Shown in pieces: positions 1-64,000 of a DNA stretch of 64,000 bases (positions within the stretch are counted from its first letter, which is position 1; each line of letters opens with the position of its first letter). Below the pieces are notes generated by a model, which saw only the letters and a list, made by a program, of their open reading frames with translations, searched no databases and was not told where the DNA came from. The stretch comes from Planctomycetaceae bacterium. Its GTDB lineage: Bacteria > Planctomycetota > Phycisphaerae > SM23-33. The stretch covers positions 1 to 64,000 of the forward strand of contig JBDKTA010000061.1 of NCBI GenBank assembly GCA_039680605.1, given 5' to 3'. Both the position numbers and the translations under genes were made by a program.

Positions 1-52
1 CGTCGCACATTGCCAACACACGCTTACGTAAATCCATTGAGTATGCTTTCAT
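1..52 (-). CDS. IS630-family transposase, N-terminal fragment (runs off window)
   Basis: Reading the minus strand from an ATG at 50-52 gives MKAYSMDLRKRVLAMCD before the window edge. This is the characteristic start of the helix-turn-helix half of IS630-type transposases (M-K-A-Y-S-x-D-L-R-x-R). Only 17 residues are visible, so I cannot tell whether the element is intact or a remnant. The enzyme would catalyse cut-and-paste transposition into TA dinucleotides. No terminal inverted repeat can be recognised in 53-277, where one should lie if the element is complete; that stretch otherwise holds nothing I can assign. Confidence 0.6.
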   Translation of the reverse strand, partial: MKAYSMDLRKRVLAMCD

Positions 53-277
53 TTCAAGCCTCCATGCTTGACCCAAGCATACACAACTTCTTCAGAGGGC
101 GCTAGATGTGTTCGTGACTTGCTCTAAACGGAACCTCAATCCCTGGGCCGCCAAGAAGTGCGACGGGTGGCATGGCTACACGGGTAGATAGAAACAGGTG
201 GCACGAGACCCGGATGGCACTCGGCAGGGTGGGAGTGAGTTTGGAGCCCGCACTCCGGGGTCTGAGCGAGTCGCCTT

Positions 278-1429
278 TCAGTGTCGCGCGGGTGATTCGG
301 GAGCGATCTTCCGCAACGGCACGTAGCCGCTGCGGGCGACGGTGCGCTGGCCGGCGTCGGAGAGGAACCAGCGGGCGAGCTTGCCGGCCGCGCTGTCCAT
401 GTCGAGGCCCTTGCGGTACACCAGGTACACCTCCGTCACCAGCGGGTACTTCCGCGAGGCGATGGTCTCGGTGCTGGGCGCCACGCCGTCAATGGCGGCC
501 AGCTTCGTGCCAGGCAGCGAGGCCATGAACTTGTCGTAGTAGTAGAACGTGAAACCGATGCCGTGTTGATCTTCAGGCAGGCGGTTGTAGGGGCCCATCA
601 TCGACATGGCCGTCATGTTCGTGCCAGCCTTAATGGTCTTGCCACGCATGACCAGTCTCTCCAAGGTCACCTGGCTGCCGGAGTTCCTCTCGCGAACGTA
701 GGCATGGATGCCTTGGTTGGGCATTGGCCAACCGATCTTCTCCCAGAGCTTGATCTCGCCGGCGTAGATCTTTCGGATCTGATCGACGGTCAGGCCGGGG
801 AGGGGGTTCTTCTCGTTGAGCAGGAACACGAAGGCGTCCAGGGCGACGGGCTGATAGACCAGTTCGACGCGGGACTTCTTCATCAGGGCCTCTTCGTCGT
901 CGGAGGCCTTGCGGCACAGCAGCGCCAGGTCGGACTTGCCCTGGATGACGTTGACGAAGGCTTTGTCGGTGCCGGTGTGGTCGGTCTTCTCCAGCAGAAG
1001 CGTTTCGAAGTAATCTTCCTTGAGCGATCGCAGCGGTGGGACGTTGTTGGCTGCAACCAGGGGAGCCCGCCACCGTTCACCGCGCCCTGGGGCCGGCGGG
1101 AAGCTGTTTCGCACGGGTGCCAGCCGTTTGTTGCCGCCATTGTCCAGAACCCACAGATAATCGCGGTAAGTCAGGACACACGCCGCCAGCACGCCCAGCG
1201 GGTTGGCCGAAGTCGAACCGTCGACGCGGGGATAGGACGCGATGTCGAACCGCAGAGGCTCGCTCTCCGGGCGCGCCGCCGGTTGGGACGCTGGCGCCTC
1301 GTTCGTCCGCGCCTGGGCCTGCTGGCGGACGGGCGGGTCGCTGGTCTGCGGTTGCGCGCCGGCCGCCGCGCACAATGCGGCGACGATTGCACACAGAACG
1401 GTCAGGACGGCGACGTGCAGCGTTTTCAT
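278..1429 (-). CDS. PstS-like phosphate ABC transporter substrate-binding protein
   Basis: Predicted periplasmic binding protein of the PBP2/PstS type (383 residues). I chose the ATG at 1427-1429 (MKTLHVAVLTVL...) over one six codons upstream because AAAGGGG lies just before it and it starts a clean signal peptide ending near AAAGAQ. The mature protein begins with the family signature YPRVDGSTSANPL (phosphate-loop DGSTS) and later has SDLALLCRKASDDE, LNEKNPLPGLTVDQIRKIYAGEI and RERNSGSQVTLERLV, all typical of PstS-like proteins. In Pst systems such proteins deliver phosphate to PstCAB, but no permease or ATPase gene is adjacent, so this may be an orphan phosphate sensor or scavenger. The C-terminus (WFLSDAGQRTVARSGYVPL) is complete. 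Confidence 0.85.
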   Translation of the reverse strand: MKTLHVAVLTVLCAIVAALCAAAGAQPQTSDPPVRQQAQARTNEAPASQPAARPESEPLRFDIASYPRVDGSTSANPLGVLAACVLTYRDYLWVLDNGGNKRLAPVRNSFPPAPGRGERWRAPLVAANNVPPLRSLKEDYFETLLLEKTDHTGTDKAFVNVIQGKSDLALLCRKASDDEEALMKKSRVELVYQPVALDAFVFLLNEKNPLPGLTVDQIRKIYAGEIKLWEKIGWPMPNQGIHAYVRERNSGSQVTLERLVMRGKTIKAGTNMTAMSMMGPYNRLPEDQHGIGFTFYYYDKFMASLPGTKLAAIDGVAPSTETIASRKYPLVTEVYLVYRKGLDMDSAAGKLARWFLSDAGQRTVARSGYVPLRKIAPESPARH

Positions 1430-1594
1430 GGTGTACCCCTTTCCCATAAAAGAGAAGCATTGCGAAGAAGTCTACCCCAGGTGCGGACCGGAGGCAACAG
1501 GGGAGAGACCCTTCAGACATCTGGCGTCGGGGAACGCTGGACTCCGCTGCGCTGCGTCCAGCCGTGGATGAAACCCATCCATTCATCCACCCAA

Positions 1595-1624
1595 CCATCC
1601 ATCCATCCATCCATCCATCCATCC
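1595..1624. repeat. ATCC tetranucleotide microsatellite
   Basis: A pure run of the 4-nt unit CATC occupies about 1595-1624, with degenerate copies extending it to roughly 1576-1628. It lies upstream of the pstS-like gene and downstream of the aldo/keto reductase gene on the minus strand, outside coding sequence. It should be prone to slippage. Confidence 0.9.
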
Positions 1625-1666
1625 GTCCGCCATGCCACCTGCCGCGCGAATTGAACAACTTCCAAA

Positions 1667-1686
1667 GCGGCAGCTAAGGCTGCCGC
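1667..1686 (-). terminator. Hairpin downstream of the aldo/keto reductase gene
   Basis: A perfect 8-bp stem (GCGGCAGC / GCTGCCGC) with a 4-nt loop sits about 40 nt past the stop codon of the aldo/keto reductase gene. On the minus strand it is followed by TTT and a T-containing tract, so it could be a weak intrinsic terminator. It could equally be one of the dispersed palindromes of this genome. Nothing else is recognisable in the 298-bp gap 1430-1727 beyond this and the ATCC microsatellite. Confidence 0.4.
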
Positions 1687-1727
1687 ACTCCATAGGGCCC
1701 ATCCTTCCGTCGTTTCGCAGTTGGCGG

Positions 1728-2723
1728 TTACTTTCGCCAGCTTCGGATGGGCGGGTATTCGGCGTAGACGGCGTTGCCGGGCGGGTTGATCTGGTCGATG
1801 GCCGCCAGCGTCTCGGCGTCAAGGGTCACGTCGAGGCTCTTGAGGTTGTCTTGGAACTGCTCGAGCGTACGCGGGCCCAGGATCACGCTGTGGACCAGCG
1901 GATTCTGCAGCAGCCACGCCAGGGAGAGCTGGCTCATCGGCACCGAAAGCTTTTCGCACAGCGGCACGAGCTTCTCGACGATGTCGTAATACTTCTCGGC
2001 GTTGGGGTCGTTGGCGCGCAGGCGGAACTTGCGGGCCATGCGGCTGTCGGCTGGGGGCTCGGCGCCGCGGCGGTACTTGCCGGTCAGCCATCCGTCCTGC
2101 AGCGGGCTGTAGACCGTCACGCCGATGCCGTACTTTTCGCACAGGTGGAGGATGTCGTTCTCCGGCAGGCGGTTGGTGATGCTGTAGTTGAGCTGCTCGC
2201 AGCAGAAGCGTTCCATGCCGTGCAACTGGCTGGTGAGCTGGGCCTCGACGAGCTTCCAGGCCGGATAGCACGACGAGCCGATGTATCGCACCTTGCCCTG
2301 GCGCACCAGGTCGGTGAAGGCCCCGAGCATCTCTTCCGTCGGCGTCTGCGGCCATTGCCAGTCTGGGCGGTGGATCAGCAGCAGGTCGATGTGGTCGGTC
2401 TGCAGGCGTTTGAGCGACCGCTCGGCAGCGGCCATGATGTGGTAGCGGCTCGAGCCGCCTTCGTTGGGCCACTTGCTCCAGGGCGCCCAGCACTTGGTGG
2501 CCAGGACGACCTTGTCGCGGCGGTCGGCCAGGGCGCGGCCGACGATGAGTTCGGACTCGCCGTAGCAGTCGGCGGTGTCGATGAAGTTGATCCCCGCGTC
2601 GACGGCAGCGTGGATGATGCTCGTGCCTTGTTCTTCATCGGCGTCGAGTTTGAGGAAGTTCATCGTGCCCAGGCAGAGGGTGGAGACTTTCAGCCCGGTT
2701 CGGCCGAGATTGACATATCGCAT
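1728..2723 (-). CDS. Aldo/keto reductase
   Basis: Predicted cytoplasmic NADPH-dependent (beta/alpha)8-barrel oxidoreductase of 331 residues. It begins MRYVNLGRTGLKVSTLCLGT, the standard AKR opening. The catalytic tetrad is visible: Asp and Tyr in FIDTADCYGESE, Lys in VVLATKCW and His in IDLLLIHRPDW. The coenzyme-binding C-terminal part (SVILGPRTLEQFQDN) is present. GGAGG lies 8 nt before the ATG, supporting the start. It follows the sialate esterase gene on the same strand across a 71-bp palindrome, so co-transcription with it is uncertain. The substrate is unknown; relatives reduce sugar aldehydes and ketones, which fits the carbohydrate-rich neighbourhood. Confidence 0.92.
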   Translation of the reverse strand: MRYVNLGRTGLKVSTLCLGTMNFLKLDADEEQGTSIIHAAVDAGINFIDTADCYGESELIVGRALADRRDKVVLATKCWAPWSKWPNEGGSSRYHIMAAAERSLKRLQTDHIDLLLIHRPDWQWPQTPTEEMLGAFTDLVRQGKVRYIGSSCYPAWKLVEAQLTSQLHGMERFCCEQLNYSITNRLPENDILHLCEKYGIGVTVYSPLQDGWLTGKYRRGAEPPADSRMARKFRLRANDPNAEKYYDIVEKLVPLCEKLSVPMSQLSLAWLLQNPLVHSVILGPRTLEQFQDNLKSLDVTLDAETLAAIDQINPPGNAVYAEYPPIRSWRK

Positions 2724-2735
2724 TTCAAGTCCTCC

Positions 2736-2806
2736 GGTGGCACAGGCTTTCCAGCCTGTGGCTCAGAACAATACTATGGCTCACAGCCTGGAAAGGCTGT
2801 GCCACC
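2736..2806. repeat. Inverted pair of hairpins (GGTGGCACAG family) abutting a stop codon
   Basis: Left arm 2736-2760 and right arm 2782-2806 are 25 nt each and nearly perfect reverse complements. Each arm is also its own hairpin (CACAGGCT-TTCC-AGCCTGTG on the left). The two arms differ at two positions that swap G for C and C for G, so pairing inside each hairpin is kept. The right edge overlaps the stop codon of the sialate esterase gene (2806-2808). Confidence 0.9.
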
Positions 2807-4212
2807 TATTGATCCCAGTCGTCGGTTCGGAAGGGCGAGGCGGGCAGTCCGGCGCCGTTGACCAGGTTGCAGTCGGGGTTGTTGGCCCAGGCGTAGCGGA
2901 CGGCCTTGGGATTGCTCGCGCCGCTGATCACGACGGTATCGCCCTTGACGGTCGCCTGTGCCCAGACGAACTTCTTGTCGTCGCCGGCGACGGCGAAGCC
3001 CTTGAGCTTTTCGCCCTTGCGGGCGGCCAGTCCCTGGGCGTGATCGAAGCTCAGGATGACCTTGTCGCCGTCGATCTTCATCGCCTTGTACAGCGGACCG
3101 CTGTAGACGAGTTTCTTGTCGTACACGGTGCCCAGGGCCCATAAAGCCAGGCGCTTGCCGACGTCCTGCTTGTTGCCGGGATGGATGTTGCCCGCCTCGC
3201 CGATGTCAATCGTGACGGCGATGCCCGTTTTGGGCAGTGCCAGCGACTTGAGCTCGGCTTCGCGCACCATCGCCCATCCGCTGCCCTCGACGGGCTGCTT
3301 CTGCGGGGCCTGGAAGTTGGGCAGCTGCACGGTCAGGAAGCATGCCGACTCGTCGCCCCAGGCGTCGCGCCAGGTCTTGATCAGTGTCGCCAGTTGCGTC
3401 ACGTAGAGCTTGCCTTTTCCGGCGTTGGACTCGCCCTGGTACCACAGGAACCCGCGCAGGCCGTACGGCGCCAGCGGGGCGATCATGCCGTTGTACAAGT
3501 CGCCGCCGCCAGCGCTGCGTCGAGCGCCTCTTCGCCGCGGGGCGGGCGTGGCCTTGGGCGCATCGGCTTTGGCGTCGTCGGTCTTAGGCGCCGCGGGCAA
3601 CCACGACTCGATCGGTGTTCCGCCGACGGAGGAATTGATCAGCCCCACAGGCTGCTTGAGGGCCGTGTGCAATTCGCGCCCGAAGTAATACGCCGTGGCC
3701 GAAAATCCCATCACCGTCTGGGGCGTGCAGACGTGCCAGGCGCCGGCGCAGTCGCCAGCCGGAGCGGGCGCACCGGCCTGGTTGACCGTGAACATGCGAA
3801 TGTGCGGGTAATTGGCCTTGGCCGCCTCGGCCTTGGCGTTGCCCGACTGCGAGACGCGCCACCACATGTTCGACTGCCCGCTGCCCAGCCACACCTCGCC
3901 GACCAGCACGTCGTTGACGGTGAGGGTCTTGTCGCCGGCCGATACTACCAGCTTGCCCGCCGTGCCGCTCTTGAGCCCTTTGAACTCGACGCTCCACTTG
4001 CCCTCCTTGTCGGCCGTGGCGGTGAGCTTCTGACCGGCAAAGGCGACGGTGACCTTCGCATCGGCCGGCGCCCATCCCCACACGGGCGCATCCTTTTCGG
4101 CCTGGAGCACCATGTGGTCGGAGATAATCGCCGGCAGCTTAAGCTCCCCGGCGGCGAAGGCGGGGGAAACGACAAGTAAGCACGCTATGGCGGCAAGAGT
4201 GAATCGTTGCAT
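2806..4212 (-). CDS. Sialate O-acetylesterase (SASA / DUF303 family)
   Basis: Predicted exported esterase of 468 residues that removes O-acetyl groups from sialic acids or other acetylated glycans. The start MQRFTLAAIACLL at 4210-4212 is preceded by AAAGGAC and opens a signal peptide ending near SPAFAAG; longer upstream reading is unlikely. Family landmarks are LPAIISDHMVLQ at the mature N-terminus, LGSGQSNMWWR with the catalytic Ser, and DIGEAGNIHPGNKQDVG with the Asp and His of the C-terminal catalytic block. A proline/alanine- and arginine-rich insert (about residues 245-265) separates the halves. The stop codon overlaps the right arm of the 2736-2806 palindrome. Role inferred: deacetylation of polysaccharides in the periplasm together with the glycoside hydrolases further along. 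Confidence 0.9.
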   Translation of the reverse strand: MQRFTLAAIACLLVVSPAFAAGELKLPAIISDHMVLQAEKDAPVWGWAPADAKVTVAFAGQKLTATADKEGKWSVEFKGLKSGTAGKLVVSAGDKTLTVNDVLVGEVWLGSGQSNMWWRVSQSGNAKAEAAKANYPHIRMFTVNQAGAPAPAGDCAGAWHVCTPQTVMGFSATAYYFGRELHTALKQPVGLINSSVGGTPIESWLPAAPKTDDAKADAPKATPAPRRRGARRSAGGGDLYNGMIAPLAPYGLRGFLWYQGESNAGKGKLYVTQLATLIKTWRDAWGDESACFLTVQLPNFQAPQKQPVEGSGWAMVREAELKSLALPKTGIAVTIDIGEAGNIHPGNKQDVGKRLALWALGTVYDKKLVYSGPLYKAMKIDGDKVILSFDHAQGLAARKGEKLKGFAVAGDDKKFVWAQATVKGDTVVISGASNPKAVRYAWANNPDCNLVNGAGLPASPFRTDDWDQ

Positions 4213-4355
4213 TGCAGTTGTCCTTTCTGGAGCGAAGGCGATGTCTTGTATTTGAACAAGCGAATCGAACAGAGGTTTCTTGTGTGAGGACCAGCGGTTC
4301 CGGGACCATTCCGCATGGCGGCTGGAAACGGCCGTCATGGCATCGAGACGGTCTT

Positions 4356-4384
4356 CCTCACCACTCACCACTCACCACTCACAA
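4356..4384. repeat. CACTCAC short tandem array
   Basis: Four to five near-perfect copies of the 7-nt unit CACTCAC occupy 4356-4384, ending 6 nt before the stop codon of the SDR gene on the minus strand. No complementary arm is seen nearby. Confidence 0.8.
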
Positions 4385-4390
4385 CTTCTC

Positions 4391-5161
4391 TCACAGGCAC
4401 GTATATCCGCCGTCGATGATCAGGTCGGCGCCGGTCATGTAGCTCGAGGCGTTGGAGGCCAGGTACACGACGGCTGGGCCGAGTTCTTCGGGTCGGCCGG
4501 GTCGTCCGAGGGGAATGCGGTCCATCCAGACGCCGCCGAACTTGGGGTCGGCGAAGAACGGCTGAGCCATCGGCGTGGCCATGTAGCCCGGCGAGATCGA
4601 GTTGACCCGCACGCCGCGGGGCGCCCACTCGACGGCCAGCGACTTGGTCAGGTGGACGACGGCCGCCTTCGAGGCATTGTACGACGCCTGGCACTGGGGA
4701 ACGTTGACGATGGACCCGGACATCGAGGCGATGTTGATGATCGACCCGCCGCCGCGCTCGAGCATCTCGCTGCCGACGGCCTGGCTGGTGATGAACACGC
4801 CATTGAGGTTGACGTTCATCACGCGGTGCCAGTCTTCGAGCTTGGCGTCCTCGGCGCGGTCCCACTGCACGATCCCGGCGTTGTTGACCAGCACGTCGAT
4901 GGTGTCGAAGCGCTCGATGACCGCGTCGACGGCCGCGTTGACGCTGGCGGCGTCTGTGACGTCCATGTGGAGGAAGAGGGCCTCGCGTCCGAGGTCTTCG
5001 ACGTCGCCGGCGGCCTTTTCGCCCGTCTCGTCGTTGACTTCGGCGATGACGACGTCAGCCCCGGCGTTTGCCAGCGCCAAGGCCATTTCATACCCGAGCC
5101 CCTGCCCGGCGCCGGTGACCATGGCGACCTTGCCCGAAAGATTAAACGGATCTATCAACAT
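4391..5161 (-). CDS. SDR family NAD(P)-dependent oxidoreductase
   Basis: Classical short-chain dehydrogenase/reductase of 256 residues. The start MLIDPFNLSGKVAMVTGAG at 5159-5161 follows AGGAGA and gives the normal family length; a much longer upstream reading has no ribosome site. Visible landmarks: nucleotide-binding TGAGQGLG, NNAG in VLVNNAGIV, catalytic Ser region SMSGSIVNVPQ, catalytic YNASK, and ISPGYMATPM. The pattern resembles gluconate 5-dehydrogenase and 3-ketoacyl-reductase-like sugar dehydrogenases, but the substrate cannot be read from sequence. It is cytoplasmic and probably takes part in sugar or uronate catabolism. Confidence 0.92.
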   Translation of the reverse strand: MLIDPFNLSGKVAMVTGAGQGLGYEMALALANAGADVVIAEVNDETGEKAAGDVEDLGREALFLHMDVTDAASVNAAVDAVIERFDTIDVLVNNAGIVQWDRAEDAKLEDWHRVMNVNLNGVFITSQAVGSEMLERGGGSIINIASMSGSIVNVPQCQASYNASKAAVVHLTKSLAVEWAPRGVRVNSISPGYMATPMAQPFFADPKFGGVWMDRIPLGRPGRPEELGPAVVYLASNASSYMTGADLIIDGGYTCL

Positions 5162-5288
5162 GCTCTGATCTCCTGATTGGCTGCGACCGTGAAGAATAGT
5201 CACCGCTTGACAGATGTAACGCAAGCGATAAATGATGGGCACGACTACCAGCAAGGCAGGGCTGCCGCTCTGCCAGCCGAAGATGTGT

Positions 5289-5771
5289 TCATTCTGCCGG
5301 AGCGGCCTGGGTGGCGGGCTGGGTCTCGACGGGGCGGTTCCATCGCTGCATGCGTTCGTTGTAGTAGGTTTCCCACAAGGGGATCTGATCATCCCGCAGC
5401 AGGGGCCTGATCTGCCGATCGAGTTGCCGGGTCTGGGCGATGAGTTCGGGCTGGAGCTGCCGGCGAATCTTCAGCATTTCCTGGACGTGGTCCTGAATCA
5501 CCGGCCGCACACGTGCTTCCTGGTCCTTGCTGAGCCCAACGGTCTCGTCGATGCGCTTCATATACCGCTCTGTCAGATACGCCGGGTCGCTCCAGCGCCC
5601 GGCCGGTTGAGAGGTGAACAGGTTTGGCACCGAGGGAAAGATGGCGGAGATGCCCACGCCCATGGTCACGCCGGCCAGCAGGATGATCACGCACAGCGCC
5701 AGCGCCGGCGCGACGCGGACCTTTGCGGCCGGTCGCAGGGCGTCACGTTCGGGTTTTTGTACGCCGTTCAT
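5289..5771 (-). CDS. Membrane-anchored periplasmic helical protein, third gene of ECF sigma operon
   Basis: 160 residues: a cytoplasmic N-terminus of about 22 residues, one transmembrane helix (VAPALALCVIILLAGVTMGV) and a charged, helix-rich periplasmic domain. The pattern 'LSKDQEARVRPVIQDHVQEM' and 'LLRDDQIPLWETYYNE' resembles the CpxP/Spy/CnrX-type helical fold seen in periplasmic sensors and chaperones. Its start codon overlaps the preceding stop (TGATG), so it is translationally coupled to the small membrane protein and, through it, to the sigma gene. By analogy with CnrYXH I infer a signal-sensing role; the His/Met ligands of CnrX are not evident, so metal sensing is not claimed. Confidence 0.75.
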   Translation of the reverse strand: MNGVQKPERDALRPAAKVRVAPALALCVIILLAGVTMGVGISAIFPSVPNLFTSQPAGRWSDPAYLTERYMKRIDETVGLSKDQEARVRPVIQDHVQEMLKIRRQLQPELIAQTRQLDRQIRPLLRDDQIPLWETYYNERMQRWNRPVETQPATQAAPAE

Positions 5772-6037
5772 CAGACCACCTTCAAGATGGGATCGAAAAG
5801 ATCCGCGATGACGTCCGCGCCCGGGTGCGCAAAGACCAAGGCGGCCACGAGCACCGCGGCGGCCATCGTGGCGGCGGCGCCGGCGAAGCTCCAGATCATC
5901 CGCCGGCTGAACAGGGGCACGGCGGCGGCGACCGGGGCGGGCAGATCCGCCATCACCCAGGCCGCGACATCGACCAGGGGCGGGCGGCTGAGTCTGGCCT
6001 TGGCTGCCAGGTTCTGCATGTTCAGATTGTCGTTCAT
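5771..6037 (-). CDS. Small membrane protein, candidate anti-sigma factor
   Basis: 88 residues starting MNDNLNMQNLAAKARLSRPP at 6035-6037, chosen because GGAGG precedes it by 6 nt. A cytoplasmic half (about 45 residues with an amphipathic N-terminal helix) is followed by one strong transmembrane segment (MIWSFAGAAATMAAAVLVAA) and a short periplasmic tail. It lies 20 bp downstream of an ECF sigma gene and overlaps the next gene by one nucleotide. Size, topology and position match minimal anti-sigma factors such as CnrY, but no zinc-binding HxxxCxxC motif is present. Function is inferred from context only. Confidence 0.7.
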   Translation of the reverse strand: MNDNLNMQNLAAKARLSRPPLVDVAAWVMADLPAPVAAAVPLFSRRMIWSFAGAAATMAAAVLVAALVFAHPGADVIADLFDPILKVV

Positions 6038-6057
6038 AATTACCTCCGCCTCTTGTG

Positions 6058-6606
6058 TTATAGGTTCTCGATGCCCATCTTGTCCAGCACCGCCCGCAGC
6101 TTGCCTCGTGCCCGGTGGGCCTGCACTTTCACCATCGTCTGGCTCCACCCGGTGCGCTGAGCCACTTCGCTGACGGGCAGTTCTTCCAGGTACATCAGCG
6201 TCAGCACCAGCCGGTCGCGCGGGGGCAACTGCCCCAGCACCCTGTGAACCAGCTCGGCGGCCTCATCGGCGGCGGCAGGGTCGGCCTGGTCGTCCTTGGG
6301 GGCGTCCCAATCTTCCAAGGCCATGGTCTGGCGCTTCCGGTCCTGGTCTTTCCAGTGGCGATAACCCACGCGCGTGGCGATCCGGTTGAGCCAGTGGACG
6401 AACGGGGCCGTCCCGCGATAACCTTTCAAACTCACATACGCTTCCACGAACACGTCATGCACCAACTCCTCAAGCTGACTTTTGTCGCGCGTAAAATGCC
6501 ACATGCGCGCGGCAATGGCATTCTGATGCCGTCGAATCAGGCGGGCGTAAGCGTCTCGCTGCCCGGCCAGGGTCGCCTGGATGTCCTGCAAGTCTCCCGG
6601 TTCCAT
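6058..6606 (-). CDS. RNA polymerase ECF sigma factor
   Basis: 182-residue sigma-70 family protein. Region 2 is visible from about residue 17 (YARLIRRHQNAIAARMW... LEELVHDVFVEAYVSL, core-binding and -10 recognition), with WLNRIATRVGYRHWKDQ following. Region 4 begins near residue 125 (VLGQLPPRDRLVLTLMYLEE, then the helix-turn-helix VSEVAQRTGWSQTMVKVQAH). It would direct RNA polymerase to an alternative promoter set, probably including its own operon with the two membrane proteins downstream. No -35/-10 pair could be assigned upstream. Confidence 0.9.
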   Translation of the reverse strand: MEPGDLQDIQATLAGQRDAYARLIRRHQNAIAARMWHFTRDKSQLEELVHDVFVEAYVSLKGYRGTAPFVHWLNRIATRVGYRHWKDQDRKRQTMALEDWDAPKDDQADPAAADEAAELVHRVLGQLPPRDRLVLTLMYLEELPVSEVAQRTGWSQTMVKVQAHRARGKLRAVLDKMGIENL

Positions 6607-6860
6607 CGAAGAATACTATCTCCGCCTCCGGTCGCTCTGTCCACGACAAACGCCCGTCGATCATCCGCCCCTGGGCCGCGCTGGGGTCCGGGGCAACGGC
6701 GATCCTGATTGTGCGGTCACAGGCTCTCATCGGACAACTCCTCACATGGGTTGTAGCGCCGCCGGCGGAATAGTTACAGGCTCTGCCCTGAAAATACAGC
6801 CGTGTGACGGGAGGCGCAGAAGGGTGCCATGGCGGCCGTTTCTCAGCCGCCCCCGAATAT

Positions 6861-7000
6861 TTCACCGCGGAGATCGCAGAGACCGCAGAGGTGTCTTGAA
6901 TCAAAAGGCTTACAGAAACTTTACGAGTGGGTCTCATGGACGTTAGATGGTCTTGTTTTGAGCCAATTTGTTCTCTGCGTGCTTTGCGGTCTCTGCGGTT
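6861..7000. repeat. Inverted pair of 9-nt tandem arrays (CGCAGAGNN family)
   Basis: Left arm 6861-6894 contains tandem copies of a 9-nt unit (CGGAGATCG-type, CGCAGAGAC, CGCAGAGGT) after TTCACCG. Right arm 6971-7000 is the complementary form (TTCTCTGCG, CTCTGCGGT). The arms lie between divergent genes, the ECF operon and the Tyr-rich protein gene. In the 564-bp gap 6607-7170 I see nothing else except an unusual CTGCCTGCCGGCAGGCAGG palindrome near 7026-7044. Confidence 0.85.
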
Positions 7001-7170
7001 CATGCAGTTTTCGGGCTATGGCGACCTGCCTGCCGGCAGGCAGGCCCGCCGAACAATGCGTGCGATGCCACCCCGCGTTGAAATTCCCGCCCGCGTGTAA
7101 CCGCCGCCCGCGGCGGCGCACAAACCCGTTGGACAGGTGTAATACCTCACGAAAGAAAGGTCAGGTGAAG

Positions 7171-7506
7171 ATGATGTCTCATAGAAACAAGTTTCTGATC
7201 GGCGCGGCGGCAGCGGTGGCGGTTCTGGTAATGATGCCAGACCGCAGCGAGGCACGGGTAAGCATCAGCGTGGGCGTCGGCGGCGGAGGGTACTATTACG
7301 CACCTCCTGCGTATTATCCCCCGGCGTATCCCTCTGGATACGTCGTGAGATACCACTCCTACCCGTCGTACACGTACGGGTATTCTTACCCATACGTCCG
7401 GAGCTATCCGTACGTCGCGGCGCCTCGCTACCACTATTACTACCCGCGGCAGCATTACTACCACGATCGCTACGATCACCGCCGCGATCACTACCGCCGG
7501 CGCTGA
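7171..7506 (+). CDS. Small secreted tyrosine/proline/histidine-rich protein
   Basis: 111 residues. The start at 7171 (MMSHRNKFLIGAAAAVAVLV) is preceded by AGGTGAAG and opens a signal peptide ending near SEARV. The mature part is low complexity: after a Gly-rich stretch it is dominated by Tyr, Pro, Ser, then His and Arg (YYYAPPAYYPPAYPSG, and HYYYPRQHYYHDRYDHRR). No enzyme motif is present. Such composition suits an envelope or matrix structural protein, possibly oxidatively cross-linked or metal-binding, but that is inference. A strong intrinsic terminator follows within 30 nt, so it is a single-gene transcript. Confidence 0.75.
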   Translation: MMSHRNKFLIGAAAAVAVLVMMPDRSEARVSISVGVGGGGYYYAPPAYYPPAYPSGYVVRYHSYPSYTYGYSYPYVRSYPYVAAPRYHYYYPRQHYYHDRYDHRRDHYRRR

Positions 7507-7534
7507 CAGCCGGCAGGGCAACCATTGTCGCAAG

Positions 7535-7570
7535 GCCGCCGGAGCGTATGACCGCTCCGGCGGCTTTTTT
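7535..7570 (+). terminator. Rho-independent terminator
   Basis: A perfect 12-bp stem (GCCGCCGGAGCG / CGCTCCGGCGGC) with a 6-nt loop is followed directly by six T residues. It lies 28 nt after the stop of the Tyr-rich protein gene. Confidence 0.92.
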
Positions 7571-7610
7571 GATTGCGTTGCGGGCACTAGTGCTCTGTCA
7601 GCCGTGAAAC

Positions 7611-8030
7611 GAGGAGTATTGGGCCACAGAGACACAGAGGTCACAGAGGGCGTTGAATAGAAAACAACAAACCTGCTCTGTACTGCTAACCGTCCATTTC
7701 TTTTCTTCCTACGAAGATTTGCTGCATCAGCGATGAGCCACAACACGGGATGGCATGAAACAACAACGCCATCCCGAGCCGACTCCGTCGGAGGTCCCCC
7801 CCGGTGTGGGAGAAACAAGATAGCTTCAATAGCAGCAGGATCAGGCCGCTGGCGTCGTGGGCAGGCCCCAAACGGAGGCTCACGGGGGGCCGGCTTGGGG
7901 CCTGGGGTCCTACGGCGACGGCGGCCGGCGAAACTGCTCAAGGCTCTGGGCGCCGAGAACCCGCCTTTGGTTGCGGCCGGGCGACAGCGAGGCCGCGCCA
8001 AGTTCTCTGTGCCTCTGTGGCCCACTCCTG
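7611..8030. repeat. Inverted pair of CACAGAG arrays flanking 350 bp of non-coding DNA
   Basis: Left arm about 7611-7650 (GAGGAGTATTGGGCCACAGA followed by further CACAGAGG-type units) and right arm about 8003-8030 (TTCTCTGTGCCTCTGTGGCC, then ACTCCTG) are complementary. The interior and the flanks up to the sigma gene at 8180 contain no convincing gene; apparent open frames are low-complexity and lack ribosome sites. A duplicated phrase GGCCGGCTTGGGG occurs at about 7888 and again near 8199. Confidence 0.75.
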
Positions 8031-8179
8031 AGACCATCCATCAGATCATAGCTGACAGATCACATACCTGGTGCCTCCGTCGCGACTTTCCTCCCGTGAC
8101 GGAGGCATTGCGTTCGAGGCGAAAATAATTTTCAATTAGTCAAAATTCTTCGCCCGCTGCTGCGTCTCATTGCCAGCGG

Positions 8180-8746
8180 GTGGGAGACGACAAAAGGGCC
8201 GGCTTGGGGTCCGGCCGAGCGAGTGCAGGCATTGTAGTGAAACGGCCTACAGAAGAGGACATAGCGGCATGGTACCCTTCACTGTTTTACTCTGCGCTGC
8301 GCCTGACTCGTTGCCCCGAAGACGCCGCTGATGTCACTCAGCAGGCGTTTCTTCGGGGCCTTGAAAACTGGGAGCAGTTTGATGGGCGGTCCAAGCCGGT
8401 AACCTGGCTGTTCAGCATCCTGCTCAACTGTGTACGCGACTGGGCCCGGCGCAACAAGCACCACCGCCAGGCCCAGCCGCTGGACGAATGGGCGATGCCG
8501 CGGGACCTTCAGGACGACCCGGCCGCCCAGGTGACGCGGCGGGAATCCGCCGCCGCCGCGCTCGAGGCCATCGGCGAACTCGATGCGCCCGTGCGAGCGG
8601 CGTTCGTCGTGACGGTGGTTGACGGGTATTCATACGGCGAAGCGGCCGAGATTCTCGATGTGCCGCTGGGGACAATCTCGTCGCGAGTGCATCAGGCCCG
8701 CACGCATTTGGCCGGCTTCGTCCGCGATCATAAAGGTGAGGCATGA
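8180..8746 (+). CDS. RNA polymerase ECF sigma factor
   Basis: Up to 188 residues. The listed start is a GTG at 8180; a GTG at 8237 (giving VKRPTEEDIAAWYP...) is equally possible and would remove an N-terminus that aligns with nothing. Region 2 is seen in ALRLTRCPEDAADVTQQAFL and VTWLFSILLNCVRDWARR; region 4 in IGELDAPVRAAFVVTVVDGY and the helix-turn-helix GEAAEILDVPLGTISSRVHQ. It overlaps the next gene by ATGA and heads an operon with a membrane anti-sigma-like protein, a secreted unknown and a CsgG-like protein, suggesting control of an envelope process. Confidence 0.88.
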   Translation: MGDDKRAGLGSGRASAGIVVKRPTEEDIAAWYPSLFYSALRLTRCPEDAADVTQQAFLRGLENWEQFDGRSKPVTWLFSILLNCVRDWARRNKHHRQAQPLDEWAMPRDLQDDPAAQVTRRESAAAALEAIGELDAPVRAAFVVTVVDGYSYGEAAEILDVPLGTISSRVHQARTHLAGFVRDHKGEA

Positions 8747-9639
8747 CGTCCATGGCACAGCACGATCTTGAACAGCGCATGCACGCGTTGATCTGCGGCC
8801 GCCTGGAAGGCGGCGAGCGCGCCGAACTGCTGGCGATGATCGCCTCGGACGCCGGCGCCCGCCAGGTGCTGGATGAGATGCTGACGCTCCAGCGCCTGGC
8901 GCGCGAGGCCTGCGGACATGACGAGGCCGCCCGGCGGGTCATGGAGACGTCTCTCAAGCAGCTCCAAACCCGCCTGCAAGCGCCGGCGGCGCCGCCGAGG
9001 TGGCGCATCTGGAAGGCCCGCCGCGTGGCGCGGAGCCTGTCGTGGGCTCTGCGTGCGGCGGCGGTGTTTATCGTGGCCGCATCGGTCTACGTGGCGTGGG
9101 ATTCGCACCAGAGGCTGACGCGGCAGTTGTCGCGCCTCGAGCAGGCGGTGCAGATGCCCCGCCTGGGCAGCGAGGAACTGGCGATGTTCCGCAACGTCTG
9201 GCAGCAGGTTCGCCAGGGCGACGACCAGGCGCCCTGGGTGCTGCTCGATGAGGGCGGCGGACGGTTCGGATATCTCCCGCAGCGACCGGGGCTCAAGTCT
9301 ACACTGGCCCTGGTGCGATGCCACATCATCGACAGCCAGACCCAGACCGTGCGGAAGATCCAGTTGGTCATGCCCCTGACCAGCGAATCGCGCCTGGCGC
9401 TGAGCGAGGCGGGGGAGTTCAACGGAAAGACAATCTCGCTCGACGTCGTCGGCGCCGGCGACAGCACCGTCGTCGGGCTGCGGGTGGGGGGGGCCGGCGA
9501 AGGCGCCACCGGCGTCAGCGGACGAGTGACTTTGGACAGCGGCCCGGTTGAAGTAGGCCAGTTCAGGCTCAACGGCCAGACCCTGCACGTCGTCGTGCAG
9601 GCGCTGGCGCTGGGGACGGGACAGCCCGGGCCGGCTTGA
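8743..9639 (+). CDS. Membrane-anchored anti-sigma factor-like protein
   Basis: 298 residues, starting in an ATGA overlap with the sigma gene and preceded by AAAGGTGAGG. Residues about 1-85 are a helical cytoplasmic domain (EQRMHALICGRLEGGERAEL...), a basic linker follows, and one transmembrane helix lies near residues 103-120 (ALRAAAVFIVAASVYVAW). A short coiled coil (LTRQLSRLEQAV) leads into a beta-rich periplasmic domain of about 150 residues with no recognised signature. Position and topology argue that the N-terminal part holds the adjacent sigma factor and the outer part receives a signal. No zinc-finger HxxxCxxC motif is present. Confidence 0.75.
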   Translation: MTSMAQHDLEQRMHALICGRLEGGERAELLAMIASDAGARQVLDEMLTLQRLAREACGHDEAARRVMETSLKQLQTRLQAPAAPPRWRIWKARRVARSLSWALRAAAVFIVAASVYVAWDSHQRLTRQLSRLEQAVQMPRLGSEELAMFRNVWQQVRQGDDQAPWVLLDEGGGRFGYLPQRPGLKSTLALVRCHIIDSQTQTVRKIQLVMPLTSESRLALSEAGEFNGKTISLDVVGAGDSTVVGLRVGGAGEGATGVSGRVTLDSGPVEVGQFRLNGQTLHVVVQALALGTGQPGPA

Positions 9640-9673
9640 GAAGCCACCCGGGCGGGGATACAGGGACGGGGTA

Positions 9674-10660
9674 ATGGGTCCAGTGCGAGCCATCATGGCC
9701 GCCGGCGCGATCCTGGGCGCGGCGGCGGCAGGGTTGTCGCCGGGCAACGTGGCCCAGCGGCCGACGGCGTGGTCCGCCGCGGCGATGAACCTGCACGGCG
9801 CTCCGCAGGCGGTGCATCGCATGATGGGCTCGGGGGGTCTGGCGGTGCTCGTCAGCGGTCCGCCCGGCGCCAAGGGCCGCTGGCAGTTCGGATATCAGGA
9901 CGTGGTGATCGCTCACGGCAGCGTCCAACTGGACGCTCAGGGCCTCGGGCAGATCAAGCTGCTCGTGGCGCCGGTCCGGGCAAGGCTGGAGTGTACGCTG
10001 CTGGTGACGGATGGCCGCCGCAGCACGATGAACGTGGTGGTCTTTCCGCGATCGCGGCTGGAACATAATCGCCGCGGCATCGAGGCGTTGTCGCTGGCGG
10101 CTGTGGACCCGCGCGGGCTGCTGCACAAGGCGCTGGTCGAGGAAGGCGTGGCGTTTGCCGACGCGACGGCCTCGCCGGCGGATGACGACTCGGCCGCCGC
10201 AGTCATGATCGTGGGCGGCTACGACGACCCCGCCGCCCTGGCGCAATTGTGCCGCGGCCTCGACCGCCGGGTGCGCGCGGGCATGGACCTGATCGTGCTG
10301 GACCCGCCGCCGCTGTGGAGTGGGTGGGGCCTCTCGGTAGAAGCGGGCGACCTGAGCGGACCGGTGCTGCTGGACAAGCGGCTCGGACAGGCGCTCGAGA
10401 CCGCCGATCTCGGGCGCGGACCGTGGCCGGCGACCATCAAAGGCGGCACGGCGCTGGCCTGGGTCGCCGGCGGTGGCGCGGCGCCGGCGGCGCTTATGGT
10501 CGACACGACCGTCGGCAAAGGACATGTGATCGTGGCGGCGTTGCCGCAGGCAACAGCCCCCTTGACGGATGCGGTGGGGCGAGGCGTAATGGACGAGGCC
10601 CTGCTGTGGGTGCTCAAACGCAGGTCCGCTGCCGGCGGACCGCAGGAGATACGACGATGA
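9674..10660 (+). CDS. Secreted protein of unknown function in ECF operon
   Basis: 328 residues. ATG at 9674 follows GGACGGGG and opens a hydrophobic, alanine-rich signal peptide (IMAAGAILGAAAAGLSPG). An Ig-like beta domain may cover residues 55-130; the rest has a Rossmann-like pattern (AAAVMIVGGYDDPAALAQLC, then GMDLIVLDPPP and GKGHVIVAALPQ) reminiscent of class I glutamine-amidotransferase-like folds found in secreted planctomycete proteins, but without a catalytic Cys or His that I can place. The stop overlaps the start of the CsgG-like gene (ATGA). Function unknown. Confidence 0.7.
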   Translation: MGPVRAIMAAGAILGAAAAGLSPGNVAQRPTAWSAAAMNLHGAPQAVHRMMGSGGLAVLVSGPPGAKGRWQFGYQDVVIAHGSVQLDAQGLGQIKLLVAPVRARLECTLLVTDGRRSTMNVVVFPRSRLEHNRRGIEALSLAAVDPRGLLHKALVEEGVAFADATASPADDDSAAAVMIVGGYDDPAALAQLCRGLDRRVRAGMDLIVLDPPPLWSGWGLSVEAGDLSGPVLLDKRLGQALETADLGRGPWPATIKGGTALAWVAGGGAAPAALMVDTTVGKGHVIVAALPQATAPLTDAVGRGVMDEALLWVLKRRSAAGGPQEIRR

Positions 10661-11718
10661 CCATCAGAACGATCCTGGGCATATCCGCATTGGCAATGGT
10701 CTCAGCCGCCTACGCGCAGGGGCCCGCGGCGGAGCAGGGGACCCCCGTCGCCACGACCCGCCCGGCGGCCGCTATCAGCATGGCGATACTCGACTATGAA
10801 GTCACCTTCGAAGGCAGCGGCGACATGGGGCGGCAGATCGCCGACGTGCTGACGGCGCGGTTGAGCGTCGAGGACAGCTTTACACTCGTCGAGCGGGCCA
10901 AGCTCGGAAAGGTGCTCACCGAGCAGAAGCTCAAGCTCTCCGGGCTGGTCGACCAGGACCAGGCCGCCCAGGTCGGAAAGCTCACCGGGGCGCAGCTTCT
11001 GGTGATGGGCAAGGCCTTCAAGCTCGACAGCAAGCTGATGATCGTCACGAAAGTCGTGGGCGTCTCGACCGGGCGCGTCAAGGGCACGCTCAAGTCGGTC
11101 GATCTCAAAGCCCCGCTGTCGGATGCCCTGACAGCCGTCGCCGAAGACGTCGCCGCCATCATTAATAAGAGCGGCGAGCAGCTCCTGCCGGCCGACCTGA
11201 AACTGGCCGATCCGGTTGTGGAGCTCAAGAAGAAACTCGCCGGCAAGGCCCTGCCGAAGATCGCCGTGGTGATTCCCGAGACGCACCTGACGCGGGCGGT
11301 GATCGACCCTGCCGTCGAGACCGAGATCAAGAAGACGCTCATCGCCGCCGGCGTGACGGTGGTGGATACCGGCAGGAACGATCTGGCCGACTGGGCCAAG
11401 GCCCTGGCTAAGAAGCAGGACTCGCCCTGGCCCGAGGCGCTGAAGGACGCCGACTACGTCATCATCGGCGAGGCCTTCAGCGAGACCGCCGGCCGCATCG
11501 ACGATCTGCTCTCGTGCGCCGCCCGGGCCGAGATCAACGTCATCGAACGCAAGAGCGGCAAGATCATCCACGCCGACCGCCAGACGGACCGCGCCGTCGA
11601 CCTGGCCGAAGCCATCGCCGCCAAAACCGCCCTGCAAAAAACCGGCCGCCGCCTGGCCCTGGGCATCCTGCAGCATCTTGCAGACACCCTGCCCGCCGCG
11701 CCCAAGCCTCAGCCGTAG
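10657..11718 (+). CDS. CsgG-like secreted protein
   Basis: 353 residues beginning MTIRTILGISALAMVSAAYA in an ATGA overlap with the preceding gene; the signal peptide ends near AYAQG. The core matches the CsgG/TolB-N type fold: ISMAILDYE, then VLTARLSVEDSFTLVERAKL followed by GKVLTEQKLKLSGLVDQ and LTGAQLLVMGKAFK. In characterised systems this fold forms outer-membrane secretion channels or senses envelope state. A second CsgG-like unit seems to start near residue 205 (LPKIAVVIPETHLTRAVIDP). It lacks an obvious lipobox Cys. Its place behind a sigma/anti-sigma pair suggests an envelope-linked regulon. Confidence 0.8.
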   Translation: MTIRTILGISALAMVSAAYAQGPAAEQGTPVATTRPAAAISMAILDYEVTFEGSGDMGRQIADVLTARLSVEDSFTLVERAKLGKVLTEQKLKLSGLVDQDQAAQVGKLTGAQLLVMGKAFKLDSKLMIVTKVVGVSTGRVKGTLKSVDLKAPLSDALTAVAEDVAAIINKSGEQLLPADLKLADPVVELKKKLAGKALPKIAVVIPETHLTRAVIDPAVETEIKKTLIAAGVTVVDTGRNDLADWAKALAKKQDSPWPEALKDADYVIIGEAFSETAGRIDDLLSCAARAEINVIERKSGKIIHADRQTDRAVDLAEAIAAKTALQKTGRRLALGILQHLADTLPAAPKPQP

Positions 11719-11755
11719 CCTTGGGTGCTGCGCATTGCGATGAAAAGGATATGCC

Positions 11756-12196
11756 ATGCAGCGACTTGGACCGACAATCATTGTGATCTGGATAGCTGCT
11801 GGTTGTTCTGACGGCCATACCCTGCTCGTGTCTCAAAACGATCCCTCTGCGAAGGAGATTCTTGCCGCTGTTGCGCGCGTGCGACCAGGAATGAGCGTCG
11901 AGCAGATGCTCCAGGAGATAGTTCCCGTCGCGAACAGTTCTCCGTGTTTTCAGCGAATGTCCAGCAACGAGGTGCGCTACTTCTTTGTCCTTGGCGCCAA
12001 CAGCCAGATTCAGATCATGGTTCGCTCCCCCAAAAACCTCCCGCAAATCTACCCGGATTACGCTGACGGCATCATCATCAGCGTGGGAAAGATCGAGCCC
12101 CTTCAGAAGTGGCCCAGGCGCAAGTACGAGGATAGCAATGGTGAGCGAGAGGATTTCAAAGACATGGGCCTGCACCTTGTGTCGGGCGCGCAGTAA
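11756..12196 (+). CDS. Small lipoprotein of unknown function
   Basis: 146 residues; AAGGAT lies 7 nt before the ATG. The N-terminus MQRLGPTIIVIWIAAGCSDG is a lipoprotein signal with lipobox IAAGC, so the mature protein would be attached at Cys17. The body contains VRPGMSVEQMLQEIVPVA, like the short SmpA/BamE-type 'G-M-s-x-e-q-V' motif, but no family is certain. It follows the CsgG-like gene by 37 nt and may be the last gene of that operon. Local base composition is less GC-rich than neighbouring genes. Confidence 0.7.
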   Translation: MQRLGPTIIVIWIAAGCSDGHTLLVSQNDPSAKEILAAVARVRPGMSVEQMLQEIVPVANSSPCFQRMSSNEVRYFFVLGANSQIQIMVRSPKNLPQIYPDYADGIIISVGKIEPLQKWPRRKYEDSNGEREDFKDMGLHLVSGAQ

Positions 12197-12266
12197 GCGG
12201 AGCAGTGTCATCGTCAGAGAGAAAGTCGCGAAGATATTTTCTTGAAGGTGAAACAGGAGAAACAGC

Positions 12267-12746
12267 ATGTGCAACAGATATTCCGGAGCAAGGGTCTTCC
12301 TGGTTCTTCTTGCCCTCTTTGCTGCTATCTCAGTTGCCGCATGTCGGACCCGCACGCGAGGACAATTTGCGGTGTGCATCACGAGCGCTTCGGCCCAAAC
12401 AGTTGTGGTGGGGACACAAGAAGTCGATAAGGCTGCGCTGGCGAAGAAACTGGACGCTCATCCGTTGCCAGTTGAGGTGGAAATTTTCGGTACCTTGGGC
12501 GAGACAGATTTACAAGGTCTGTCGGTCGAGCAGCTAAGAACCAGGGCTTCTATACGGGGCCCTCGATACCAGTTGCTGGCAATCGAGGGGAAGAAGGTAG
12601 TTGTGGTCCAGAAGGAAGCACTAGAGGGGAATACCGATTTTGAGATCATTCGCGCTGATGAGGCCCTCGCTCGCTTTACGCTTGTTGAGAGAATCGCCAA
12701 GGATAGTAACAATGTGTTAGCCACGGCCAGTGTTAGCAGGGAGTGA
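12267..12746 (+). CDS. Small lipoprotein of unknown function
   Basis: 159 residues. GGAGAAACAGC precedes the ATG. The signal VFLVLLALFAAISVAACRTR carries a lipobox (VAAC) and predicts an anchored lipoprotein. The rest (AALAKKLDAHPLPVEVEIFG, later EGKKVVVVQKEALEGNT) is soluble, alpha/beta-like and matches no family I can name. It sits in a run of small exported proteins with lower GC and several dispersed repeats, consistent with an accessory segment. Confidence 0.65.
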   Translation: MCNRYSGARVFLVLLALFAAISVAACRTRTRGQFAVCITSASAQTVVVGTQEVDKAALAKKLDAHPLPVEVEIFGTLGETDLQGLSVEQLRTRASIRGPRYQLLAIEGKKVVVVQKEALEGNTDFEIIRADEALARFTLVERIAKDSNNVLATASVSRE

Positions 12747-12750
12747 CGAT

Positions 12751-12775
12751 AATCCGGGACGGTTACTCTTTTCCG
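12751..12775. repeat. Short dispersed repeat AATCCGGGACGGTTACTC, copy 1
   Basis: The sequence AATCCGGGACGGTTACTC followed by a T-rich tail and CCG occurs directly after the stop of the lipoprotein gene at 12746. A second nearly identical copy starts at 13757 after the next gene. Its look (GGGAC-G-GT-AC followed by T's) recalls the REP-type 'gggacagtcacc' repeats that accompany IS200-like REP transposases elsewhere. Confidence 0.8.
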
Positions 12776-12790
12776 ATAGATAGGATCGCA

Positions 12791-13013
12791 AGCCGCTTCA
12801 GCGGCTTTTGTCCCGCCGGGAGGCGGGCTTAGCCCCGGCGTTTTACGCCGGGGGTCGAGAGCGGGTCTGTGACTCCCGCCCCAGCCCGCTTCAGCGGGCT
12901 TATTTGGAAGCCCGCTGAAGCGGGCTGACAAAGAGGCAGAGGCCGATTCGCGCCAGGGCTAAAGGCCCTGGCCTAACCGCGGCTGCGCCGCGACAAAGGC
13001 CGCTGAAGCGGCC
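12791..13013. repeat. Composite eight-hairpin cassette, copy 1
   Basis: A 223-bp block of eight consecutive hairpins in fixed order: AGCCGC/GCGGCT (12791-12806), CCCGCC/GGCGGG (12812-12827), CCCCGGCG/CGCCGGGG (12833-12853), AGCCCGC/GCGGGCT twice (12883-12900 and 12909-12926), GCCAGGGC/GCCCTGGC-type (12952-12972), CGCGGC/GCCGCG (12978-12992) and GGCCGC/GCGGCC (12998-13013). The same order occurs reversed at 20928-21149. It fills the gap between two lipoprotein genes; no coding potential. Confidence 0.92.
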
Positions 13014-13070
13014 TGCTTTATGTGCCGGCCTGTGATCGTCGCAGAAACTCGGCACAATGAGGATTTTGCC

Positions 13071-13733
13071 ATGCGAAGAATACGATCAAGTCTGCGCGTC
13101 GACGCCAATGTGCTGTTGATGTGTCTCGTTACATCGTCATTTGGGTGTGGACAATCACGTGGCCCTTCTCTAATACGCATAACTGCACATGCGGAAAACA
13201 CGTCACCTCGAATGATGCGAGAACGTGTGGCGTTGCCTATTCTTCAGCAGATCCAGCATGGTGCAATTTCTCATTATCTAAATGGACCGATCGTGAGCAT
13301 CAGTCAAATGGGTGAAGTAGCTGTTTATCTTCGCCTACCTCAAGACAGAGTTCAGTCTCTCCTGACCGTCATCAATTCGACGACAGAGCAGCTTCCGGTG
13401 AATACTCACGTCACAGTCGATCTCGACACGCGGGCCATACCGGTAGTGACTGCCAAGATGATCAGTATGGTTGAAATTCAAGTCCTTGTTCCAGAGCTGC
13501 CGCGGTATAACCTTGATAGGGAAACGGCTGAAGAGGCTGCTCGTAAATTCAGGCGAGTGCTGCCACCTGAAGTGACACCAGGCCAAATCTCTCAGCGGTT
13601 TCATGATACTACCATTGTGAGTCCATCTGGTCCCGTCGCACTGTCCGCGATAGCTGCAATTTCAATTGTGGAACAGCCAAGCCATATTGTTGACACTATC
13701 CCAGCCGGCGAGGAGCGGCCAACAAAACAATAG
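13071..13733 (+). CDS. Lipoprotein resembling an RND porter (periplasmic) domain
   Basis: 220 residues from the ATG at 13071 (MRRIRSSLRVDANVLLMCLV), preceded by GAGG; lipobox SFGC predicts a lipoprotein. The mature sequence reads like the periplasmic porter subdomains of RND efflux permeases: RERVALPILQQIQ ... GPIVSISQMGEVAVYLRL, then VEIQVLVPELPRYNLDRETA, and IVSPSGPVALSAIAAISIVE followed by P-S-H-I. Those correspond to the 'V-x-x-P-I-E', 'Y-x-L-x-x-x-x-V' and 'V-x-L-x-d-I-A' elements of HME-type RND pumps, here without any transmembrane core. It may be a decayed or repurposed fragment. The family match is by eye only. Confidence 0.6.
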   Translation: MRRIRSSLRVDANVLLMCLVTSSFGCGQSRGPSLIRITAHAENTSPRMMRERVALPILQQIQHGAISHYLNGPIVSISQMGEVAVYLRLPQDRVQSLLTVINSTTEQLPVNTHVTVDLDTRAIPVVTAKMISMVEIQVLVPELPRYNLDRETAEEAARKFRRVLPPEVTPGQISQRFHDTTIVSPSGPVALSAIAAISIVEQPSHIVDTIPAGEERPTKQ

Positions 13734-13756
13734 TGGATGATATAGGGAAGACGGGG

Positions 13757-13783
13757 AATCCGGGACGGTTACTCTTTTTCGGC
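13757..13783. repeat. Short dispersed repeat AATCCGGGACGGTTACTC, copy 2
   Basis: Near-identical to the copy at 12751-12775, again about 20 nt after a stop codon (13733), and 11 nt before the next start. A looser match (AATCTGGGACAGTCACC) occurs at 14088-14104 inside the following reading frame. Confidence 0.8.
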
Positions 13784-13793
13784 GGGACGAACA

Positions 13794-14255
13794 ATGAAAG
13801 TTAATCAAGGCATCGCAGCGTATGTCGTGAGCCTGTTGCTCTCAGTCGGCGGTTGTGCGGCGGTGTGGGTTGCTTTTGGTTATGCCATGGCGCGGGCCGA
13901 CTCCTGGGGGCCGCCCGCAGAACGGGATTATTCCTCCGCCAGCGGCGGGTTTGTCGCCCACGTCACCCCCGGCCGCGAACGCTATGACGAGAGCCGGAAG
14001 GGATGGGTGCAGGAGAAAGCTGCCCGCCTTGAGGTTTTTCGAGTGTCAAAGAGGACGCGAACGCTCGAATGGGCTTGCGATCTCGATAATCTGGGACAGT
14101 CACCTGTTTCATGGCGGGTGCTTGACAATGCTGGGAACCTTTTCTTGACCTGCAGTTTGCGGGGGGACGTCCACCGCTTTCACCTGCCAGCCGACGGTGT
14201 GCGTTTACGCGCGCACTCTGCCCCCGGAAAGTTGGCCCCTTCATTTGGCCAATGA
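13794..14255 (+). CDS. Small membrane or exported protein of unknown function
   Basis: 153 residues with a hydrophobic N-terminus (VVSLLLSVGGCAAVWVAFGY) that is either a signal anchor or a lipoprotein signal (GGC). The exported part has SGGFVAHVTPGRERYDESRK and WRVLDNAGNLFLTCSLRGDV, resembling the repeated 'F-V-l-x-V-x-P-G-x' and 'V-s-d-d-G-x-x-v-T' phrases of short PQQ/propeller-like planctomycete proteins. Those relatives are usually longer, so this copy may be truncated at its 3' end. The ribosome site is weak (GGGA). Moderate confidence that it is expressed. Confidence 0.5.
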   Translation: MKVNQGIAAYVVSLLLSVGGCAAVWVAFGYAMARADSWGPPAERDYSSASGGFVAHVTPGRERYDESRKGWVQEKAARLEVFRVSKRTRTLEWACDLDNLGQSPVSWRVLDNAGNLFLTCSLRGDVHRFHLPADGVRLRAHSAPGKLAPSFGQ

Positions 14256-14307
14256 AAGCGGTGGGCGTCCCAGGCCCCCGGCCGCGAACGTGCGGGATCG
14301 GCGACGG

Positions 14308-14703
14308 TCACTTCTCCAGGTGCCCAACAAGGCTGCGTCGCGCTTCCCACCACTGGTTGCCGTCGCGCGAGACGTAGTGCTTGCCTTCCTTCTTACCGAC
14401 CTGGAATGACATCTGTCCGCAGACTTCGCTGTCGAAGATGAAGATGATCCGGTTCTTGTCGACCACGGTATAGGTGCCAGTCTCTTCATCCAGTGCCGTT
14501 TTGGCCCCCGGCAGGCCATCGAAGAAGCGGATGTATTTGGAATTGGCTCGCAGGACCCAGGTCTCCTTCACGTGCGACCCGGCCACGTCATATTCAAACT
14601 GCCAGATGCCCAGGCACTCGATGTGGTCGACGCCAGCCATTTCGCCGCCGCCCGCCAGTCCCGCGATCAGTAGGGCGCCCGCCAGCACATGTGTCTTGAT
14701 CAT
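14308..14703 (-). CDS. Small secreted protein of unknown function (lipocalin-like size)
   Basis: 131 residues starting MIKTHVLAGALLIAGLAGGG after AAGGAAC; signal peptide ends around residue 20. The mature domain is beta-rich: LGIWQFEYDVAGSHVKETWV, then YTVVDKNRIIFIFDSEVCGQ and HYVSRDGNQWWEARR, in the manner of a small single-domain beta-barrel or a 'lipocalin-like/DUF' extracytoplasmic protein. No active-site motif stands out. It is convergent with the preceding plus-strand gene and ends in the 50-bp gap between them. Confidence 0.6.
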   Translation of the reverse strand: MIKTHVLAGALLIAGLAGGGEMAGVDHIECLGIWQFEYDVAGSHVKETWVLRANSKYIRFFDGLPGAKTALDEETGTYTVVDKNRIIFIFDSEVCGQMSFQVGKKEGKHYVSRDGNQWWEARRSLVGHLEK

Positions 14704-15278
14704 AAAGTTCCTTTCAGCCTATTCGCTATGTGACACCTGCCACGGCATCATGCACAGGTTTCCCTGCCACGCAGGGGGACAAATCCCAATGGCCCTAAGT
14801 TAAGCGTTTTCGGATTGCAATGGCACACTAAATAAAGGCCTGCCTTGGCGAGGAGATGAAGGTGAACGGTCCATTGCTCACAGGCAAGAAGGCCTGCAAT
14901 GCCGCGGCGTGCGTCTTCGCCAAAGGCCGGTACGTCCACCGCATGCACGGTCGCCTGGATGCCGGCCGAGGCGCACCAGGTACCTAAATAATTGTCGTAT
15001 ATGGGGTTGTGACATAGGAGGCTCGCGGGAATGTATTCTCCATGCCTTCGACAGGCGCACTATGCGCACCTGAAGACGGCGAAACCGCTGTGAAAAGTAC
15101 AACAAAGTGCAAGGAAGTGGAATTGTGGCACAGCCCCTACCACTTTTGCGGGTGATGCGTCGGTGCGGCTTTGCTGCATTGTGGCGGCCCGGGTGAACAC
15201 TGGCGTCTGAGGCCGCCGCGGGGTAATCTGTCGTCGAGTCCTGGGGGCACAAGGCCTTGGGACGGATCGGGAATCGTG
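14704..15278. other. Gene-poor gap with a dispersed repeat
   Basis: No convincing gene in these 575 bp. There is a CCTGCCACGCAGG palindrome near 14762-14776, a phrase GGCCCTAAGTTAAGCG at about 14791 typical of IS-flanking debris in planctomycetes, and a 50-bp repeat (15079-15128) shared with 62189-62239. A 43-codon frame (14856-14987, ATG after CGAGGAG) is too short and unmatched to call. Confidence 0.6.
15079..15128 (+). repeat. 50-bp dispersed repeat, copy 1
   Basis: The sequence starting GCGAAACCGCTGTGAAAAGT and ending GGAATTGTGG is about 92% identical to the reverse complement of 62189-62239. The core (AAGTACAACAAAGTGCAAGG) is unchanged. It lies 150 bp upstream of the large CsgG-module protein gene. 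Confidence 0.85.
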
Positions 15279-18200
15279 ATGTCGATGCGACACCAACTCA
15301 TCATGTTCGCTTTGGTCGTTGGGCTGGTGGCGGCGCTGGGCGGCGCCGCGCAGGGGCAGAGCCGGCCCGCGGCGCCGGCGACGGTGTCGCTGGCCATCGT
15401 TTCCGGGCAGTCGAGTCACCTTAACGCTATCGAGGCGGCGCTGCTGGCGGGGCTCTCCAATGACAGCGGCGTTGCGCTGGTCGAGCGACAGCACCTCGCA
15501 CGCGTGCTCGATGAGCGCCGTCTGGCGATGAAGGGGTTGACGGACCCCGCCACGGCTGCCGAAGTCGGCAGGCTCGTCAAGGCCGACGCCTTCTGCATTC
15601 TCGAGATCGTCGACAGCGGCGGCAGGGGCGCCTCGGCGCCCAGCGTGTACGTGCGAGTGCTCGAAAGCTCCAGCGGCATGCTGCTCAATCAAACTCTCCA
15701 GTCGGGAGGTGGGGCAGAAGCGGCGATGGCAGCCGTTCGTCAGGGCATTGCCAAGATGCGCACCGGCGGGGCTCAGCGCCGATACGTCTCGGTGCTCGAG
15801 GTCCGCAGCCAGGACCTGCGGCGCGACATGGACGATGCGGCCGCCGCGCTGGGGCAACTCCTTGAACATGACCTTTCGACCTGCCCGCAGGTGGTGGTGC
15901 TCGAGCGCCGGCAGCTTGCCCGGCTGCGGCAGGAGCAGGTGCTCACGGGCGCGGAACTGGACCTGAAGCGATCGACCGTTCTGGTGGAGGTATCGCTCCA
16001 ACGCCTCGGCACAGAGACCGTCGCCGAAATTCGCCTGCGGCCGCTGGCGGGCGGCGAGGCCTCGATGTCGACTGAACGATTCGCCGGCACCACCGTGCCG
16101 CAGATCCGCGCGCAGTTGTTTGGCAAGGTGGCGGCGCTGCTCAAGGCCGTGCCGCCCGCCCCGGCGGCCGTTTCGGCTCGGCGGGAATCGTTGAATTACG
16201 CCCTCCAGTCGCGCCTTCGCGTGTGGCAGGGCGACCTGCCCGACGCGCTGCGCCTGGCGCAAACGGCCGTGAGCCTGCATGACAGCGTCGAGACCCGCCG
16301 CGTGTTGTGGCGGGTGTCGTACGCCATCGCCTTCGCCGAAGAGGGCAGCCCGACGGCATGGGAAGGCGGTGAGGGCAAGGAGGCGGTCGAGAACGGATTC
16401 CTGCCGCGCCAGCGAACGTACCTCTACCCGCTGCCGCTGCGCGTCGAGGCGCTCAAGCGCCTGCTCCGCATGGACACGGCCATGGTCCGCGCCAACATGG
16501 AGGACCCGACGCTGGAGGGGCGATACGAATGCATGACGCCCATGCGAGGGGCGCTGGACCGGGGGCTTCAGGACCAGTTTGCGCAACCGGGCGACCGCGC
16601 CAAGGTCCTGCGCATCGCCGATGAGTTGCGAGAATTGTACCTGGCCCATTATGAGACGATGCTGGCCTACAGGCTCCGGCACAAGCGACCGGTGTACGAC
16701 TTCTACATCACGCGCGTGCTGACGGCCGCCGACATCAGCCGCACCAGCGAAGAGTTCTGCGGCGTGCTGACGCAACTGCTGCCCCTGTGCCGCCTGCCCA
16801 ATGCCCGGTCGAACTCTCATCAATACTTCGGCGAGCAGTTGACCTTCGTGCTGCGCCAGGCGTCGCTGCGGTTCGGTCAGCCCGCGCTGCAGGATGTGAT
16901 CGTCCCCTTCAGCGGCGGAGACGCCTCGGCGATGGTGGCCTTCGCCTGCCGGGCGGAATTGAGCTATGTCCCGGGCGCTACGGGCATTCACGCCGCCGCG
17001 GCAGCGCTGGATGTTTATTTCGACCATCTTCCTGTCGGCGGGGCGGTCAACAACGCTCCGTTCGACCAGAATGCGCCGATCCTGTCGCAACTGGTGCGCC
17101 GGCTCGAGGCCGGCGGCGCGATGGAAATGTATTTCGAGTCGCTGCTGCGGCGGGCCGAAAATGAATCCTCCGCCGCCCATATCGTCGCCAGCCCCATCGC
17201 GTGGGACCTGGCCCTGGAGCGCTGCCCGGCGGCGACGGCGCGCCAGTGGGCCTCGCGACTGCGCAGGCTGATGAATCTGGAGATTCCCAGCCCGGACCGC
17301 CAACAATTTGAGATCGCCCTGCGGAGCATGATCAACCCGTACCTGGGCGAGGGCTCACGTTCCGGCGTGGCCGGGCAGAGGTTTTCGCCGTGGCAGGCCT
17401 ACCGCACGCAACAGGTTTCATTGGGCTCGCCGCGCGGGAAGTTTGAGCACGTCGATTGGTTCTTCATCCACCCCCAGGAACAATCGCTGCTGGTGGGCGT
17501 GGCCTTCGACAAACGGCTCTACACCCTCCTGAAACTCGATCCCGCGACGTGGTCGTTTCGAGTGCTGGGCAACTGGACCTGCACCAACGCCATTCCCATT
17601 CTGATCACCGCCCGCACCGTCGGCGAGACGACGGTCATCGCCAGCCGCGAGCACGGGCTGTTCCTCTGCCGCGGCGGCAAGTTCGTCAAGTGCATCGACA
17701 GCAGCAACGGCCTGCCCGGAAGGATCATCACCTCGATGGACGTTCTGGACGGGCGGATATACCTGGCGGTGATGGACGCCCAGATCAACGAAGGAGGCTC
17801 GTCGGCACTGCTGTGCTTCGATCCCGCTGACGAATCCTTCCAGGTTCTGGCCAACAACCGGGCCATCCGCCGCCGCCATGGCCTCGACGGCGGGCGGCGC
17901 TACTCGCTCCAGCGCATCCTGGCCGATCCAAAGCGAAATTGCCTGTGGCTGGGGATCAACGGCGTCGGCCGAGCGGGCCTGTGGCGATACGACATCGCCC
18001 AGGGAACCTGCTCGCAGGTGATCGAGCCCAACCAGGGGGCGTTTTTCTGGCCCGATGCGATGAAGTGGTTCGACGCCGACACGCTGATCTGTAACGAGGG
18101 AACGCTGCTGCACCTGGGTAGCCTGCAGTCCACCAACGTCCTGGGCACCGGCAGGCGCGAGGTGCTGTATCGCCACGCGCAGTTCACCGGCGACTATCTC

Positions 18201-18548
18201 CCCTCGATGCCCAGCGGCGGATGGGAGCAGCCCAACGAGAACTGCTTCGCCATCGGCGGCGACCTGATCGGCACCGACCAGACCCGCGACGGCCGCCAGC
18301 CGCGCAAGGAACTGTTCATCTTCAGCGCCAGGGACCGCATCGCTTATCCCTGTCCGCTGAGCGAGGTTGATCCTCATTACGCCGTCCGCGTCCCCGGCCG
18401 CGATGGCTTCGTGACGGCCTCCAGCCTGGGCTATGCCCTGACGTACGTCTGGCGCGAGAGTGGTGCAGTTCAGCGGCCCGCTCCCGCGCGCCGAAACGCG
18501 CTGAGCCCGCCGCCGCAGTTACAACCTCACCGCCACCTGCGCCAATGA
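15279..18548 (+). CDS. Large secreted protein with two CsgG-like modules and a propeller-like C-terminus
   Basis: 1,089 residues from the ATG at 15279 (or 15285); signal peptide MFALVVGLVAALGGAAQGQ. Module 1 (about residues 30-165) has VSLAIVSG then VALVERQHLARVLDERRLAM and VKADAFCILEIVDSG; module 2 (about 170-310) has YVSVLEVRSQDLRRDMDDAA and VVVLERRQLARLRQEQVLTG. Both match the phrase pattern of the CsgG-like protein at 10657-11718. A long helical middle section follows (about 330-700). The last third has repeated beta-strand phrases (HGLFLCRGGKFVKCIDSSNG, LPGRIITSMDVLDGRIYLAV, NCLWLGINGVGRAGLWRYDI) like two-component-regulator-type propellers. Function unknown; probably an envelope sensor or scaffold. 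Confidence 0.8.
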   Translation: MSMRHQLIMFALVVGLVAALGGAAQGQSRPAAPATVSLAIVSGQSSHLNAIEAALLAGLSNDSGVALVERQHLARVLDERRLAMKGLTDPATAAEVGRLVKADAFCILEIVDSGGRGASAPSVYVRVLESSSGMLLNQTLQSGGGAEAAMAAVRQGIAKMRTGGAQRRYVSVLEVRSQDLRRDMDDAAAALGQLLEHDLSTCPQVVVLERRQLARLRQEQVLTGAELDLKRSTVLVEVSLQRLGTETVAEIRLRPLAGGEASMSTERFAGTTVPQIRAQLFGKVAALLKAVPPAPAAVSARRESLNYALQSRLRVWQGDLPDALRLAQTAVSLHDSVETRRVLWRVSYAIAFAEEGSPTAWEGGEGKEAVENGFLPRQRTYLYPLPLRVEALKRLLRMDTAMVRANMEDPTLEGRYECMTPMRGALDRGLQDQFAQPGDRAKVLRIADELRELYLAHYETMLAYRLRHKRPVYDFYITRVLTAADISRTSEEFCGVLTQLLPLCRLPNARSNSHQYFGEQLTFVLRQASLRFGQPALQDVIVPFSGGDASAMVAFACRAELSYVPGATGIHAAAAALDVYFDHLPVGGAVNNAPFDQNAPILSQLVRRLEAGGAMEMYFESLLRRAENESSAAHIVASPIAWDLALERCPAATARQWASRLRRLMNLEIPSPDRQQFEIALRSMINPYLGEGSRSGVAGQRFSPWQAYRTQQVSLGSPRGKFEHVDWFFIHPQEQSLLVGVAFDKRLYTLLKLDPATWSFRVLGNWTCTNAIPILITARTVGETTVIASREHGLFLCRGGKFVKCIDSSNGLPGRIITSMDVLDGRIYLAVMDAQINEGGSSALLCFDPADESFQVLANNRAIRRRHGLDGGRRYSLQRILADPKRNCLWLGINGVGRAGLWRYDIAQGTCSQVIEPNQGAFFWPDAMKWFDADTLICNEGTLLHLGSLQSTNVLGTGRREVLYRHAQFTGDYLPSMPSGGWEQPNENCFAIGGDLIGTDQTRDGRQPRKELFIFSARDRIAYPCPLSEVDPHYAVRVPGRDGFVTASSLGYALTYVWRESGAVQRPAPARRNALSPPPQLQPHRHLRQ

Positions 18549-18652
18549 AAGAAGGCTCGCCATTGGCGGGCGCGGCGTTTGCCATTATCATCTTGTCCGC
18601 GCGTGCCGCGGCCGTCTCGCCCGCGGAAGACGTGCGTGAATTACTGCTGTGC

Positions 18653-18700
18653 GAAGGCAAGATGCCTTCGCCACGCGCGGGCGGGACGCCCGCGACACGA
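18653..18700. repeat. 48-nt bipartite hairpin
   Basis: Two hairpins in tandem, GAAGGC-AAGAT-GCCTTC and GCGGGC-GGGAC-GCCCGC type, joined by GCCACGC. The same 48-nt plan occurs at about 39327-39374 with compensatory stem changes. It lies 20 nt before the start of the URO-D-like gene. Confidence 0.85.
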
Positions 18701-18720
18701 TCCCCTACCGGAGTACAGCC

Positions 18721-19851
18721 ATGGACAGCAGGCAGGCCAAGATCGATCGCGTGACGGCGGCTATCGAGCATCGCCAGGGCGACCGCGTGCCCATCAGCGA
18801 CGCGTTCTGGACGAACTTCATCCGCCGCTGCCGCACCGAACTGGGCGTCGGGGCCGATTTCGACCCGTACCGCTACTGGGACCTGGACCTGGTGATCGTC
18901 AACCCGAACATGGACCCGCACATCCGCGGCATCGAGGTGATCGAGGACACGCCCGAGCACAAGCGCGTGCGCACCGGCTTCGGCGCGACCATCGTCCGCA
19001 AGAGCACCTATCCCATGCCGCACTTCGAGTCGTTCGAGACGCAGAGCTTCGAGCAGATGGAGGCCCTGGTCTTCGACGATCCGAAAGACCCGCGGCGGTA
19101 TTTCGAGGCCATCGACGATCAGCTCAACGCAGTCGGCGACGAGCTGAACCTCGGCTTGCCCGCGTGGATCGACCGGCTCAACAGCTACGCCGACGACTTC
19201 TGCGTCTTCGGCGGCGTGTGCGAGCCCCACGAGATGCTCTGGCGCATCGTCGGCACCGAGAACGCCCTGATCAAGATCGCCGAAGAGCCCGCCCGCATGG
19301 CGAAGTTCATCGAGCGACTGGGCGACTTCCTCGTCGGGCTCGTCGAGGGGCAGATCGCGGCCGCCAAGGGCAAGCTCTCGGGCCTGTACGTCTGGGGCGA
19401 CGTGGCGTACGACCACGGGATGTTCTTCTCGCCGCAGTACTGGCGGCAGGTGTATCAGCCGCAGCTGGCGCGGATCTGCGAGGCGATTCATCTGGCCGGG
19501 CTCAAGGTGATCTATCACGGCTGCGGCGACGCGCGGGCGGTGTATGACGACATGATCGCCGCCGGCGTGGATATGTACAATCCCCTCGAGGTCAAGGCCG
19601 GTCTGGACGTCGTCGAGCTCAAGAAGCAATACGCCGGCCGCCTGGGCTTCTGCGGCAACATCGACGCCCGCATCATGGCCACCAACGACCGCGACAAGCT
19701 CAAAGCCGAAGTGCTCCGAAAACTCGCAGCCGGCCAAGGCGGCGGTTACATCGTCCAGTCCGACCATTCCGTCCCCAGCGACGTCGCCCCGGCCACGTAC
19801 GACTACATGGTCAAGCTGGTCAAAGAGCACGGCAAGTTCCCGCTGCGCTGA
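18721..19851 (+). CDS. Uroporphyrinogen decarboxylase-like (methyltransferase-type) protein
   Basis: 376 residues, start MDSRQAKIDRVTAAIEHRQG with GGAG 8 nt upstream. This is the URO-D superfamily TIM-barrel fold shared by heme-pathway HemE and corrinoid methyltransferases such as MtaA/CmuA. Landmarks: the N-terminal 'R-V-x-x-A-I-E-H-R-Q-x-D-R-V-P' phrase, LYVWGDVAYDHGMFFSPQYW in the middle, a zinc-ligand-like VIYHGCGD and QSDHSVPSDVAPATYDYMV at the C-terminus. HemE-specific arginines are not evident and the Cys-containing loop favours the methyltransferase branch. It neighbours carbohydrate genes rather than heme genes; a role in methylated or sugar substrate catabolism is inference. A paralogue lies at 47638-48687. 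Confidence 0.85.
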   Translation: MDSRQAKIDRVTAAIEHRQGDRVPISDAFWTNFIRRCRTELGVGADFDPYRYWDLDLVIVNPNMDPHIRGIEVIEDTPEHKRVRTGFGATIVRKSTYPMPHFESFETQSFEQMEALVFDDPKDPRRYFEAIDDQLNAVGDELNLGLPAWIDRLNSYADDFCVFGGVCEPHEMLWRIVGTENALIKIAEEPARMAKFIERLGDFLVGLVEGQIAAAKGKLSGLYVWGDVAYDHGMFFSPQYWRQVYQPQLARICEAIHLAGLKVIYHGCGDARAVYDDMIAAGVDMYNPLEVKAGLDVVELKKQYAGRLGFCGNIDARIMATNDRDKLKAEVLRKLAAGQGGGYIVQSDHSVPSDVAPATYDYMVKLVKEHGKFPLR

Positions 19852-19853
19852 AG

Positions 19854-19915
19854 AAAGGTGAGAGGTGAGAGGTTAGAGTTGCCTCGCCTCCCACCTCTAA
19901 CCTCTCACCTTTTCT
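19854..19915. terminator. Inverted GGTGAGA array between convergent genes
   Basis: Left arm 19854-19878 (AAAGGTGAGAGGTGAGAGG then TTAGAG) and right arm about 19894-19915 (CTCTAACCTCTCACCTTTTC) pair over about 20 nt. It begins 2 nt after the stop of the URO-D-like gene and includes the stop of the convergent esterase gene, with a T-rich edge on the right. It is well placed to terminate transcription from both sides. Confidence 0.7.
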
Positions 19916-20825
19916 TGAGGTGCTTGTCGAAGAACTCGCGGATGAGCTTGTTGGTTTCGGGCGAGGTGAAGGCGGGGCCGCCGTGGCCTGCGCCTTCGAG
20001 GATCTTCAGCGTGCTGTCGACTCCGGCTTTCTGGAGAACGTCGTGAAGGCGGCGGCTTTGGCTGGCATGGACCATGGTGTCCTTGTCGCCGTGCATGATC
20101 AGAAACGGCGGGTCGTCTTTCGTGGCGTGCGTGACGGGGCTGGCCAGGCGCGCCTTGTCCAGGTTGTCCTTTACCGGCCCGCCCAGCAGGGCCGTCACCG
20201 GCGTGACAACCCGCCCCGGCAGCAGCGCCATGGGCACAAAGTCGGTCGGGCCGAACCAGTCGCACACCGCCTGAACGCGGCTTGAATACTCCTTGTTGCC
20301 GCCGACGTCGCCTTCGAGTTCCTTCACGCCGCCGCCGGTGCCCAGCAGCGCGACGAGGTGTCCGCCTGCCGAAGCGCCCCAGACGCCGATGCGGTCGGCG
20401 TCGAAGTTGTACTCCTTCGCGTGCGCCCGCACCCAGCGGATGGCGGCTTTGCAGTCGTGGATCTGCGCCGGGAAAACGGCTTCCTGGCTGAGCCGGTAGT
20501 TGATGCTGACGCCGGCGTACCCCATTGCGGGCACGGCCGCCGCGGGCGTGCGGGTCTTGCTGCCCTGCTGCCATCCGCCTCCGTGGATCCACACGATCAC
20601 CGGGACGGGCTTGTCCGTTCGCGCCGGCAGGTACAGGTCCAGCAGCAGGCGCTTGTTGCCCACGCGGGCGTACTCGACGTCGCGCCGCACGCCGCCCCGC
20701 GCCGGGGCCGACGCCGGCGCCGAGGCCGTCGCCGGCCGCGGCCTGTCCGCACCCGCGCCGACGCCCGCAGCCCACGCCATCGCGGCCGCGCACAGACTGA
20801 TCCCTGTGATCCGTTTCATCATCAT
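19905..20825 (-). CDS. Secreted alpha/beta-hydrolase (esterase, BD-FAE type)
   Basis: 306 residues from the first of three adjacent Met codons (MMMKRITGISLCAAAMAWAA), preceded by GGAG; signal peptide ends near GAGAD. Alpha/beta-hydrolase landmarks are complete: oxyanion VIVWIHGGGWQQGS, nucleophile elbow GVWGASAGGH (catalytic Ser), acid region MHGDKDTMV and GAGHGG with the catalytic His. The pattern YARVGNKRLLLDLYLP at the mature N-terminus is typical of planctomycete sulfatase-neighbourhood and BD-feruloyl-esterase-like enzymes. Likely role: deacylation of xylan or other polysaccharide substituents outside the cytoplasm. The gene is convergent with the URO-D-like gene. Confidence 0.88.
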   Translation of the reverse strand: MMMKRITGISLCAAAMAWAAGVGAGADRPRPATASAPASAPARGGVRRDVEYARVGNKRLLLDLYLPARTDKPVPVIVWIHGGGWQQGSKTRTPAAAVPAMGYAGVSINYRLSQEAVFPAQIHDCKAAIRWVRAHAKEYNFDADRIGVWGASAGGHLVALLGTGGGVKELEGDVGGNKEYSSRVQAVCDWFGPTDFVPMALLPGRVVTPVTALLGGPVKDNLDKARLASPVTHATKDDPPFLIMHGDKDTMVHASQSRRLHDVLQKAGVDSTLKILEGAGHGGPAFTSPETNKLIREFFDKHLKKR

Positions 20826-20927
20826 GACCGCTCCACTACTGATAACGCAGCGGGCGCGTGAAAATTCAGGATCATGTCCAAATTGCGGAGACGTCCGGTT
20901 AAGACAGCAGCACTCGGGCAATGCGCA

Positions 20928-21149
20928 GGCCGCTTCAGCGGCCTTCGTCGCGGCGCAGCCGCGGTTAGGCCAGGGCTTCTAGCCCTGGCACACGTGACAG
21001 CGAATCGTTGCTTTTCAGCCCGCTTCAGCGGGCTTCCAGAAGCCCGCTGAAGCGGGCTGGGCAGAGACCGCGAAACCCCGCGTGGCTGCCCGGCGTAAAA
21101 CGCCGGGGCTAACCCCGCCTTCGGCGGGACAAAAGCCGCTAAAGCGGCT
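20928..21149. repeat. Composite eight-hairpin cassette, copy 2 (inverted)
   Basis: A 222-bp block with the same eight hairpins as 12791-13013 in reverse order: GGCCGC/GCGGCC, CGCGGC/GCCGCG, GCCAGGGC/GCCCTGGC, AGCCCGC/GCGGGCT twice, CCGGCG/CGCCGG, CCCGCC/GGCGGG, AGCCGC/GCGGCT. Inter-hairpin sequence diverges more than the stems. It occupies most of the 422-bp intergenic region between the divergent esterase and dehydrogenase genes; promoters must lie in the short flanks. Nothing else is recognised there. Confidence 0.92.
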
Positions 21150-21247
21150 TGCAGGCAGCCCACCGCCCCCAATCGTTTCTTGCTACGCGGGCGTGCTTGC
21201 CGGTACCATGCGCGGCCGTTGGTCCAACATACATTCAGGAGCGTCCG

Positions 21248-22276
21248 ATGCCCAAACGACTGATCTGCACCGCCAAGAAGACCCTCGCGTGGGAAGACTA
21301 TGAACTCACCGAACCGACCGGCGACCAGGTGTTGCTGGTCAGCGAGTTCGCGGCCGCCAAGCACGGCACGGAGATGTCGTGCTTCAAGGGCGTGATGTAC
21401 GACCGCGGGCACTTTGACGGCGAGATGGCGGTCTGGATGCCCGGGGCCGAGGGCTGGTGCAGCTTCCCCGTCGGCGTGGGCAACATGATCGTCGCCCGCG
21501 TGGAAAAGACCGGACCGGACGTCAAGACCCTCGCCGTCGGCGATAAGGTCTGCTTTCATTGCTGCTTTCAGCCGTCGATTGTTTTACCCGAAGGCGCGGT
21601 GCGCAAGATGCCCGCGGGCCTGGGCTGGAAGTCGGCCGTCTGTCTCGATCCGGCGGTGTTCGCCTTCTCGGCCGTGCGCGACGGGCATGTGCGCGTCGGC
21701 GACACGGTGGCCGTTTACGGCATGGGGGCCATCGGCCTGATGGTGATCCAGATCGCCCGCCTGGCCGGGGCGAGCAAGGTCATCGCAATCGAACCGTTGG
21801 CCAACCGCCGCGCGGTGGCCAAGGAACTCGGCGCCGACCTGGTGCTGGACCCCAACGCCTGCGACGCGGGGCTGGAGGTCAAGAAGGCCACCGACAAGCG
21901 CGGCGCCGACGTGACGATCGACTACAGCGGCGACGTCAAGGCCATGCACGACGCCCTGCGCGGGGCGGCCTACGGCGGCAATGTCGTCGCCGGGGCGATG
22001 CCCAGCGCCTATGGCGCCGGCCTGGACTTCGGCGCCGAAGCGCACTTCAACGTGCCCAACATCATCTTCTCCCGCGCGTGCAGCCAGCCCGACCGCGACC
22101 ACCCGCGATGGTCCGAACGCCGCATCACCGAGACGTGCTGGCAGTGGATCGCCCAAGGCCGCATCAACGGCGAGCCCGTCGTGCAGCCGGTCGTGGCGTA
22201 CGACGAGCTGATCAACGAATACCCCCTGATCGCCACCAACCCCGAGCGCAGCGTCAAGCTCGGGGCAAAATTCTGA
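21248..22276 (+). CDS. MDR-superfamily (alcohol dehydrogenase-like) oxidoreductase
   Basis: 342 residues, ATG at 21248 after AGGAG. The medium-chain dehydrogenase fold is clear: a GroES-like N-terminus, VGDKVCFHCCF, then the Rossmann segment VAVYGMGAIGLMVIQIARLA and a conserved acidic residue in VIAIEPLANRR. The catalytic-zinc signature is not canonical: the usual C-G-T-D is KHGTEM and the G-H-E motif reads GVGN, so it may be zinc-independent or use altered ligands. It precedes a GH51-like gene on the same strand by 113 bp containing a repeat, in a carbohydrate-degradation stretch. Probable sugar or polyol dehydrogenase; substrate unknown. Confidence 0.85.
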   Translation: MPKRLICTAKKTLAWEDYELTEPTGDQVLLVSEFAAAKHGTEMSCFKGVMYDRGHFDGEMAVWMPGAEGWCSFPVGVGNMIVARVEKTGPDVKTLAVGDKVCFHCCFQPSIVLPEGAVRKMPAGLGWKSAVCLDPAVFAFSAVRDGHVRVGDTVAVYGMGAIGLMVIQIARLAGASKVIAIEPLANRRAVAKELGADLVLDPNACDAGLEVKKATDKRGADVTIDYSGDVKAMHDALRGAAYGGNVVAGAMPSAYGAGLDFGAEAHFNVPNIIFSRACSQPDRDHPRWSERRITETCWQWIAQGRINGEPVVQPVVAYDELINEYPLIATNPERSVKLGAKF

Positions 22277-22278
22277 AC

Positions 22279-22377
22279 AATGGAAGAATGGAATGATGAA
22301 AGGCTGGAAGATTGGGAAGACCCGGAGAGGCTTTCCCCACGCCCCGGCATTCCATTATTCCATCATTCCACTATTGC
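22279..22377. repeat. Inverted pair of GGAATGATG/GGAAGAATG arrays
   Basis: Left arm 22279-22320 (TGGAAGAATGGAATGATG and related units) is complementary to right arm about 22348-22377 (CATTCCATTATTCCATCATT). It starts 3 nt after the dehydrogenase stop codon and ends 12 nt before the next start, so it fills the whole gap. Confidence 0.85.
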
Positions 22378-22389
22378 CGAGGTAGTTCC

Positions 22390-24834
22390 ATGCCTGCAGC
22401 CAAAGCTACGCTTCGCGTGCAAACCAACCGCGTCCTCCATCGCCTTAGCCCCCTGATGATCGGGGCCAACCTCGAGGACCTGAACTACCAGTGCTACGGC
22501 GGGCTGTACAGCCAGCTCCTCCACGGCGAGCACTTCCAGGAAAACTCCAGCGGGTTCACCTGCCCGCTCAAGGGCTTCCGCGCCTATGGCGGGGCGTGGA
22601 ACGTGCGCGACGGCGTGCTCTATGCCGCCGCCGAGGCCGGCGCCATGCTCGTCACCGAAGGCCCCGTCTTCGCCGACGGGGCAGCCGGCGTCGAACTATT
22701 CTTTCGCGACGAGCAGGAAGGCGCCGCCGGCCTCATCGTACGAGTGGTCGATCCCTCCGCCGATCCGCGGTCCTTCGAGGGCTATTCGATCCACCTCCAG
22801 CCCAAAGGCCGAAAGCTCCTGGTCGTGCGCCACAAACCGCGCACCGACTGGGTGCTCATCGACGCCGAGGCCGCTTTCGACGTCAAGCAGTGGGTGACGC
22901 TCGAGGCGCGATTCGTGGGCAAGAACTTCGAGGTGCTCGTCAACGGCCAGAGCTTCTCGGCGCCCGATGAATCGTGGCGTCGCGAACTCTCCGGCGCGCC
23001 GGTCGGTCTGCGGGCTCACAATTCCGACGCGCAGTTCCGCAATCTATGGCTGGCCGCCGAAGGCGGCAAGAAGCAGCCCGTCGCCCTGGAGGCGGCCGCC
23101 TCCGTCGGTTCGCGAGACGATATCTCAATGCGGTGGGCGAAGGTGCAGACCGGCACGGCCGTCGGAGCTTTCGGCCTCGAGCACAAGCAGCCGCTGGCGG
23201 GCAGGCAGAGCCAGCGAGTCACCTTCGAGAGCGGGCGCGGCGAGATCGGCATCGACAATGCCGGCTTGCACCGCTGGGGCCTGCACCTGCTGGCCGGGCG
23301 CGAGTATGAGGGCTCGGTGTGTCTCAAGAGCCTCAAGCCTGCGGCCGTCACCGTCTCGCTGCGCAGCGCCAACGGCAAAAAGATTCTCGCCGGCAAAACG
23401 CTGAGCGTCAAAGGCAGCCGCACGTGGCAGACGCTGTCGTTCAAACTCACGCCCTCGCGCACGGACCGCGACGGGCGATTCGCCATCACGCTGAGCAAGC
23501 CCGCCAGCATCGTCGTCGGGTACGCGCGGCTGGAACCGGGGCAGTGGGGGCGCTTCGCCGGTCTGCACGTGCGAAAGGACCTCGCCCAGGCCGTTATCGA
23601 CCAGGGCGTCAAGATCATCCGCTACAACGGCTCGATGGTCACCACGCCCAACTTTGCGGATTATCAGTGGAAGAAGATGATCGGCCCGCGCGAGACGCGC
23701 CCGCCGTTTGTCGGGACGTTCAATCCCTTCGCCAGCCACGGCTGGGGCATCCCCGACGCGCTGGCGTTCTGCCAGGCCGCCGGCATCGTCGCCGTGCCCG
23801 GCGTCAATCGCTCGGAGTCGCCCGCGGACCTGGCGGACCTGGTGGAGTACTGCAACGGGGCGGCCTCCAGCAAGTGGGGTCGCCGCCGCGCAGCGGATGG
23901 GTTCAAGAAACCGCTGGGGCTTGCGTACCTCCAGTACGGCAACGAAGAGCGGATCAACGAGGAGTATCTGGCCGACTTCAAAGCCGCCGCCTCGGCGGTC
24001 TGGGCCAAGGATCCCTCGATCACGATGGTGGTCTCGGACTGGATGTACTGGGAGGGGATACCCGACCCGCAGAAGATCACCCGCGCCACGTGCGAGAACC
24101 TCGACGCTCACATCAAGCTCCTGCAGTGGGCGCGCGACCAGGGCGGCAAGCTCTGGTGGGACGTCCACGTCTGGGAAGCCGGTCCATTCGTCGCCGGCGT
24201 CAAGGGCATCGCCGACCTCCACGCGTGGTTCGAGAAGCTCGTGCCGTACTATCCCGTGCCTATCGCGGCGCTGGAGCAGAACGCCGGCAACCACGACCTC
24301 AAACGCGGCCTCGCGCACGCCTGCATGAGCAACGAATTGGCCAAGCTCGGCCGTTTCGTCCCCGCGGCCGCCGCGCCCAACACCATGCAGCCGTGGCAGC
24401 AGTACACCACGCGCGGCTGGGACCAGGGGCAGATCTTCTTCACGCAGTCGAAGTTCTGGTACCAGCCCAGCGGCTACGTCGACATCATGCTCACGCGGAA
24501 CAATTGCCCGGACCTGCTGGAGCTGTCCAGCACCGTCGAGCCCATGGAGCTCAGCCTCACCGCGCGCAAAAGCATCGACGGCCGCACCGTCTCGATAGTA
24601 GCGGTCAACGAGTCCGATCAGCCTCGTCCCGCGACGATCGAGTTGGATGACTTTTCCCCGCGCAAGAAGACCGCCACGGTGCTGGAACTCGCGGGCAACC
24701 CTGAGCACGACAACACCCCCGTGTACCCCACGCGCGTCGCGCCAAGCCAGCGCACGTGGCGATACGCCGTCCGCAAGGGCGTGGTGAGCTACCTCTTTCC
24801 CCCGCACTCGTTCACGATTCTGCGGTTCGAATAA
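22390..24834 (+). CDS. GH51-like alpha-L-arabinofuranosidase-type protein with inserted beta-sandwich
   Basis: 814 residues; GAGG precedes the ATG. The N-terminus LSPLMIGANLEDLNYQCYGG and then LYSQLLHGEHFQE matches the GH51 opening (G-x-x-x-E-D-x-N). Residues about 65-230 look like an inserted concanavalin/DUF1080-type sandwich (WNVRDGVLYAAA, EGYSIHLQ, VLVNGQSFSAP), followed by a second carbohydrate-binding-like sandwich. The catalytic barrel carries YLQYGNEERINEEY (candidate acid/base Glu) and AALEQNAGNHDL (candidate nucleophile), and a C-terminal beta domain ends the protein. No signal peptide is evident, so it is probably cytoplasmic. Expected to release arabinose or a related sugar from hemicellulose or pectin fragments. 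Confidence 0.8.
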   Translation: MPAAKATLRVQTNRVLHRLSPLMIGANLEDLNYQCYGGLYSQLLHGEHFQENSSGFTCPLKGFRAYGGAWNVRDGVLYAAAEAGAMLVTEGPVFADGAAGVELFFRDEQEGAAGLIVRVVDPSADPRSFEGYSIHLQPKGRKLLVVRHKPRTDWVLIDAEAAFDVKQWVTLEARFVGKNFEVLVNGQSFSAPDESWRRELSGAPVGLRAHNSDAQFRNLWLAAEGGKKQPVALEAAASVGSRDDISMRWAKVQTGTAVGAFGLEHKQPLAGRQSQRVTFESGRGEIGIDNAGLHRWGLHLLAGREYEGSVCLKSLKPAAVTVSLRSANGKKILAGKTLSVKGSRTWQTLSFKLTPSRTDRDGRFAITLSKPASIVVGYARLEPGQWGRFAGLHVRKDLAQAVIDQGVKIIRYNGSMVTTPNFADYQWKKMIGPRETRPPFVGTFNPFASHGWGIPDALAFCQAAGIVAVPGVNRSESPADLADLVEYCNGAASSKWGRRRAADGFKKPLGLAYLQYGNEERINEEYLADFKAAASAVWAKDPSITMVVSDWMYWEGIPDPQKITRATCENLDAHIKLLQWARDQGGKLWWDVHVWEAGPFVAGVKGIADLHAWFEKLVPYYPVPIAALEQNAGNHDLKRGLAHACMSNELAKLGRFVPAAAAPNTMQPWQQYTTRGWDQGQIFFTQSKFWYQPSGYVDIMLTRNNCPDLLELSSTVEPMELSLTARKSIDGRTVSIVAVNESDQPRPATIELDDFSPRKKTATVLELAGNPEHDNTPVYPTRVAPSQRTWRYAVRKGVVSYLFPPHSFTILRFE

Positions 24835-24843
24835 TACTGCCCC

Positions 24844-25644
24844 TTAGCGATCCGGAAGAGGCCGGTTCAGCTTCTGCCTGAGAAAGATGCCCCCGGGGGT
24901 GAAATAATTGTCGCTGCTGGATTTCTGCACGTGCTCGGCGAGCGACTCGTGCATGTACATCAAGTCGCAAGGGCGGTACTTGCCTTGCCTCAGGGCCGTG
25001 TAGACCCTCTCCCTGAAAGCGTCGATCGACCTGGCTTTGATCGAAAAAACCCGTATCTTGCTTCTGGGCACGGGGCGCCCGCTCAGAAGGTCGTCGAAAC
25101 TCGTCCGGGCGATCAGGCCGACCGTGGGGTCCAGCAGAAACTCGCCGCTGTCGTCGCGATACAGGAGCTGTGCGTGATTGCCGACATATCCGCCGTCAAA
25201 CCCGATCGATCGGAGCCGGCGCGACTCCAGCGTTCCGAAAAGATACCCCGTCAGCAGAATCGTATTTCCGCAATTGAGATGACTGGCGGCTTTGATGTCT
25301 TCGTAACGAGTGGCTGAACTGCCGCCGTACTCGGCGAAGTTGGCGGCCGCGATCGTCGAGAGCATCACCCGCAGTAAGGGTTCATCGACGCGGCCGAAGT
25401 CGTCGCCCAGTACGCCCAACAACTCCTCGCGGCACAACGGAAGCAGGGCCTCGACAGAGCCGCGCTCCCGCGCGCTGCGGATGGCACTGTCATCCAGGCC
25501 GGCCAGGGACACCTCATTCGACCTGACGTCGGGTTTCACCAGCCGGGTCGCGACATGACGTCGCAACGGCTCGAAGTACATTCCGCCTGCGGCGCCGAGG
25601 CCAAACGCCAGGACAATCGCGGCAATCAGATGACTCTTCTTCAT
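24844..25644 (-). CDS. Membrane-anchored transglutaminase-like protein
   Basis: 266 residues from MKKSHLIAAIVLAFGLGAAG (AGGA upstream); one N-terminal membrane anchor, rest extracytoplasmic. A transglutaminase/papain-like triad is readable: Cys in AASHLNCGNTILLTGYLF, His in YVGNHAQLLYRDD and Asp in FLLDPTVGLI. In this fold the triad supports peptide hydrolysis or amide transfer. The C-terminus contains YRPCDLMYMHESLAEHVQKS and is uncharacterised. It is convergent with the GH51-like gene, only 9 bp apart. A second transglutaminase-like protein lies at 28843-29940. Confidence 0.7.
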   Translation of the reverse strand: MKKSHLIAAIVLAFGLGAAGGMYFEPLRRHVATRLVKPDVRSNEVSLAGLDDSAIRSARERGSVEALLPLCREELLGVLGDDFGRVDEPLLRVMLSTIAAANFAEYGGSSATRYEDIKAASHLNCGNTILLTGYLFGTLESRRLRSIGFDGGYVGNHAQLLYRDDSGEFLLDPTVGLIARTSFDDLLSGRPVPRSKIRVFSIKARSIDAFRERVYTALRQGKYRPCDLMYMHESLAEHVQKSSSDNYFTPGGIFLRQKLNRPLPDR

Positions 25645-25797
25645 CAGGGATCCTATCGCCCCAGCGACGACAGGGTATACCGCCATCTGCGGCACTGTCA
25701 ATCGCGGCATGAGCGGGCTGGCGATGCATTCGATGGGTTACATACACAGGCGTCGGGCGGAATGCGGCCGGCGCGGGCAACGCAAGAGAGCTGATCT

Positions 25798-27798
25798 ATG
25801 GCCAATCTCAAAGAGCGAATCAGCATAGTCGACGGCGCCCTGGTCCACCGCCAGGGCAGCGAGATTCTCCAGATCGAGCCCTGGGGCGGCGACTCGCTCC
25901 GCGTGCGGGCGACGGTCGGGCCGGAAATTCTGCCGACGCCCTGGGCGCTGACGGGCCCGGCGGGCGAACCGGCGGCGCGCGGGCGGGCGCAGATCGAGGT
26001 CACCGACGCCGCGGCCGTCATCCGCAACGGCAAGATCTCCGCGCGTATCAGCGACATCTACACGCAGAGCGGCTATCTGCAGTTCTTCCGCCGCGGCAGC
26101 GACGGGGCTGAAAAATGCCTGCTGTCGGAACAGGACTACGTCGTCTGGGCGCACAATCCGACGACGCGCGTGTACCGTCCGCGCGGCGAGGGGCTCTGCC
26201 ACAGCGAGGTGCATTTCGCCCCGCGCCAGGGCGAGCGGTTTTACGGCATGGGCCTGCAGGCCACCGGCACGCTCGACCTCAAGGGCTGCGTGATCGACCT
26301 CTACCAGCGGCACGTCAAGCACACCGTGCCCTTTCTGGTCTCCAGCGAAGGGTACGGCCTGCTGTGGAACAATCCATCGGTCGGCCGCGTGGAGCTTGGG
26401 CACAATCTCACGCGCTGGGTCTCGCACGGGTGCCGGCAGATCGACTACTTCATCTGCACCGGCGACTCCTGCGCCGACATCATGCACCGCTACGCCGACG
26501 CCACCGGTCACGCCCCGCCCCTTCCGGCGTGGGCGGCGGGTCTGTGGCAGTGCAAGCTGCGCTACGCCAGCCAGGCGGAGTTCCTGGCCGTCGCGCGCGA
26601 GTTCAAGCGGCGCGGCCTGCCGCTGTCGGTGCTGGTGATCGACTTCCTGCACTGGACGCACACCGGCGACTGGGCCCTGGACCCACAGGCCTGGCCCGAC
26701 GTGCCCGCCCTGGTGCGCGAACTGAACGACCTGGGCGTGCGGATCATGATCTCGCCCTGGACGCTCGTTCACCCGATGAGCCGGAACTGGCAGCCGATGA
26801 AGGAGGCGGGCCTCTTTACCGGCTCAACCGCCGGCCGGTGCGACACGGTGTGCTTCGGCGGCGTCAACGGCGAAGACAACTGGATGCACCAGTATGACCC
26901 GACCAACCCCGCAGCCGCCGCTTATCTGTGGGACAAGTGGAAGAAGAACTACGTCGACCAGGGCATCCGCACCTTCTGGCTGGACCCGTGCGACGACCTG
27001 CACGAGATCGCCGATTACGAGGCCGTGCAGTTCCACATCGGCCCGGGCGTCGAGGTACACAACTACTTCCCCGTGGCGCATCAGAAGAACGTCTGCCAGG
27101 GCCTGCACGCCGCCGGCGAAAAGGACGTCGTGACGATCTGCCGCAGCTCCTGGGCCGGCAGTCAGCGCTGGGGCGCCGCCCCGGCCGCCCACGACATCAT
27201 GTCCAGCTTCGAGCACCTGCGAACGTACATGAAAGCCGCGCTGAACATGGCCATGAGCGGCATCGTCTGGCACGCCAGCGAGATCGGCGGGTTCATCACG
27301 CCCGATCCCGACAGCGACTACTTCCGCGAGCTGATCGTGCGGTGGTACCAGTACGGCGTCTTCACGCCGATCTTCCGCACGCACGGCTGCCGCCCCCACA
27401 ATGAACCCTGGTCCTTCGGCGAGCAGGCCTGCCGCTGCATCAGCGACGCGATCCTGCTGCGCGAGCGCCTCAAGCCCTACATCATGGCCCAGATGGACCT
27501 GGCCTCGACGCACGGCGCCCCGCCCCAGCGCCCGCTGTTCTTCGACTTCCCCGACGACCCGCGGGCCTGCCAGATCGAAGACCAGTTCATGTTCGGCCCC
27601 GACATCCTCGTGGCCCCCATCCTGGACTACGGCCGACGGCAGCGCCAAGTCTATCTCCCCGCCGGCGCCACATGGACAAACGCGTGGACAGGAGCAGTGT
27701 ACCCTGGCAGCGAGACCGTAACGGTCGATGCGCCCATCGAGTCGATTCCTGTCTTCACGCGTGACAAGAGCCAGTGGATACCTCCATCCGAGCCTTGA
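25798..27798 (+). CDS. Glycoside hydrolase family 31 (alpha-glucosidase/alpha-xylosidase type)
   Basis: 666 residues, no signal peptide. GH31 architecture: N-terminal beta-sandwich (residues about 1-200, including RGEGLCHSEVHFAPRQGERF and YGMG), the (beta/alpha)8 barrel (WAAGLWQCKLRYASQAEF; LVIDFLHWTHTGDWALDPQA with W-x-D-x-x-x-F region), catalytic nucleophile Asp in TFWLDPCDDLHE and the acid/base region ending GVFTPIFRTHGCRPHNEPW, then C-terminal sandwiches (FMFGPDILVAPI, RQVYLPAGATW). It cleaves terminal alpha-linked glucose or xylose; the YicI-like layout slightly favours alpha-xylosidase. The intracellular location suggests it acts on imported oligosaccharides. Confidence 0.92.
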   Translation: MANLKERISIVDGALVHRQGSEILQIEPWGGDSLRVRATVGPEILPTPWALTGPAGEPAARGRAQIEVTDAAAVIRNGKISARISDIYTQSGYLQFFRRGSDGAEKCLLSEQDYVVWAHNPTTRVYRPRGEGLCHSEVHFAPRQGERFYGMGLQATGTLDLKGCVIDLYQRHVKHTVPFLVSSEGYGLLWNNPSVGRVELGHNLTRWVSHGCRQIDYFICTGDSCADIMHRYADATGHAPPLPAWAAGLWQCKLRYASQAEFLAVAREFKRRGLPLSVLVIDFLHWTHTGDWALDPQAWPDVPALVRELNDLGVRIMISPWTLVHPMSRNWQPMKEAGLFTGSTAGRCDTVCFGGVNGEDNWMHQYDPTNPAAAAYLWDKWKKNYVDQGIRTFWLDPCDDLHEIADYEAVQFHIGPGVEVHNYFPVAHQKNVCQGLHAAGEKDVVTICRSSWAGSQRWGAAPAAHDIMSSFEHLRTYMKAALNMAMSGIVWHASEIGGFITPDPDSDYFRELIVRWYQYGVFTPIFRTHGCRPHNEPWSFGEQACRCISDAILLRERLKPYIMAQMDLASTHGAPPQRPLFFDFPDDPRACQIEDQFMFGPDILVAPILDYGRRQRQVYLPAGATWTNAWTGAVYPGSETVTVDAPIESIPVFTRDKSQWIPPSEP

Positions 27799-27950
27799 AG
27801 AAGCTCGAGAGCTTGCCCAGTGACGGGCCTCACGCGGCTGTCTTGGGCAGCCATGCCGCTTCGGAGTTGGCTCTTGCATGAGGATTTCAACGTGCGTAGA
27901 TTGGGGCCGTTGCCCAGGGTCCGAATTGGGCGAGCCAGGCGGGAATTCGT

Positions 27951-28754
27951 ATGAGAACATTCTCCTGTCCCTATTGTGGGAACCAGATCGCCGATCACGA
28001 GCCACCTGCGGGGCAGCGCGTGCGGTGCCTGAGTTGCCTGGCGTATGTGCGAGCCGGGGCGCAGGCGCACGTTGCACCAAGACCGGCAGCAGACGTCCCG
28101 GCGGCTGTAGTGACTCAGCCTCAGCCGGTGCGTAAGGGCACGTCCATCAGCAAGGCGCTGGTTCTGCTGACGTACATCGTTACTATGGCCGGCGCGGCGG
28201 CGGCCTCCTCCGCCGCGTATTACGAGCCTCATAATGTTCCGGCGCCACCGCAGAAGCCCAACTCGTTTTCCGCGTTCAGGTGGGTCACGGTGAACGGCCA
28301 AACGAGCATTTCTATCCTCGACAAACAATTGGGCGAGGATGGCGAGCTGTGGCTGGCCGGCGGAGCAGTGATGGCGATGATAGCCTTGGCCGTATATCTG
28401 TTCACGCTGTTCAACATGTGGAGCGCCATTTTGTCCACCGCTCGGATGGCGCCCTCCTCGGCGCTGCTTCTGTTTCTGGTTCCGTGTTTGAATACGGTGT
28501 GGGCAATGATTGTGGCGATTGTCTGGGCGCTGGATTACAACAAGCTTCGCGACCGGCGGCGTTTGTCGTTACCGGTTGCCCCCATATGGCTGGCGTCCCT
28601 GCTGGGTCTGAGCATGCCCGCAGGGCTGTTCTGGATCATCGGGCCGGTGGCGCCGTTCTTTGTCATTCCTCACATGATCCTGGTGATCTGGTTCCTGAAC
28701 TTCGGCTGTAATGCCATCAACATCCTCTCCGCCGCCCACGGCCGCTCGTATTGA
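27951..28754 (+). CDS. Zinc-ribbon membrane protein (DUF4328-like)
   Basis: 267 residues. The N-terminus MRTFSCPYCGNQIADHEPPA holds a CxxC, completed by RCLSCLAYV, forming a zinc ribbon. Four hydrophobic segments follow (VLLTYIVTMAGAAAASSA; AVMAMIALAVYLFTLFN; ALLLFLVPCLNTVWAMIV; IWLASLLGLSMPAGLFWIIG and a last one), with a WALDYNKLRDR cytoplasmic loop. The layout resembles DUF4328-type membrane proteins with an added ribbon; role unknown. The ribosome site is GGGAA. In the 152-bp gap before it I see nothing notable. Confidence 0.65.
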   Translation: MRTFSCPYCGNQIADHEPPAGQRVRCLSCLAYVRAGAQAHVAPRPAADVPAAVVTQPQPVRKGTSISKALVLLTYIVTMAGAAAASSAAYYEPHNVPAPPQKPNSFSAFRWVTVNGQTSISILDKQLGEDGELWLAGGAVMAMIALAVYLFTLFNMWSAILSTARMAPSSALLLFLVPCLNTVWAMIVAIVWALDYNKLRDRRRLSLPVAPIWLASLLGLSMPAGLFWIIGPVAPFFVIPHMILVIWFLNFGCNAINILSAAHGRSY

Positions 28755-28842
28755 ACCCGCGGCGGCGCCGCTGGCGACCCCGGCAGGCGCGGATTGATGT
28801 TCAGCGTCTGTTTCGACCGATACACTTGGCGGGAGATCGGGT

Positions 28843-29940
28843 ATGTGGCACGGATGGCAAAGCCGGCGGGTACTTCAAATCGCCTTGATCGTCACAGGCG
28901 GCGTCGCCCTGGCCTGCGTGATCTTCTGGCCGTCGCGTTCGGTCCGCAAGCACCGCGACCCGCCCCCACAGATAGAATTCTCGCTGCTGCAGCAGATCTA
29001 TCCGCCCGATGACGACATCGTTCTGGCCGAGCTTTCTGCCGACCCTGCCGCCGGGGAGGCCGTCTTGAGCTTTGACGCCCGCGTGCCCTTCACGGTCAGC
29101 TCCGAAGGCTCTCTCCTGCCGGTCGAGGCAGGCCGCCTGCGCGTCCCCTTTGACTTTCATGCCAAAGAAGCGCAGCGCACCCTGGCGGTGGTTGCGGCCG
29201 GTCGCCAGTACCCGCTGCTGCTGCGTTACTTCTCGGCCGACTTCTATCGCTCGCTGCAGGCCAAGCGGCCTGGCGTGCTCATCGCGACGACCAGCATGCC
29301 GCGTGGGCGCGTCGCGGCGCGGGCGGTCCGCATCGGGCCGCGCGCCGGCGAACTCCGCGCCGATCTGAACATCGCGCGACTGGAAGAGGAGGAGACCGCC
29401 CGCTTCCTGCAGGTCTTCAACGCGCTGGAGGCTGCACTGGCGGCAACCATGCACCATCGCGGGCGTCTGGTTTATTCGCCGGATGGTCTTGCGCTTCTTA
29501 AAGAAGTTCGCAGTGGCGTCGGCTATGCCGATTGCAGCGGCCTCAGCGCGATCGCCCGGGATGTGTTCTCTGAACTGGGGCTGGCAGCGCGCATCGTCGA
29601 ACTGAAGCCTCCCGTGCATATCGTGCAAGGGCTGCACATCCAGGCCAGCGACGGCCACACTGCCGGCGAAGTCCGCCTGCGAGGGCGCTGGTGCTGGTTC
29701 GATCTGACGTTGCACTGCGCCTACGTTCGCCAGGCGCCCGGGGGCGCGAAGCTCAGCCTGTTCGACTTGCTCCGCCAGTTGCACGACGCCGACCGCCGCG
29801 ATCAGTTGCGCTTTGGCGTCTTCACCAAGGACAACGGGATCGAGGAAATCGGCTTGGGGCAAAACCCTGTGCTTGCCCATTCCCTCGGCGTCTACTACAC
29901 GACCGACAAGGTGCTCGCCTACCCGTCGCCGAAGGACTGA
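28843..29940 (+). CDS. Membrane-anchored transglutaminase-like protein
   Basis: 365 residues, start preceded by GGAGATCGGGT. A single N-terminal transmembrane helix (VLQIALIVTGGVALACVIFW) anchors an extracytoplasmic protein. After a beta-rich region (about residues 60-130) comes a transglutaminase-core pattern: Cys in VGYADCSGLSAIARDVFSEL with GLAARIVEL, His in SDGHTAGEVRLRGRW, and Asp in CWFDLTLHCAYV. Transglutaminase-core proteins of this type usually act as proteases or amidases on cell-envelope substrates. It lies directly upstream of the giant PEP-CTERM protein, with 180 bp between them. Confidence 0.8.
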   Translation: MWHGWQSRRVLQIALIVTGGVALACVIFWPSRSVRKHRDPPPQIEFSLLQQIYPPDDDIVLAELSADPAAGEAVLSFDARVPFTVSSEGSLLPVEAGRLRVPFDFHAKEAQRTLAVVAAGRQYPLLLRYFSADFYRSLQAKRPGVLIATTSMPRGRVAARAVRIGPRAGELRADLNIARLEEEETARFLQVFNALEAALAATMHHRGRLVYSPDGLALLKEVRSGVGYADCSGLSAIARDVFSELGLAARIVELKPPVHIVQGLHIQASDGHTAGEVRLRGRWCWFDLTLHCAYVRQAPGGAKLSLFDLLRQLHDADRRDQLRFGVFTKDNGIEEIGLGQNPVLAHSLGVYYTTDKVLAYPSPKD

Positions 29941-30119
29941 CAGGAAAGCTGTTCAAGTCCGGAGCAACGAAGAAACATATCCTGCCACTGGTCACATTTG
30001 ACTTTCATGGTAGAATGACGGCCGAGCCAGGAGCCTCTTGCCGGTGACAGGACGGATTGTCGGCGCCTCTCTGGCTGTTTCACGTCGCCAGTCTCATCTG
30101 GCGAATAAGGAGATCAGGA

Positions 30120-33100
30120 ATGCCCCGCTTCAAGGTGTCTTGCCGGAGGATGGGCTCCCTTCTTACATTGTTGTGGACAATTGCCTGCGCCTGCGGCATC
30201 GCCGGCGCCCAGGCGCGCTATGCCGGCACGTGGTACGACCAGGACAAGTACCACCTTGCCAACCAGCCGCAGCATGGATTGAGCTGGACTAGGAACTATT
30301 ACCAGGATCTCAACGGGTCGGGGCTCTATGACTTGGGGGAACCGGTTTCCGAAACCTTTGCCCAGGACCTCAATGACAATAGGCAAGTCGACGCCGGCGA
30401 GAATTGGGGCACCTGGAAGGCGGATATCGACGACAGTTGCTGGGCGGCCACGGCGTCCAACATGATCCGCACCATCGGCGGTGGCGACTACTACCACCGC
30501 TGGATGTATGTCGACGGCATGCTTTCGCGTGACGGGTCATTCACCGCCGACTGGACTCGAACCGGCTCGATAGGAACACCGCTCATCCGAAGTGGATATC
30601 GCATTGTTGAGGCGAGTACAGGTCAAGATTATGCCTGGACCGGCTCGCCCGTGCAGGAATGTATGGACCTTCTGCGCCAGGGCTTGCCTCTGGGGATGAC
30701 GGTGCCCGGCCACGCATTCAGTGTCGTCGCGATAACCGCCGACACCATGACCTTCGGCCATTCCGACGCGGACGAAGACGGACTGGACTACGTCACGCAC
30801 TCCTACACGTTCGAGAATGACCGCTGGCGCCTGGACTGGGACGGCAACGGCAATTTCGACAACCTCGTGGGCTACACGTCTTTCGCCGCCGTCAAATGGA
30901 CCGGCGCCGGGACAGGCGGGGTCACCGATGAAGGCATCGCGCAAACCAGCACGCGTTGGGAGCAGGCTGCCAACTGGGTCGGGGGCCAGGGGCCCGATGC
31001 AAGCGCGCTGGCGGTCGTGGAATTTGCCAATGGCGGATTGCTGCACATTTCCAGCAACGTCTACGCCCAGAAGGTGACGCTGCTGGGGCAGCAGACCTCG
31101 GCCCAACTTCACGCCGAGGGCAGTCTGCATCTGGGAGCGCTGCAGGTTTCGGAGAGTGCCCGGCTGGATGCCATTGACAGCCGGATCTTCCTTGATGGCG
31201 ATCTCATCAGCGATGGTTTTGTTTCGCTGAGTAACACGACCACTACCGCATCCGGCGCAGCCCGCGTTGGCGTCAATGGATCGGGCAGCATCGACCAGGG
31301 GGGTGGGAGCCTGTCAACCGGCGAAATGCTGATCGGCGTGTGGGCGGAAGGCAACGGGCACTATACCCTTTCCGGCGGCGGCCAGGTGACGTTCCAGAAC
31401 GCGCAGGTTGGCGTGCAAGGCCAGGGACACTTCCGCCAGGTGTCCGGCACAGTCAGTGGTTCAACGATGGTTCTGGGCGCAGAAACGGGCGCAAGTGGCA
31501 TTGTGGATGTCGATGGCGGAACCTTTGGTGGCGGCTCTATCACCGTCGGCGCTGCCGGAGAGGGCACCTTCAGGCAATCTGCCGGAGCAGTGACCGTCGC
31601 CGATGCGCTGGAAGTCGGCCACGGGGCCTCCGGCACGGGCTCGTATCAACTATCGGGAGGCACATTAACGGCCAACCACATCCGCCTCGGTTATGAGGGC
31701 TCCGGCGAGTTCAGTCAGTCCGGCGGAAGCGTCGATGCCGCCGAGGTCATGATCGGCGAGCGCTCGTCAAGCGTCGGGACATACACCCTTTCCGGCAACG
31801 GGAGCCTGTCGGCCACGATAGTGAATATCGGATGGGCAGGCAGAGGGCAGTTCGTCCAGAGCGGCGGCACGGTAAGCGTTGATCAGGATCTGAATCTGGC
31901 CTTGGGCAACCCGACCGCCACCGGGGCGTACGAGATGTCGGCTGGACTGCTGGACGTCAGCGCCGGACGCATTGTCGTAGGTTCGGGCAGGCGCGGGACG
32001 CTCTGGATTGGCGGCGGAACGGCCATCGCCGACACGCTGTTCCTGTACTACAACGATGCCCATGTCGGCGGCACGGTGGGGGTCGGTTCCGCCGGCGTGC
32101 TCCGGGTGAACACGATCGAGCACGAGGAGGGGGAGTCCGGCAGCATCGAACTTGCGGGAACGCTCCAACTGGGTTATTCCGGCGGCAGCGGCAGTGGCTC
32201 TTACGTTATCCCGGAGAACAAGACTCTCCGTGCCGACCAGTCGCTGGTCATCGGCTATGACGCCGCTGCGACAGTGACTGCCACAGGCTATCCCTCACAT
32301 GTCATCAGCCAGAACCTGGTGCTGGGGGATCATGCAACGGGCCGTGGGACGCTGGACCTGCTCAATTGCGAGGTTAATGCTGGAACGCTGACATTGGGTC
32401 GCGCCGGATACGGGCGCCTCAGACTCGCAAGCAACTACAGCGAAGTGGAGTGCGATACCGACGTGACCCTGGGCAGCGAGTTGGGTTCGACAGGCGTGCT
32501 GGAGATCGTCGCGGGCTACTTTACTGCGCAGACGATGAACGTGGGCGCGTCCGGACTGGGCGACGTCGAGCAGTCTGCCGGCTTGGTCACCCTGGGCAAT
32601 CTGTATCTGGGGAGCAACGCCGGAGGATTTGGCAACTACAGGATACGCGACGGGCATCTGAGTGTGGCGGGCGGGCGGATCCAACTTGGCCAGGAAGGCG
32701 AGGGGCTCTTTCAACTGCTGGGCGGAGAGGTGGTCGCTGACGAACTGGTCTTTGGCAACGGCGCGTCCACGTTCTATAGCGAAGGCGCCGGAGGCTCGCT
32801 GAAGGTGCGACAGATCACCAACCGGCCGGATTCTTTCTCCGTCAGCGGCACGCTTTCGATGACCACGTATTATTCGTCGGGCGAAGATGCCCAACTGACC
32901 GTCAACGCCGGCCAGACCGTCTATGCCGGCGTCCTGTATATGGATCACGCCCAGGTATCTGTCGGCGACGGCGGATTGCTCAGGGCGGGATATCTCCAAG
33001 GCTATACCAATGTCTCCAATAACTCCCTGACGATCCATTCCGGCGGAACCGTTATCGCCGGGGAATTGGGATTGGCCCAACAAGACACGTTCACGGGCGA

Positions 33101-36100
33101 GGCCGACAGCATCTTGCGGGTCAATAGCCTCTCTTTCGCTCCTGCAGAGTTCGCCACCGGCGGCCATCTCCAGTTCGGCCATGCCGGCGGGGAGGGAGCC
33201 TCCGCCCAGACGCTTGCGGCGGATCGATCGCTGACGGTCGGCGGAACGCTGACGATCGGCTACGAAAGCGACGCCGTGTTTTCGCAGGAAGGCAACGTGC
33301 AGTCCCTGGTTACCGAACTGGGCCGCGGGGCGGCGGGCGCCATTAACCAGACCGGCGGCACTCACGTGACGAACCTGCTGAGCCTGGGCGTCAGCGCTGG
33401 TCACACAGGCGCCTACAACTACGACGGCACGACCGGGGCGCTGGTGATGGCAGACCAGGCTCTCGTGGGCAGCGCCGCCGGGGCCGTGGGCGTGTTCAGC
33501 CAAGTGGAAGGCCTCAGCCAGATGATGAACAGCCTGGTCATCGGCAACGAGAGCGGCTCTGACGGCACGTTCATCCTCGACAACGGCAACGTGATGGCCG
33601 GCACGATGACGGTAGGGCAGAGCGGCGTGGGGCGGATGGAACAGACCGGCGGCCGCGTGATCGTGATGAACGACCTGGACATCGGCAACGGCGCAGGGTC
33701 CAGCGGTAGTTTCACCACCTCCGGCGATGCCTATGTGGAGACGATGTTCCTCTTCGTGGGCGGGCAGGGGATGGGCACGTTCCACCAGGGCGGCGGCACG
33801 GTTCAGGCAAGCATGGGAATGAGCGTGGGCAGCAGCGCCGGCACGGCGGTCTACCAGTTGACCGACGGCACGTTGAACACCTCTACGCTGAGCGTTGGCG
33901 TAGACGGCGCGGGCAGGCTGGCACTCGAGGGCGGCGTGCTGTCGGCCGACGAATTGCTGATGGGCAGTTCCGGCTCGCTGACCAGCACCGCCATGAGCGA
34001 GATCCGCGTCAACAAGCTCACCCTCAGCGGAACCTCCTTCGCTACCAACGGTGCGATGGAGTTTGGTAACGGCATGGGGTTCAGCCAGGGCACGACCTTC
34101 ACGCTGGCCGTCAGCGGCAGCATGACCACCGGCGGCGCCCTGCGCGTCGGGCACGACGCCGAGGCCGCCTTCATGCAACCCGGCGGCACGGTGCAGTCGC
34201 TGCAGACCGAGGTGGGTTACGAGGCCGTCGGGCAATACACGCAGATCGCCGGTACGCACAACACCGGCGGGCTCATCCTGGGCTATCACGCACTGGGCGA
34301 CGGCACATACACTCTCAGCGGCAGCGGCGCGCTCAATGCCGCCAGCATGATGTACGTCGGCCACAGCGGCAGCGGCACGTTCACCCAGAACGGCGGAACC
34401 GTCACCGTCGGCGGGTGGATCAGCCTGGGCCAGACGACTTACGGCGGCGGCACGTATGAGATGAACGCAGGATTGCTTCAGGCGTGGGAACTGGACGTGG
34501 GTTATGGCGGCGGCGGCGAGTTCCGCCAGGTCAGCGGCACAGTGCAATTGACGGGCGGCAATCTTAACATCGGCTCGCTGACCAACGGCCATGGAAGCTA
34601 CACTATTTCCGGCGGCATACTGAATGCGGGCGGCAGCAGGATCGAGATCGGCCTGGAGGGGATCGGGTCGTTCGCCCTCAACGGCGGCGTGGTCATTGCC
34701 GACGAGGTCCGCCAAGGCATGCATGGCAGTATCTCCAGTAACGGTTATTCTCTGCTGCGGGTGAACCGTCTAACGGGATTCGACAGTCTCGCAACCTCCG
34801 GCGACATCCAGATCGGCCACGGCGGCGGCAGCGGCAGCGGGCAGGTGACTCTGGCTGCGGACAAAAGCCTCTCGATCAGCTATCTCACGGTGGGCTACAG
34901 TGCCTCAGCCGAGTTCTCGCAGACCGGCGGTAGCAACAGCATGACCAGTCTGCATCTGGGTGAATCGGCCGCCGTGCAGGGCCATTACACCATTACCGCC
35001 GGCAGCCTGGCGGCCGGGTCGAGCATCTACAGCGGATATCTGGGCCAGGGAACGCTCACACAGAGCGGCGGGACCGTGACGGCCGCCAACGTTCTCTACC
35101 TTGCCTACGCTCTTGGCAGCAGCGGCAGGTACGAGCTTGAGGGCGGCAGCTTTTCTGCCCCGTCGCAGTACGTCGGATATAACGGCGTCGGCGAGTTCGT
35201 CCACAGCGGGGGGACGAATCAGGTCACCACGCTCTATGTCGGAAGAAGCGCCGGCGGCAGCGGAACGTACCGCCTCAGCGGCGCCGGCGTGCTGCAGGTG
35301 CAGATGGAGGAGGACATCGGCTACTCCAGCACCGGCCTGTTCGAGCAGTCCGGCGGCACGCACAGCGTTACCGGAGCGCTCAATGTCGGGGTATCGAAGA
35401 ACAAGAGCGGCACGTTCCGCCTTTCCGGCGGCAGCCTCAATGCGACCGGGTTCTACGTCGGCACGCAGGGCCTGGGCCAGGTCCAGCAGTCCGGCGGCAG
35501 CGCCCAGGCCGGCACGATCACCCTGGGCGTGCAGGCCACTGGCGCGGGCTCGTACGACATCAGCGGCGGCTCGCTAAATGTGGGCACCTTGAACGTTGGC
35601 CGCCTGGGCGGCGGAACACTCCGCATCACCGGCGCCGCGGCGCACATCACCGTCTCGACCAAGCTCTCGTTCGGCGCCACGGCCGTCTTCAGCGCGGTGG
35701 CGGGCAGCACGATCCACATGACCGGGTCGCAGTACACCAATGAATCAACCGACGCTGGGAGTCTGGCCGGATTGGCCAACCTGACGATGGTCTTCGAAGG
35801 CGGTGCGGGACAGATCGACTTTTTTGAAGTCGCCGGCCGCGACCTGGGGCTGGTTCCAGAAGGCTTTGATCTGAACTTCACCCTGGGCACGCTCAAGCTC
35901 GGCGGCGTCGATACCGGCTATGTGCAGTTGGTCAACAGTTTCGATAACCAGCCGCTGTGGTCGGGCAATGAAGCGCTCTATGTGAATCGTTTGATCGTCG
36001 GCAACGGCTCGACGCTTGACTTGAATGGCTATCACATCTACTGCTACAGCTACGCTGATCTGGGCGGGACGGTGATCAACGGGGAGGTCACGGCTTTGCC

Positions 36101-36176
36101 GGAACCTGCGACGATGGTGCTGTTCAGCACCGGCCTGGGCGTCATGGGGCTGTTGCGACGACGCAGGAAGGCATGA
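30120..36176 (+). CDS. Giant PEP-CTERM protein: cysteine-peptidase-like domain plus T5SS/PEP-CTERM-associated repeats
   Basis: 2,018 residues, start chosen at 30120 (AAGGAGATCAGGA upstream), signal peptide ending near GIAGAQA. Residues about 35-260 form a papain-like domain: Cys107 in DIDDSCWAATASNMIRTI, His198 in VPGHAFSVVAITAD and an acidic partner in FGHSDADEDGLD, with several calcium-loop-like motifs (DLNGSGLYDLGE, DLNDNRQVDAGE, DWDGNGNFD). About residues 285-1900 are dozens of copies of a roughly 22-24-residue unit (consensus V-G-x-x-G-x-G-x-F-x-Q-S-G-G), predicted beta-helix. The C-terminus has the sorting tag LPEPATMVLFSTGLGVMGLL then RRRRKA, i.e. PEP motif, helix, basic tail, recognised by exosortase. 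Predicted to be surface-attached. Confidence 0.9.
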   Translation: MPRFKVSCRRMGSLLTLLWTIACACGIAGAQARYAGTWYDQDKYHLANQPQHGLSWTRNYYQDLNGSGLYDLGEPVSETFAQDLNDNRQVDAGENWGTWKADIDDSCWAATASNMIRTIGGGDYYHRWMYVDGMLSRDGSFTADWTRTGSIGTPLIRSGYRIVEASTGQDYAWTGSPVQECMDLLRQGLPLGMTVPGHAFSVVAITADTMTFGHSDADEDGLDYVTHSYTFENDRWRLDWDGNGNFDNLVGYTSFAAVKWTGAGTGGVTDEGIAQTSTRWEQAANWVGGQGPDASALAVVEFANGGLLHISSNVYAQKVTLLGQQTSAQLHAEGSLHLGALQVSESARLDAIDSRIFLDGDLISDGFVSLSNTTTTASGAARVGVNGSGSIDQGGGSLSTGEMLIGVWAEGNGHYTLSGGGQVTFQNAQVGVQGQGHFRQVSGTVSGSTMVLGAETGASGIVDVDGGTFGGGSITVGAAGEGTFRQSAGAVTVADALEVGHGASGTGSYQLSGGTLTANHIRLGYEGSGEFSQSGGSVDAAEVMIGERSSSVGTYTLSGNGSLSATIVNIGWAGRGQFVQSGGTVSVDQDLNLALGNPTATGAYEMSAGLLDVSAGRIVVGSGRRGTLWIGGGTAIADTLFLYYNDAHVGGTVGVGSAGVLRVNTIEHEEGESGSIELAGTLQLGYSGGSGSGSYVIPENKTLRADQSLVIGYDAAATVTATGYPSHVISQNLVLGDHATGRGTLDLLNCEVNAGTLTLGRAGYGRLRLASNYSEVECDTDVTLGSELGSTGVLEIVAGYFTAQTMNVGASGLGDVEQSAGLVTLGNLYLGSNAGGFGNYRIRDGHLSVAGGRIQLGQEGEGLFQLLGGEVVADELVFGNGASTFYSEGAGGSLKVRQITNRPDSFSVSGTLSMTTYYSSGEDAQLTVNAGQTVYAGVLYMDHAQVSVGDGGLLRAGYLQGYTNVSNNSLTIHSGGTVIAGELGLAQQDTFTGEADSILRVNSLSFAPAEFATGGHLQFGHAGGEGASAQTLAADRSLTVGGTLTIGYESDAVFSQEGNVQSLVTELGRGAAGAINQTGGTHVTNLLSLGVSAGHTGAYNYDGTTGALVMADQALVGSAAGAVGVFSQVEGLSQMMNSLVIGNESGSDGTFILDNGNVMAGTMTVGQSGVGRMEQTGGRVIVMNDLDIGNGAGSSGSFTTSGDAYVETMFLFVGGQGMGTFHQGGGTVQASMGMSVGSSAGTAVYQLTDGTLNTSTLSVGVDGAGRLALEGGVLSADELLMGSSGSLTSTAMSEIRVNKLTLSGTSFATNGAMEFGNGMGFSQGTTFTLAVSGSMTTGGALRVGHDAEAAFMQPGGTVQSLQTEVGYEAVGQYTQIAGTHNTGGLILGYHALGDGTYTLSGSGALNAASMMYVGHSGSGTFTQNGGTVTVGGWISLGQTTYGGGTYEMNAGLLQAWELDVGYGGGGEFRQVSGTVQLTGGNLNIGSLTNGHGSYTISGGILNAGGSRIEIGLEGIGSFALNGGVVIADEVRQGMHGSISSNGYSLLRVNRLTGFDSLATSGDIQIGHGGGSGSGQVTLAADKSLSISYLTVGYSASAEFSQTGGSNSMTSLHLGESAAVQGHYTITAGSLAAGSSIYSGYLGQGTLTQSGGTVTAANVLYLAYALGSSGRYELEGGSFSAPSQYVGYNGVGEFVHSGGTNQVTTLYVGRSAGGSGTYRLSGAGVLQVQMEEDIGYSSTGLFEQSGGTHSVTGALNVGVSKNKSGTFRLSGGSLNATGFYVGTQGLGQVQQSGGSAQAGTITLGVQATGAGSYDISGGSLNVGTLNVGRLGGGTLRITGAAAHITVSTKLSFGATAVFSAVAGSTIHMTGSQYTNESTDAGSLAGLANLTMVFEGGAGQIDFFEVAGRDLGLVPEGFDLNFTLGTLKLGGVDTGYVQLVNSFDNQPLWSGNEALYVNRLIVGNGSTLDLNGYHIYCYSYADLGGTVINGEVTALPEPATMVLFSTGLGVMGLLRRRRKA

Positions 36177-36202
36177 TCGCGCGGACGATGAGCCTGGTGC
36201 GT

Positions 36203-37081
36203 TCACTTGCTGTTGGCGCTGGCGGGGGCCGACGCCGGTTGGCTCGCAGGCATGTAGGCCTCCGCTTCGGCCCGCATCGCCTCGGGCGAAAACTCCCTGG
36301 CAGGGCCGCTGTAACGGCGGAACGTGATGGGGTAGCGGTCCAGGCCAAGGGCCTTGATCAGCCAGTCGTGGGTGTGGCGCGGATTGATCAGGAGCGGCCG
36401 GCGGAAGAGCTGACGCACGATATTCTCCGAGGCGTCGTCGCCGTAGCGGATCAACGGGTACTCGCCGCGGCCGAACTGCGGGTCCATGTCGGTGATGGCG
36501 TGAAAGCAGTTCGAGGCATTGGCGTTCCGCGCCGCCCCGCCGATCTGATCGATGCACTGGTAGCCGATGCGTCCGGACTCGATGAAGCCCTTCTGCTCGA
36601 TGAACCGCAGGTAGAGCCCCCGCCAGATTTCGTACGGCCCCCAGAGGGAGACCCGCTCCTGCTGCTTAAGCATCTCCTGGATCGTCGCGTCGAGCCCCAG
36701 GTTGACGCCCTTCTCGGGCGTGAGCCTTCCCGGGACGATCTCCAGCGTCGCCGGCATCCAACTGATCGTATCGACGGCAATGATCCGCCGAGGCTGGCCG
36801 GGCAGCTCGATCGTCCGCACGGCCGTGCCCCACGTGTGCGTGTAGCGCGGCTCGTGCGAAGGCCTCTGGGAACTGAAGATCAGGGCATAGCAGTGCTCGT
36901 GCTCGGGCGTCGGCAAAGCCAGTAACTGCTCCGCGTTAAGCTGCCGCGCCGGCGTCAACGGCCGGGGGTCCCGACAACCGACCAACGCCAGGCAAACCGC
37001 CACAAGCCATGCAGCCGCTGCCGCTTTGACCCACCGGTCGCCCCGCGTCTGATTCGTCAAAGCAGCAAGTTTTTCGCCCAT
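36203..37081 (-). CDS. Lipoprotein of unknown function
   Basis: 292 residues from the ATG at 37079-37081. The N-terminus AAAAAWLVAVCLALVGCRDP contains a lipobox (LVGC), predicting a lipoprotein. The body (IIAVDTISWMPATLEIVPGR, then LTPEKGVNLGLDATIQEML and GPYEIWRGLYLRFIEQKGFI) has a helix-rich pattern with conserved-looking His/Asp residues (INPRHTHDWLIKALG) but matches no family I know. A low-complexity tail (ASQPASAPASA) ends the protein. It is convergent with the giant PEP-CTERM gene, 26 bp apart. Confidence 0.7.
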   Translation of the reverse strand: MGEKLAALTNQTRGDRWVKAAAAAWLVAVCLALVGCRDPRPLTPARQLNAEQLLALPTPEHEHCYALIFSSQRPSHEPRYTHTWGTAVRTIELPGQPRRIIAVDTISWMPATLEIVPGRLTPEKGVNLGLDATIQEMLKQQERVSLWGPYEIWRGLYLRFIEQKGFIESGRIGYQCIDQIGGAARNANASNCFHAITDMDPQFGRGEYPLIRYGDDASENIVRQLFRRPLLINPRHTHDWLIKALGLDRYPITFRRYSGPAREFSPEAMRAEAEAYMPASQPASAPASANSK

Positions 37082-37151
37082 AGCGCACACTCGAGACTGA
37101 TAGCCGCGATCAGCCGCGGCGGCCGCAGTATATCACCGGCCGCTTCGTGAT

Positions 37152-37206
37152 GCGAGGCAGCACCGACCTGCCCGGCGGCTGGACAGTGCTCGCCAAGGCT
37201 GGCGGT
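37152..37206 (+). pseudogene. Ribbon-helix-helix gene remnant, left copy
   Basis: About 54 nt (CAGCACCGACCTGC... to GGCGGTAAGAG) is a frameshifted near-duplicate of 37990-38043. Restoring two single-base indels lets it read S-T-D-L-...-V-L-A-K-A-G-G-K, the start of a ribbon-helix-helix antitoxin-like protein. It sits just upstream of the MNT gene. Confidence 0.6.
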
Positions 37207-37278
37207 AAGAGATTATGCTTGGGCTTGAATTTCGGTGGCTATGGGCTTAGTGTTGTTTGTCATAAGGCGATTCGGTCC

Positions 37279-37602
37279 ATGGGTGTAGACGAACAGACAA
37301 TTCGGGAAGCGGTCTTGCTGCTGAAGAAAGCAGCCGATCCCAAGCGGATCATCTTGTTTGGCTCGCATGCAACCGGGCGCGCCGGCGAAGACAGCGACGT
37401 GGATTTCATGGTCATCGAGGCAGCGGTGCCCAACGTGATTGCCGAAACCGTTCGATTGCGCCGCGTTCTGAGCCCGCTGCGCATTCCCGTCGATATCATC
37501 GTCGTCAGCGAGGACTACTTCAATTACTGGGCCGACACGCCCGGCAACCTCATGTTCGAGGCCGCCACGGACGGCAAGGTTCTCTATGACCAGGCCGCGT
37601 GA
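37279..37602 (+). CDS. MNT-domain nucleotidyltransferase (antitoxin of HEPN/MNT pair)
   Basis: 107 residues from MGVDEQTIREAVLLLKKAAD (AAGGCGA upstream). Minimal nucleotidyltransferase fold: IILFGSHATGRAGEDSDVDF contains the signature G-S-x(3)-G-x(4)-S-D-x-D with both catalytic Asp residues, and PVDIIVVSEDYF supplies the third acidic position. In characterised type VII systems the MNT protein AMPylates its HEPN partner and neutralises it. It overlaps the HEPN gene by 17 nt, so the two are translationally coupled. Confidence 0.9.
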   Translation: MGVDEQTIREAVLLLKKAADPKRIILFGSHATGRAGEDSDVDFMVIEAAVPNVIAETVRLRRVLSPLRIPVDIIVVSEDYFNYWADTPGNLMFEAATDGKVLYDQAA

Positions 37603-37972
37603 ACAGGCGCTTGTACTTTTGGCCAAAGCGCGGCAGGACGAGGTCCTGCTGGAAGAGGTTCTTGCTTCGCCACGCGTCGCCGATGAAATCGTCGGGTTTC
37701 ATGCCCAGCAGGCGATTGAGAAGTTGCTCAAGGCGGCCCTGTCCCTTCGCGAAATCCGTTACCGAAAGACCCATGATTTGCGAGAGCTTCTTGACCTGCT
37801 GCGAGACATAGGATGCGCTTTGCCAGAGAGGATCGATCGTGTCGACGACCTGACTCCTTACGGAACATTGCTTCGCTACGAAGCGATGAGCCTGGACCAG
37901 CCGGTTGATCGCCAAGAGATGCTCGATCTGGTTCGGCAGGTTCGCCGATGGGTTGAGTCACAGCTTGGATAG
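37586..37972 (+). CDS. HEPN-domain protein (toxin of HEPN/MNT pair)
   Basis: 128 residues, all helical. The HEPN pattern is clear: LLAKARQDEVLLEEVL, then FHAQQAIEKLLKAALSLREI and YRKTHDLRELLDLL. The RNase-type R-x(4)-H motif is present (RYRKTH). In type VII toxin-antitoxin systems this protein is an RNA-targeting toxin restrained by the adjoining nucleotidyltransferase. Start ATG lies inside the MNT gene (17-nt overlap). Both copies of a ribbon-helix-helix remnant flank the pair. Confidence 0.9.
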   Translation: MTRPREQALVLLAKARQDEVLLEEVLASPRVADEIVGFHAQQAIEKLLKAALSLREIRYRKTHDLRELLDLLRDIGCALPERIDRVDDLTPYGTLLRYEAMSLDQPVDRQEMLDLVRQVRRWVESQLG

Positions 37973-37986
37973 GCCCTGCACGGCCG

Positions 37987-38151
37987 GTCAGCACCGATCT
38001 GCACCGGCGGTTGGACGTGCTCGCCAAGGCCAGCGGCAAGAGCCTCAACTCCGTCGTGATTGAGACTTTGGAGCGCGAAGTCCAGACAGCCGTCCCGCTT
38101 AAATCTCAGCCCGCCCATCGCCGCCGCGCTTCGCACCGCCCGAGACGGTGA
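37987..38151 (+). pseudogene. Ribbon-helix-helix (HicB/Arc-type) gene remnant, right copy
   Basis: Reads in frame as V-S-T-D-L-H-R-R-L-D-V-L-A-K-A-S-G-K then SLNSVVIETLEREVQTA and stops with TGA at 38149-38151. This is the C-terminal ribbon-helix-helix of an antitoxin-like DNA-binding protein, lacking a start codon and its N-terminal portion. Its first 54 nt are repeated at 37152-37206, so the HEPN/MNT pair lies between two copies of one gene fragment. Confidence 0.65.
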
Positions 38152-38156
38152 CCGGG

Positions 38157-38298
38157 GTGCCACGCACAACTCCGTTGTGCGTGTCCCTGAACATTCAGAG
38201 CAGAACAGCTTGTCCTGCATCGGCCATTCTCATTTCCGCCGACGGTTCTTTCCTGGCCCAGGGCACATTGGCACGCACAACGGAGTTGTGCGTGGCAC
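38157..38298. repeat. Inverted pair of CACGCACAAC/GTTGTGCGTG hairpins
   Basis: Two hairpin units (38161-38183 and 38272-38294), each a 10-bp stem with a 3-nt loop, are arranged as an inverted pair with flanks GGGTGC and GGCACCC. A third unit lies at 47542-47564. The 300-bp gap 38152-38451 holds only this pair and unassigned sequence. Confidence 0.9.
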
Positions 38299-38451
38299 CC
38301 GACCGCCAAGGCCTTCTCAGGTACCCATGCCACCCGCCGGACAACTCGCTCCTCACGGTGACTCGCTGGCTTCTTCATGCATGAATTAAATAAGTCCGTC
38401 CCCAGAACTCCAGGACCTGCCCCCTTTTCCTCAAGGCAAATCCAATGAGTT

Positions 38452-38748
38452 TCAAGCCTTGCTGCGAGCACTCCGAAATGAGACCACTGCTGCCTCCAGA
38501 AGTGGCTCAACATCTGCTGTGAAGTCCAAGGGCCTCGGATCGAGAACCATCCCTGTCAAGTGAGTTGAACGCGGGCCGGGGTCGGCAGCAGGGATTGAAA
38601 GGCCATCAGGCCAATTGGGGAGCCCCGCAGATTCTTCCCTCACCACCAACACCGTCTGTTCATTATCCCAACTCAACACCCAGACGGCTTCTGGTGCTCG
38701 CTCTTGTAGATAATATTGCGCTCGCTGATAGATTTCTTGAGGAGTCAT
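38452..38748 (-). CDS. Small protein of unknown function
   Basis: 98 residues: MTPQEIYQRAQYYLQERAPE, then VWVLSWDNEQTVLVVREESA and a proline-containing middle. The sequence has normal composition and codon use for this genome, but there is no clear ribosome site and no family I recognise. The phrase 'AVWVLSWDNEQTVLVVR' suggests a small alpha/beta cytoplasmic domain. Possibly expressed; uncertain. Confidence 0.45.
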   Translation of the reverse strand: MTPQEIYQRAQYYLQERAPEAVWVLSWDNEQTVLVVREESAGLPNWPDGLSIPAADPGPRSTHLTGMVLDPRPLDFTADVEPLLEAAVVSFRSARSKA

Positions 38749-38882
38749 AGAATCTGTACCTTATGCCCCGTGAGAAAACCGTCCCGGTGGCGACAGACAC
38801 ACTGTATCATCTTCACATCGCCAAGGTCAATTGTCGAGGTGGATTAACCCGACGTGCTGATACTCTCGTACTCTTGATCTGC

Positions 38883-39164
38883 CTACCACTTCGCTCCTTC
38901 AGGGTGCGGGCACTGCTTGCCCTTGAGATGAGCGAGGATGGCCACCAGGCAACCGCAGTGGCGGCAGGTGGTGGAGTATTGGAGGTCTTCGCAGGCGGCG
39001 CAGGTCTTGAGGCGGCGATGGATGGTTGGCTCGTCGGCTAAGGGCTGGGGATGATCGCGGAGGTACTCGTCAAGGATGCGCTGGACCTCGTGCGGGGGGA
39101 TTCGCACGCTGGTGCGGCAGCCTTTGCAGTTTTCCGTCGCGGTGGATGGGGAGTCAGACGGCAT
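38883..39164 (-). CDS. DUF6171-like small zinc-ribbon protein
   Basis: 93 residues from the ATG at 39162-39164 (AGG upstream); an ATG 12 codons earlier is possible. Cysteine pairs follow the DUF6171 plan: CKGC near the N-terminus, a helical middle (PHEVQRILDEYLRDHPQP), then KTCAACEDLQYSTTCRHCGC and KGKQCPHPEGAKW at the end. Related small proteins in Firmicutes and phages share the C-x-x-C ... C-x-x-C-G-C ... K-x(3)-C-P ... W layout; their function is unknown. Probably binds two zinc ions. Confidence 0.7.
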   Translation of the reverse strand: MPSDSPSTATENCKGCRTSVRIPPHEVQRILDEYLRDHPQPLADEPTIHRRLKTCAACEDLQYSTTCRHCGCLVAILAHLKGKQCPHPEGAKW

Positions 39165-39210
39165 TACAAAACCTGCCCGCCCCGCTGGGGCGGTCGTCAT
39201 GAGGAACCTG

Positions 39211-39535
39211 TACCGGGGGCCTCGCCCCCGGCTATGTCCTTATCGCCCCGCTGGGGGCGAAGATAACTCGCGGGCGGGACGCCCGCGGGACACGCGGACG
39301 GACGTCCGCTTACACGAACAGCAGACGAGGGCAAGATGCCCTCGCCACGCGCGGAGGGGACGTCCGCGACACGGATAACAGGCATGGGCGGGACGCCCAT
39401 GCCACACAACAAGAGCATGGGCGAGACGCCCATGCCACACGGCAAGAGCATACGCGAGACGCCCATGCTACTCACGGGGAAGATGCCCGTGCTACGGGGG
39501 ACGCCCGTGCCACTGCGGACGCCCGTGATACGGGT
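39211..39535. repeat. Array of about ten related hairpins (GGGCGRGACGCCC family)
   Basis: Successive short palindromes with stem-GAC/GAT-stem centres, each followed by a TGCCAC-like tag: CCGGGGGC/GCCCCCGG, CGCCCC/GGGGCG, CGCGGGC/GCCCGCG, GCGGAC/GTCCGC, CGAGGGC/GCCCTCG, CGCGGA/TCCGCG, CATGGGC/GCCCATG (twice), a degraded CATACGC/GCCCATG, ACGGG/CCCGT and two partial ones. Stem sequences vary while pairing is kept. It fills the gap between the DUF6171-like and GH51 genes; no gene there. Confidence 0.88.
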
Positions 39536-39540
39536 CCGGC

Positions 39541-39576
39541 CGATTACTGATTATCGATTACTGATTACTGTTGTTA
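39541..39576. repeat. CGATTACTGATTA heptamer array ending on a stop codon
   Basis: Five units of the 7-nt GATTACT/GATTATC type run from 39541 up to the TAA stop of the GH51 gene (39574-39576 on the minus strand). Same family as the arrays at 49976-50132 and 50966-51134. Confidence 0.85.
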
Positions 39577-41043
39577 CGCTATTTCCAGCACCACCACGCT
39601 TCTTGGGGGCAGCTTGACGGTCAGTTTGCCGGCCTTGAGGGTGGCGCCGTCGAAGTCCTGGGGCTTGACGGCGTTGGGCTTGTCGAAGGTGTTGCAGGTG
39701 TTGATAGCCGGGGCGGTCAGAACCGTGCCGGTGATCTTCGCGCCGTCGGCGCCGCGCACCAGGCCGGAAATCTCCTGCGCCTTGTCGGCGTCCAGGTTGC
39801 ACAGCGAAACATGCACCTTGCCCGCAGCGTCCTTCGAGGCCGACGCGCTGACGGCTGGAACCGTCACGTCCTGGCAGACGTAGTTGTCGCTCTCGATGGC
39901 CATGTTGAGGGCGGCCGCATCCTGGTGTACCTGGAACATGTCGAAGACATGGTACGTCGGCGTCAGGATCATCTTCTTGCCTTCGGTGAGCACGACGGCC
40001 TGGAGCACGTTGATCGTCTGGGCGATATTCGCGATGCGAACGCGCTTGCAGTGCTTGTGGAAGATGTTGAACGTCACGCCGGCGACCAGGGCGTCGCGGA
40101 TGGAGTTCTGCTGGTACAGGAAGCCGGGGTTGGTGCCCGGCTCGCAGGCGTGCCAGGCGCCCCATTCGTCGACGACCAGCGGCACGGAGGCCTGCGGGTC
40201 GTACTTGTCCATCACGGTGCTGTGGCGCGCGACGAACTCGTCCATCTGCAGGGCGGTCTTGAGCTGCCAGGCCCAGTCGATCTCCTCAAACTGCGTCGCC
40301 GAGCGGGAGTTCTTGCCCGAGCCGCAGTAGAAGTGATAGCTCAGGCCCTGCATGCGGCCGTAGCACTCGCGCATGAGCACGTCGGTCCAGTTGTAGTTGT
40401 CATTCCACGAGCCGCAGGCGATCCGGAAGAGCTGGTTGCCCGAGAAATTGCGGCAGTATGTGGCGTAGCGGCGATAGTTGTCGGCATAATATTCGGGGCG
40501 CATCGAGCCGCCGCAGCCCCAGTTCTCATTGCCGACGCCCCAGAACTTGATCTTCCAGGGTTTCTCGCGGCCGTTCTTTCGGCGCAGGTCCGTCATCGGG
40601 CTCTTGCCGTCGAAGGTGATGTACTCGACCCACTGCTGCATTTCCTGCACGGTGCCCGATCCGACGTTGCCGCAGATGTAGGGCTCGGTGCCAAGCTGCT
40701 CGCAGAGGTCGAAGAACTCGTGCGTGCCGAAGTGGTTGTTCTCGACGACTCCGCCCCAATGCGTGTTGATCATCTTGGGCCGCTGGTTCCTGGGGCCGAT
40801 GCCGTCCATCCAGTGGTACTCGTCGGCGAAGCACCCGCCCGGCCAGCGCAGGTTCGGGATGCCCATCTTCTTGAGGGCCTTGACGATGTCGTTGCGGATC
40901 CCGCGCGTGTTGGGGATGCTCGATTTCTCGCCCGTCCAGTAGCCGTCGTAGATGCAGCGGCCCAGGTGCTCGGAGAAATGCCCGTACACGTGCTTGTCGA
41001 TGGTCCCGACCGGCTGGTCGGCGTTAATCCAAAGTTTGTTCAT
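39574..41043 (-). CDS. GH51 alpha-N-arabinofuranosidase
   Basis: 489 residues, AAAGGAAC before the ATG, no signal peptide, so cytoplasmic. Classic GH51: [20 protein letters not shown] at the start, [20 protein letters not shown], acid/base Glu in [12 protein letters not shown], the YHFYCGSG segment, nucleophile Glu in [12 protein letters not shown], and a C-terminal beta-sandwich ([20 protein letters not shown]). It removes terminal alpha-L-arabinofuranosyl residues from arabinoxylan or arabinan oligosaccharides. Unlike the protein at 22390-24834, it has standard length and no inserted domain. Divergent from the LamG gene at 41434. Confidence 0.95.
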
Positions 41044-41127
41044 TGAGTGTTCCTTTCGTGGAAAGGCATTATCACTTGCGCGCGGGCGGTGTCAATATGT
41101 CGGCCTCGAATAGGGCGAAGAAAAAAG

Positions 41128-41366
41128 CCGACGACGAGGACGAGGACGAGGACGAGGACGATGAAACGGGATAGGGGAGTGCGGGATTACTGGATCGAGA
41201 AGATTAAGAGGATTGGGATCAGGGTCGAAGAGTTAGCGGCGTAGCCCGCCACGGCGGATCTTCGACTTGCTCCGCGCGTTTACAGGGTCTGAAGAACCGC
41301 GTCGAGCAAGCTCGACCGCTAACGTCCCCCTCGGGTCCCGTTTTTCGTCCTCGTCCTCGTCGTCGG
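41128..41366. repeat. Inverted pair of GACGAG arrays with internal palindrome, copy 1
   Basis: Left arm 41128-41162 is a 6-nt tandem array (CCGACGACGAGGACGAGG...), right arm 41346-41366 its complement (TCGTCCTCGTCCTCGTCGTC). Inside lies GTCGAGCAAGCTCGAC near 41302-41317 next to GCTAACG. A second element with the same arms and interior phrase is at 56881-57073. The 390-bp gap between divergent genes holds little else. Confidence 0.9.
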
Positions 41367-41433
41367 TTGTTATCTTTTGAGACGAAACAAGTCTTACAGC
41401 CTGCGGTTCAATCTCTACAAGGAGCTAAAAACT

Positions 41434-43398
41434 ATGCGCCTCAAAACAACGGTTTGTCTGGCGGTCGCGGCTGTGGCTTCGTTGTCCATTTGCGGCGGAG
41501 CGGTCTTTGGTCAGGATAAACCCAAGACGCTGGTTTACGACGGCTTTGCCACCAGCGTGGGCGCCGGGTCCTATCGGAATCACATCCGCCTGGTCGCCTC
41601 GGGCGGACCGATATGCGACACGGTGGGCTTCGACGCCGAACACGGCTGGACGGGCAGCACCAGCCACCTGCTCAGCCGTTACGGGCGCGAACTCAAGCAC
41701 AGCCTGCTGGAGAAAACCAGCAAGGGCTCGCTGGGGCACAACACGTATAACGGCCACCGCTGCGTCGGGCGCAAGCTGGCGGCCGGGCCGGTGTCGACTA
41801 CGGGCGTGTACACGCTGTGCCTGTTGTACCAGGCGTGGGAAAACCCCACGACCAAGGCCAAGGGCAAGAACGGCCACACGACTAATTTCCCTGAGACCTA
41901 CGGCTTCATCGGTTTCGTGCCTGACGACCCGCCCCTCTCGGGCGACGCCCACGGCGGGGGCAACGACGGCAAGCGAGGCGTCAGCCTCGGCCACTACGAA
42001 GACGACCTGTGCGTCTTTGCCGGCGGCAAACATTTCGTCATTGTCGAGCAGTTCGAGGTGGGCAAGGTATACCTGCTGATGGCGGAGATGACCGTCAGCA
42101 AGGATGGACCCGAGTTCATCCGCGGGTTTTATGTTATCGACGGCGACAAGGCGCTGACGGCCGCCAAGTTCAACGAGGACAACTCCGGCAAGGGCGTGCA
42201 GATAGAGACGTGGTCGAGCCCGGACGACTTGGCCCGTTTCCAGATGTATATCAAGGATGTCGAGGGGATGTTCCCGCCGCAGGCTTCGGTTGGCGACAGC
42301 GCCAAAACTGACTTTGACACCTGGGACGAGGTTCGGCTGCTGGACGGCAAGGCCGTCGTGCCCGTGCCGCACATTCCCGCGCCCACGGCGGTTGTGCCGC
42401 AGGAAGAGCTGCTCAAGGCCCGCCCGTCGCTGCCGGAGAAATTGCTGGCGTACTGGAACTTCGACGAGGGCACGGGCGAGACGGCCAAGGACTCGGCTGG
42501 CAAGAGCGATGGCAAGACCGTCCGTTGCACGTGGGTCAGCGACGGCGCATCCGGCAAGGCGCTGAACTTCAAGGCCAACACCGGCGTGAAATATGGCTAT
42601 CACGAGGCCAGCTCCGTGTGCGTTCCGCACGAGACGGCAGTCAAGAACGACCTGCCGTGGGAGCGTCACCACAAGTTCACCTACAGCGCCTGGGTTCGCG
42701 GCGGCGAGGATTTCAAGAACGCCGCCGACATCATCACCAAGGCCAACGGCGCCAAGGCCACCGAGCGGATCTTCGCCGATATCAAGGGCATCGGCTTCAT
42801 GATCACCGGCGGCAAGCTCGAGCTGGAACTGACCAACTCGATCAACTATCCCCAGCGCGACAACCGCCTGAAGGTCTGGGGCGGGCTTGAAGTCCCCGGC
42901 GACAACAAGTGGCATCACGTGGCCGTCACGTACGACGGCATGAGCAAGGCCGCGGGTATCACGTTTTACGTGGATGGAGTCAAGGACACCAAACCGCGCG
43001 TGGCGCAAGATCAACTCGACGGCGACGTGGGCGTGACCAGCCCGCTGAACATCGGCGGGCGCGACTGCCTGGATGAGAAGAGCGGCTGGTCTATGCGCGG
43101 CGCCAGCTATGCGCTGGTGGGGGACATCGACGAGGTCGGGGTTTTCGGCTACGTCCTCAAGCCCGCAGAGGTCATTGCCATCCATTCGCTACAGACGTCC
43201 GACAAGCTCAAGTACAACCTCGCCCAGGCCAACGCGCTGATCGAACTGCACCGCGCGGGCAAAGGCTCTGCCAAGATCGGCGACGTGTCGTGGGCATTCG
43301 CGTCGGGCCTCTCGGGTGAACCTGGCAAAGTCGCCTCCGTGGGCGGCAAATTCTCCATCAAGCTCGACGACAGTGGCACGGGGGTCAAGAGCGAGTAG
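41434..43398 (+). CDS. Secreted LamG-domain protein
   Basis: 654 residues; AAGGAG precedes the ATG. Signal peptide MRLKTTVCLAVAAVASLSIC to GAVFGQ. An N-terminal half (TLVYDGFATSVGAGSYRNHI ... DLCVFAGGKHFVIVEQFEVG) is a beta-rich domain with no name I know. From about residue 345 there is a concanavalin-like LamG fold: LLAYWNFDEGTGETAKDSAG, KFTYSAWVRGGEDFKNAADI, KWHHVAVTYDG, ITFYVDGVKDTKP, GDIDEVGVFGYVLKPAEV. Ends FSIKLDDSGTGVKSE without a sorting tag. Paralogous over its full length to the next gene. Probably binds glycans or the cell surface. Confidence 0.85.
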   Translation: MRLKTTVCLAVAAVASLSICGGAVFGQDKPKTLVYDGFATSVGAGSYRNHIRLVASGGPICDTVGFDAEHGWTGSTSHLLSRYGRELKHSLLEKTSKGSLGHNTYNGHRCVGRKLAAGPVSTTGVYTLCLLYQAWENPTTKAKGKNGHTTNFPETYGFIGFVPDDPPLSGDAHGGGNDGKRGVSLGHYEDDLCVFAGGKHFVIVEQFEVGKVYLLMAEMTVSKDGPEFIRGFYVIDGDKALTAAKFNEDNSGKGVQIETWSSPDDLARFQMYIKDVEGMFPPQASVGDSAKTDFDTWDEVRLLDGKAVVPVPHIPAPTAVVPQEELLKARPSLPEKLLAYWNFDEGTGETAKDSAGKSDGKTVRCTWVSDGASGKALNFKANTGVKYGYHEASSVCVPHETAVKNDLPWERHHKFTYSAWVRGGEDFKNAADIITKANGAKATERIFADIKGIGFMITGGKLELELTNSINYPQRDNRLKVWGGLEVPGDNKWHHVAVTYDGMSKAAGITFYVDGVKDTKPRVAQDQLDGDVGVTSPLNIGGRDCLDEKSGWSMRGASYALVGDIDEVGVFGYVLKPAEVIAIHSLQTSDKLKYNLAQANALIELHRAGKGSAKIGDVSWAFASGLSGEPGKVASVGGKFSIKLDDSGTGVKSE

Positions 43399-43401
43399 AA
43401 A

Positions 43402-43527
43402 AGCTGATTCACCACAGAGTTCGCAAAGAACGCAGAGAAGAATAGAGACGGAGAAGGTCTGATTTAATGACTTCCTCCAATCTCTGCGACCTCTGCGATC
43501 TCTGCGGTGAATAGCTTTTTTTTGCCC
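43402..43527 (+). terminator. 9-nt array inverted pair followed by a T-run
   Basis: Left arm 43402-43460 (GCTGATTCACCACAGAG then GCAAAGAACGCAGAG) and right arm about 43481-43513 (CTCTGCGACCTCTGCGATCT then CTGCGGTGAATAGC) pair, and eight T residues follow at 43514-43523. It starts 4 nt after the LamG gene's stop. Same 9-nt family as 6861-7000 and 59030-59345. Confidence 0.75.
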
Positions 43528-43587
43528 GAAATCCCGCTTCCTGGGTGAATAGAATAGTCTCGATCTATTGCACCAGGGAGCATCTCG

Positions 43588-45408
43588 ATGAGGATTCAAG
43601 GCAGGAAATATGCAGGCGGGATTGCTGTCGTCGCGGTGATTGCGGCATGGGGCGCCTGTGCGATGGCCGAGAAATCGGCCACCCTGATGTACGACGGGTT
43701 CGTCGCCGGCGCCGGTCCGGGCGCGTACGCGGAACATTCCCGCCCCTACGGTCAGACGCCGTCGGTGGGGGTCTGGGGGTTTGATCCGGATCTGGGCTGG
43801 CGGGGCAACTCGGTCTTCTATCATTTTCGGGCAGGCAAGCTCACGCACAATCTGCTGGAGCGGTCCGCCGGCGGGAGCCTGGGGCAGTGGGCGCGTCAGG
43901 GGGTGGTCATTCTTCATCGTCCGCTGGCGCTGCCGCCGGTGGCCAAAAGCGGCGTCTACACCTTCTGCGTGTTGATCCGTCCCGCCGAGCCCAACGACCG
44001 ACGTTCCATCGCGGCGATGGGCGTCGGGCCCTATCGCGTCAGGGGCAGGGATGTCGACCAGGTCAAGAGCAAGGGCCTGGCCCTGGGGCTGATGGACAGC
44101 TCGCTGTGCGTCTTTGCCGGCGGCAGGGCCTTGCCGATGGTGGAGAATTACCTTCCCGCCCACACGTACCTGCTGATGGCCGAGATGACCGTGCGGCGGG
44201 ACGGGCCTGAACTCGTGCGCGGCTTCTGGGCCCTTGAGGGGCAGAAACTCACCGAGGCGAGGTTCAATTCGCAAAGCGCCGGCAAGGGCGTGGCCGTGGA
44301 GACATGGTCGCGGGAGAGCGATCTTGAAGACCTGGAGCTATTCGTCAGCGACCCGTCGCTGAGTTCGCCGCTGGAGGCTTCGCCCAACGACGTGGCCCGG
44401 CGCGACTTCATCACCTGGGACGAGGTGCGGCTGCTGGACGGTCCGGCGGCTGTCCCCGTGCCCGCCGATGAGTCGCTCTCCGCGCCGGTCAAGGCGCCGC
44501 CCGCTGCACCGCCTGCGCCGCCGGGGCCTCTGGCGCACGGTCTGGTGGCGTATTGGCCGCTCAACGAAGGCGACGGTCTGGTGACGCGCGACGCCGTGGG
44601 CGGGCGCGTCGGAAAGCTGCAGCAATGCTCCTGGATCGACGACGGCGTGCGCGGCTGTGGCTTGCGCCTGAAGGACCCCTCCGTGGCGGGCAGCGCGGCG
44701 GTTTCGGGCTCGGTGAGGGTGGACCCGGCTGCCCCGCTCCATGCCGACAACAGCAAAGTCGTCACGCTCAGTGCCTGGGTGCGCGGCGGAGAGAGCCTCA
44801 AAGGCCGCTGCCCCATCCTGGAATGCGAGCTGGCTGGCGGAAAGCGAATGGCGATGGTGATCGTCGACAACAGGCTCTGGATCGAACAAGGGCAATCACG
44901 GCGGGTGGCGGACGGACTGACGGTGAGCGGCGACAACCAGTGGCACCACGTCGCTGCCGCCGTCAACCCCGCCGCCAAAGACGACGCGGTGACGTTCTTC
45001 GTCGACGGCGTGCGGGCGGGCCCAGCCGCGCCGGGCAAGAACGACTCCTCGCCCACGCCCCATTCCCCGGCGAAGAACGATGCGGACGCTTGGCGCCTCG
45101 GCGGCGAGAGGGAAAAGCCCGCCGCCGCGGCAGACATCGACGACGTGGGCATCTTCGACCGCACCCTGCCCGCCGCGCACGTCAGCGCGATTCATTCGCT
45201 GGCGTTGACGCGTTTCCTGCGGTACGACCTCGACCAGGTCAACGGGCTGCTGGAACTGCACGGGGCAGGCCAGGGCAGCGTCAAGATCGGCAACAAGACC
45301 TGGAAACCCGCCAAAGGCCTCAAGGGCGATCTGGGCAAAGCCATTTCCAGCGACGGCAAATTCTCGATCAGACTTTCCGACGACGGATCCGGCGTGGCCA
45401 GCGATTAA
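43588..45408 (+). CDS. Secreted LamG-domain protein, paralogue of the preceding gene
   Basis: 606 residues with GGGAG before the ATG. Signal peptide MRIQGRKYAGGIAVVAVIAA to CAMAEK. It repeats the domain plan of the upstream protein: TLMYDGFVAGAGPGAYAEHS, DSSLCVFAGGRALPMVENYL, then a proline-rich linker (APPAAPPAPPGPLAHG) and LamG sandwich LVAYWPLNEGDGLVTRDAVG, KVVTLSAWVRGGESLKG, QWHHVAAAVN, FFVDGV, DIDDVGIFDRTLPAAHVSAI, and the same C-terminal phrase FSIRLSDDGSGVASD. The two genes are evidently a tandem duplication. Function unknown; surface carbohydrate binding is inferred. Confidence 0.85.
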   Translation: MRIQGRKYAGGIAVVAVIAAWGACAMAEKSATLMYDGFVAGAGPGAYAEHSRPYGQTPSVGVWGFDPDLGWRGNSVFYHFRAGKLTHNLLERSAGGSLGQWARQGVVILHRPLALPPVAKSGVYTFCVLIRPAEPNDRRSIAAMGVGPYRVRGRDVDQVKSKGLALGLMDSSLCVFAGGRALPMVENYLPAHTYLLMAEMTVRRDGPELVRGFWALEGQKLTEARFNSQSAGKGVAVETWSRESDLEDLELFVSDPSLSSPLEASPNDVARRDFITWDEVRLLDGPAAVPVPADESLSAPVKAPPAAPPAPPGPLAHGLVAYWPLNEGDGLVTRDAVGGRVGKLQQCSWIDDGVRGCGLRLKDPSVAGSAAVSGSVRVDPAAPLHADNSKVVTLSAWVRGGESLKGRCPILECELAGGKRMAMVIVDNRLWIEQGQSRRVADGLTVSGDNQWHHVAAAVNPAAKDDAVTFFVDGVRAGPAAPGKNDSSPTPHSPAKNDADAWRLGGEREKPAAAADIDDVGIFDRTLPAAHVSAIHSLALTRFLRYDLDQVNGLLELHGAGQGSVKIGNKTWKPAKGLKGDLGKAISSDGKFSIRLSDDGSGVASD

Positions 45409-45459
45409 GGTCACACAAGCTCTTCAAAAGGACTTCTTGGAAAAGTCTGGGCTTTTGGC

Positions 45460-45487
45460 TTGCAAAAATGTCGGATCGGCTTATACT
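45460..45487 (+). promoter_or_regulatory. Candidate sigma-70-type promoter for PEP-CTERM gene
   Basis: TTGCAA (45460-45465), 16-nt spacer, TATACT (45482-45487), about 190 nt upstream of the PEP-CTERM gene at 45683. The match to -35/-10 consensus is good for this GC-rich sequence. The 274-bp gap has no other clear feature. Confidence 0.45.
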
Positions 45488-45682
45488 TTCTTTCTGTTGG
45501 GCCTCATTGCCCCGTTGATTCCCCAGGAGAAGCCGGTCCTCAAGCCCGGTTGGGGAGCAGAGACGGAGGCGGGCAAATCCTGGACCAACGGTTCTACGCA
45601 TCCGTTTTATGCGGTCTGTGTACAGGCATCTGTCTGGGCTGTTGAGCCCTTAATCGATGGCATCTTTGAAAGGATCAGGAAA

Positions 45683-46489
45683 ATGAGGACGGCACTTGCG
45701 ACAATTCTGACGGTTGGACTTGTTCTGGCGCTTGCGGCGGTGGCCACAGCGGCGCCTGTGCCGGTTACAACCGGACTGCGAGCCCAATACGATGCCAGCG
45801 CCATCACCGGCGTCAATGACGGCGATCGTGTCTACTCATGGGCCGATCTTGCCGGCGGCGATGACAATGCCAGCACAGGTGGATACGGCGCGTACACTGG
45901 CATTCATTGGATCGCCAACGCCCAGAACGGCCTGGGCGCCATGCGGTGCGACGTCTACGCCGGCGACATCGGCGACTGGTTCAACATTCCTTCCATCACC
46001 CCGACGTACATATTCTTTGTTGGCAAGGAAACCCGCGCCAGCCGCAGTTCCACGATGATGGGCCAGAGCAGCAACATCGACTACCACAATGGAGGCAGCG
46101 CAGGCGTTTTCGCCAATTATGGCACGGTGAACGAGCACTGGGTCGGCAAGCTTGACGGGACAGGCATTAACCTGGTAACGCAGAAATATTCCCTAAATAC
46201 CCCCTTCATCCTGTCTATAGATGAGACTGCTCCGACTTGGGCGAGATATACCAACCGCATTGGCTCCGACCGCGATGGTTACGGCAGCCGCGCTTGGGGC
46301 GGCGACATCTATGAAGTCCTGCTCTATACCGGTGCTCTGACAGCCGACGAGCAGAATGCCATTGGGTACTATCTTCAGGAGAAGTGGGGCATCGCTGGCG
46401 CTTACACCAACCCGATTCCCGAGCCGGCGACGATGAGTCTGCTGGTCATCGGGGGCATCGCGGCCTTGATTCGGCGCAATCGCCGCTGA
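45683..46489 (+). CDS. PEP-CTERM protein with concanavalin-like fold
   Basis: 268 residues, AGGATCAGGAAA before the ATG; signal peptide MRTALATILTVGLVLALAAV to ATAAP. The mature body (TTGLRAQYDASAITGVNDGD, RVYSWADLAGGDDNA, GGDIYEVLLYTGALTADEQN, AIGYYLQEKWGI) is the LamG-like pattern common in planctomycete exported proteins. The end IPEPATMSLLVIGGIAALIR then RNRR is a PEP-CTERM sorting tag (PEP motif, hydrophobic helix, basic tail). Expected to be cleaved and anchored by an exosortase, none of which is encoded in this window. Likely a surface glycan-binding protein. Confidence 0.9.
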   Translation: MRTALATILTVGLVLALAAVATAAPVPVTTGLRAQYDASAITGVNDGDRVYSWADLAGGDDNASTGGYGAYTGIHWIANAQNGLGAMRCDVYAGDIGDWFNIPSITPTYIFFVGKETRASRSSTMMGQSSNIDYHNGGSAGVFANYGTVNEHWVGKLDGTGINLVTQKYSLNTPFILSIDETAPTWARYTNRIGSDRDGYGSRAWGGDIYEVLLYTGALTADEQNAIGYYLQEKWGIAGAYTNPIPEPATMSLLVIGGIAALIRRNRR

Positions 46490-46584
46490 GGCAGGCGGGG
46501 TTTTTTCTCGTAAATCACGTGTGCTGTCGGACGCAGCACGAGCTTAACGGACGGATCCTGTTCTTTTGACGCAAGGAGAATGGC

Positions 46585-47361
46585 ATGCGGAACAAACTGA
46601 TGATGTGCGCGGTGGCGGGACTGATTCTGGTTTTGGCAGGAGTGGCTCAGGCAACGGTCACCACGGTGGCCCTGTACCACATGGGCGAAGACGGTGACGA
46701 CCTCAATGTCGGCCTCATCGCCGCCACAGGGACGGATGCTGCTATGGTGAGTCGCGGCACCTCGTCGATTGAGACCGGATCGAGTGGCGCTGCCGGCAGC
46801 ACGAAATATCTGCAGACTCAGCAAGGTCGCTGGTCGGCTCCCACGTATCTCACCGGTACTTCGACCAATTGGGGAATGTCCGCCTGGCTGCTGTTGCCTC
46901 CAGACCCCGCCCCCGCCCGCCCTAACTACATGGCCGTGTCGAACGGCAACTATTACCAAATGCTTTCCATTTGGGATACAAACCCCAATGGCTGGATCCA
47001 TACCGGTAACTATGCACCGGTGACTGAGTGGGGTACCTGGGTACATGCGGCGATTGTCTACAACGGAAGCAACAACAGGGAGTTCTACCTCAACGGCGTA
47101 CAAGTTGGGACCGGCCAGAACGCTAATTCTACCAATCCTGTTCAAGCTGCCGGAGGCTATCAGGCCTTCTGGATTGGCACAGGTAATGCCAATACCGGCG
47201 GCGAATGGCTCGGCGGGATTGATGAAGTCCACGTCTTCTCGTTCGAGGCAGGCGCCTTCAATATCAGCGATGTCTACCAGACGACCATCCCCGAGCCGGC
47301 GACGATGAGCCTGCTGGCCATCGGCGGCATTGCAGCCCTGATTCGGCGCAAACGCAGCTAA
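46585..47361 (+). CDS. PEP-CTERM protein with LamG domain
   Basis: 258 residues; AAGGAG before the ATG; signal peptide MRNKLMMCAVAGLILVLAGV to AQATV. LamG features: TVALYHMGEDGDDLNVGLIA, NWGMSAWLLLPPD, WGTWVHAAIVYNGSNNREFY, LNGVQVGTG, LGGIDEVHVFSFEAGAFNIS. The C-terminus IPEPATMSLLAIGGIAALIR then RKRS is nearly identical to that of the preceding protein, so the two probably share a sortase pathway and arose by duplication of the tag. A strong terminator follows. Confidence 0.9.
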   Translation: MRNKLMMCAVAGLILVLAGVAQATVTTVALYHMGEDGDDLNVGLIAATGTDAAMVSRGTSSIETGSSGAAGSTKYLQTQQGRWSAPTYLTGTSTNWGMSAWLLLPPDPAPARPNYMAVSNGNYYQMLSIWDTNPNGWIHTGNYAPVTEWGTWVHAAIVYNGSNNREFYLNGVQVGTGQNANSTNPVQAAGGYQAFWIGTGNANTGGEWLGGIDEVHVFSFEAGAFNISDVYQTTIPEPATMSLLAIGGIAALIRRKRS

Positions 47362-47386
47362 GCTTCAGTGATCTGTAGCCATCAAT

Positions 47387-47424
47387 GGGCGGGTGCCTTC
47401 ACGCGAGGCGCCCGCCCTTGCTTT
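47387..47424 (+). terminator. Intrinsic terminator after PEP-CTERM pair
   Basis: An 11-bp stem (GGGCGGGTGCC / GGCGCCCGCCC, one G-T pair) with a 9-nt loop is followed by TTGCTTT. It lies 26 nt after the stop at 47361. Confidence 0.7.
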
Positions 47425-47427
47425 ATA

Positions 47428-47613
47428 CCTCAGCGTCCTCAGCGACCTCAGCGGCGACAAAATCCTCTTTACCTGCGCCGCGATTTTGTGGATAAAGCCG
47501 ATTCGCAACGTGCGTTCAGGATGCATGGGCGAGACGGGTGCCACGCACAACTCCGTTGTGCGTGTCCCTGGCAGTCAGTCGAGGTTCAGGGAGCATGGGC
47601 GAGACGCCCATGC
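47428..47613. repeat. Cluster of three repeat types
   Basis: 47428-47458 is a CTCAGCGNC 9-nt array (three units), 47542-47564 a CACGCACAAC/GTTGTGCGTG hairpin, and 47593-47613 a GCATGGGCG-AGA-CGCCCATGC type hairpin of the family seen at 39211-39535. All lie between the terminator and the URO-D-like gene. Confidence 0.85.
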
Positions 47614-47637
47614 CACACGAATTTCAGGAGCAGACCG

Positions 47638-48687
47638 ATGTCCGAGTATCAAGCCTTGACTCGCGAGCAGCTTTCATCCGTCATCGAAGGGCACGCCGAT
47701 ACGCCGCGCGTGCCGCTCTATATCCACATGTGGGTTCACCCAGACGCCTTCGGCGATCGGGCGCAGGCCGTCCGCGACATCCTGGCCCGCTATCCCCAGG
47801 ACGTTCAGCCGGTCGGGATGAACATGCCCGCCAACTGCCGCGGCGACAACGCCTACCCCAATTGGTCCTATCTGCCGTACGCCAATCCGACGCTCGGGCG
47901 TCACGGCGGCATTGACTCTAACGTGCTGCTGGACGACTGGGGCAAGATCGACGAGATCGTCGCCAACTTCCCCCGCGCCGACTTCGCCGGTCTGTGGGAC
48001 TACAAACCCGAGGCCCCCGATCAGCGTTACCGCCTGGGCATGTGGTGGTTCTGCCTGTTCGAGCGGCACTGGTCGCTGCGGGGCATGTCCAACGCCCTGA
48101 TGGACTACTACACCAACCCCAAGGAAGTACACCAGCTCTTCGACGCCCTGACGACGCTCTACTGCGGGCTCATCGAGCGGGCCGGCGTCGAGCAGCACTG
48201 CGACGGCGTCTTCACCAGCGACGACCTGGGAACGCAGACCGGCGAGTTCTTCTCCCCGGCGATCTTCGACGAGTTCTACGCCCCGTACTACAAGCGGATG
48301 TTCGACGCCGCCCACAAACACAACATGCACTTCTGGCTGCACGTGTGCGGCAGCATTCTCAAGTTCATCCCCAAGTGGATCGACGTCGGCCTCGACGTGC
48401 TGCACCCGATCCAGAAGTACACCATGGACGAGCGCGACGTCGCGCGGAAGTTCGGCGGCAAGATCACCTTCTTCGCCGGCATGGACGTGCAGCAGACCAT
48501 CCCCTGGGGCACGCCCGACGACGTGCGCCGCGAAGTGCGGTTCATGATGGACACGTACTGGCAGCCGGGCCAGGGACGCTGCATGATCACGGCCGGAAAC
48601 GGCATCAACGGCGACTGCCCGCTGTCCAGCCTCGAGGCGTTCTTCGACGAGTCGTACAAGTACGGCATCGAGGTCGCCAAGCGATAA
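47638..48687 (+). CDS. Uroporphyrinogen decarboxylase-like (methyltransferase-type) protein
   Basis: 349 residues, start MSEYQALTREQLSSVIEGHA with CAGGAG upstream. Same superfamily as the protein at 18721-19851 but divergent: IDEIVANFPRADFAGLWDYK, the SDDLGTQTGEFFSPAIFDEF segment, zinc-ligand-like MHFWLHVCGSILKFIPKWID, the LDVLHPIQKY turn and MITAGNGINGDCPLSSLEAF. The H-x-C-G motif suggests a corrinoid-methyltransferase-like metal site rather than heme synthesis. It is preceded by PEP-CTERM genes and followed by a tRNA on the other strand. Substrate unknown. Confidence 0.85.
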   Translation: MSEYQALTREQLSSVIEGHADTPRVPLYIHMWVHPDAFGDRAQAVRDILARYPQDVQPVGMNMPANCRGDNAYPNWSYLPYANPTLGRHGGIDSNVLLDDWGKIDEIVANFPRADFAGLWDYKPEAPDQRYRLGMWWFCLFERHWSLRGMSNALMDYYTNPKEVHQLFDALTTLYCGLIERAGVEQHCDGVFTSDDLGTQTGEFFSPAIFDEFYAPYYKRMFDAAHKHNMHFWLHVCGSILKFIPKWIDVGLDVLHPIQKYTMDERDVARKFGGKITFFAGMDVQQTIPWGTPDDVRREVRFMMDTYWQPGQGRCMITAGNGINGDCPLSSLEAFFDESYKYGIEVAKR

Positions 48688-48762
48688 ACAGGCCTCAGTG
48701 CCAGGACGCGGTGGCCGCCGTACCGCCACCAGGTCCCCGCCCCTTCGGCGGGCGACGGCGGA

Positions 48763-48835
<73 letters not shown>

Positions 48836-49178
48836 GATTTTGGTGGAGGATGTTGGCGACTGTTTCACCCATCGGCATATTCGGGCATTTCGGCGCATTC
48901 TACCCGCCTGCGGTCTTTGTGGCAACGTGGTGGTTTATGACGCTTGCGATGGAAAAGACTGACCGAGGGGCGGCTATGGAAAAAAACTTGTTTTAGGTGG
49001 AATACCTCAATACTCCGCCAAGACAAATCCGAATGCTTTATGGCGTGCTTCATACGCATGGAGGCTTCGCCGGGACTCTGCAGCCGGAGCAGATGACCTT
49101 TCCGACGCGCAGTTGACCCCGTGGCCACGCATGGATGTCCCACCGGTCAGCGCCCTATTTTTATGGCGAGGGCCAGTT
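48836..49178. other. Intergenic region without recognised genes
   Basis: 343 bp between the tRNA and the sigma-region-4 protein, divergently read. It should contain the promoters of both, but I could not assign -35/-10 pairs with confidence. An AAAAAAC tract lies at about 48980. Confidence 0.5.
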
Positions 49179-49592
49179 ATGTATCTGCACGAAGCAATCT
49201 CGATTCCACGATGCCCGCCCCGGACATTCGCGCTTCCTTTCAGCACCAACGCTGTGCCGCTGCGATGCCTCTGGGCTGTCCCCTCCCAATGTTGCCGCTG
49301 CCGATGGGCCTGGGCTGGCGGAGCGGTCCCAGCCGGCCCAGCGAGTCACCCCGCCCAGGCGCTCCGGCAGGCTCTGGCGGGGCTCTGCCCGCAGAGTCGG
49401 CGAATGCTCCTGCTCCACCTGGCGGACGGCCTCGACGTCGCCGAAGCCGCGGCGGCGCTCGACATGCCCGTGGGCCTTGTGGCATTTCGCACCAAGGTGC
49501 TTCTGGAGATCCTTGCCAGAGTGCCCAAAGACTCCAGCAACTACGAAGGAAGGGAGGTCCGCCATGGTGGCTCAAGCTTTCGACTTGCATGA
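49179..49592 (+). CDS. Sigma-70 region-4-only protein
   Basis: 137 residues from the ATG at 49179 (GAGGG upstream); an ATG or GTG elsewhere is possible because residues 1-55 are Cys/Trp/Pro-rich and resemble nothing. From about residue 58 the sequence is a sigma region 4: PAQALRQALAGLCPQSRRML, LLHLADGLDVAEAAAALDMP, VGLVAFRTKVLLEILARV, with the helix-turn-helix in VAEAAAALDMPVGLVAFRTK. Region 2 (core and -10 binding) is absent, so it cannot act as a full sigma factor. It overlaps the receiver gene by 29 nt and is likely co-expressed with it. Possible anti-sigma mimic or DNA-binding adaptor. Confidence 0.6.
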   Translation: MYLHEAISIPRCPPRTFALPFSTNAVPLRCLWAVPSQCCRCRWAWAGGAVPAGPASHPAQALRQALAGLCPQSRRMLLLHLADGLDVAEAAAALDMPVGLVAFRTKVLLEILARVPKDSSNYEGREVRHGGSSFRLA

Positions 49593-49968
49593 CGCGCGGG
49601 TCCTGGTTGTCGATGACTGGCCCGAGGTGGTCTCGCTGATATCGGAGATCCTCGCCCAGGCCGGCGCGCAGGTCGAGACCGTCACCGACGGGAGCGAGGC
49701 AATCCACCGCCTGGCGCAAAGCCGCTACGACCTGCTCATCCTGGACCTGGGCATGCCGCAGCCCGACGGGTGGGAGATTCTCGATTTCATGCGCGAAGCC
49801 GTCCCCGAGGCGCTCGAACACACCATCGTGCTGACCGGCCGGCGCTACGACAAGGAAGTCCGCGGGCGGCTGGCCCGGCGGGATATCGAGGTGCTGTATA
49901 AACCGTTTTCACTGGAAATGCTGCTGGAATTGTCGGTGCGGGCGCTGGGACGCCGCCCGGCGGCATGA
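49564..49968 (+). CDS. Single-domain response regulator (receiver)
   Basis: 134 residues; GGAAGGAGG 9 nt before the ATG is the strongest ribosome site in this region. CheY-like fold: acidic pair in RVLVVDDWPE (Asp17/18), phospho-acceptor Asp61 in DLLILDLGMPQPDG, Thr91 in HTIVLTGRR and Lys113 in VLYKPFSLEM. No output domain, so it would signal by binding a partner, perhaps the sigma-like protein overlapping its start. The likely kinase is encoded 178 bp downstream after a heptamer repeat. Confidence 0.9.
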   Translation: MVAQAFDLHDARVLVVDDWPEVVSLISEILAQAGAQVETVTDGSEAIHRLAQSRYDLLILDLGMPQPDGWEILDFMREAVPEALEHTIVLTGRRYDKEVRGRLARRDIEVLYKPFSLEMLLELSVRALGRRPAA

Positions 49969-49975
49969 GGAAAGA

Positions 49976-50132
49976 CAGTAACCAGTAACCAGTAACCAGT
50001 AACCAGTAACCAGTAACCAGTAATCAGTAACCAGTAATATCAGTAATCAGTAATCAGTAACCAGTAACCAAGCCACGAATCACGGAGCCCGGTACCGATT
50101 ACTGATTACCGATTACCGATTACTGCTGTTAA
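49976..50132. repeat. Inverted pair of heptamer arrays (CAGTAAC / GATTACC)
   Basis: Left arm 49976-50070 holds about twelve copies of the 7-nt unit CAGTAAC/CAGTAAT; right arm about 50091-50132 holds six complementary units (CGATTAC, TGATTAC). The arm starts 8 nt after the receiver's stop codon and the element ends 14 nt before the kinase start. Comparable to the STRR heptamers of filamentous cyanobacteria. Confidence 0.95.
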
Positions 50133-50145
50133 CAAGGTGTGAGCG

Positions 50146-50982
50146 ATGCTCGACGAATCGCAGCAACTGCCCATCGGCGGCGCGGCCGCCAACGACGCGG
50201 CGCTTCAGCGGCAATTCCTGCAGATGCAGAAGATCGAGGCCCTGGCGCTTCTGGTGGGCAATGTCGCTCATGACTTCGGCAATCAGCTTTCGCTGATCAG
50301 CGGATACGGGCAAATGCTCATGCGCCGCCGCGCCGGCGACGTCGAAGACCGCCGCCTGCTCGAACAGGTGCTCAAGGCCGCCGACCGCTCGAACGACCTG
50401 TGCCAGCGGTTGCTGTCGGCGTGCCGCCGCGAGATCGTCCGCCCGGTGCTGGTGAACGTCGGAGACCTGCTGACGGAGATGGCCGCCCCGCTGGACCGGT
50501 TGCTGGGCAAGTACGTTTCGATGTCGATTCGTCTCTCGCCGGCGCCGGCGTGGGTCAAGACCGACCCGGCGCAGCTTCAGCAGGCGATGATCAACCTGCT
50601 GATGAACGCTCGAGACGCGGTGGCCTCGAGCGGCAACGTCGGCGTCGAAATCACCCACGTGCTGGTGGATCGCCAGCAGGCCCGCCGCCACGCTCCGGTC
50701 CAAGCCGGGCGATTCGTCAGGCTGGTCGTCAAAGACGACGGCGTGGGCATGGACAAGCAGACCCTCTCGCAACTCTTTCAACCGTTCTTCACCACCAAGC
50801 CCCCTGGAAAGGGAACGGGGCTGGGGTTGACGATGGTCAGCCGGTTCGTTCGCCAGAGCGGGGGGTTCATCACCGTCGATAGCCGCCCCGGAAAGGGCAG
50901 CGCATTCAACATGTTCCTGCCGGCCATCCCCGTGCGGCCGGCGCACGCGCCGCAAAGAGCGAAAGTAGTCAGTAATCAGTAA
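50146..50982 (+). CDS. Soluble sensor-less histidine kinase
   Basis: 278 residues. Dimerisation/phosphotransfer region: MQKIEALALLVGNVAHDFGN with phosphorylatable His42 (H-D-F-G-N, the NtrB-like H-box). ATPase domain: N-box MINLLMNARDAV, G1 VVKDDGVGMD, F-box LFQPFFTTKPPGKG, G2 GTGLGLTMVSRF. No membrane segment or input domain beyond about 30 residues, so it is cytoplasmic and may be activated through a partner. It presumably phosphorylates the receiver encoded just upstream. Its last codons (KVVSNQ) are contributed by the heptamer array that continues past the stop. Confidence 0.9.
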   Translation: MLDESQQLPIGGAAANDAALQRQFLQMQKIEALALLVGNVAHDFGNQLSLISGYGQMLMRRRAGDVEDRRLLEQVLKAADRSNDLCQRLLSACRREIVRPVLVNVGDLLTEMAAPLDRLLGKYVSMSIRLSPAPAWVKTDPAQLQQAMINLLMNARDAVASSGNVGVEITHVLVDRQQARRHAPVQAGRFVRLVVKDDGVGMDKQTLSQLFQPFFTTKPPGKGTGLGLTMVSRFVRQSGGFITVDSRPGKGSAFNMFLPAIPVRPAHAPQRAKVVSNQ

Positions 50983-51134
50983 ATCGGTCCCTTGCACACG
51001 CAGTGCCACTGCCGCCGGTTTGGTCATTAGTCCTTTGGTCGCTGATGCTCGTCTGGCATTTCGTGCGGATTGAATACTAAATAGTAGGTGACTGGTTACC
51101 GATTACCGGTGTTACCGATTACTGATTACCAATT
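50966..51134. repeat. Inverted pair of heptamer arrays between convergent genes
   Basis: Left arm 50966-50987 (TAGTCAGTAATCAGTAAATC) includes the kinase's stop codon; right arm about 51090-51134 (CTGGTTACCGATTACCGG, GATTACTGATTACC) ends 14 nt from the stop of the convergent sigma gene. Same unit family as 49976-50132. Confidence 0.9.
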
Positions 51135-51148
51135 GCTTCAACTGCATT

Positions 51149-51952
51149 TCATGCCGCTTCCTTCGGGGGGGATTGATTGCGGCGATACTGGTCCAGGCGG
51201 TCCCTGAGGTGCGACGCGATATCGGTGAGCATCTGGCTGACGCGGCTTTCGGAGAGGTCGACAGCCAGGCCGGTCTCTTTCATGGTCAGGCCTTCGAAGT
51301 AGTACAGCAGGACGACGAGGCGTTGCGTTCGGTTGAGTCCCTGGGCGAGGTAATCGCGAAGTTCGTTGCGGATAGCGGCATCGAGCGGACCGCCGCAGTG
51401 TTCCTGGCGGGCGGCGATATCGGTCACATCGAGGTCGTCGTCGGCGTCGTTGGGGCGGCAGTTGATGGAGATCACGCCGGCGAGGTGCGTCTGGGGCAGC
51501 ATGGCCTGGAGTTCCCGCTCGTCGACGCCGACGGTGCGGGCCAGTTCGGCGTCGGAGGGCGCCCGCCCGAGGGCGGCGCGGAGCGTCTCGCTGGCGCGGG
51601 AGAGACTGCGGGCGCGGCTGCGGACGCCGCGGGGCACCCAGTCCATCGCCCGCAGTTCGTCGAGCATGGCCCCGCGCAGGCGGGGAATGCAGTAGACGTC
51701 GAAGCTCACGCCTCGCCGCGGGTCGTATCCCGCCACCGCGCGGATGAGCCCGAACGTTCCTGCCGAAACCAGGTCGTCGACCTCGACGCTGTCGGGCAAT
51801 CGCAGCGCCAGGCGCTGGGCGGTCCTGGTGACCAGCGGCAGATACCGCTCGATCAACTGCCCGCGCAGGCGGCTGTCGCCGCTGCGGCGGAAATCGCTCC
51901 AGAGTTTCTCGTCGGTCGTCGTCGAGTTCGAAGGCGTCGGTTTGGCGTTCAT
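51149..51952 (-). CDS. Sigma-70 factor of the FliA/WhiG (sigma-28) type
   Basis: 267 residues with regions 2, 3 and 4 all present, unlike ECF factors. Region 2: LIERYLPLVTRTAQRLALRL, EVDDLVSAGTFGLIRAVAGY, SFDVYCIPRLRGAMLDELRA then MDWVPRGVRSRAR, a near-perfect FliA/WhiG block. Region 3: LGRAPSDAELARTVGVDERE. Region 4: LNRTQRLVVLLYYFEGLTMK and ETGLAVDLSESRVSQMLTDI. Could control motility or a developmental/stress regulon. It lies 19 bp downstream of another sigma-like gene on the same strand and is convergent with the kinase. Confidence 0.92.
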   Translation of the reverse strand: MNAKPTPSNSTTTDEKLWSDFRRSGDSRLRGQLIERYLPLVTRTAQRLALRLPDSVEVDDLVSAGTFGLIRAVAGYDPRRGVSFDVYCIPRLRGAMLDELRAMDWVPRGVRSRARSLSRASETLRAALGRAPSDAELARTVGVDERELQAMLPQTHLAGVISINCRPNDADDDLDVTDIAARQEHCGGPLDAAIRNELRDYLAQGLNRTQRLVVLLYYFEGLTMKETGLAVDLSESRVSQMLTDIASHLRDRLDQYRRNQSPPKEAA

Positions 51953-51971
51953 TGCGGAGGTCCTCTCTTTT

Positions 51972-52550
51972 TCAGCACCAGCAAGGCTGCGCGAAGCGGC
52001 GGAGCTTGGACAGCAGGCGTTTGTGCCGCATGCTCAGGGTCGGCTGACCGACGCCCAGGCGGCGGGCGATCTCGCGGAACGTCAGGCCCTTTTCATAATG
52101 CAGTTTCAGCAGGAGGCTTTCCCACGGGCAAAGCTTCGATCGCATGGTCGAGAAAAAATCGCGCAGGTCCATCTGCCTGGAGTGGTCGTCGTAGCGGCGT
52201 TCGACGGCCGTCATGGACATCGGCGAGGTGTCGTCGTCGGCCAGTTCGCTGCTGAACACGACGCGTCGGGGAAGGGTTCCGGCCTTGGAGAGCACTCGGT
52301 CCTTTCGCATTTCGTCGATGGCCAGGTACATGGCCTTGCGGGCGGCGAAATCGGCGAAGGCGACGCCTTGGTCGCTTTCATATTGCGCCGCCGCCAGCGA
52401 CAAGCCCAGCAGAGCGTAACTGTAGAGATCTTCGGAATCGACCCAGCAGTAACAGCGTTTGAGTCGCGAGGCGATCGAGCGGGCCAGGGGGAGGAAGTGC
52501 TCCACTTGCGGGCGAGCGTCCATAACGTGTACACATGGCGCGACGGACAT
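51972..52550 (-). CDS. Sigma-70 family protein (regions 2 and 4)
   Basis: 192 residues (or 183 if the second Met, MDARPQVEHFLP, is used; neither start has a strong ribosome site). Region 2: HFLPLARSIASRLKRCYCWV, DSEDLYSYALLGLSLAAAQY and FADFAARKAMYLAIDEMRKD, similar to FliA/SigB-type region 2. Region 4: CPWESLLLKLHYEKGLTFRE and IARRLGVGQPTLSMRHKRLL. Region 3 is replaced by a short linker (SSELADDDTSPMS). It probably forms an operon with the downstream FliA/WhiG-type gene (19-bp gap). A likely partner or competitor sigma in the same pathway. Confidence 0.85.
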   Translation of the reverse strand: MSVAPCVHVMDARPQVEHFLPLARSIASRLKRCYCWVDSEDLYSYALLGLSLAAAQYESDQGVAFADFAARKAMYLAIDEMRKDRVLSKAGTLPRRVVFSSELADDDTSPMSMTAVERRYDDHSRQMDLRDFFSTMRSKLCPWESLLLKLHYEKGLTFREIARRLGVGQPTLSMRHKRLLSKLRRFAQPCWC

Positions 52551-52665
52551 AGCGGTAACTCCATAAGGCGTCTCTGAATCGTGGTTCCGACTTCCGGCCT
52601 CCGGTGGCCGCGGGAACCCGTGAGAAGGGCCGCCATGCCCTTGGTGTGGGGTAAATGTTGACGGA

Positions 52666-52695
52666 ATAATACAGGCTTCCCCCTAGTAATTACAA
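52666..52695 (-). promoter_or_regulatory. Candidate promoter for the sigma-gene pair
   Basis: On the minus strand TTGTAA (52690-52695), 18-nt spacer, TATTAT (52666-52671), about 110 nt upstream of the first sigma-like gene. The surrounding 52551-52937 gap (387 bp) is unusually AT-rich (run of T at 52788-52795) and otherwise holds only a GCCCC/GGGGC hairpin near 52801-52814. Confidence 0.35.
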
Positions 52696-52937
52696 GCGGA
52701 AAATCACGGAGACGCCAGAAATCCCAAAACTGACAACTGTACTGATTTGACTACGAAAGACTTACGAAAAGAAAAACAATCGCGAATTTTTTTGATTAGC
52801 GCCCCAGAGGGGCATAGTGGCTTGGTTTATTGACGCGGCAATCGAGTTTCGCCGTACCTCAAGCGTGGAGTCTTTTGGTGCCACTGCGGCAGACAGAGGG
52901 TATAGTATCGTCCGCTAGGGAAGGGTCTCGTGCCGCT

Positions 52938-54248
52938 ATGGATGATGCGGAAAAACATCAGATCGGGCAAGCTCGCGGCAAGTTCATCGCCATGGCCGGC
53001 GCGTATGCCCTGGGGGCGTTCAACGACAATTTCTTTAAGACCATCGTGATCATGATGGCCAACCGCGCCGGGCGCGGGCACTATTCGGGACTGGCCACGA
53101 ACTTCATGGCGCTGCCCTTTGTGATCTTCGCCGCCTATTGCGGATGGGCGGCAGACCGTTTCCCCAAGCGACGGATCGTCATCGCCAGCAAGATCATGGA
53201 ACTGGCGGCCATGTGCGTCGGAGCTTTCGGGATCATCTCGCAGAACTATGTGCTGCTGCTGGTGACGGTGTTCTTCATGGGCTGGCAATCGGCCATCTTC
53301 AGCCCCGCGCTGAATGGATCGATCCCGGAGCTGTACCCGCCGACGTTTGTGCCCGCGGCCAACGCACGTCTCAAGGCCGCGATCACCGCGGCGATCCTTC
53401 TGGGCGTGGCGCTGGCGGGGTTCGTGCTCGGGGCCAGGGCGGACGAGGCGCCCACAGCAGGCAGGCTTTCCCTGGCGGCGGCGGCTGTGGTGGCGGTGGC
53501 GCTGGTGGGCGTGGCGGCGAGCTTCTGGACGGTCGCCCGCCCCGCGGCGGCGCCGTCGGCGGCAGTGCCCTGGGCCGGTCCGCTGGCGACGCTCAAAGAC
53601 CTGGCGCGCCTGCATGGGGATTCATTGCTGGCGAAGGTCCTCTGGGCCGACGCGTTCATCTGGGGGCTGGGCAATCTGCAGGTGCTGATCATCATGCAGA
53701 TGGGGCAGAACCAGATGGGCCTGGACGACACGCGCTCGGGGCTGCTGGCTTTGAGCGAGCTGGTCGGCATCGCGGTGGGGGGCCTCATTGCCGCCAAGGT
53801 GCTGACCGGTCCGCGCTGGTACCGTGCTCTGCCGACGGCCGCCATGGTGATTGCCCTCCTGGCGCTGCTCATCGGCGTCCTCTGGACGCCTCTGTCGGCC
53901 GGGCGGGTCCTGTCGCAGTCGCTGCAGTTCCCGGTGCTGATGGGGCTGCTGGCGCTGATGGGCATCGCCGGCGGTTTGTTCATGATTCCCTGCGAGAGTT
54001 TCATCCAGGTTCGCCCTGGGGCGGCGGAGAAGGGCACGGTCATCGCCGCTTCCAACTTCATGGTGTTTGCGGCTATCATGCTGACGGGCCTGCTGCATTC
54101 GTGGTTGTGGCGTGAGATCACGCCCAGCGGATTTTTCGCGATGCTGGGCGCCGCGGCGGTTGTGGCAGCGGTCATTCTGCACGTGCTGCTGCGGTATGAA
54201 CCGCCGGCGGCTTGGCAGGCCCAGCAAGGCCCCGGAGAGAGCGCATGA
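52938..54248 (+). CDS. MFS transporter, LplT-like (lysophospholipid importer)
   Basis: 436 residues, ATG at 52938 with AAGGG upstream. Twelve hydrophobic segments; the first, FIAMAGAYALGAFNDNFFKT, carries the F-N-D-N-F motif of LplT and of the LplT/Aas-type transporters. Other landmarks: CGWAADRFPKRRIVIASKIM (MFS loop 2-3 D-R-x-x-R-R-R), GWQSAIFSPALNGSIPELYP and GGLFMIPCESFIQVRPGAAE. Its stop overlaps the next gene by ATGA. In E. coli LplT flips lysophospholipids inward for re-acylation by Aas; the coupling here strongly suggests the same job. Confidence 0.88.
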   Translation: MDDAEKHQIGQARGKFIAMAGAYALGAFNDNFFKTIVIMMANRAGRGHYSGLATNFMALPFVIFAAYCGWAADRFPKRRIVIASKIMELAAMCVGAFGIISQNYVLLLVTVFFMGWQSAIFSPALNGSIPELYPPTFVPAANARLKAAITAAILLGVALAGFVLGARADEAPTAGRLSLAAAAVVAVALVGVAASFWTVARPAAAPSAAVPWAGPLATLKDLARLHGDSLLAKVLWADAFIWGLGNLQVLIIMQMGQNQMGLDDTRSGLLALSELVGIAVGGLIAAKVLTGPRWYRALPTAAMVIALLALLIGVLWTPLSAGRVLSQSLQFPVLMGLLALMGIAGGLFMIPCESFIQVRPGAAEKGTVIAASNFMVFAAIMLTGLLHSWLWREITPSGFFAMLGAAAVVAAVILHVLLRYEPPAAWQAQQGPGESA

Positions 54249-56866
54249 TTAATACGCTGCTGCGATGGTGGGTCAAGTCGCTGTTGTGGCTGCGCTATCG
54301 CGTCCGTCTGCACGGGTTCGATGAAGTGGCTGCGCGCGGCCGGGGCAAGATCCTCTTCCTTCCCAATCACAACGCCCTGATGGACCCGGTCATCATGGCC
54401 GCGGCCCTGCACAAGACGTTTATGCCTCGGTTCCTGGCCGATCGCGACCAGGTGGACCGCTTTCTGGTTCGCTGGTTGGCGGCCCGCATGCACGTGCTGG
54501 GCATTCCCGACATCTCCAAGTACGGCGTCGAGGCTACGCCGCAGGTCGAGGCGGCGCTGGATCTGCTGGTGGCGTCGCTCAAGCGGGGGCGCAACGCGCT
54601 GCTGTATCCGGCGGGGCAGCTCTGCCGCACGGCGATGGAAGACGTTCGGGGCAACAGCGCGGTGGAGTACGTTCTGTCTCGCGTGCCGGACGCCCGCGTG
54701 GTGTTGATCCGCCAGAGAGGGCTGTGGGGCAGCGGGTTCAGTTGGGCGGCGGGGCGCGTTCCGGACGTCGCCGGCACGCTCAAGCGAGGCGCGCGGGCGC
54801 TGCTGGCCAGCGGGATTTTCTTCGCGCCGCGGCGGCGGGTGGACCTCGTCGCCGTCGAGTGCGACGACTTTCCGCGCGACCAGGGGCGTGCGGCTATCAA
54901 CGCGTACATCGAGACCTTCTACAACACCGACCCGCAGCGCAACACGTACGTGCCGTACTCGATCTGGGAGCGGGGCGGCACGCGCATCGTGCCCGAGCCG
55001 CAGGCGTACGCCGACACGGGGCGGCTTGACGCGGTGCCGGCGGCGATGCGCCAGATCGTCACCGAGCACCTGATCGAGCTGTCGGGCCTGTCGCACCTCG
55101 ACGACTCGCAGCACCTCGCGCGGGACCTGGGGCTGGACTCGCTGGTGCGCACGGAGCTGCTGGTGTGGCTCGAGCAGCAGTTCGGCCACCCCCAGGGCGA
55201 CACCGATTCGCTGCTGACGGTCGCCGACGTGATGCTGGCGGCATACGGCGAGGGCATTTCCGCTTCGCAGCGGACGATCCGCCGACCGTCGCGCCGCTGG
55301 TTCCGGCGCGGGGCGCCGGTGCAGTTGGCCTCGGGCCAGACCATCCCGCAGGTCTTCCTCGCCCAGGCTCGCCGCGGTCCCTCGCGCGTCTGCATGGCCG
55401 ACCAGACCAGCGGGATGCGGACCTACCGCGAGGCGATCATGGGCATCCTGGCACTGCAGAGACACATCCGCTCGCTGCCGGGCGAGAATGTCGGCGTGAT
55501 GCTGCCCGCCTCGGTCGGCGCCGGCGTGGCGTATCTGGCGACGGCGTTTGCCGGCAAGACGCCGGTGCTGCTGAACTGGACCATCGGACGGCGCAACCTG
55601 GAACACGCCGCCAAGGCTGTGGGGCTCTCGGCCGTGTTGACGTCGCGAATTCTCGTCCAGCGCCTGGCCGGGCAGGGGGTCGACCTGGGCGGCATGGCGC
55701 CGCTGTGCGTGTATCTCGAAGACCTGCGCGGCAAGATCACGCGAGGGCAGAAGATCGCCGCGCTGCTCAAGGCGCGCCTGAGCTGGCGCAGCCTCGACAA
55801 GGCCACCGTCAGCCCCACCGCGGCGATCCTGTTCACCAGCGGCAGCGAGGCCCTGCCCAAGGCCGTGCCCCTGACGCACGCCAACATCCTGATCAACCTG
55901 CGCGACGTGCTGGACATGGTCGACCTGCATCAGGGCGACCGCATGGTGGGCATCCTGCCGCCGTTCCATTCGTTCGGCCTCACCGCTGCCCTGTGCGCGC
56001 CGCTGCTGGCGGGCATGCCGGTGGTGTACCACCCCAACCCCAACGAGGCGGGCATACTGGCCTCGATCATCGAGGCCTACCGCACCACGATCCTCATGGG
56101 CACGCCGACGTTCCTGGGCGGCATCGTCCGCGCCGCCCGCAGCGGGCAGCTCGACTCGCTGCGGATGGCCGTCACCGGGGCCGAAAAATGCCCGCCACGC
56201 GTCTACGAGGCCATCAGCCGCACCTGCCCGCAGACGATGATCCTCGAAGGCTATGGCGTCACCGAGTGCTCGCCGATCATCTCGCTCAATGACCCGCGGG
56301 GTCCCGTCGCCGGGACCATCGGCAAGGTCATGCAGACGCTGGAATATGCCATCGTCGATATCGACACCGGTCGAGCGGTCGCTCGCGGCGAAAAGGGCAT
56401 GCTGCTGGTGCGCGGGCCCAGCGTCTTCGGCGGGTATCTCGACTACGAAGGCCCCTCGCCCTTCGTCGAGCACGAGGGCAAGAGCTGGTACCGCACGGGC
56501 GACCTGGTCAGCGAAAACGCCGGCGGCGTGCTGACGTTCCACGGGCGGCTCCGCCGGTTCGTCAAGTTCGGCGGCGAGATGGTCTCGCTGCCAGCCGTCG
56601 AGGCGGCGCTGGAACCTTTGACCGGACCGGACCACGAGGGCGGACCGAAGCTGGCCGTTATCGCCCACGAGGCCCACGAGCGTCCCGAACTGGTGCTGAT
56701 AGCCGCGATCGACATCGACCGCGAAAAGGCCAACGCCCAGATCCGCCGCAGCGGCCTCTCGCCGCTGCACAATATCCACCGCGTGATGCGCGTGGAGGAG
56801 ATCCCCGTGCTCGGGACGGGCAAGACGGATTATCAGGCGCTGAAGAGGATGTTGACTGAGGTTTGA
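54245..56866 (+). CDS. PlsC acyltransferase - acyl carrier protein - acyl-ACP synthetase fusion (Aas-like)
   Basis: 873 residues in three blocks. Residues about 1-210: acyltransferase of the PlsC type with KILFLPNHNALMDPVIM (H42-x4-D47) and LLYPAGQLCR. Residues about 265-340: acyl carrier protein domain, DSQHLARDLGLDSLVRTELL, with phosphopantetheine Ser299 in L-G-L-D-S-L. Residues about 380-870: AMP-forming acyl ligase with FTSGSEALPKAVPLTHANI, GILPPFHSFGLTAALCAPLL, LEGYGVTECSPIISLN and the C-terminal YRTGDLVSENAGGVLTFHGR then KFGGEMVSLPAVE. E. coli Aas has the outer two blocks and borrows ACP; here ACP is built in. Predicted to re-acylate lysophospholipids at the inner membrane with the upstream transporter. 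Confidence 0.9.
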   Translation: MINTLLRWWVKSLLWLRYRVRLHGFDEVAARGRGKILFLPNHNALMDPVIMAAALHKTFMPRFLADRDQVDRFLVRWLAARMHVLGIPDISKYGVEATPQVEAALDLLVASLKRGRNALLYPAGQLCRTAMEDVRGNSAVEYVLSRVPDARVVLIRQRGLWGSGFSWAAGRVPDVAGTLKRGARALLASGIFFAPRRRVDLVAVECDDFPRDQGRAAINAYIETFYNTDPQRNTYVPYSIWERGGTRIVPEPQAYADTGRLDAVPAAMRQIVTEHLIELSGLSHLDDSQHLARDLGLDSLVRTELLVWLEQQFGHPQGDTDSLLTVADVMLAAYGEGISASQRTIRRPSRRWFRRGAPVQLASGQTIPQVFLAQARRGPSRVCMADQTSGMRTYREAIMGILALQRHIRSLPGENVGVMLPASVGAGVAYLATAFAGKTPVLLNWTIGRRNLEHAAKAVGLSAVLTSRILVQRLAGQGVDLGGMAPLCVYLEDLRGKITRGQKIAALLKARLSWRSLDKATVSPTAAILFTSGSEALPKAVPLTHANILINLRDVLDMVDLHQGDRMVGILPPFHSFGLTAALCAPLLAGMPVVYHPNPNEAGILASIIEAYRTTILMGTPTFLGGIVRAARSGQLDSLRMAVTGAEKCPPRVYEAISRTCPQTMILEGYGVTECSPIISLNDPRGPVAGTIGKVMQTLEYAIVDIDTGRAVARGEKGMLLVRGPSVFGGYLDYEGPSPFVEHEGKSWYRTGDLVSENAGGVLTFHGRLRRFVKFGGEMVSLPAVEAALEPLTGPDHEGGPKLAVIAHEAHERPELVLIAAIDIDREKANAQIRRSGLSPLHNIHRVMRVEEIPVLGTGKTDYQALKRMLTEV

Positions 56867-56880
56867 AGAAGGGGAAGAAA

Positions 56881-57073
56881 CCGACGACGAGGACGAGGAC
56901 GAGGACGAGAAGACACGGCGGAGGCAGTTCCCGGTTTTGTTAGCGGTCGAGCTTGCTCGACGTTTCCTTGACCTCAAAAACCCGCGGGGCATCCGACTTC
57001 GCCAGAGGCTACGGCGGGCAGTATCCCCGCCGCTAAACGAAGAAGCTCAATTCGTCCTCGTCCTCGTCGTCGG
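56881..57073. repeat. Inverted pair of GACGAG arrays with internal palindrome, copy 2
   Basis: Left arm 56881-56910 (CCGACGACGAGGACGAGGAC...) and right arm about 57051-57073 (TTCGTCCTCGTCCTCGTCGT) pair. Interior GGTCGAGCTTGCTCGACG near 56945-56962 follows GTTAGC, as in copy 1 (41128-41366). It lies between the convergent acyltransferase fusion and dnaG genes, 14 and 20 nt from their stops. Confidence 0.9.
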
Positions 57074-57093
57074 TTGTTTCTTTCTTTCGCGCT

Positions 57094-58881
57094 CTACGTA
57101 ATCCGCGGCCGTCGTCTCACATCCGCCTTGGGTCTCTCCGTCGCCGCACGCAGTCGCTCTTCTTCGGAGGCGGGTGCCTGCTGCGCTTCCTGACGCGAGC
57201 GCTGGTAGCTGATGAAATCCATCGCCCCGCGCAGGGTGTCTTCAAAATTACCGCGGTGTTCGCCCGTGGCGATCAGGTCGGCCAGCAGGTTGCCCAGGTC
57301 GGCGATCTCGGCGCGGCAGGTGATCTGCTCGGGCGCCGTTACGCCCTCTGCCGCCGCCTGCCAGAGGCACTGGGCGATGCGGGCGAATGACGCATCAGTG
57401 AAGTCGCGCGGGCTGACGCGCTCGGCGGCGGTGTCGAACAGCTCGGGCTTATTCAGCAGCACCTCCAGCACGTGCCGCTGCGGGCGAAGCGTGCCCTCGA
57501 TCGCCGAGCCCGTCGTGGCCGGGGCGGCCCCCGAGCGGGCGGTGGGGCGCACCTGCCGCGACAGACGCCGCATCTCCTGCTGCAGCTCGGCTGGCGGAAT
57601 GTTCAGCAAATGCCCGATGTGCTGGGCGAGCTGGCTCTGCCGTACCGTGTCGATGGCTCCATACGCCTGCGACTGCGCCACCAGGCCCAGAAAGTTCTCC
57701 ACCAGCCGCCGCCGGTCGGCCAGGTTGCCCGTGGCTGTCTCAAGCTCAGCCTGACGCTTCTGCCAGACGTATTCCAGCGCATCGGGCGCGTTGGCCAGCA
57801 GCGTCTTGAACGCCTCGCCGCCCTCGGCCAGACAGTAGTCGCACGGGTCCTTGCCGGCTGGGATCGTCGCCACGCGCACGTGAACCTGCTGCGAGAGGAA
57901 GATTTCCATCGCCCGCTCAGCCGCGGCCGCCCCCGCCGCGTCGGCGTCGAACACCAGCACGACCTCGCTGGCGTATCGCGACAGCACGCGCACGTGCCGC
58001 TCGGTCAGCGACGTACCCAGCGTGGCCACCACGTTGCCCACGCCACACTGGTGGGGCATGATCGCGTCAAGATACCCCTCGACCACCACCGCCTGCTTGC
58101 TCGAAACGATCACCGGCCGAGCCCAGTTCAGGGCGTACAGGTTCGACGACTTGTCGAACACGATCGTCTCGGGGCTGTTGAGGTATTTGGCCTGTTCGTC
58201 GGCCGCCAGGGCGCGGCCGCCGAAGGCGATGATCTGATTGGTCGCATCATAGATCGGGAACGTCAGGCGGTTGCGGAAGCGGTCATAACAGCCGCCGCTC
58301 TCGCGCCGGGCTACCAAGCCCGCGGCCACAAGCTGCGCCTCGGTCACGCGCTGGTTGCGTGTGGCCTTGATCAGCGCGTCCCAGGCGTCGGGGGCAAAGC
58401 CGATCCCGAACCGATCGAGCGACTCGTCCGTCAGTCCGCGCTTGCGGGCGTACGCCAGCGCCGACTCGCCCATGGCCGTGTGCAGCGACTTGCGAAAGAA
58501 CTCCTGCGCCACGCCCATGACGCGCACCAGGTCGCTCTTGCCCAGCCCGTCCTGGGCGACGGGCTGACCGGGCGTCTGCACCGGCAGGGGGATGTTGGCC
58601 CGTTCAGCCAGCACGCGGACGGCGTCGGGGAACGTGATCTTCTCGTACATCATGACGAAGTTGAACGCCTGCCCGCCGGCCCCGCAGGCAAAGCATTTGA
58701 AGATCTGCTTAGCCGGCGAGACATTCATCGACGGGTGCTTGTCCTGATGGAACGGACAGAGCCCGACAAACTCCTTGCCCTTCTTGTGCAGGGCAACGTA
58801 CTGCCCGATCAGGTCCACGATGTCCGTGGCCTGTGCGACCTGGTCAATGAATTGTTGCGAGAACATCGCCATGAGGCACAT
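57094..58881 (-). CDS. dnaG: DNA primase
   Basis: Up to 595 residues; starts at MCLMAMFSQ, MAMFSQ or MFSQ are all plausible as no ribosome site decides. It synthesises RNA primers at the replication fork. CHC2 zinc domain: VGLCPFHQDKHPSMNVSP and KQIFKCFACGAGG (Cys42, His45, Cys63, Cys66 on the longest reading). Catalytic core: LVARRESGGCYDRFRNRLTF, IIAFGGRALAADEQAKYLNS, TOPRIM VVEGYLDAIMPHQCGVGNVV, EVVLVFDADAAGAAAAERAM. A DnaB-interaction-like helical C-terminus follows (LEVLLNKPELFDTAAERVSP). Length is normal. It follows RNase HI and zinc-ribbon genes on the same strand across a 465-bp repeat-filled gap. Confidence 0.96.
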   Translation of the reverse strand: MCLMAMFSQQFIDQVAQATDIVDLIGQYVALHKKGKEFVGLCPFHQDKHPSMNVSPAKQIFKCFACGAGGQAFNFVMMYEKITFPDAVRVLAERANIPLPVQTPGQPVAQDGLGKSDLVRVMGVAQEFFRKSLHTAMGESALAYARKRGLTDESLDRFGIGFAPDAWDALIKATRNQRVTEAQLVAAGLVARRESGGCYDRFRNRLTFPIYDATNQIIAFGGRALAADEQAKYLNSPETIVFDKSSNLYALNWARPVIVSSKQAVVVEGYLDAIMPHQCGVGNVVATLGTSLTERHVRVLSRYASEVVLVFDADAAGAAAAERAMEIFLSQQVHVRVATIPAGKDPCDYCLAEGGEAFKTLLANAPDALEYVWQKRQAELETATGNLADRRRLVENFLGLVAQSQAYGAIDTVRQSQLAQHIGHLLNIPPAELQQEMRRLSRQVRPTARSGAAPATTGSAIEGTLRPQRHVLEVLLNKPELFDTAAERVSPRDFTDASFARIAQCLWQAAAEGVTAPEQITCRAEIADLGNLLADLIATGEHRGNFEDTLRGAMDFISYQRSRQEAQQAPASEEERLRAATERPKADVRRRPRIT

Positions 58882-58948
58882 CGTAACCGAAAAACGGACA
58901 ACCTACCACAGAGGGAGAAGAAGCACGGATGGGTGGATGACTGGATGA

Positions 58949-58982
58949 TTGGAAGAATGGAAGAATGGAAGAATGGAAGAAG
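58949..58982. repeat. GGAAGAAT 8-nt tandem array
   Basis: Four near-perfect copies of GGAAGAAT (58949-58982), preceded by GGATGACTGGATGATT, upstream of dnaG. No complementary arm nearby; related to the arms at 22279-22377. Confidence 0.9.
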
Positions 58983-59029
58983 GTCGCTCGTTAGCGGCGG
59001 GGCTTGCCCCGCGCGTCTTCCGGCAGGAG

Positions 59030-59345
59030 ACTCACCGCAGAGGTCGCAAAGAACGCGGAGAAGAGAGAATGAATCGAGGGAAGTCCGGGTGCCATGGCGG
59101 CCGTTTTCAAGCCGCCATGTCTTCGCCCCGTCAGGGGCGACAGAAATCACAAGAGAGTCCTGCAATGATGGAGGCGCAGGGGGGCGAACCCAAGCATAGA
59201 ACCGCGGTGATAACAACCGCGTCGAGCATATTAGCTTCGCCAGAGGCTACGCAGGACAAGAGCTCGACCGCCAACGTGGCGCATCGGTGTTTCTCCCCGT
59301 CTCTCATCTTCTTCCTCTGCGGTCTCTGCGACCTCGGCGGTGAAA
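59030..59345. repeat. Inverted pair of 9-nt arrays abutting the RNase H stop
   Basis: Left arm about 59030-59066 (GACTCACCGCAGAGGTCGC then AAAGAACGCGGAG) and right arm about 59309-59345 (TTCTTCCTCTGCGGTCTCTG then CGACCTCGGCGGTGAA) are complementary in the CGCAGAGNN family. The right arm ends 1 nt before the RNase HI stop codon. Interior 240 bp contains GCCATGGCGGCCG and remnants related to other arms (CTCGACCGCCAACG) but no gene. Confidence 0.88.
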
Positions 59346-59346
59346 A

Positions 59347-59811
59347 CTACAGGACGTCGCCGACGTTCTTTTTGAAATCCAGCGCGCGGTTGACCAGGTC
59401 GTCGGCTTCGGTGTTCTGCTCTCGGCGGACGTGGCGGTATTCTACGTGTTTGAATTGCTCGGCCAGTGCGCCGGCCTGTTCGAACAGGGGGCGCAGGCCG
59501 GCGTTCTTGACCCGGTAGCGGCCGGTCATCTGGCGGACCATCAGCTCCGAGTCGCTCAACACCAGGACCTTTTGTGCGCCGAGCTTGGCGGCGGTCTTGA
59601 AGGCGTTGAGCAGGCCCTGGTATTCGGCGATGTTGTTGGTGGCGTGTCCGATGAAGATTCCGGCTTTGTAGATGGCTTTGCCGGTGGCGGCGTCTTTGAT
59701 GACGACTCCGGCGGCGGCCGGTCCGGGGTTGCCTCGGGCGCCGCCGTCGATGCAGGCGATCACGTCCGGGTGCAGGGGTGGGGTGGCGGCGGGGGATGCA
59801 TCGGGGGCCAT
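59347..59811 (-). CDS. RNase HI family ribonuclease
   Basis: 154 residues from MAPDASPAATPPLHPDVIAC (GAGGCAGG before the ATG). RNase H fold with the acidic catalytic residues: Asp in IACIDGGARGNPGPAAAGVV, Glu in NNIAEYQGLLNAF, Asp in KVLVLSDSELMVRQMTGRY, and Asp in EQNTEADDLVNRAL. It hydrolyses the RNA strand of RNA-DNA hybrids, so it may clear primers or R-loops. The short helical variant (no basic protrusion) is the RnhA-like type common in PVC bacteria. Only 10 bp separate it from the zinc-ribbon protein gene upstream, indicating an operon. Confidence 0.92.
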   Translation of the reverse strand: MAPDASPAATPPLHPDVIACIDGGARGNPGPAAAGVVIKDAATGKAIYKAGIFIGHATNNIAEYQGLLNAFKTAAKLGAQKVLVLSDSELMVRQMTGRYRVKNAGLRPLFEQAGALAEQFKHVEYRHVRREQNTEADDLVNRALDFKKNVGDVL

Positions 59812-59821
59812 AGAACCTGCC

Positions 59822-60574
59822 TCAGGCCTTGGTGGCTTTTTCGGCCTGTTCCTGCAGGTAGAGGATTCGCCCGCAGTTGTCGCAGGTTCGGATCTGGTCG
59901 CGGACGCGCAGGGCGTTGACGTGCTCGGCTCGCAGGCCCATAAAGCAGCCGCCGCAGACATACGTATGCGGCGGTTTCTTTCCGTGGATCTCGATGACGG
60001 CCATCGCCTCGCCCTCGTACCTTCCGACGACGCGGTTGAAGAGGTTGAGGGCCTCGGGTTCCACATCGCCGGCCAAGGCGTCGCGTTTGGCGAGCAGTTC
60101 GCTCTCCATGGCCGAGAGGCGTTCGATTTCTTCGGCGCTGGCCTGGCGGATCTGTTCGAGCCGGGTCTGGGCGGCGGCGAGGGCTTCCTTGGCCTTGTCG
60201 ACTTCGCCCTTGCTGCTTTCCATCTGGCTCATGACGGCCAAGGCTTCTTCTTCGAGCTTGGCGTTGTCGGCCTTGAAGGTGTTGATCTCGGTCAGGACGG
60301 CGGCGTATTCTTTATTGGTCTTTGCGGTGTTGAGGTTTGCCCGCAGCTTGGCGACGTGCTCTTCCTTGGTCTTGAGGTCGAGGTCGAGCTGGTCGGCGCG
60401 TTTGAGGCGGTTGATGTGCTGCTGGTTCTGGAGGTCGAGGGTCTGTTGGGCCTGATCGATCTTGCGTTGCTGGATGGCCACGGCGTTGTGCTGCACCCGC
60501 AGTCTGCTTCGGACATGAGCCAAGTCGCGTTCGACCGTTTGAAGCTTGAGCAGTCCTGCCAGCGTTTGCGCCAT
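59822..60574 (-). CDS. Coiled-coil protein with C-terminal C4 zinc ribbon
   Basis: 250 residues from MAQTLAGLLKLQTVERDLAH. Residues about 5-180 are a long coiled coil with heptad hydrophobics (LQTVERDLAHVRSRLRVQHN ... KLRANLNTAKTNKEYAAVLT), and a zinc ribbon closes the protein: YVCGGCFMGLRAEHVNALRV and RTCDNCGRILYL. This is the widespread 'C4-type zinc ribbon domain' family (CT398-like) found in many bacteria; binding partners in chlamydiae link it to secretion and sigma-54, but its general role is not settled. It is the first gene of a unit with RNase HI. Confidence 0.9.
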   Translation of the reverse strand: MAQTLAGLLKLQTVERDLAHVRSRLRVQHNAVAIQQRKIDQAQQTLDLQNQQHINRLKRADQLDLDLKTKEEHVAKLRANLNTAKTNKEYAAVLTEINTFKADNAKLEEEALAVMSQMESSKGEVDKAKEALAAAQTRLEQIRQASAEEIERLSAMESELLAKRDALAGDVEPEALNLFNRVVGRYEGEAMAVIEIHGKKPPHTYVCGGCFMGLRAEHVNALRVRDQIRTCDNCGRILYLQEQAEKATKA

Positions 60575-60660
60575 TGTCAAAGAGCCCTCATTCGCTATCG
60601 TATAAAGCGGAACCGCAGGAGTATCACGCGCGGAGGCGCGGAGTTCAAGCGATTTCGCAA

Positions 60661-60710
60661 AAACTGGGAACCGGGAACCGGGAAGCGGGAACTGGGAACT
60701 GGGAACCGGA
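60661..60710. repeat. GGGAACC heptamer array
   Basis: Six to seven copies of GGGAACC/GGGAACT/GGGAAGC in the divergent gap between the zinc-ribbon gene and mnmE, ending 21 nt before the mnmE start. Same style as the other heptamer arrays, single arm only. Confidence 0.9.
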
Positions 60711-60731
60711 TTGTAGCTGAGAGCTGAGAGC

Positions 60732-62138
60732 ATGCATACCACCGACGACACGATTGTGGCGATTTCATCCGCGGCCGGCAGCGGACCGCGGGCGATCGTG
60801 CGCCTCAGCGGACCGGCGGCGCTGCTGCTGGCGGGGCGGGTGTTCACAGGGTTTGATGACGCGTCACCGCAGGCGATGAGCGGGTTCACCAGCAGCGAGG
60901 GAATCGTCCGCATCGGCGGCGGCGCGATCGAACTGCCCGCGCGCCTGTACGTGTTCCGCGCTCCGCGAAGCTACACGCGACAGGACGTCGCCGAGCTGCA
61001 CATCCCCGGCGCCCCCGCGTGCGCCGCGGCGCTCGAGGCGGACCTGATCGCCGCGGGCGCCCGCTTGGCCGAGGCGGGCGAGTTCACCGCTCGAGCCTTC
61101 TTCTCCGGGCGCATCGACCTTTCGGCCGCCCAGGGCGTGGCGGATATCATCAACGCCGCCGACGAGGCGCAGGTGCGGTCGGCGGCCGCGGCCATCGGCG
61201 GGCGGATCTATGAACTGTGCAGAGAGCTTTCGGCGGAGCTGGTCGAGTCGCTGGCGACGGTGGAGGCGTCGATCGACCTGGCGGAGGAGGGTCTGGACCT
61301 GGAGAGCCCCGGACGATTGGCGAGGCGGTTGGGCGATCTGGCGGCGAAGGTCGACCGCGTACTGTCGGGGGCGGCCGGCGTCAGCGAGAGCGCGCAGTGC
61401 CCGCGCGTGGTGCTGGCCGGGGCGCCCAACGCAGGCAAGAGCTCCCTGCTCAATGCCCTGACGGGAACCTCGCGAGCCATCGTGTCAGCGACCGCCGGGA
61501 CCACGCGAGACGTGCTCAGCGCGTCGATGACGCTGGGCGGCTGGCCGGTGATGATCCAGGATGCCGCCGGACTGACCGGCGCCGCAGACGCGATCGCCCT
61601 GGCGGCAGACAACGCCGCCCGCCGCGCGGTGGCGGCCGCCGATGTGGTGGTGCTGGTGGTGGACGCCTCGGTTGCCGATCCCGCCCGCGACGCGGAAATT
61701 GTTGAAACCATTCGCGCCGCCAACGCGCGCTGTGCGATGCTGACGGTCATCAATAAGGCAGACCTTGCCAACGATGTCAGGGACATGGCGGCTGAACAAC
61801 GGCCTCCATGGCACCCGGCGGTCGAGACGTGCGCCCTGACGGGGGCGGGGGTGGAGCAGCTCAAGGCGCGTCTGGGCGAGGTGCTGCACCTGTCGGTTGC
61901 GCGCAGCGGGCAGGCGCTGGGGCTGCACCAGCGCCAGCGGCGGAGCCTGGAGTCAGCGGCGGCGGCCGCCCGGGCGGCGGAGGCGCTGCTGTCAGTTGCC
62001 GCCGAGGTGGCGGACGTGGCGGAGCTGGCGGCCGTCGAGCTTCGCGAGGCGCTGGGCGCAGTGGGCGCCGTCAGCGGACAGGTGGTGACCGAAGACGTGC
62101 TGGGCGCCATCTTCTCGCGATTCTGTGTGGGCAAATAG
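60732..62138 (+). CDS. mnmE: tRNA uridine-5-carboxymethylaminomethyl modification GTPase
   Basis: 468 residues. With MnmG it installs the cmnm5 group on wobble U34 of several tRNAs. N-terminal tetrahydrofolate-binding domain (TIVAISSAAGSGPRAIVRLS; YTRQDVAELHIPG), helical domain (IDLSAAQGVADIINAADEAQ), and inserted G domain: G1 GAPNAGKSS at 230-238, G2 TTRDVL at 257-262, G3 DAAG at 277-280 (canonical DTAG altered), G4 NKAD. The C-terminus FCVGK keeps the catalytic Cys of the F-C-I-G-K motif. Length is normal. Confidence 0.97.
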   Translation: MHTTDDTIVAISSAAGSGPRAIVRLSGPAALLLAGRVFTGFDDASPQAMSGFTSSEGIVRIGGGAIELPARLYVFRAPRSYTRQDVAELHIPGAPACAAALEADLIAAGARLAEAGEFTARAFFSGRIDLSAAQGVADIINAADEAQVRSAAAAIGGRIYELCRELSAELVESLATVEASIDLAEEGLDLESPGRLARRLGDLAAKVDRVLSGAAGVSESAQCPRVVLAGAPNAGKSSLLNALTGTSRAIVSATAGTTRDVLSASMTLGGWPVMIQDAAGLTGAADAIALAADNAARRAVAAADVVVLVVDASVADPARDAEIVETIRAANARCAMLTVINKADLANDVRDMAAEQRPPWHPAVETCALTGAGVEQLKARLGEVLHLSVARSGQALGLHQRQRRSLESAAAAARAAEALLSVAAEVADVAELAAVELREALGAVGAVSGQVVTEDVLGAIFSRFCVGK

Positions 62139-62188
62139 CATGTATGGGTGCGGGCACCGGCCGGCGGCGAAAGCGGTACGGGCTACAC

Positions 62189-62239
62189 CACAATTGTACT
62201 TTCCTTGCACTTTGTTGTACTTTTCACAGCGGTTTCGCG
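62189..62239 (-). repeat. 50-bp dispersed repeat, copy 2
   Basis: Reverse complement of 15079-15128 with a few differences; core CCTTGCACTTTGTTGTACTT is unchanged. It lies 50 nt after the mnmE stop. Confidence 0.85.
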
Positions 62240-62328
62240 TGCCTGCTCCTTAATTGTGGTATACGTAGACCCAAATAGTCTGTCCATCGGCCCACCTCCG
62301 TAATGTCTGTAAGTCTTTTCATTCAAAA

Positions 62329-62363
62329 GACTTCTGCGACATCCGCGATCTCCGCGGTGAAAT
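62329..62363. repeat. Single arm of the 9-nt CGCAGAGNN family
   Basis: CTTCTGCGACATCCGCGATC then TCCGCGGTGAA matches the right arm of 43481-43513 and 59309-59345. No left arm is present in the 266-bp gap after mnmE, so this copy is solitary. Confidence 0.8.
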
Positions 62364-62404
62364 GTCCTGGCTAACTAAATGGGCAATTTGCAGCCGGAGG
62401 GTTA

Positions 62405-62947
62405 TCACATGCCTTTAGCGTGATAGACGGCTTCGAGCACGAGCTTGTGTACCTCGAGCGGGCGGGCGATGTGGGCCCAGGCCGGTTGCTTATCGTCGGC
62501 GTCGCTGAGCACCAGCGTCAGCGAGGCGATCCCCAGCAGCTTCTCCGCCCGCGAGGCCGTCAACTGAACCTGGCTGACGCGGCGCAGTTCCCATCCGACG
62601 ACATCGAGCTTGCGCATCGAGTAAATCCGCAGCATGCGGCGGTTGGTCAGCACGTACATGCGCCCGAGCCACCCGATGCACGCCACCGTCAGAAAGACGC
62701 CCGCCAGCACCACGCACGCCGGAAACAGCACCTGGGCGCCCCAGTTCCTGCCCACGAACCCGTCGACGATGCTCGATATCACCAGCGCCAACGCCGCCAC
62801 CAGCAGCATCGGCCACGATGTCAGCAGGATGTACCACCCGCTGGGCTTGATCGCCAGCAGGATCAACTCGCCGTCCTGCAGGACGCCAGCCGGAATGATC
62901 GGCTGGGCGACCGCTTCGAGTTCGGTAGGTTGTGCCGAACCGGTCAT
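62405..62947 (-). CDS. Membrane protein with bacterial PH domain
   Basis: 180 residues. Two transmembrane helices (WYILLTSWPMLLVAALALVI and VLFPACVVLAGVFLTVACIG) followed by a cytoplasmic PH-like domain of the bPH2/YdbT-type: GRMYVLTNRRMLRIYSMRKL, VVGWELRRVSQVQLTASRAE, KLLGIASLTLVLSDADDKQ, and the terminal helix ARPLEVHKLVLEAVYHA. The 'Y-x-L-T-N-x-R' signature is diagnostic. Function unknown; proteins of this type bind membranes or scaffolds. Its start overlaps the HPRT stop by ATGA, so the two are translationally coupled. Confidence 0.85.
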   Translation of the reverse strand: MTGSAQPTELEAVAQPIIPAGVLQDGELILLAIKPSGWYILLTSWPMLLVAALALVISSIVDGFVGRNWGAQVLFPACVVLAGVFLTVACIGWLGRMYVLTNRRMLRIYSMRKLDVVGWELRRVSQVQLTASRAEKLLGIASLTLVLSDADDKQPAWAHIARPLEVHKLVLEAVYHAKGM

Positions 62948-63561
62948 GGTCGGTCCTTGTTGTTGGAAATCTCAAGCACGCGGATGTCCGGCAGGTTGCG
63001 GAACCGGTTGTCGTAATCGAGCCCGTATCCGACGACAAACCGATCGGGCACGTCAAATCCAATCATATCCGCGGCAAAGACGCACCGACCGTCGTGGCGT
63101 CGCTTGCGAAGCAGCACGCACGACGCCAGCGACAGCGGCCGGCGCCGCCGCAGTCGGGCGACAACAGCCTTGAGCGTCGCGCCGCTATCGAGAATATCGT
63201 CCAGCACCAGCACGTTTCTGTCGGTCAATCCCCCCGGGACCGCCGAGCAGACGACCCGCCCGATCGGCCGCGTCGCGGGCCCCGGATACGACGAGGCCTC
63301 GATCGTCATCACATGCACGGGCGTCTTGAGGCGGCGGATCAGGTCCGCCGCCAGCACCAGTGCCCCCGTCAGCACCACCACCAGCGTCAATTCCTGACCG
63401 CCGAAGCGCGCGTCGATGGCCGCTGCCAGTTCGCCCACGCGCCGGGCGATGCGCCGGCGCGAGACCACGACCGCCCCCGTCGCCGCGATGCTGGGCCGCC
63501 TGCCGACAGCAGTTCCGGATGGGGTGGAGTTGCCACGCGCGAAAGTCGCCATGAGCAGCAT
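62944..63561 (-). CDS. hpt: Hypoxanthine phosphoribosyltransferase
   Basis: 205 residues on the longest reading; starts at MLLMATFARG or MATFARG (63552) cannot be separated. It salvages hypoxanthine or guanine to IMP or GMP with PRPP. Landmarks: VVVSRRRIARRVGELAAAID at the N-terminus, LVVVLTGALVLAADLIRRL, the PRPP-binding loop VLVLDDILDSGATLKAVVAR and the C-terminal FDVPDRFVVGYGLDYDNRFR then NLPDIRVLE, the hallmark HPRT ending. The long N-terminal extension of about 25 residues is unusual and may mean that translation begins further in. Coupled to the PH-domain gene downstream. Confidence 0.93.
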   Translation of the reverse strand: MLLMATFARGNSTPSGTAVGRRPSIAATGAVVVSRRRIARRVGELAAAIDARFGGQELTLVVVLTGALVLAADLIRRLKTPVHVMTIEASSYPGPATRPIGRVVCSAVPGGLTDRNVLVLDDILDSGATLKAVVARLRRRRPLSLASCVLLRKRRHDGRCVFAADMIGFDVPDRFVVGYGLDYDNRFRNLPDIRVLEISNNKDRP

Positions 63562-63604
63562 GATAAAGCGCGCAAGGAATCATTTCAATCGCCGCGGAGA
63601 GCCG

Positions 63605-63721
63605 GTGCCGTGGCGCGCAGGCCCGAAGGGCCGGAGAGCCACGATCCCCGATTTTAAACATGCAGTGAAATGTTGCTCACTTCGTGGCTCTCCGGGCCTG
63701 CGGCCCTGCGCGCCACGGCAC
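63605..63721. repeat. Long inverted repeat with hairpin arms
   Basis: Arms of about 39 nt (63605-63643 and 63682-63721, GTGCCGTGGCGCGCAGG...GAGAGCCACGA) surround a 38-nt spacer. Each arm contains its own hairpin, GGCCC/GGGCC in the left and GGGCC/GGCCC in the right, again exchanged but paired. It lies between hpt and the next plus-strand gene. Confidence 0.92.
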
Positions 63722-63783
63722 CCGCCCCAGGCACCGGCCATTATGGCACCCGGCGTGAGCGGGATGGCCGTCGGGTTTTTCTT

Positions 63784-63811
63784 TTGCAGCCGCATGTGGC
63801 GTGTATATGAT
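63784..63811 (+). promoter_or_regulatory. Candidate sigma-70-type promoter
   Basis: TTGCAG (63784-63789), 16-nt spacer, TATGAT (63806-63811), 60 nt upstream of the secreted protein gene at 63872. A consensus-like match in a GC-rich genome. Confidence 0.45.
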
Positions 63812-63871
63812 ATTTGAGATTCCGTCTTCACATACCCAAAACCTTGGGAAATCGCGACAAAGGAGCCAAAG

Positions 63872-64000
63872 ATGTCGACTGCGAAAAAAGTGCCGTGCGT
63901 TCTGGTTCTGGCCGTCCTGCTCACCGCCGTGGCAGGCTATGCCCAGGATGCCCCTGCCCCGGCGCCTGCGCCCAAACCCAAGGCCGAACCGGTTCTCGGT
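63872..64000 (+). CDS. Secreted protein, N-terminal part (runs off window)
   Basis: The ATG at 63872 is preceded by AAAGGAG. The first 43 residues are MSTAKKVPCVLVLAVLLTAV then AGYAQDAPAPAPAPKPKAEP, i.e. a signal peptide cleaved near GYAQD followed by a Pro/Ala-rich linker. The frame is open to the window end. Nothing more can be said of its function. Confidence 0.8.
   Translation, partial: MSTAKKVPCVLVLAVLLTAVAGYAQDAPAPAPAPKPKAEPVLG

Follow-up and report, generated by a model that had tools for sequence, protein, structure and literature searches.

Inverted four-hairpin cassettes in a Phycisphaerae genome as probable non-autonomous derivatives of an IS200-like element

Described systems and the two cassettes of the window

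Previous studies described REPIN/RAYT systems (REPtron, BIME; PMC3116915, PMC3733652, PMC6006769), which resemble the locus analyzed here in that inverted palindromic doublets are dispersed between genes, units of the doublet also flank a Y1 (HUH) transposase gene, the stems carry compensatory changes and mobilisation is presumed to occur in trans. They differ in the half of the doublet, which here consists of four ordered hairpins (about 110-130 bp) rather than one REP of 20-40 bp; in the foot, with (T)CAG or TTAG preceding the stems and no GT[AG]G apparent; in the enzyme, which here fits the IS200 model and not the REP-transposase model; and in the overall plan, apparently an element with defined ends, U-tnpA-U', as opposed to a fixed gene with REPs nearby. 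The canonical RAYT/TnpA_REP (class 2, Y..NP motif) was ruled out by the Y---Q motif, the result with model NF047646 and the foot. CGTC-tagged REPs, a family without a transposase (Di Nocera 2013, PMC3733652), were also considered and rejected: many copies do have GTC before hairpin H2, but the tag is variable here.

The IS200/IS605 family (IS608, ISDra2) shares with the present system the TnpA fold, the HUH and Y---Q signature and terminal DNA hairpins. In the IS608 type, each end has a single hairpin and the two are not inverted, whereas the ends here are long inverted repeats of four hairpins and there is no tnpB, since the interior of ~450 bp has room for tnpA only. No target-site duplications could be demonstrated; IS200-type enzymes are not known to make any. 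Derivatives of this family such as PATEs (named in PMC3119063) are likewise non-autonomous forms that retain the ends only, and the likeness to MITEs and other non-autonomous derivatives extends to both ends being common with the autonomous element, a lost transposase and a deletion intermediate (locus L121, below). The cassettes are outside canonical REPIN/RAYT (by enzyme class and foot) and canonical IS200/IS605 (by end anatomy), though they would work like both. With good confidence, we regard them as REPIN/MITE-like non-autonomous derivatives of a small IS200-like U-tnpA-U' element, most likely mobilised in trans by TnpA.

The window, i.e. the whole 64,000-nt stretch of DNA analyzed, contains two cassettes of ~225 bases each, copy 1 at 12789-13015 (+) and copy 2 at 20926-21151 (-). 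As the earlier note had seen, both carry the same palindromes in the same order, with copy 2 reversed. It had also spoken of a cassette of eight hairpins; eight are indeed present, but they are not independent, and each cassette repeats one four-hairpin unit as an imperfect inverted pair U-U' in which U' is the reverse complement of U. The unit U runs H1-H2-H3-linker (about 30-40 nt)-H4, about 110-130 bp in total, and a pyrimidine-rich stretch closes the linker ahead of H4 in most copies. H8, H7, H6 and H5 match H1, H2, H3 and H4, respectively, in reverse complement, with some drift, and a few nt separate H4 from H5. H1 and H4 are alike, with CCGCTTCAGCGG in the core of both, and the feet are (T)CAG before H1 and H4 and TTAG before H3. 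The features are as follows.

12789..12902, + strand: copy 1 unit U, left half, H1-H2-H3-linker-H4 (cmsearch R1, 106.6 bits)
12790..12807, + strand: copy 1 H1, AAGCCGCTTCAGCGGCTT, 8-bp perfect stem with a 2-nt loop
12812..12827, + strand: copy 1 H2, CCCGCCGGGAGGCGGG, 6-bp stem
12833..12853, + strand: copy 1 H3, CCCCGGCGTTTTACGCCGGGG, 9-bp stem, TTAG ahead
12883..12900, + strand: copy 1 H4, AGCCCGCTTCAGCGGGCT, 8-bp stem, C ahead (TC in most copies)
12907..13015, - strand: copy 1 unit U', right half, inverted, H5-linker-H6-H7-H8 (cmsearch R1, 107.1 bits)
12909..12926, - strand: copy 1 H5, reverse complement of H4
12952..12972, - strand: copy 1 H6, counterpart of H3
12978..12992, - strand: copy 1 H7, counterpart of H2
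12997..13014, - strand: copy 1 H8, counterpart of H1
21039..21151, - strand: copy 2 unit U (cmsearch R1, 107.8 bits)
Copy 2 hairpins of U, - strand: H1 21133-21150, H2 21114-21128, H3 21089-21107, H4 in 21039-21059
20926..21036, + strand: copy 2 unit U' (cmsearch R1, 111.2 bits)
Copy 2 hairpins of U', + strand: H5 in 21016-21036, H6 20969-20989, H7 20949-20963, H8 20927-20944

The covariance model of one half matches all four halves (107-111 bits), and the edges, at 12789/13015 and 20926/21151, terminate on C|AG followed by H1. The hairpin density is far above chance: per 227 nt, perfect hairpins (stem of at least 6) number 8 in copy 1 and 7 in copy 2, where H4 and H5 are scored together as one 21-bp stem, compared with 0-2 in 1032 of the 1043 other 227-nt stretches of the window. 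Folded as single-stranded DNA, the two blocks give z = -11.9 and -8.7. Copy 2 lies, as claimed, between divergent genes, for a BD-FAE alpha/beta hydrolase and a zinc-type dehydrogenase; the lipoprotein character of the genes beside copy 1 found no support in Pfam, where they have no match.

The maximum among the other stretches, 6 stems, belongs to another array of palindromes, near 39.2 kb. This array consists of perfect palindromes, CGCGGGCGGGACGCCCGCG and GCATGGGCGAGACGCCCATGC among others, and covers 39213-39435 of the window, with further places at 18651-18694 and 47593-47613. Because GCATGGGCGAGACGCCCATGC also flanks a different Y1 gene of the same genome (G000:C4:19439-19612, L050), the array probably represents a distinct REP family that has an enzyme of its own. 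A 23-nt palindrome, CACGCACAACTCCGTTGTGCGTG, occurs three times in the window (38161-38183, 38272-38294 and 47542-47564), two of the copies being inverted and about 110 bp apart. Y1 hits in the genome total 15, and one of its Y1 genes (L042, region of G000:C15:142000-142335) lies between near-identical two-hairpin copies of ~70 bp (CCGGGGGCTCACGCCCCCGG ... TCGGCCCGTCGGGCCGA) that are direct, not inverted.

Further copies, and a transposase between the same ends

A covariance-model search of the genome and its relatives, which the earlier note had proposed, recovered further copies with covariation far beyond what composition gives. The unit model was built from 17 units and has 31 base pairs. 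In the 5.2-Mb genome it found seven U/U' cassette pairs, at C61 (two), C50, C9, C16, C25 and, degenerate, at C58, plus an eighth pair around tnpA on C59; single units occur on C46, C47, C36 and C4. A blastn search of the same genome with copy 1 recovered three more full-length copies (C50, C9, C16) and partial copies. The single units of C36 and C47 (L009, L006) have a variant after H3, AGGCCTCACCTTTACCCACAT, and each lies exactly 185 bp from its contig end; comparison of these two contig ends revealed no overlap.

Because H5-H8 are the reverse complements of H4-H1, a cassette also matches itself in reverse. The inversion of the two copies relative to each other is nevertheless real: stem identity across cassettes is 89% for left with left halves, 81% for right with right and 74% for left with right, and the left/right assignment as observed is the best among 32 distinct arrangements. 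The two halves are therefore distinguishable, so that a relative orientation does exist, and since they keep their identities across cassettes, they have travelled together.

Among the 298 genomes of the class, units are present in 35, and the copy numbers of U in these genomes are to be read as at least the numbers counted. By our count the fetched loci hold 33 close pairs, all with the convergent layout U(+)/U'(-). At seven loci from several genomes (L105, L126, L134, L135, L138, L139 and L148) U and U' overlap, and one central hairpin represents H4 plus H5.

On C59 of the genome a Y1 tnpA gene (PF01797, 59473-59922) is bracketed by U (59335-59456) and U' (59901-60028). In the fetched loci, eight U(+)...U'(-) pairs stand several hundred bp apart, and in seven of these wide pairs, from seven genera (this one and six others of the class), an intact-looking tnpA lies inside, its last codons often within H5; the eighth, L111, encloses another palindrome family and no tnpA. 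At a threshold of at least 150 bits, tnpA was present in 17 of the 298 class genomes, mostly as a single copy, and 14 of the 17 also carry U, as against 21 of the 281 without tnpA (Fisher p = 3.5e-12, a value that is only indicative because the genomes are related to each other). No strong tnpA match was obtained in 21 of the 35 genomes with U; incomplete MAGs, loss of the gene or a diverged enzyme are possible reasons.

In the TnpA alignment H57, H59, Y117 and Q121 are invariant, and the enzyme of this genome reads THVH and YVRNQRQRH. Against NCBIfam models, the proteins match NF033573 (transpos_IS200) with E values of 1e-14 to 1e-17, while the REP-transposase model NF047646 gave no match or E 0.11. 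The predicted structure of a relative (L163, pLDDT 87.6) matches ISDra2/IS608 TnpA at E ~1e-8 and TnpA_REP 4er8 at E 7e-5; the fold, as modelled, is that of an IS200 TnpA.

The claim that the block is mobile or copied as a whole, as a non-autonomous element, was supported by the further cassettes, the covariation and the transposase between the same ends, and it is also backed by a cassette that carries a transposase relic and by an empty site. At L121 (G033:C129:72305-72747) a U-U' pair has about 200 bp between its units, and one minus-strand frame of this interior encodes YVRNQREHHSSNEAHDRLERIEP, the C-terminal part of TnpA. The homologous place in a congeneric species (G010:C163), both of whose flanks align at 81-82%, lacks the block; the alignments stop 20 and 38 bp short of the cassette and have 3 bp between them in the congener. 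This single comparison, with a junction that is not base-exact, could in principle reflect either insertion at L121 or precise deletion. Two other searches for an empty site were negative, one (G022 C207 against G030 C154) finding unrelated DNA at the spot and the other (L120 and L144 against G022) aligning one flank only.

Hairpin level, mechanism and alternative explanations

In an alignment of 123 units, which was fitted to the structure, 97.7% of cells pair and 632 cells show double-sided changes, compared with 155 +/- 9 in shuffles. A structure-free MAFFT alignment of 17 units gave 53 double-sided changes against 20.5 +/- 3.2. Arm-to-arm correction of a palindrome during replication could also yield covariation, so that covariation alone does not prove selection. 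Conservation stops abruptly at the C|AG of H1 (1.87 bits for A and 0.54 for C), which fixes the outer edge of the element; the T at -1, outside H1, is weak (0.37 bits), and positions further out have at most 0.16.

RNA helices usually tolerate many G.U pairs. The stem cells of the cassettes, one marginal pair left out, comprise 3298 Watson-Crick pairs, 50 G.T pairs (1.5%) and 67 other mismatches, and this near absence of G.T pairs supports the view that the stems act as DNA rather than RNA hairpins. It argues against a structured RNA, the alternative that the earlier note had left open. A duplicated regulatory, terminator or mRNA-stabilising array would account for the very stable folding, the strong covariation and the intergenic placement. 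However, G.T pairs are fewer even than other mismatches, the unit forms an inverted doublet and is used symmetrically in both orientations, an Rfam scan of the window returned only a tRNA with no match for the cassettes, and in seven genera a transposase gene lies between U units; we consider this explanation very unlikely.

A different possibility is that the ends persist because they serve the host, with mobility only ancestral; for BIMEs, roles in transcription termination or as sites for gyrase, IHF or Pol I have been proposed. In favour of this reading, binding of host proteins by REPs is known (PMC6006769), the cassettes have a low copy number, tnpA is mostly single-copy and some genomes have U but no tnpA. 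Scattered positions, diverged linkers, the empty site in the congener, the relic-bearing intermediate and the co-occurrence with tnpA speak against it, and we hold it to be improbable. That solo REP-family palindromes merely accumulated side by side, their order being coincidental or the result of tandem or segmental duplication of one locus, is scarcely credible: H1 does resemble H4, and mosaic REP clusters (BIMEs) are common, but one covariance model matches the four-hairpin unit in 35 of 298 class genomes, order, spacing and edge are conserved across genera, left and right halves keep their identity from copy to copy, and the flanks have no conservation past the edge.

Returning to the mobile-element reading, the full element would be U-tnpA-U', with compound inverted ends of four hairpins each and a tnpA that would encode a HUH/Y1 single-strand DNA transposase of ~150 aa; a cassette would have arisen by loss of tnpA, which would leave the two ends back to back. 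We infer that TnpA acts on the U and U' ends by binding their hairpin(s), along a single-strand route, and that transposition itself takes place. Wherever the region is exposed as a single strand, such as on the lagging-strand template, the ends would fold into DNA hairpins, TnpA would bind one or more of these and cut at the C|AG edge, and the unit would be excised or copied and then joined elsewhere. On cassettes without tnpA, the enzyme would most likely act in trans. The four hairpins per end might allow a larger synaptic complex to form, or some of them might serve the exposure of single strands or protection.

A wider family of hairpin-flanked TnpA_Y1 genes

Scanning GTDB contigs with the alignment of the enzyme yielded 80 loci. 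The arrangement U...tnpA...U' is recognisable in Phycisphaerae, Blastocatellia, Terriglobia and Pyrinomonadaceae and weakly in Sumerlaeota; in Acidobacteriota and Sumerlaeota it is weaker than in Phycisphaerae, and more distant tnpA relatives have other palindromes. Where enough flank was available (70 loci), the density of perfect stems of 8 bp or more is 4.24/kb within 300 bp of tnpA as against 0.29/kb beyond 700 bp, and such stems stand on both sides of the gene in 39 of the 70 loci compared with 0 of 62 control windows. Y---Q--HH is found in 70 of 79 loci, and WQ in nearly all.

Quentin et al. (2018, PMC6006769, Table 1) defined TnpA_Y1 subclass 1.2 by the signature DH[IV]H, WQ, Y---Q--HH and a length of about 148 aa, and described it as without REPs or insertion-sequence properties, generally without terminal structures and found mainly in Cyanobacteria and Bacteroidetes. 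The DHVH, WQ and Y---Q--HH motifs, the length of ~150 aa and the low copy number of the enzymes studied here agree with this subclass, to which they would be assigned by motif only; the genes differ in being flanked, across many phyla, by hairpin clusters and in occurring in Planctomycetota, Acidobacteriota and others. Class 3 of the same study (NHVH, W[TA], YV[VI][AENY]EQ, ~178 aa) was our first lead on the grounds of taxonomy, its hosts being Planctomycetes and Acidobacteria as here, and of atypical structures; it was dropped, as most enzymes here have DHVH, WQ, Y---Q--HH and ~150 aa.

The genome G022 has a second system of unrelated sequence and the same plan, with dozens of inverted cassettes of ~200 bp and a tnpA (HFH...YIQNQQEHH) flanked by cassette halves of that system. 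Cassettes of this second family were seen in G022 and G030 (L263, L144:1728-1959, L264-L272; more than 30 blastn places), with hairpins GTCCCGAAGGGAC and TTAGCCGGGG...CCCCGG that are unrelated to U. The sister system points to the possibility that subclass 1.2 is a widespread mobile class. Tentatively, this class may be characterised by inverted ends made of several ordered hairpins, on which TnpA would assemble as several subunits, and by lineage-specific end sets and non-autonomous cassettes, which could account for a large and so far unassigned part of the palindromes dispersed in Planctomycetota, Acidobacteriota and Cyanobacteria. Other palindromes were also observed beside tnpA genes: those of the AGTCCGCGCAGGCGGACT / AACCCGCCTGCGCGGGTT type flank Y---Q--HH genes of Cyanobacteria (L210, L218, L220, L225, L229, L239, L240), and tnpA relatives from unrelated phyla (L206, L209, L213, L216, L221, L227, L230) have common flanking palindromes of the CCCAGGGCAACGCCCTGGG type.

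These results connect an otherwise unassigned class of palindromic repeats in Planctomycetota with a transposase, describe how its ends are built and point to a likely source. They also contradict published work according to which IS200-like Y1 enzymes carrying Y---Q--HH lack associated REPs and terminal structures. The scarcity of G.T pairs suggests a simple marker by which DNA-level hairpin families may be told from RNA families in comparative data. Four distinguishable hairpins per end are conserved across genera while the linkers drift, and because the IS608, ISDra2 and TnpA_REP systems that have been studied use one hairpin per end, which of the four is bound or cut becomes a clear mechanistic question.

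Follow-up and report, generated by a model that had tools for sequence, protein, structure and literature searches.

The closest published relatives of the elements described here are the heptamer repeats, GGGAATC / GGGGA(C/T)T, that Rehm et al. (2015, PMC4692102) reported from Xanthomonas and Nostoc. Read on the coding strand, these adjoin or overlap the stop codon, and on the opposite strand they lie close to the following start; they include 70 convergent inverted pairs in Xcc and 75 in Xac (PMC4692102). The TAACTGA repeats of Beggiatoaceae (MacGregor 2015, PMC4679880) are likewise intergenic heptamer direct repeats common to distant phyla, although they are mostly direct, with a single indirect repeat, and lie just upstream of start codons. 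REP elements (PMC3733652; PMC12306157) are dispersed extragenic hairpins, many of them within 15 nt of a stop, at which distance those of E. coli can stall ribosomes (PMC12306157); REP and RAYT/TIRYT systems consist of compact tagged palindromes with a Y1 transposase, whereas the elements here are tandem arrays. BrickBuilt of Porphyromonas gingivalis (PMC4596501) is, like one family below, a multicopy intergenic MITE containing tandem repeats, but its unit is 23 nt long, its arrays are not inverted pairs and it keeps at least 49 nt from coding sequences.

The DNA analysed here, a 64,000-nt stretch from a Planctomycetaceae bacterium (hereafter the window), belongs to contig C61 of a genome (G000) totalling 5.23 Mb in 72 contigs. 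Its elements share with the Xanthomonas/Nostoc class the dispersed intergenic tandem units of about 7 nt and the stop/start polarity. That class is characterized by a single G-rich unit in each genome, interpreted as a G-quadruplex, whereas the present genome contains more than 12 unit families of 6–10 nt that are mostly not G4-capable, with CAGTAAY, AGATCCT, TTCCAAT and GATTGCG lacking GGG altogether. Nested hairpins, the presence of one family in a transposed MITE, and divergent gaps that are not depleted also set the elements apart from it (PMC4692102). Cyanobacterial STRR heptamers, proposed in an earlier note on this DNA as the nearest analogue, are comparable as genome-dispersed intergenic heptamer arrays, but the Xanthomonas/Nostoc heptamers are the closest published case. 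A literature search by repeat sequence returned nothing relevant. The kind of element is already known; what is new is that it falls into many families, nests, is carried in part by a MITE and occurs phage-wide.

Inverted array pairs in the window and the genome

The most conspicuous element, a CAGTAAC array with a complementary GATTACC array behind the stop of a receiver gene (a Response_reg domain match), is present as the earlier note had described it, and the gene that follows encodes a histidine kinase (Table 1). The three convergent gene ends at which each arm was said to meet one stop (19851/19905, 50982/51149 and 56866/57094) were borne out, as were all but two of the listed stop/arm loci, including those at 22276, 43398 and 59347. 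The two that fell away are the esterase locus at 2736–2806, which is a REP-like palindrome containing no tandem array, and the SDR array with its stop at 4391, which has no inverted partner above the score threshold used. The hairpin at 22276–22375 occupies its tight tandem gap but for about 13 nt, and the element ending at 59343 has a spacer of 254 nt with other palindromes nested inside. Separately, positions 63601–63725 contain a 44-nt inverted repeat (37-nt spacer, 91% complementary) that is not built of tandem units. A tRNA was the sole match in an Rfam search.

Table 1. Repeat elements of the window, with neighbouring stop codons and starts.
Feature	Position	Strand	Arms and context
Unpaired CTCACCA (sense TGGTGAG) heptamer array	4357..4386	-	4 nt past stop 4391
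MITE copy, internally deleted	6852..7015	.	164 bp versus ~197 bp for the full element; MITE ends contain nonamer arms
GGTGAGA heptamer hairpin	19851..19916	.	Arms 19851-19881 / 19885-19916; between convergent stops 19851 and 19905
GGAATGAT octamer hairpin	22276..22375	.	Arms 22276-22307 / 22344-22375
CGAGGA hexamer arms	41117..41377	.	Between divergent genes; spacer contains other dispersed palindromes
CGCAGAGRT nonamer hairpin	43408..43511	.	9 nt past LamG-protein stop 43398; T8 run follows
Proximal arm, CAGTAAC/CAGTAAT heptamer array (13 units)	49976..50070	+	7 nt past receiver-gene stop 49968
Distal inverted arm, GATTACC/GATTACT heptamers	50093..50123	+	Ends 22 nt ahead of kinase start 50146
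Short CAGTAATCAGTAA arm	50970..50982	+	Contains the kinase gene's own TAA stop (50980-50982)
Inverted partner of CAGTAATCAGTAA arm, ACTGGTTACCGATTACC...GATTACC	51092..51131 (approx.)	+	Faces sigma-factor gene stop 51149
CGAGGA hexamer arms	56871..57083	.	Adjoin stops of acyltransferase fusion gene (56866) and dnaG (57094)
Nonamer arms	59032..59343	.	Arms 59032-59060 / 59315-59343; RNase H-like gene stop 59347

Arrays were then counted with a purpose-written codon-bias gene finder and array finder, run on stretches of the same genome in a sample grown stepwise from 0.86 Mb to 1.26 Mb and 1.66 Mb. Part of the first sample was picked for containing the heptamer; the result stands without those contigs, and the contigs added last (C63, C9 and C15) agree, with 9 of 25 elements at a stop versus 3 at a start. 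In the 1.66 Mb, arrays of 5–10-nt units occur in 193 of 1,197 intergenic gaps, 285 arrays being intergenic versus 60 coding, and the elements make up about 8% of the intergenic DNA sampled. The real window contains 13 arrays; simulated windows contained 0. An inverted partner of its own (score ≥36) accompanies 54% of arrays, compared to 12% in controls swapped with other element-bearing gaps and 6% in swaps with other gaps, which confirms the arm–spacer–inverted-arm architecture and limits pairing to about half of the arrays. A hairpin score threshold of 24 was dropped in favour of 36 because half of the swapped controls also passed it.

The earlier note had also observed that unit sequences differ between loci on a common architecture, and over a dozen families now attest to this. 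The commonest period is 7 nt (CAGTAAY, AGATCCT, TTCCAAT, GATTKCG, GTGAGTG, AGTTCGA and AACYGGG), accompanied by units of 8 nt (GGAATGAT, GGATGRAT and CACAGAGG), 9 nt (CGCAGAGRY/CGCTGAGGT and CACGAATGA) and 6 nt (CGAGGA). Dispersed families keep their unit order, while the spacers, 3–340 nt long, are mostly unrelated in sequence. The polarity of the stop-side arm is fixed in the main families with few exceptions, and of 75 arms lying next to a stop, 63 are rich in purines on the sense strand. Nesting is frequent, with octamer arms inside nonamer arms and sometimes REP palindromes inside octamer arms.

Two members of other genera of the same family (G015 and G008) display the same architecture and stop peak (31/60 at a stop versus 9/60 at a start) with units that differ in part (GTAGGGC, GTAATTG, AGCRATC and CACGGAGAA), so that units turn over between genera. 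A dnaG scan of named genomes found no same-genus relative for empty-site comparison. Exact CAGTAAY triplets occur in 5 of 199 genomes of the phylum, and exact CAGTAAY is also found in Cyanobacteria (Microcystis, Spirulina and Fischerella), Bacteroidota, Chloroflexi, Verrucomicrobiota, Clostridium, Gammaproteobacteria and others. Of 70 CAGTAAY loci, 25 have an upstream stop at most 15 nt away on the sense side, versus 7 for each of the three other configurations, a count that is partly built in because some stops fall inside the array; by our count (score ≥34), the inverted partner of these loci lies on the inner side in 18 and on the outer side in 3.

Placement at stop codons and a transposed family

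In tandem gaps, 39 of the 67 strict pairs start within 10 nt past the upstream stop and 7 of 67 end within 10 nt before the start; for unpaired arrays (1.66 Mb) the corresponding figures are 20/60 and 3/60. The earlier note had held that distances no different from random intergenic placement would count against anchoring at stops, and random placement was rejected on the first 1.26 Mb (P<0.001). A more demanding null model, a start-avoidance ramp penalising insertion near starts over up to 100 nt, predicts about 21 of 53 pairs at a stop, with 31 observed (P<0.001); among 48 unpaired arrays it predicts about 5, with 19 observed. A cruder null barring the 50–70 nt upstream of starts soaks up most of the stop excess. 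Insofar as the ramp leaves an excess and the cruder null absorbs most of it, start avoidance accounts for part, and not the whole, of the stop peak. Anchoring near stops is therefore real beyond chance, but roughly one-third to one-half of the elements are not near a stop.

Elements of all families slightly favour TAA/TAG stops (50/77 versus 624/1,206, P=0.026). The genes that bear elements are untruncated, their C-termini agreeing with those of orthologs, which rules out gene truncation by insertion as the source of the anchoring; the 0–10 nt peak lies past native stops. Unrelated repeated palindromes of the REP-like type are placed likewise (16 of 44 within 10 nt of a stop), whereas single-copy terminator-like hairpins are not (6 of 41, most lying at 11–30 nt). 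The latter are probably native terminators, and the comparison indicates that hugging the stop is here a habit of dispersed repeats and not of terminators.

For one family, a route to such placement can be traced. The region at 6861–7000, which the earlier note had set aside as an exception between divergent genes, turned out to be one copy of a MITE that has transposed and has about 46 matches in the genome. Full-length copies of ~197 bp have the ends CCCGGATATTTCACCGCGGAGATCGCAGAG... and ...CTCTGCGGTTCATGCAGTTTTCGGG and a conserved interior, and their flanks are unrelated. The motif YTAR, the target of the IS5 group, occurs at the left of 15 and at the right of 12 of 18 copies, and the flanking 4-mers agree within 9 of the 18 copies, versus 16% between copies. 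With defined ends, a conserved interior, a target-site duplication and multiple copies, the 6852–7015 family is a MITE, and its transposition is real. Several copies sit exactly at a stop. As YTAR includes TAA and TAG, insertion into a stop leaves a stop; specifically, insertion duplicates YTA, and the element's first base (G/A) or the duplicated R restores TAG or TAA.

No MITE-like ends, as expected of an autonomous IS5-type (YTAR) parent, were found near the genome's three DDE_Tnp_1 genes. An IS630 element was rejected as the parent on account of its different ends, even though the TA edge of such an element is the exact position of one MITE copy (TA-GAGCATCTAGCG...; L290, G000:C61:65943-66127; L362, G000:C54:72500-76000). 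At these loci, an intact-looking neighbour copy carries a long T-run within the transposase region. For the other array families, flanking direct repeats of at least 7 bp occur at a rate of 4.5%, versus 1.3% in controls.

Simple palindromes flank several of the genome's Y1 genes (loci L348, L062, L349, L350, L354, L356 and L357); those exemplified by GCCCGCTTCAGCGGGC, GCATGGGCGTCTCGCCCATGC and CACGCACAACTCCGTTGTGCGTGGCACCC are the classical REP families of this genome. Palindromes of this type are also strewn through the window, at 2736–2806, 12882–12927, 38155–38300 and 39260–39530. Two reverse-transcriptase matches (G000:C14:10376-11008 and C39:9168-9638) have no array in the flanks examined.

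RNA 3′ ends and phage gene junctions

The earlier note took the constant architecture as a sign of selection on foldable structure at 3′ ends. On such an account, which we judge rather unlikely, the elements would act as a bidirectional terminator, an exonuclease barrier or an RNase III-type site of the upstream mRNA, and their tandem build would let slippage repair the stem easily. The sharp proximity to stops is in its favour, as is a T-rich flank beyond the distal arm (0.34, against a background of 0.22). In addition, Xanthomonas transcripts begin or end at G4-forming heptamer repeats oftener than at control repeats (PMC4692102). However, arrays are as common in divergent gaps (35/192) as in convergent ones (41/195, P=0.52), and the sense strand folds better than the antisense strand in only 37 of 67 cases (P=0.83); at the flagship locus (49976–50123) the antisense RNA reaches –73 kcal/mol versus –40 kcal/mol for the sense RNA. 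Stem mismatches in the genome show no G·U bias on the sense strand (63 G·U versus 76 A·C), and a T-run after the stem, as in intrinsic terminators, follows 9 of 57 elements on the sense strand versus 8 of 57 on the antisense strand. The presence of elements in tight tandem gaps such as 22276–22375, and among co-directional phage virion genes, also counts against this account because full termination would be harmful there.

Orthologous stops were compared in 103 reciprocal best-hit pairs with G015 and G008, among which an element is present in this genome in 16, in the relative in 15 and on both sides in 4; co-occupation does not exceed expectation (4 versus 2.3, P=0.18), which, together with the symmetry of folding and T-runs, speaks against selection on 3′-end RNA. 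In the relatives whose dnaG 3′ end was inspected, no array of this kind directly adjoins the stop. In one instance, adjacent orthologues end in arrays in both genera (G000:C49, genes at ~53217 and ~54352; G015:C1, ~192850-193400); the units there differ, AGATCCT versus TAGTTCC, possibly because these stops have been occupied repeatedly.

Scanning viral contigs revealed a group of tailed soil phages with terminase, tape measure, baseplate hub, tail and endolysin genes (metagenomic loci L407, L417 and L400, IMG/VR contigs 3300044824_000335 and 3300038417_000269; relatives L418-L420, L430-L432 and L435), each locus being read separately and not as part of an assembled genome. Most gaps of at least 60 nt between co-directional genes in this group contain an array (9/9 in L407 and 6/7 in L417). 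Across nine loci, 31 hairpins with stems of 25–63 bp start a median of 2 nt past the stop and end a median of 13 nt before the next start. Relatives at 61–80% protein identity carry arrays beside the same genes with other units (the group's units being CAGTGAT, AGTGAGC, ACTGGGA, CAGTAGT, CCTTAGCG, CTGTTTT and CCTTTGCG), while in other relatives the gaps are short and arrays are absent. This turnover of units is the best support for an architecture that outlives its sequence, and retention of the architecture despite changing units is the outcome expected if architecture were under selection. To this extent the observation favours the proposal of selection on structure, and an RNA 3′-end role could likewise draw on long stems that persist between co-directional phage genes. 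The phage hairpins nevertheless speak against selection on the sense RNA, because a T-run follows only 1 of the 31 and the sense-strand mismatches are biased to A·C (100 A·C versus 54 G·U, P=0.0003), opposite to a wobble bias.

Origin and maintenance of the elements

Overall, we lean, with slightly better than even confidence, towards the view that these elements are tolerated, dispersed non-coding DNA hairpin repeats and not selected RNA folds. Their upkeep would occur at the DNA level, through copying, transposition and slippage, with no selection on a particular RNA fold. Placement would be governed mainly by tolerance within the free strip bounded by a stop codon on one side and by the next gene's ribosome-binding site or promoter on the other, with elements accumulating at its stop end. 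Families other than the MITE may have spread by a comparable copying process, their stop peak arising from tolerance combined with target preference. The nesting of hairpins in the loops of other hairpins, and the span of the phage hairpins from the stop to near the start, count in favour of this view. Against this reading, target duplication is undetectable in most families beyond the slight excess given above, no transposase was found with these arms, and pure tolerance alone does not predict so sharp a peak at 0–10 nt. The elements are probably transcribed, forming hairpins with mild effects on mRNA ends.

Plain slippage-born microsatellites, tolerated in gaps and complementary by chance, would explain the variable unit number and the smaller number of coding arrays, but are an improbable source: as a full account they are refuted by the partner and position tests, the own-partner rate far exceeding that of the swaps, and the fixed polarity, the stop peak and the constant order of units in dispersed families also count against them. 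The length of arrays is probably still shaped by slippage. We consider it very unlikely that the arrays serve as a translational back-up, supplying stops in all frames behind a gene or mildly stalling terminating ribosomes in the manner of E. coli REPs (PMC12306157). CAGTAAY does carry TAA and TGGTGAG carries TGA, the arm polarity of CAGTAAY and GTGAGTG puts these stops on the sense strand, and some genes, such as the kinase ending at 50982, terminate within an arm; yet units free of stop triplets peak equally (23 of 74 at 0–10 nt on the stop side versus 5 on the start side), which rules out the triplets as the cause of the peak. That the arrays are ordinary REP elements mobilised by the genome's Y1 (RAYT-like) transposases is scarcely credible despite 15 Y1_Tnp matches and equally stop-proximal repeated palindromes, since the inverted repeats flanking Y1 genes are simple palindromes and never tandem-array arms, and since arms built of tandem arrays around 3–340-nt spacers are unlike a REP.

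A wider and rather doubtful possibility is that a DNA-level process common to bacteria and phages keeps making inverted array pairs at gene junctions, with units turning over by lineage while the frame of stop, arm, spacer, inverted arm and ribosome-binding site stays constant. Given that arrays fill most junctions in one tailed-phage group, phages may amplify arrays and ferry unit families between phyla. Similar arrays occur across many phyla, yet they have no common name and have received little study. The present data make it testable whether stop-hugging hairpin repeats are functional 3′ ends or DNA parked where it does least harm. A MITE with a stop-like target motif offers a concrete route to stop-hugging without any function, and the phage group, with pairs at most junctions and units that change among relatives, provides a compact test system for both ideas.
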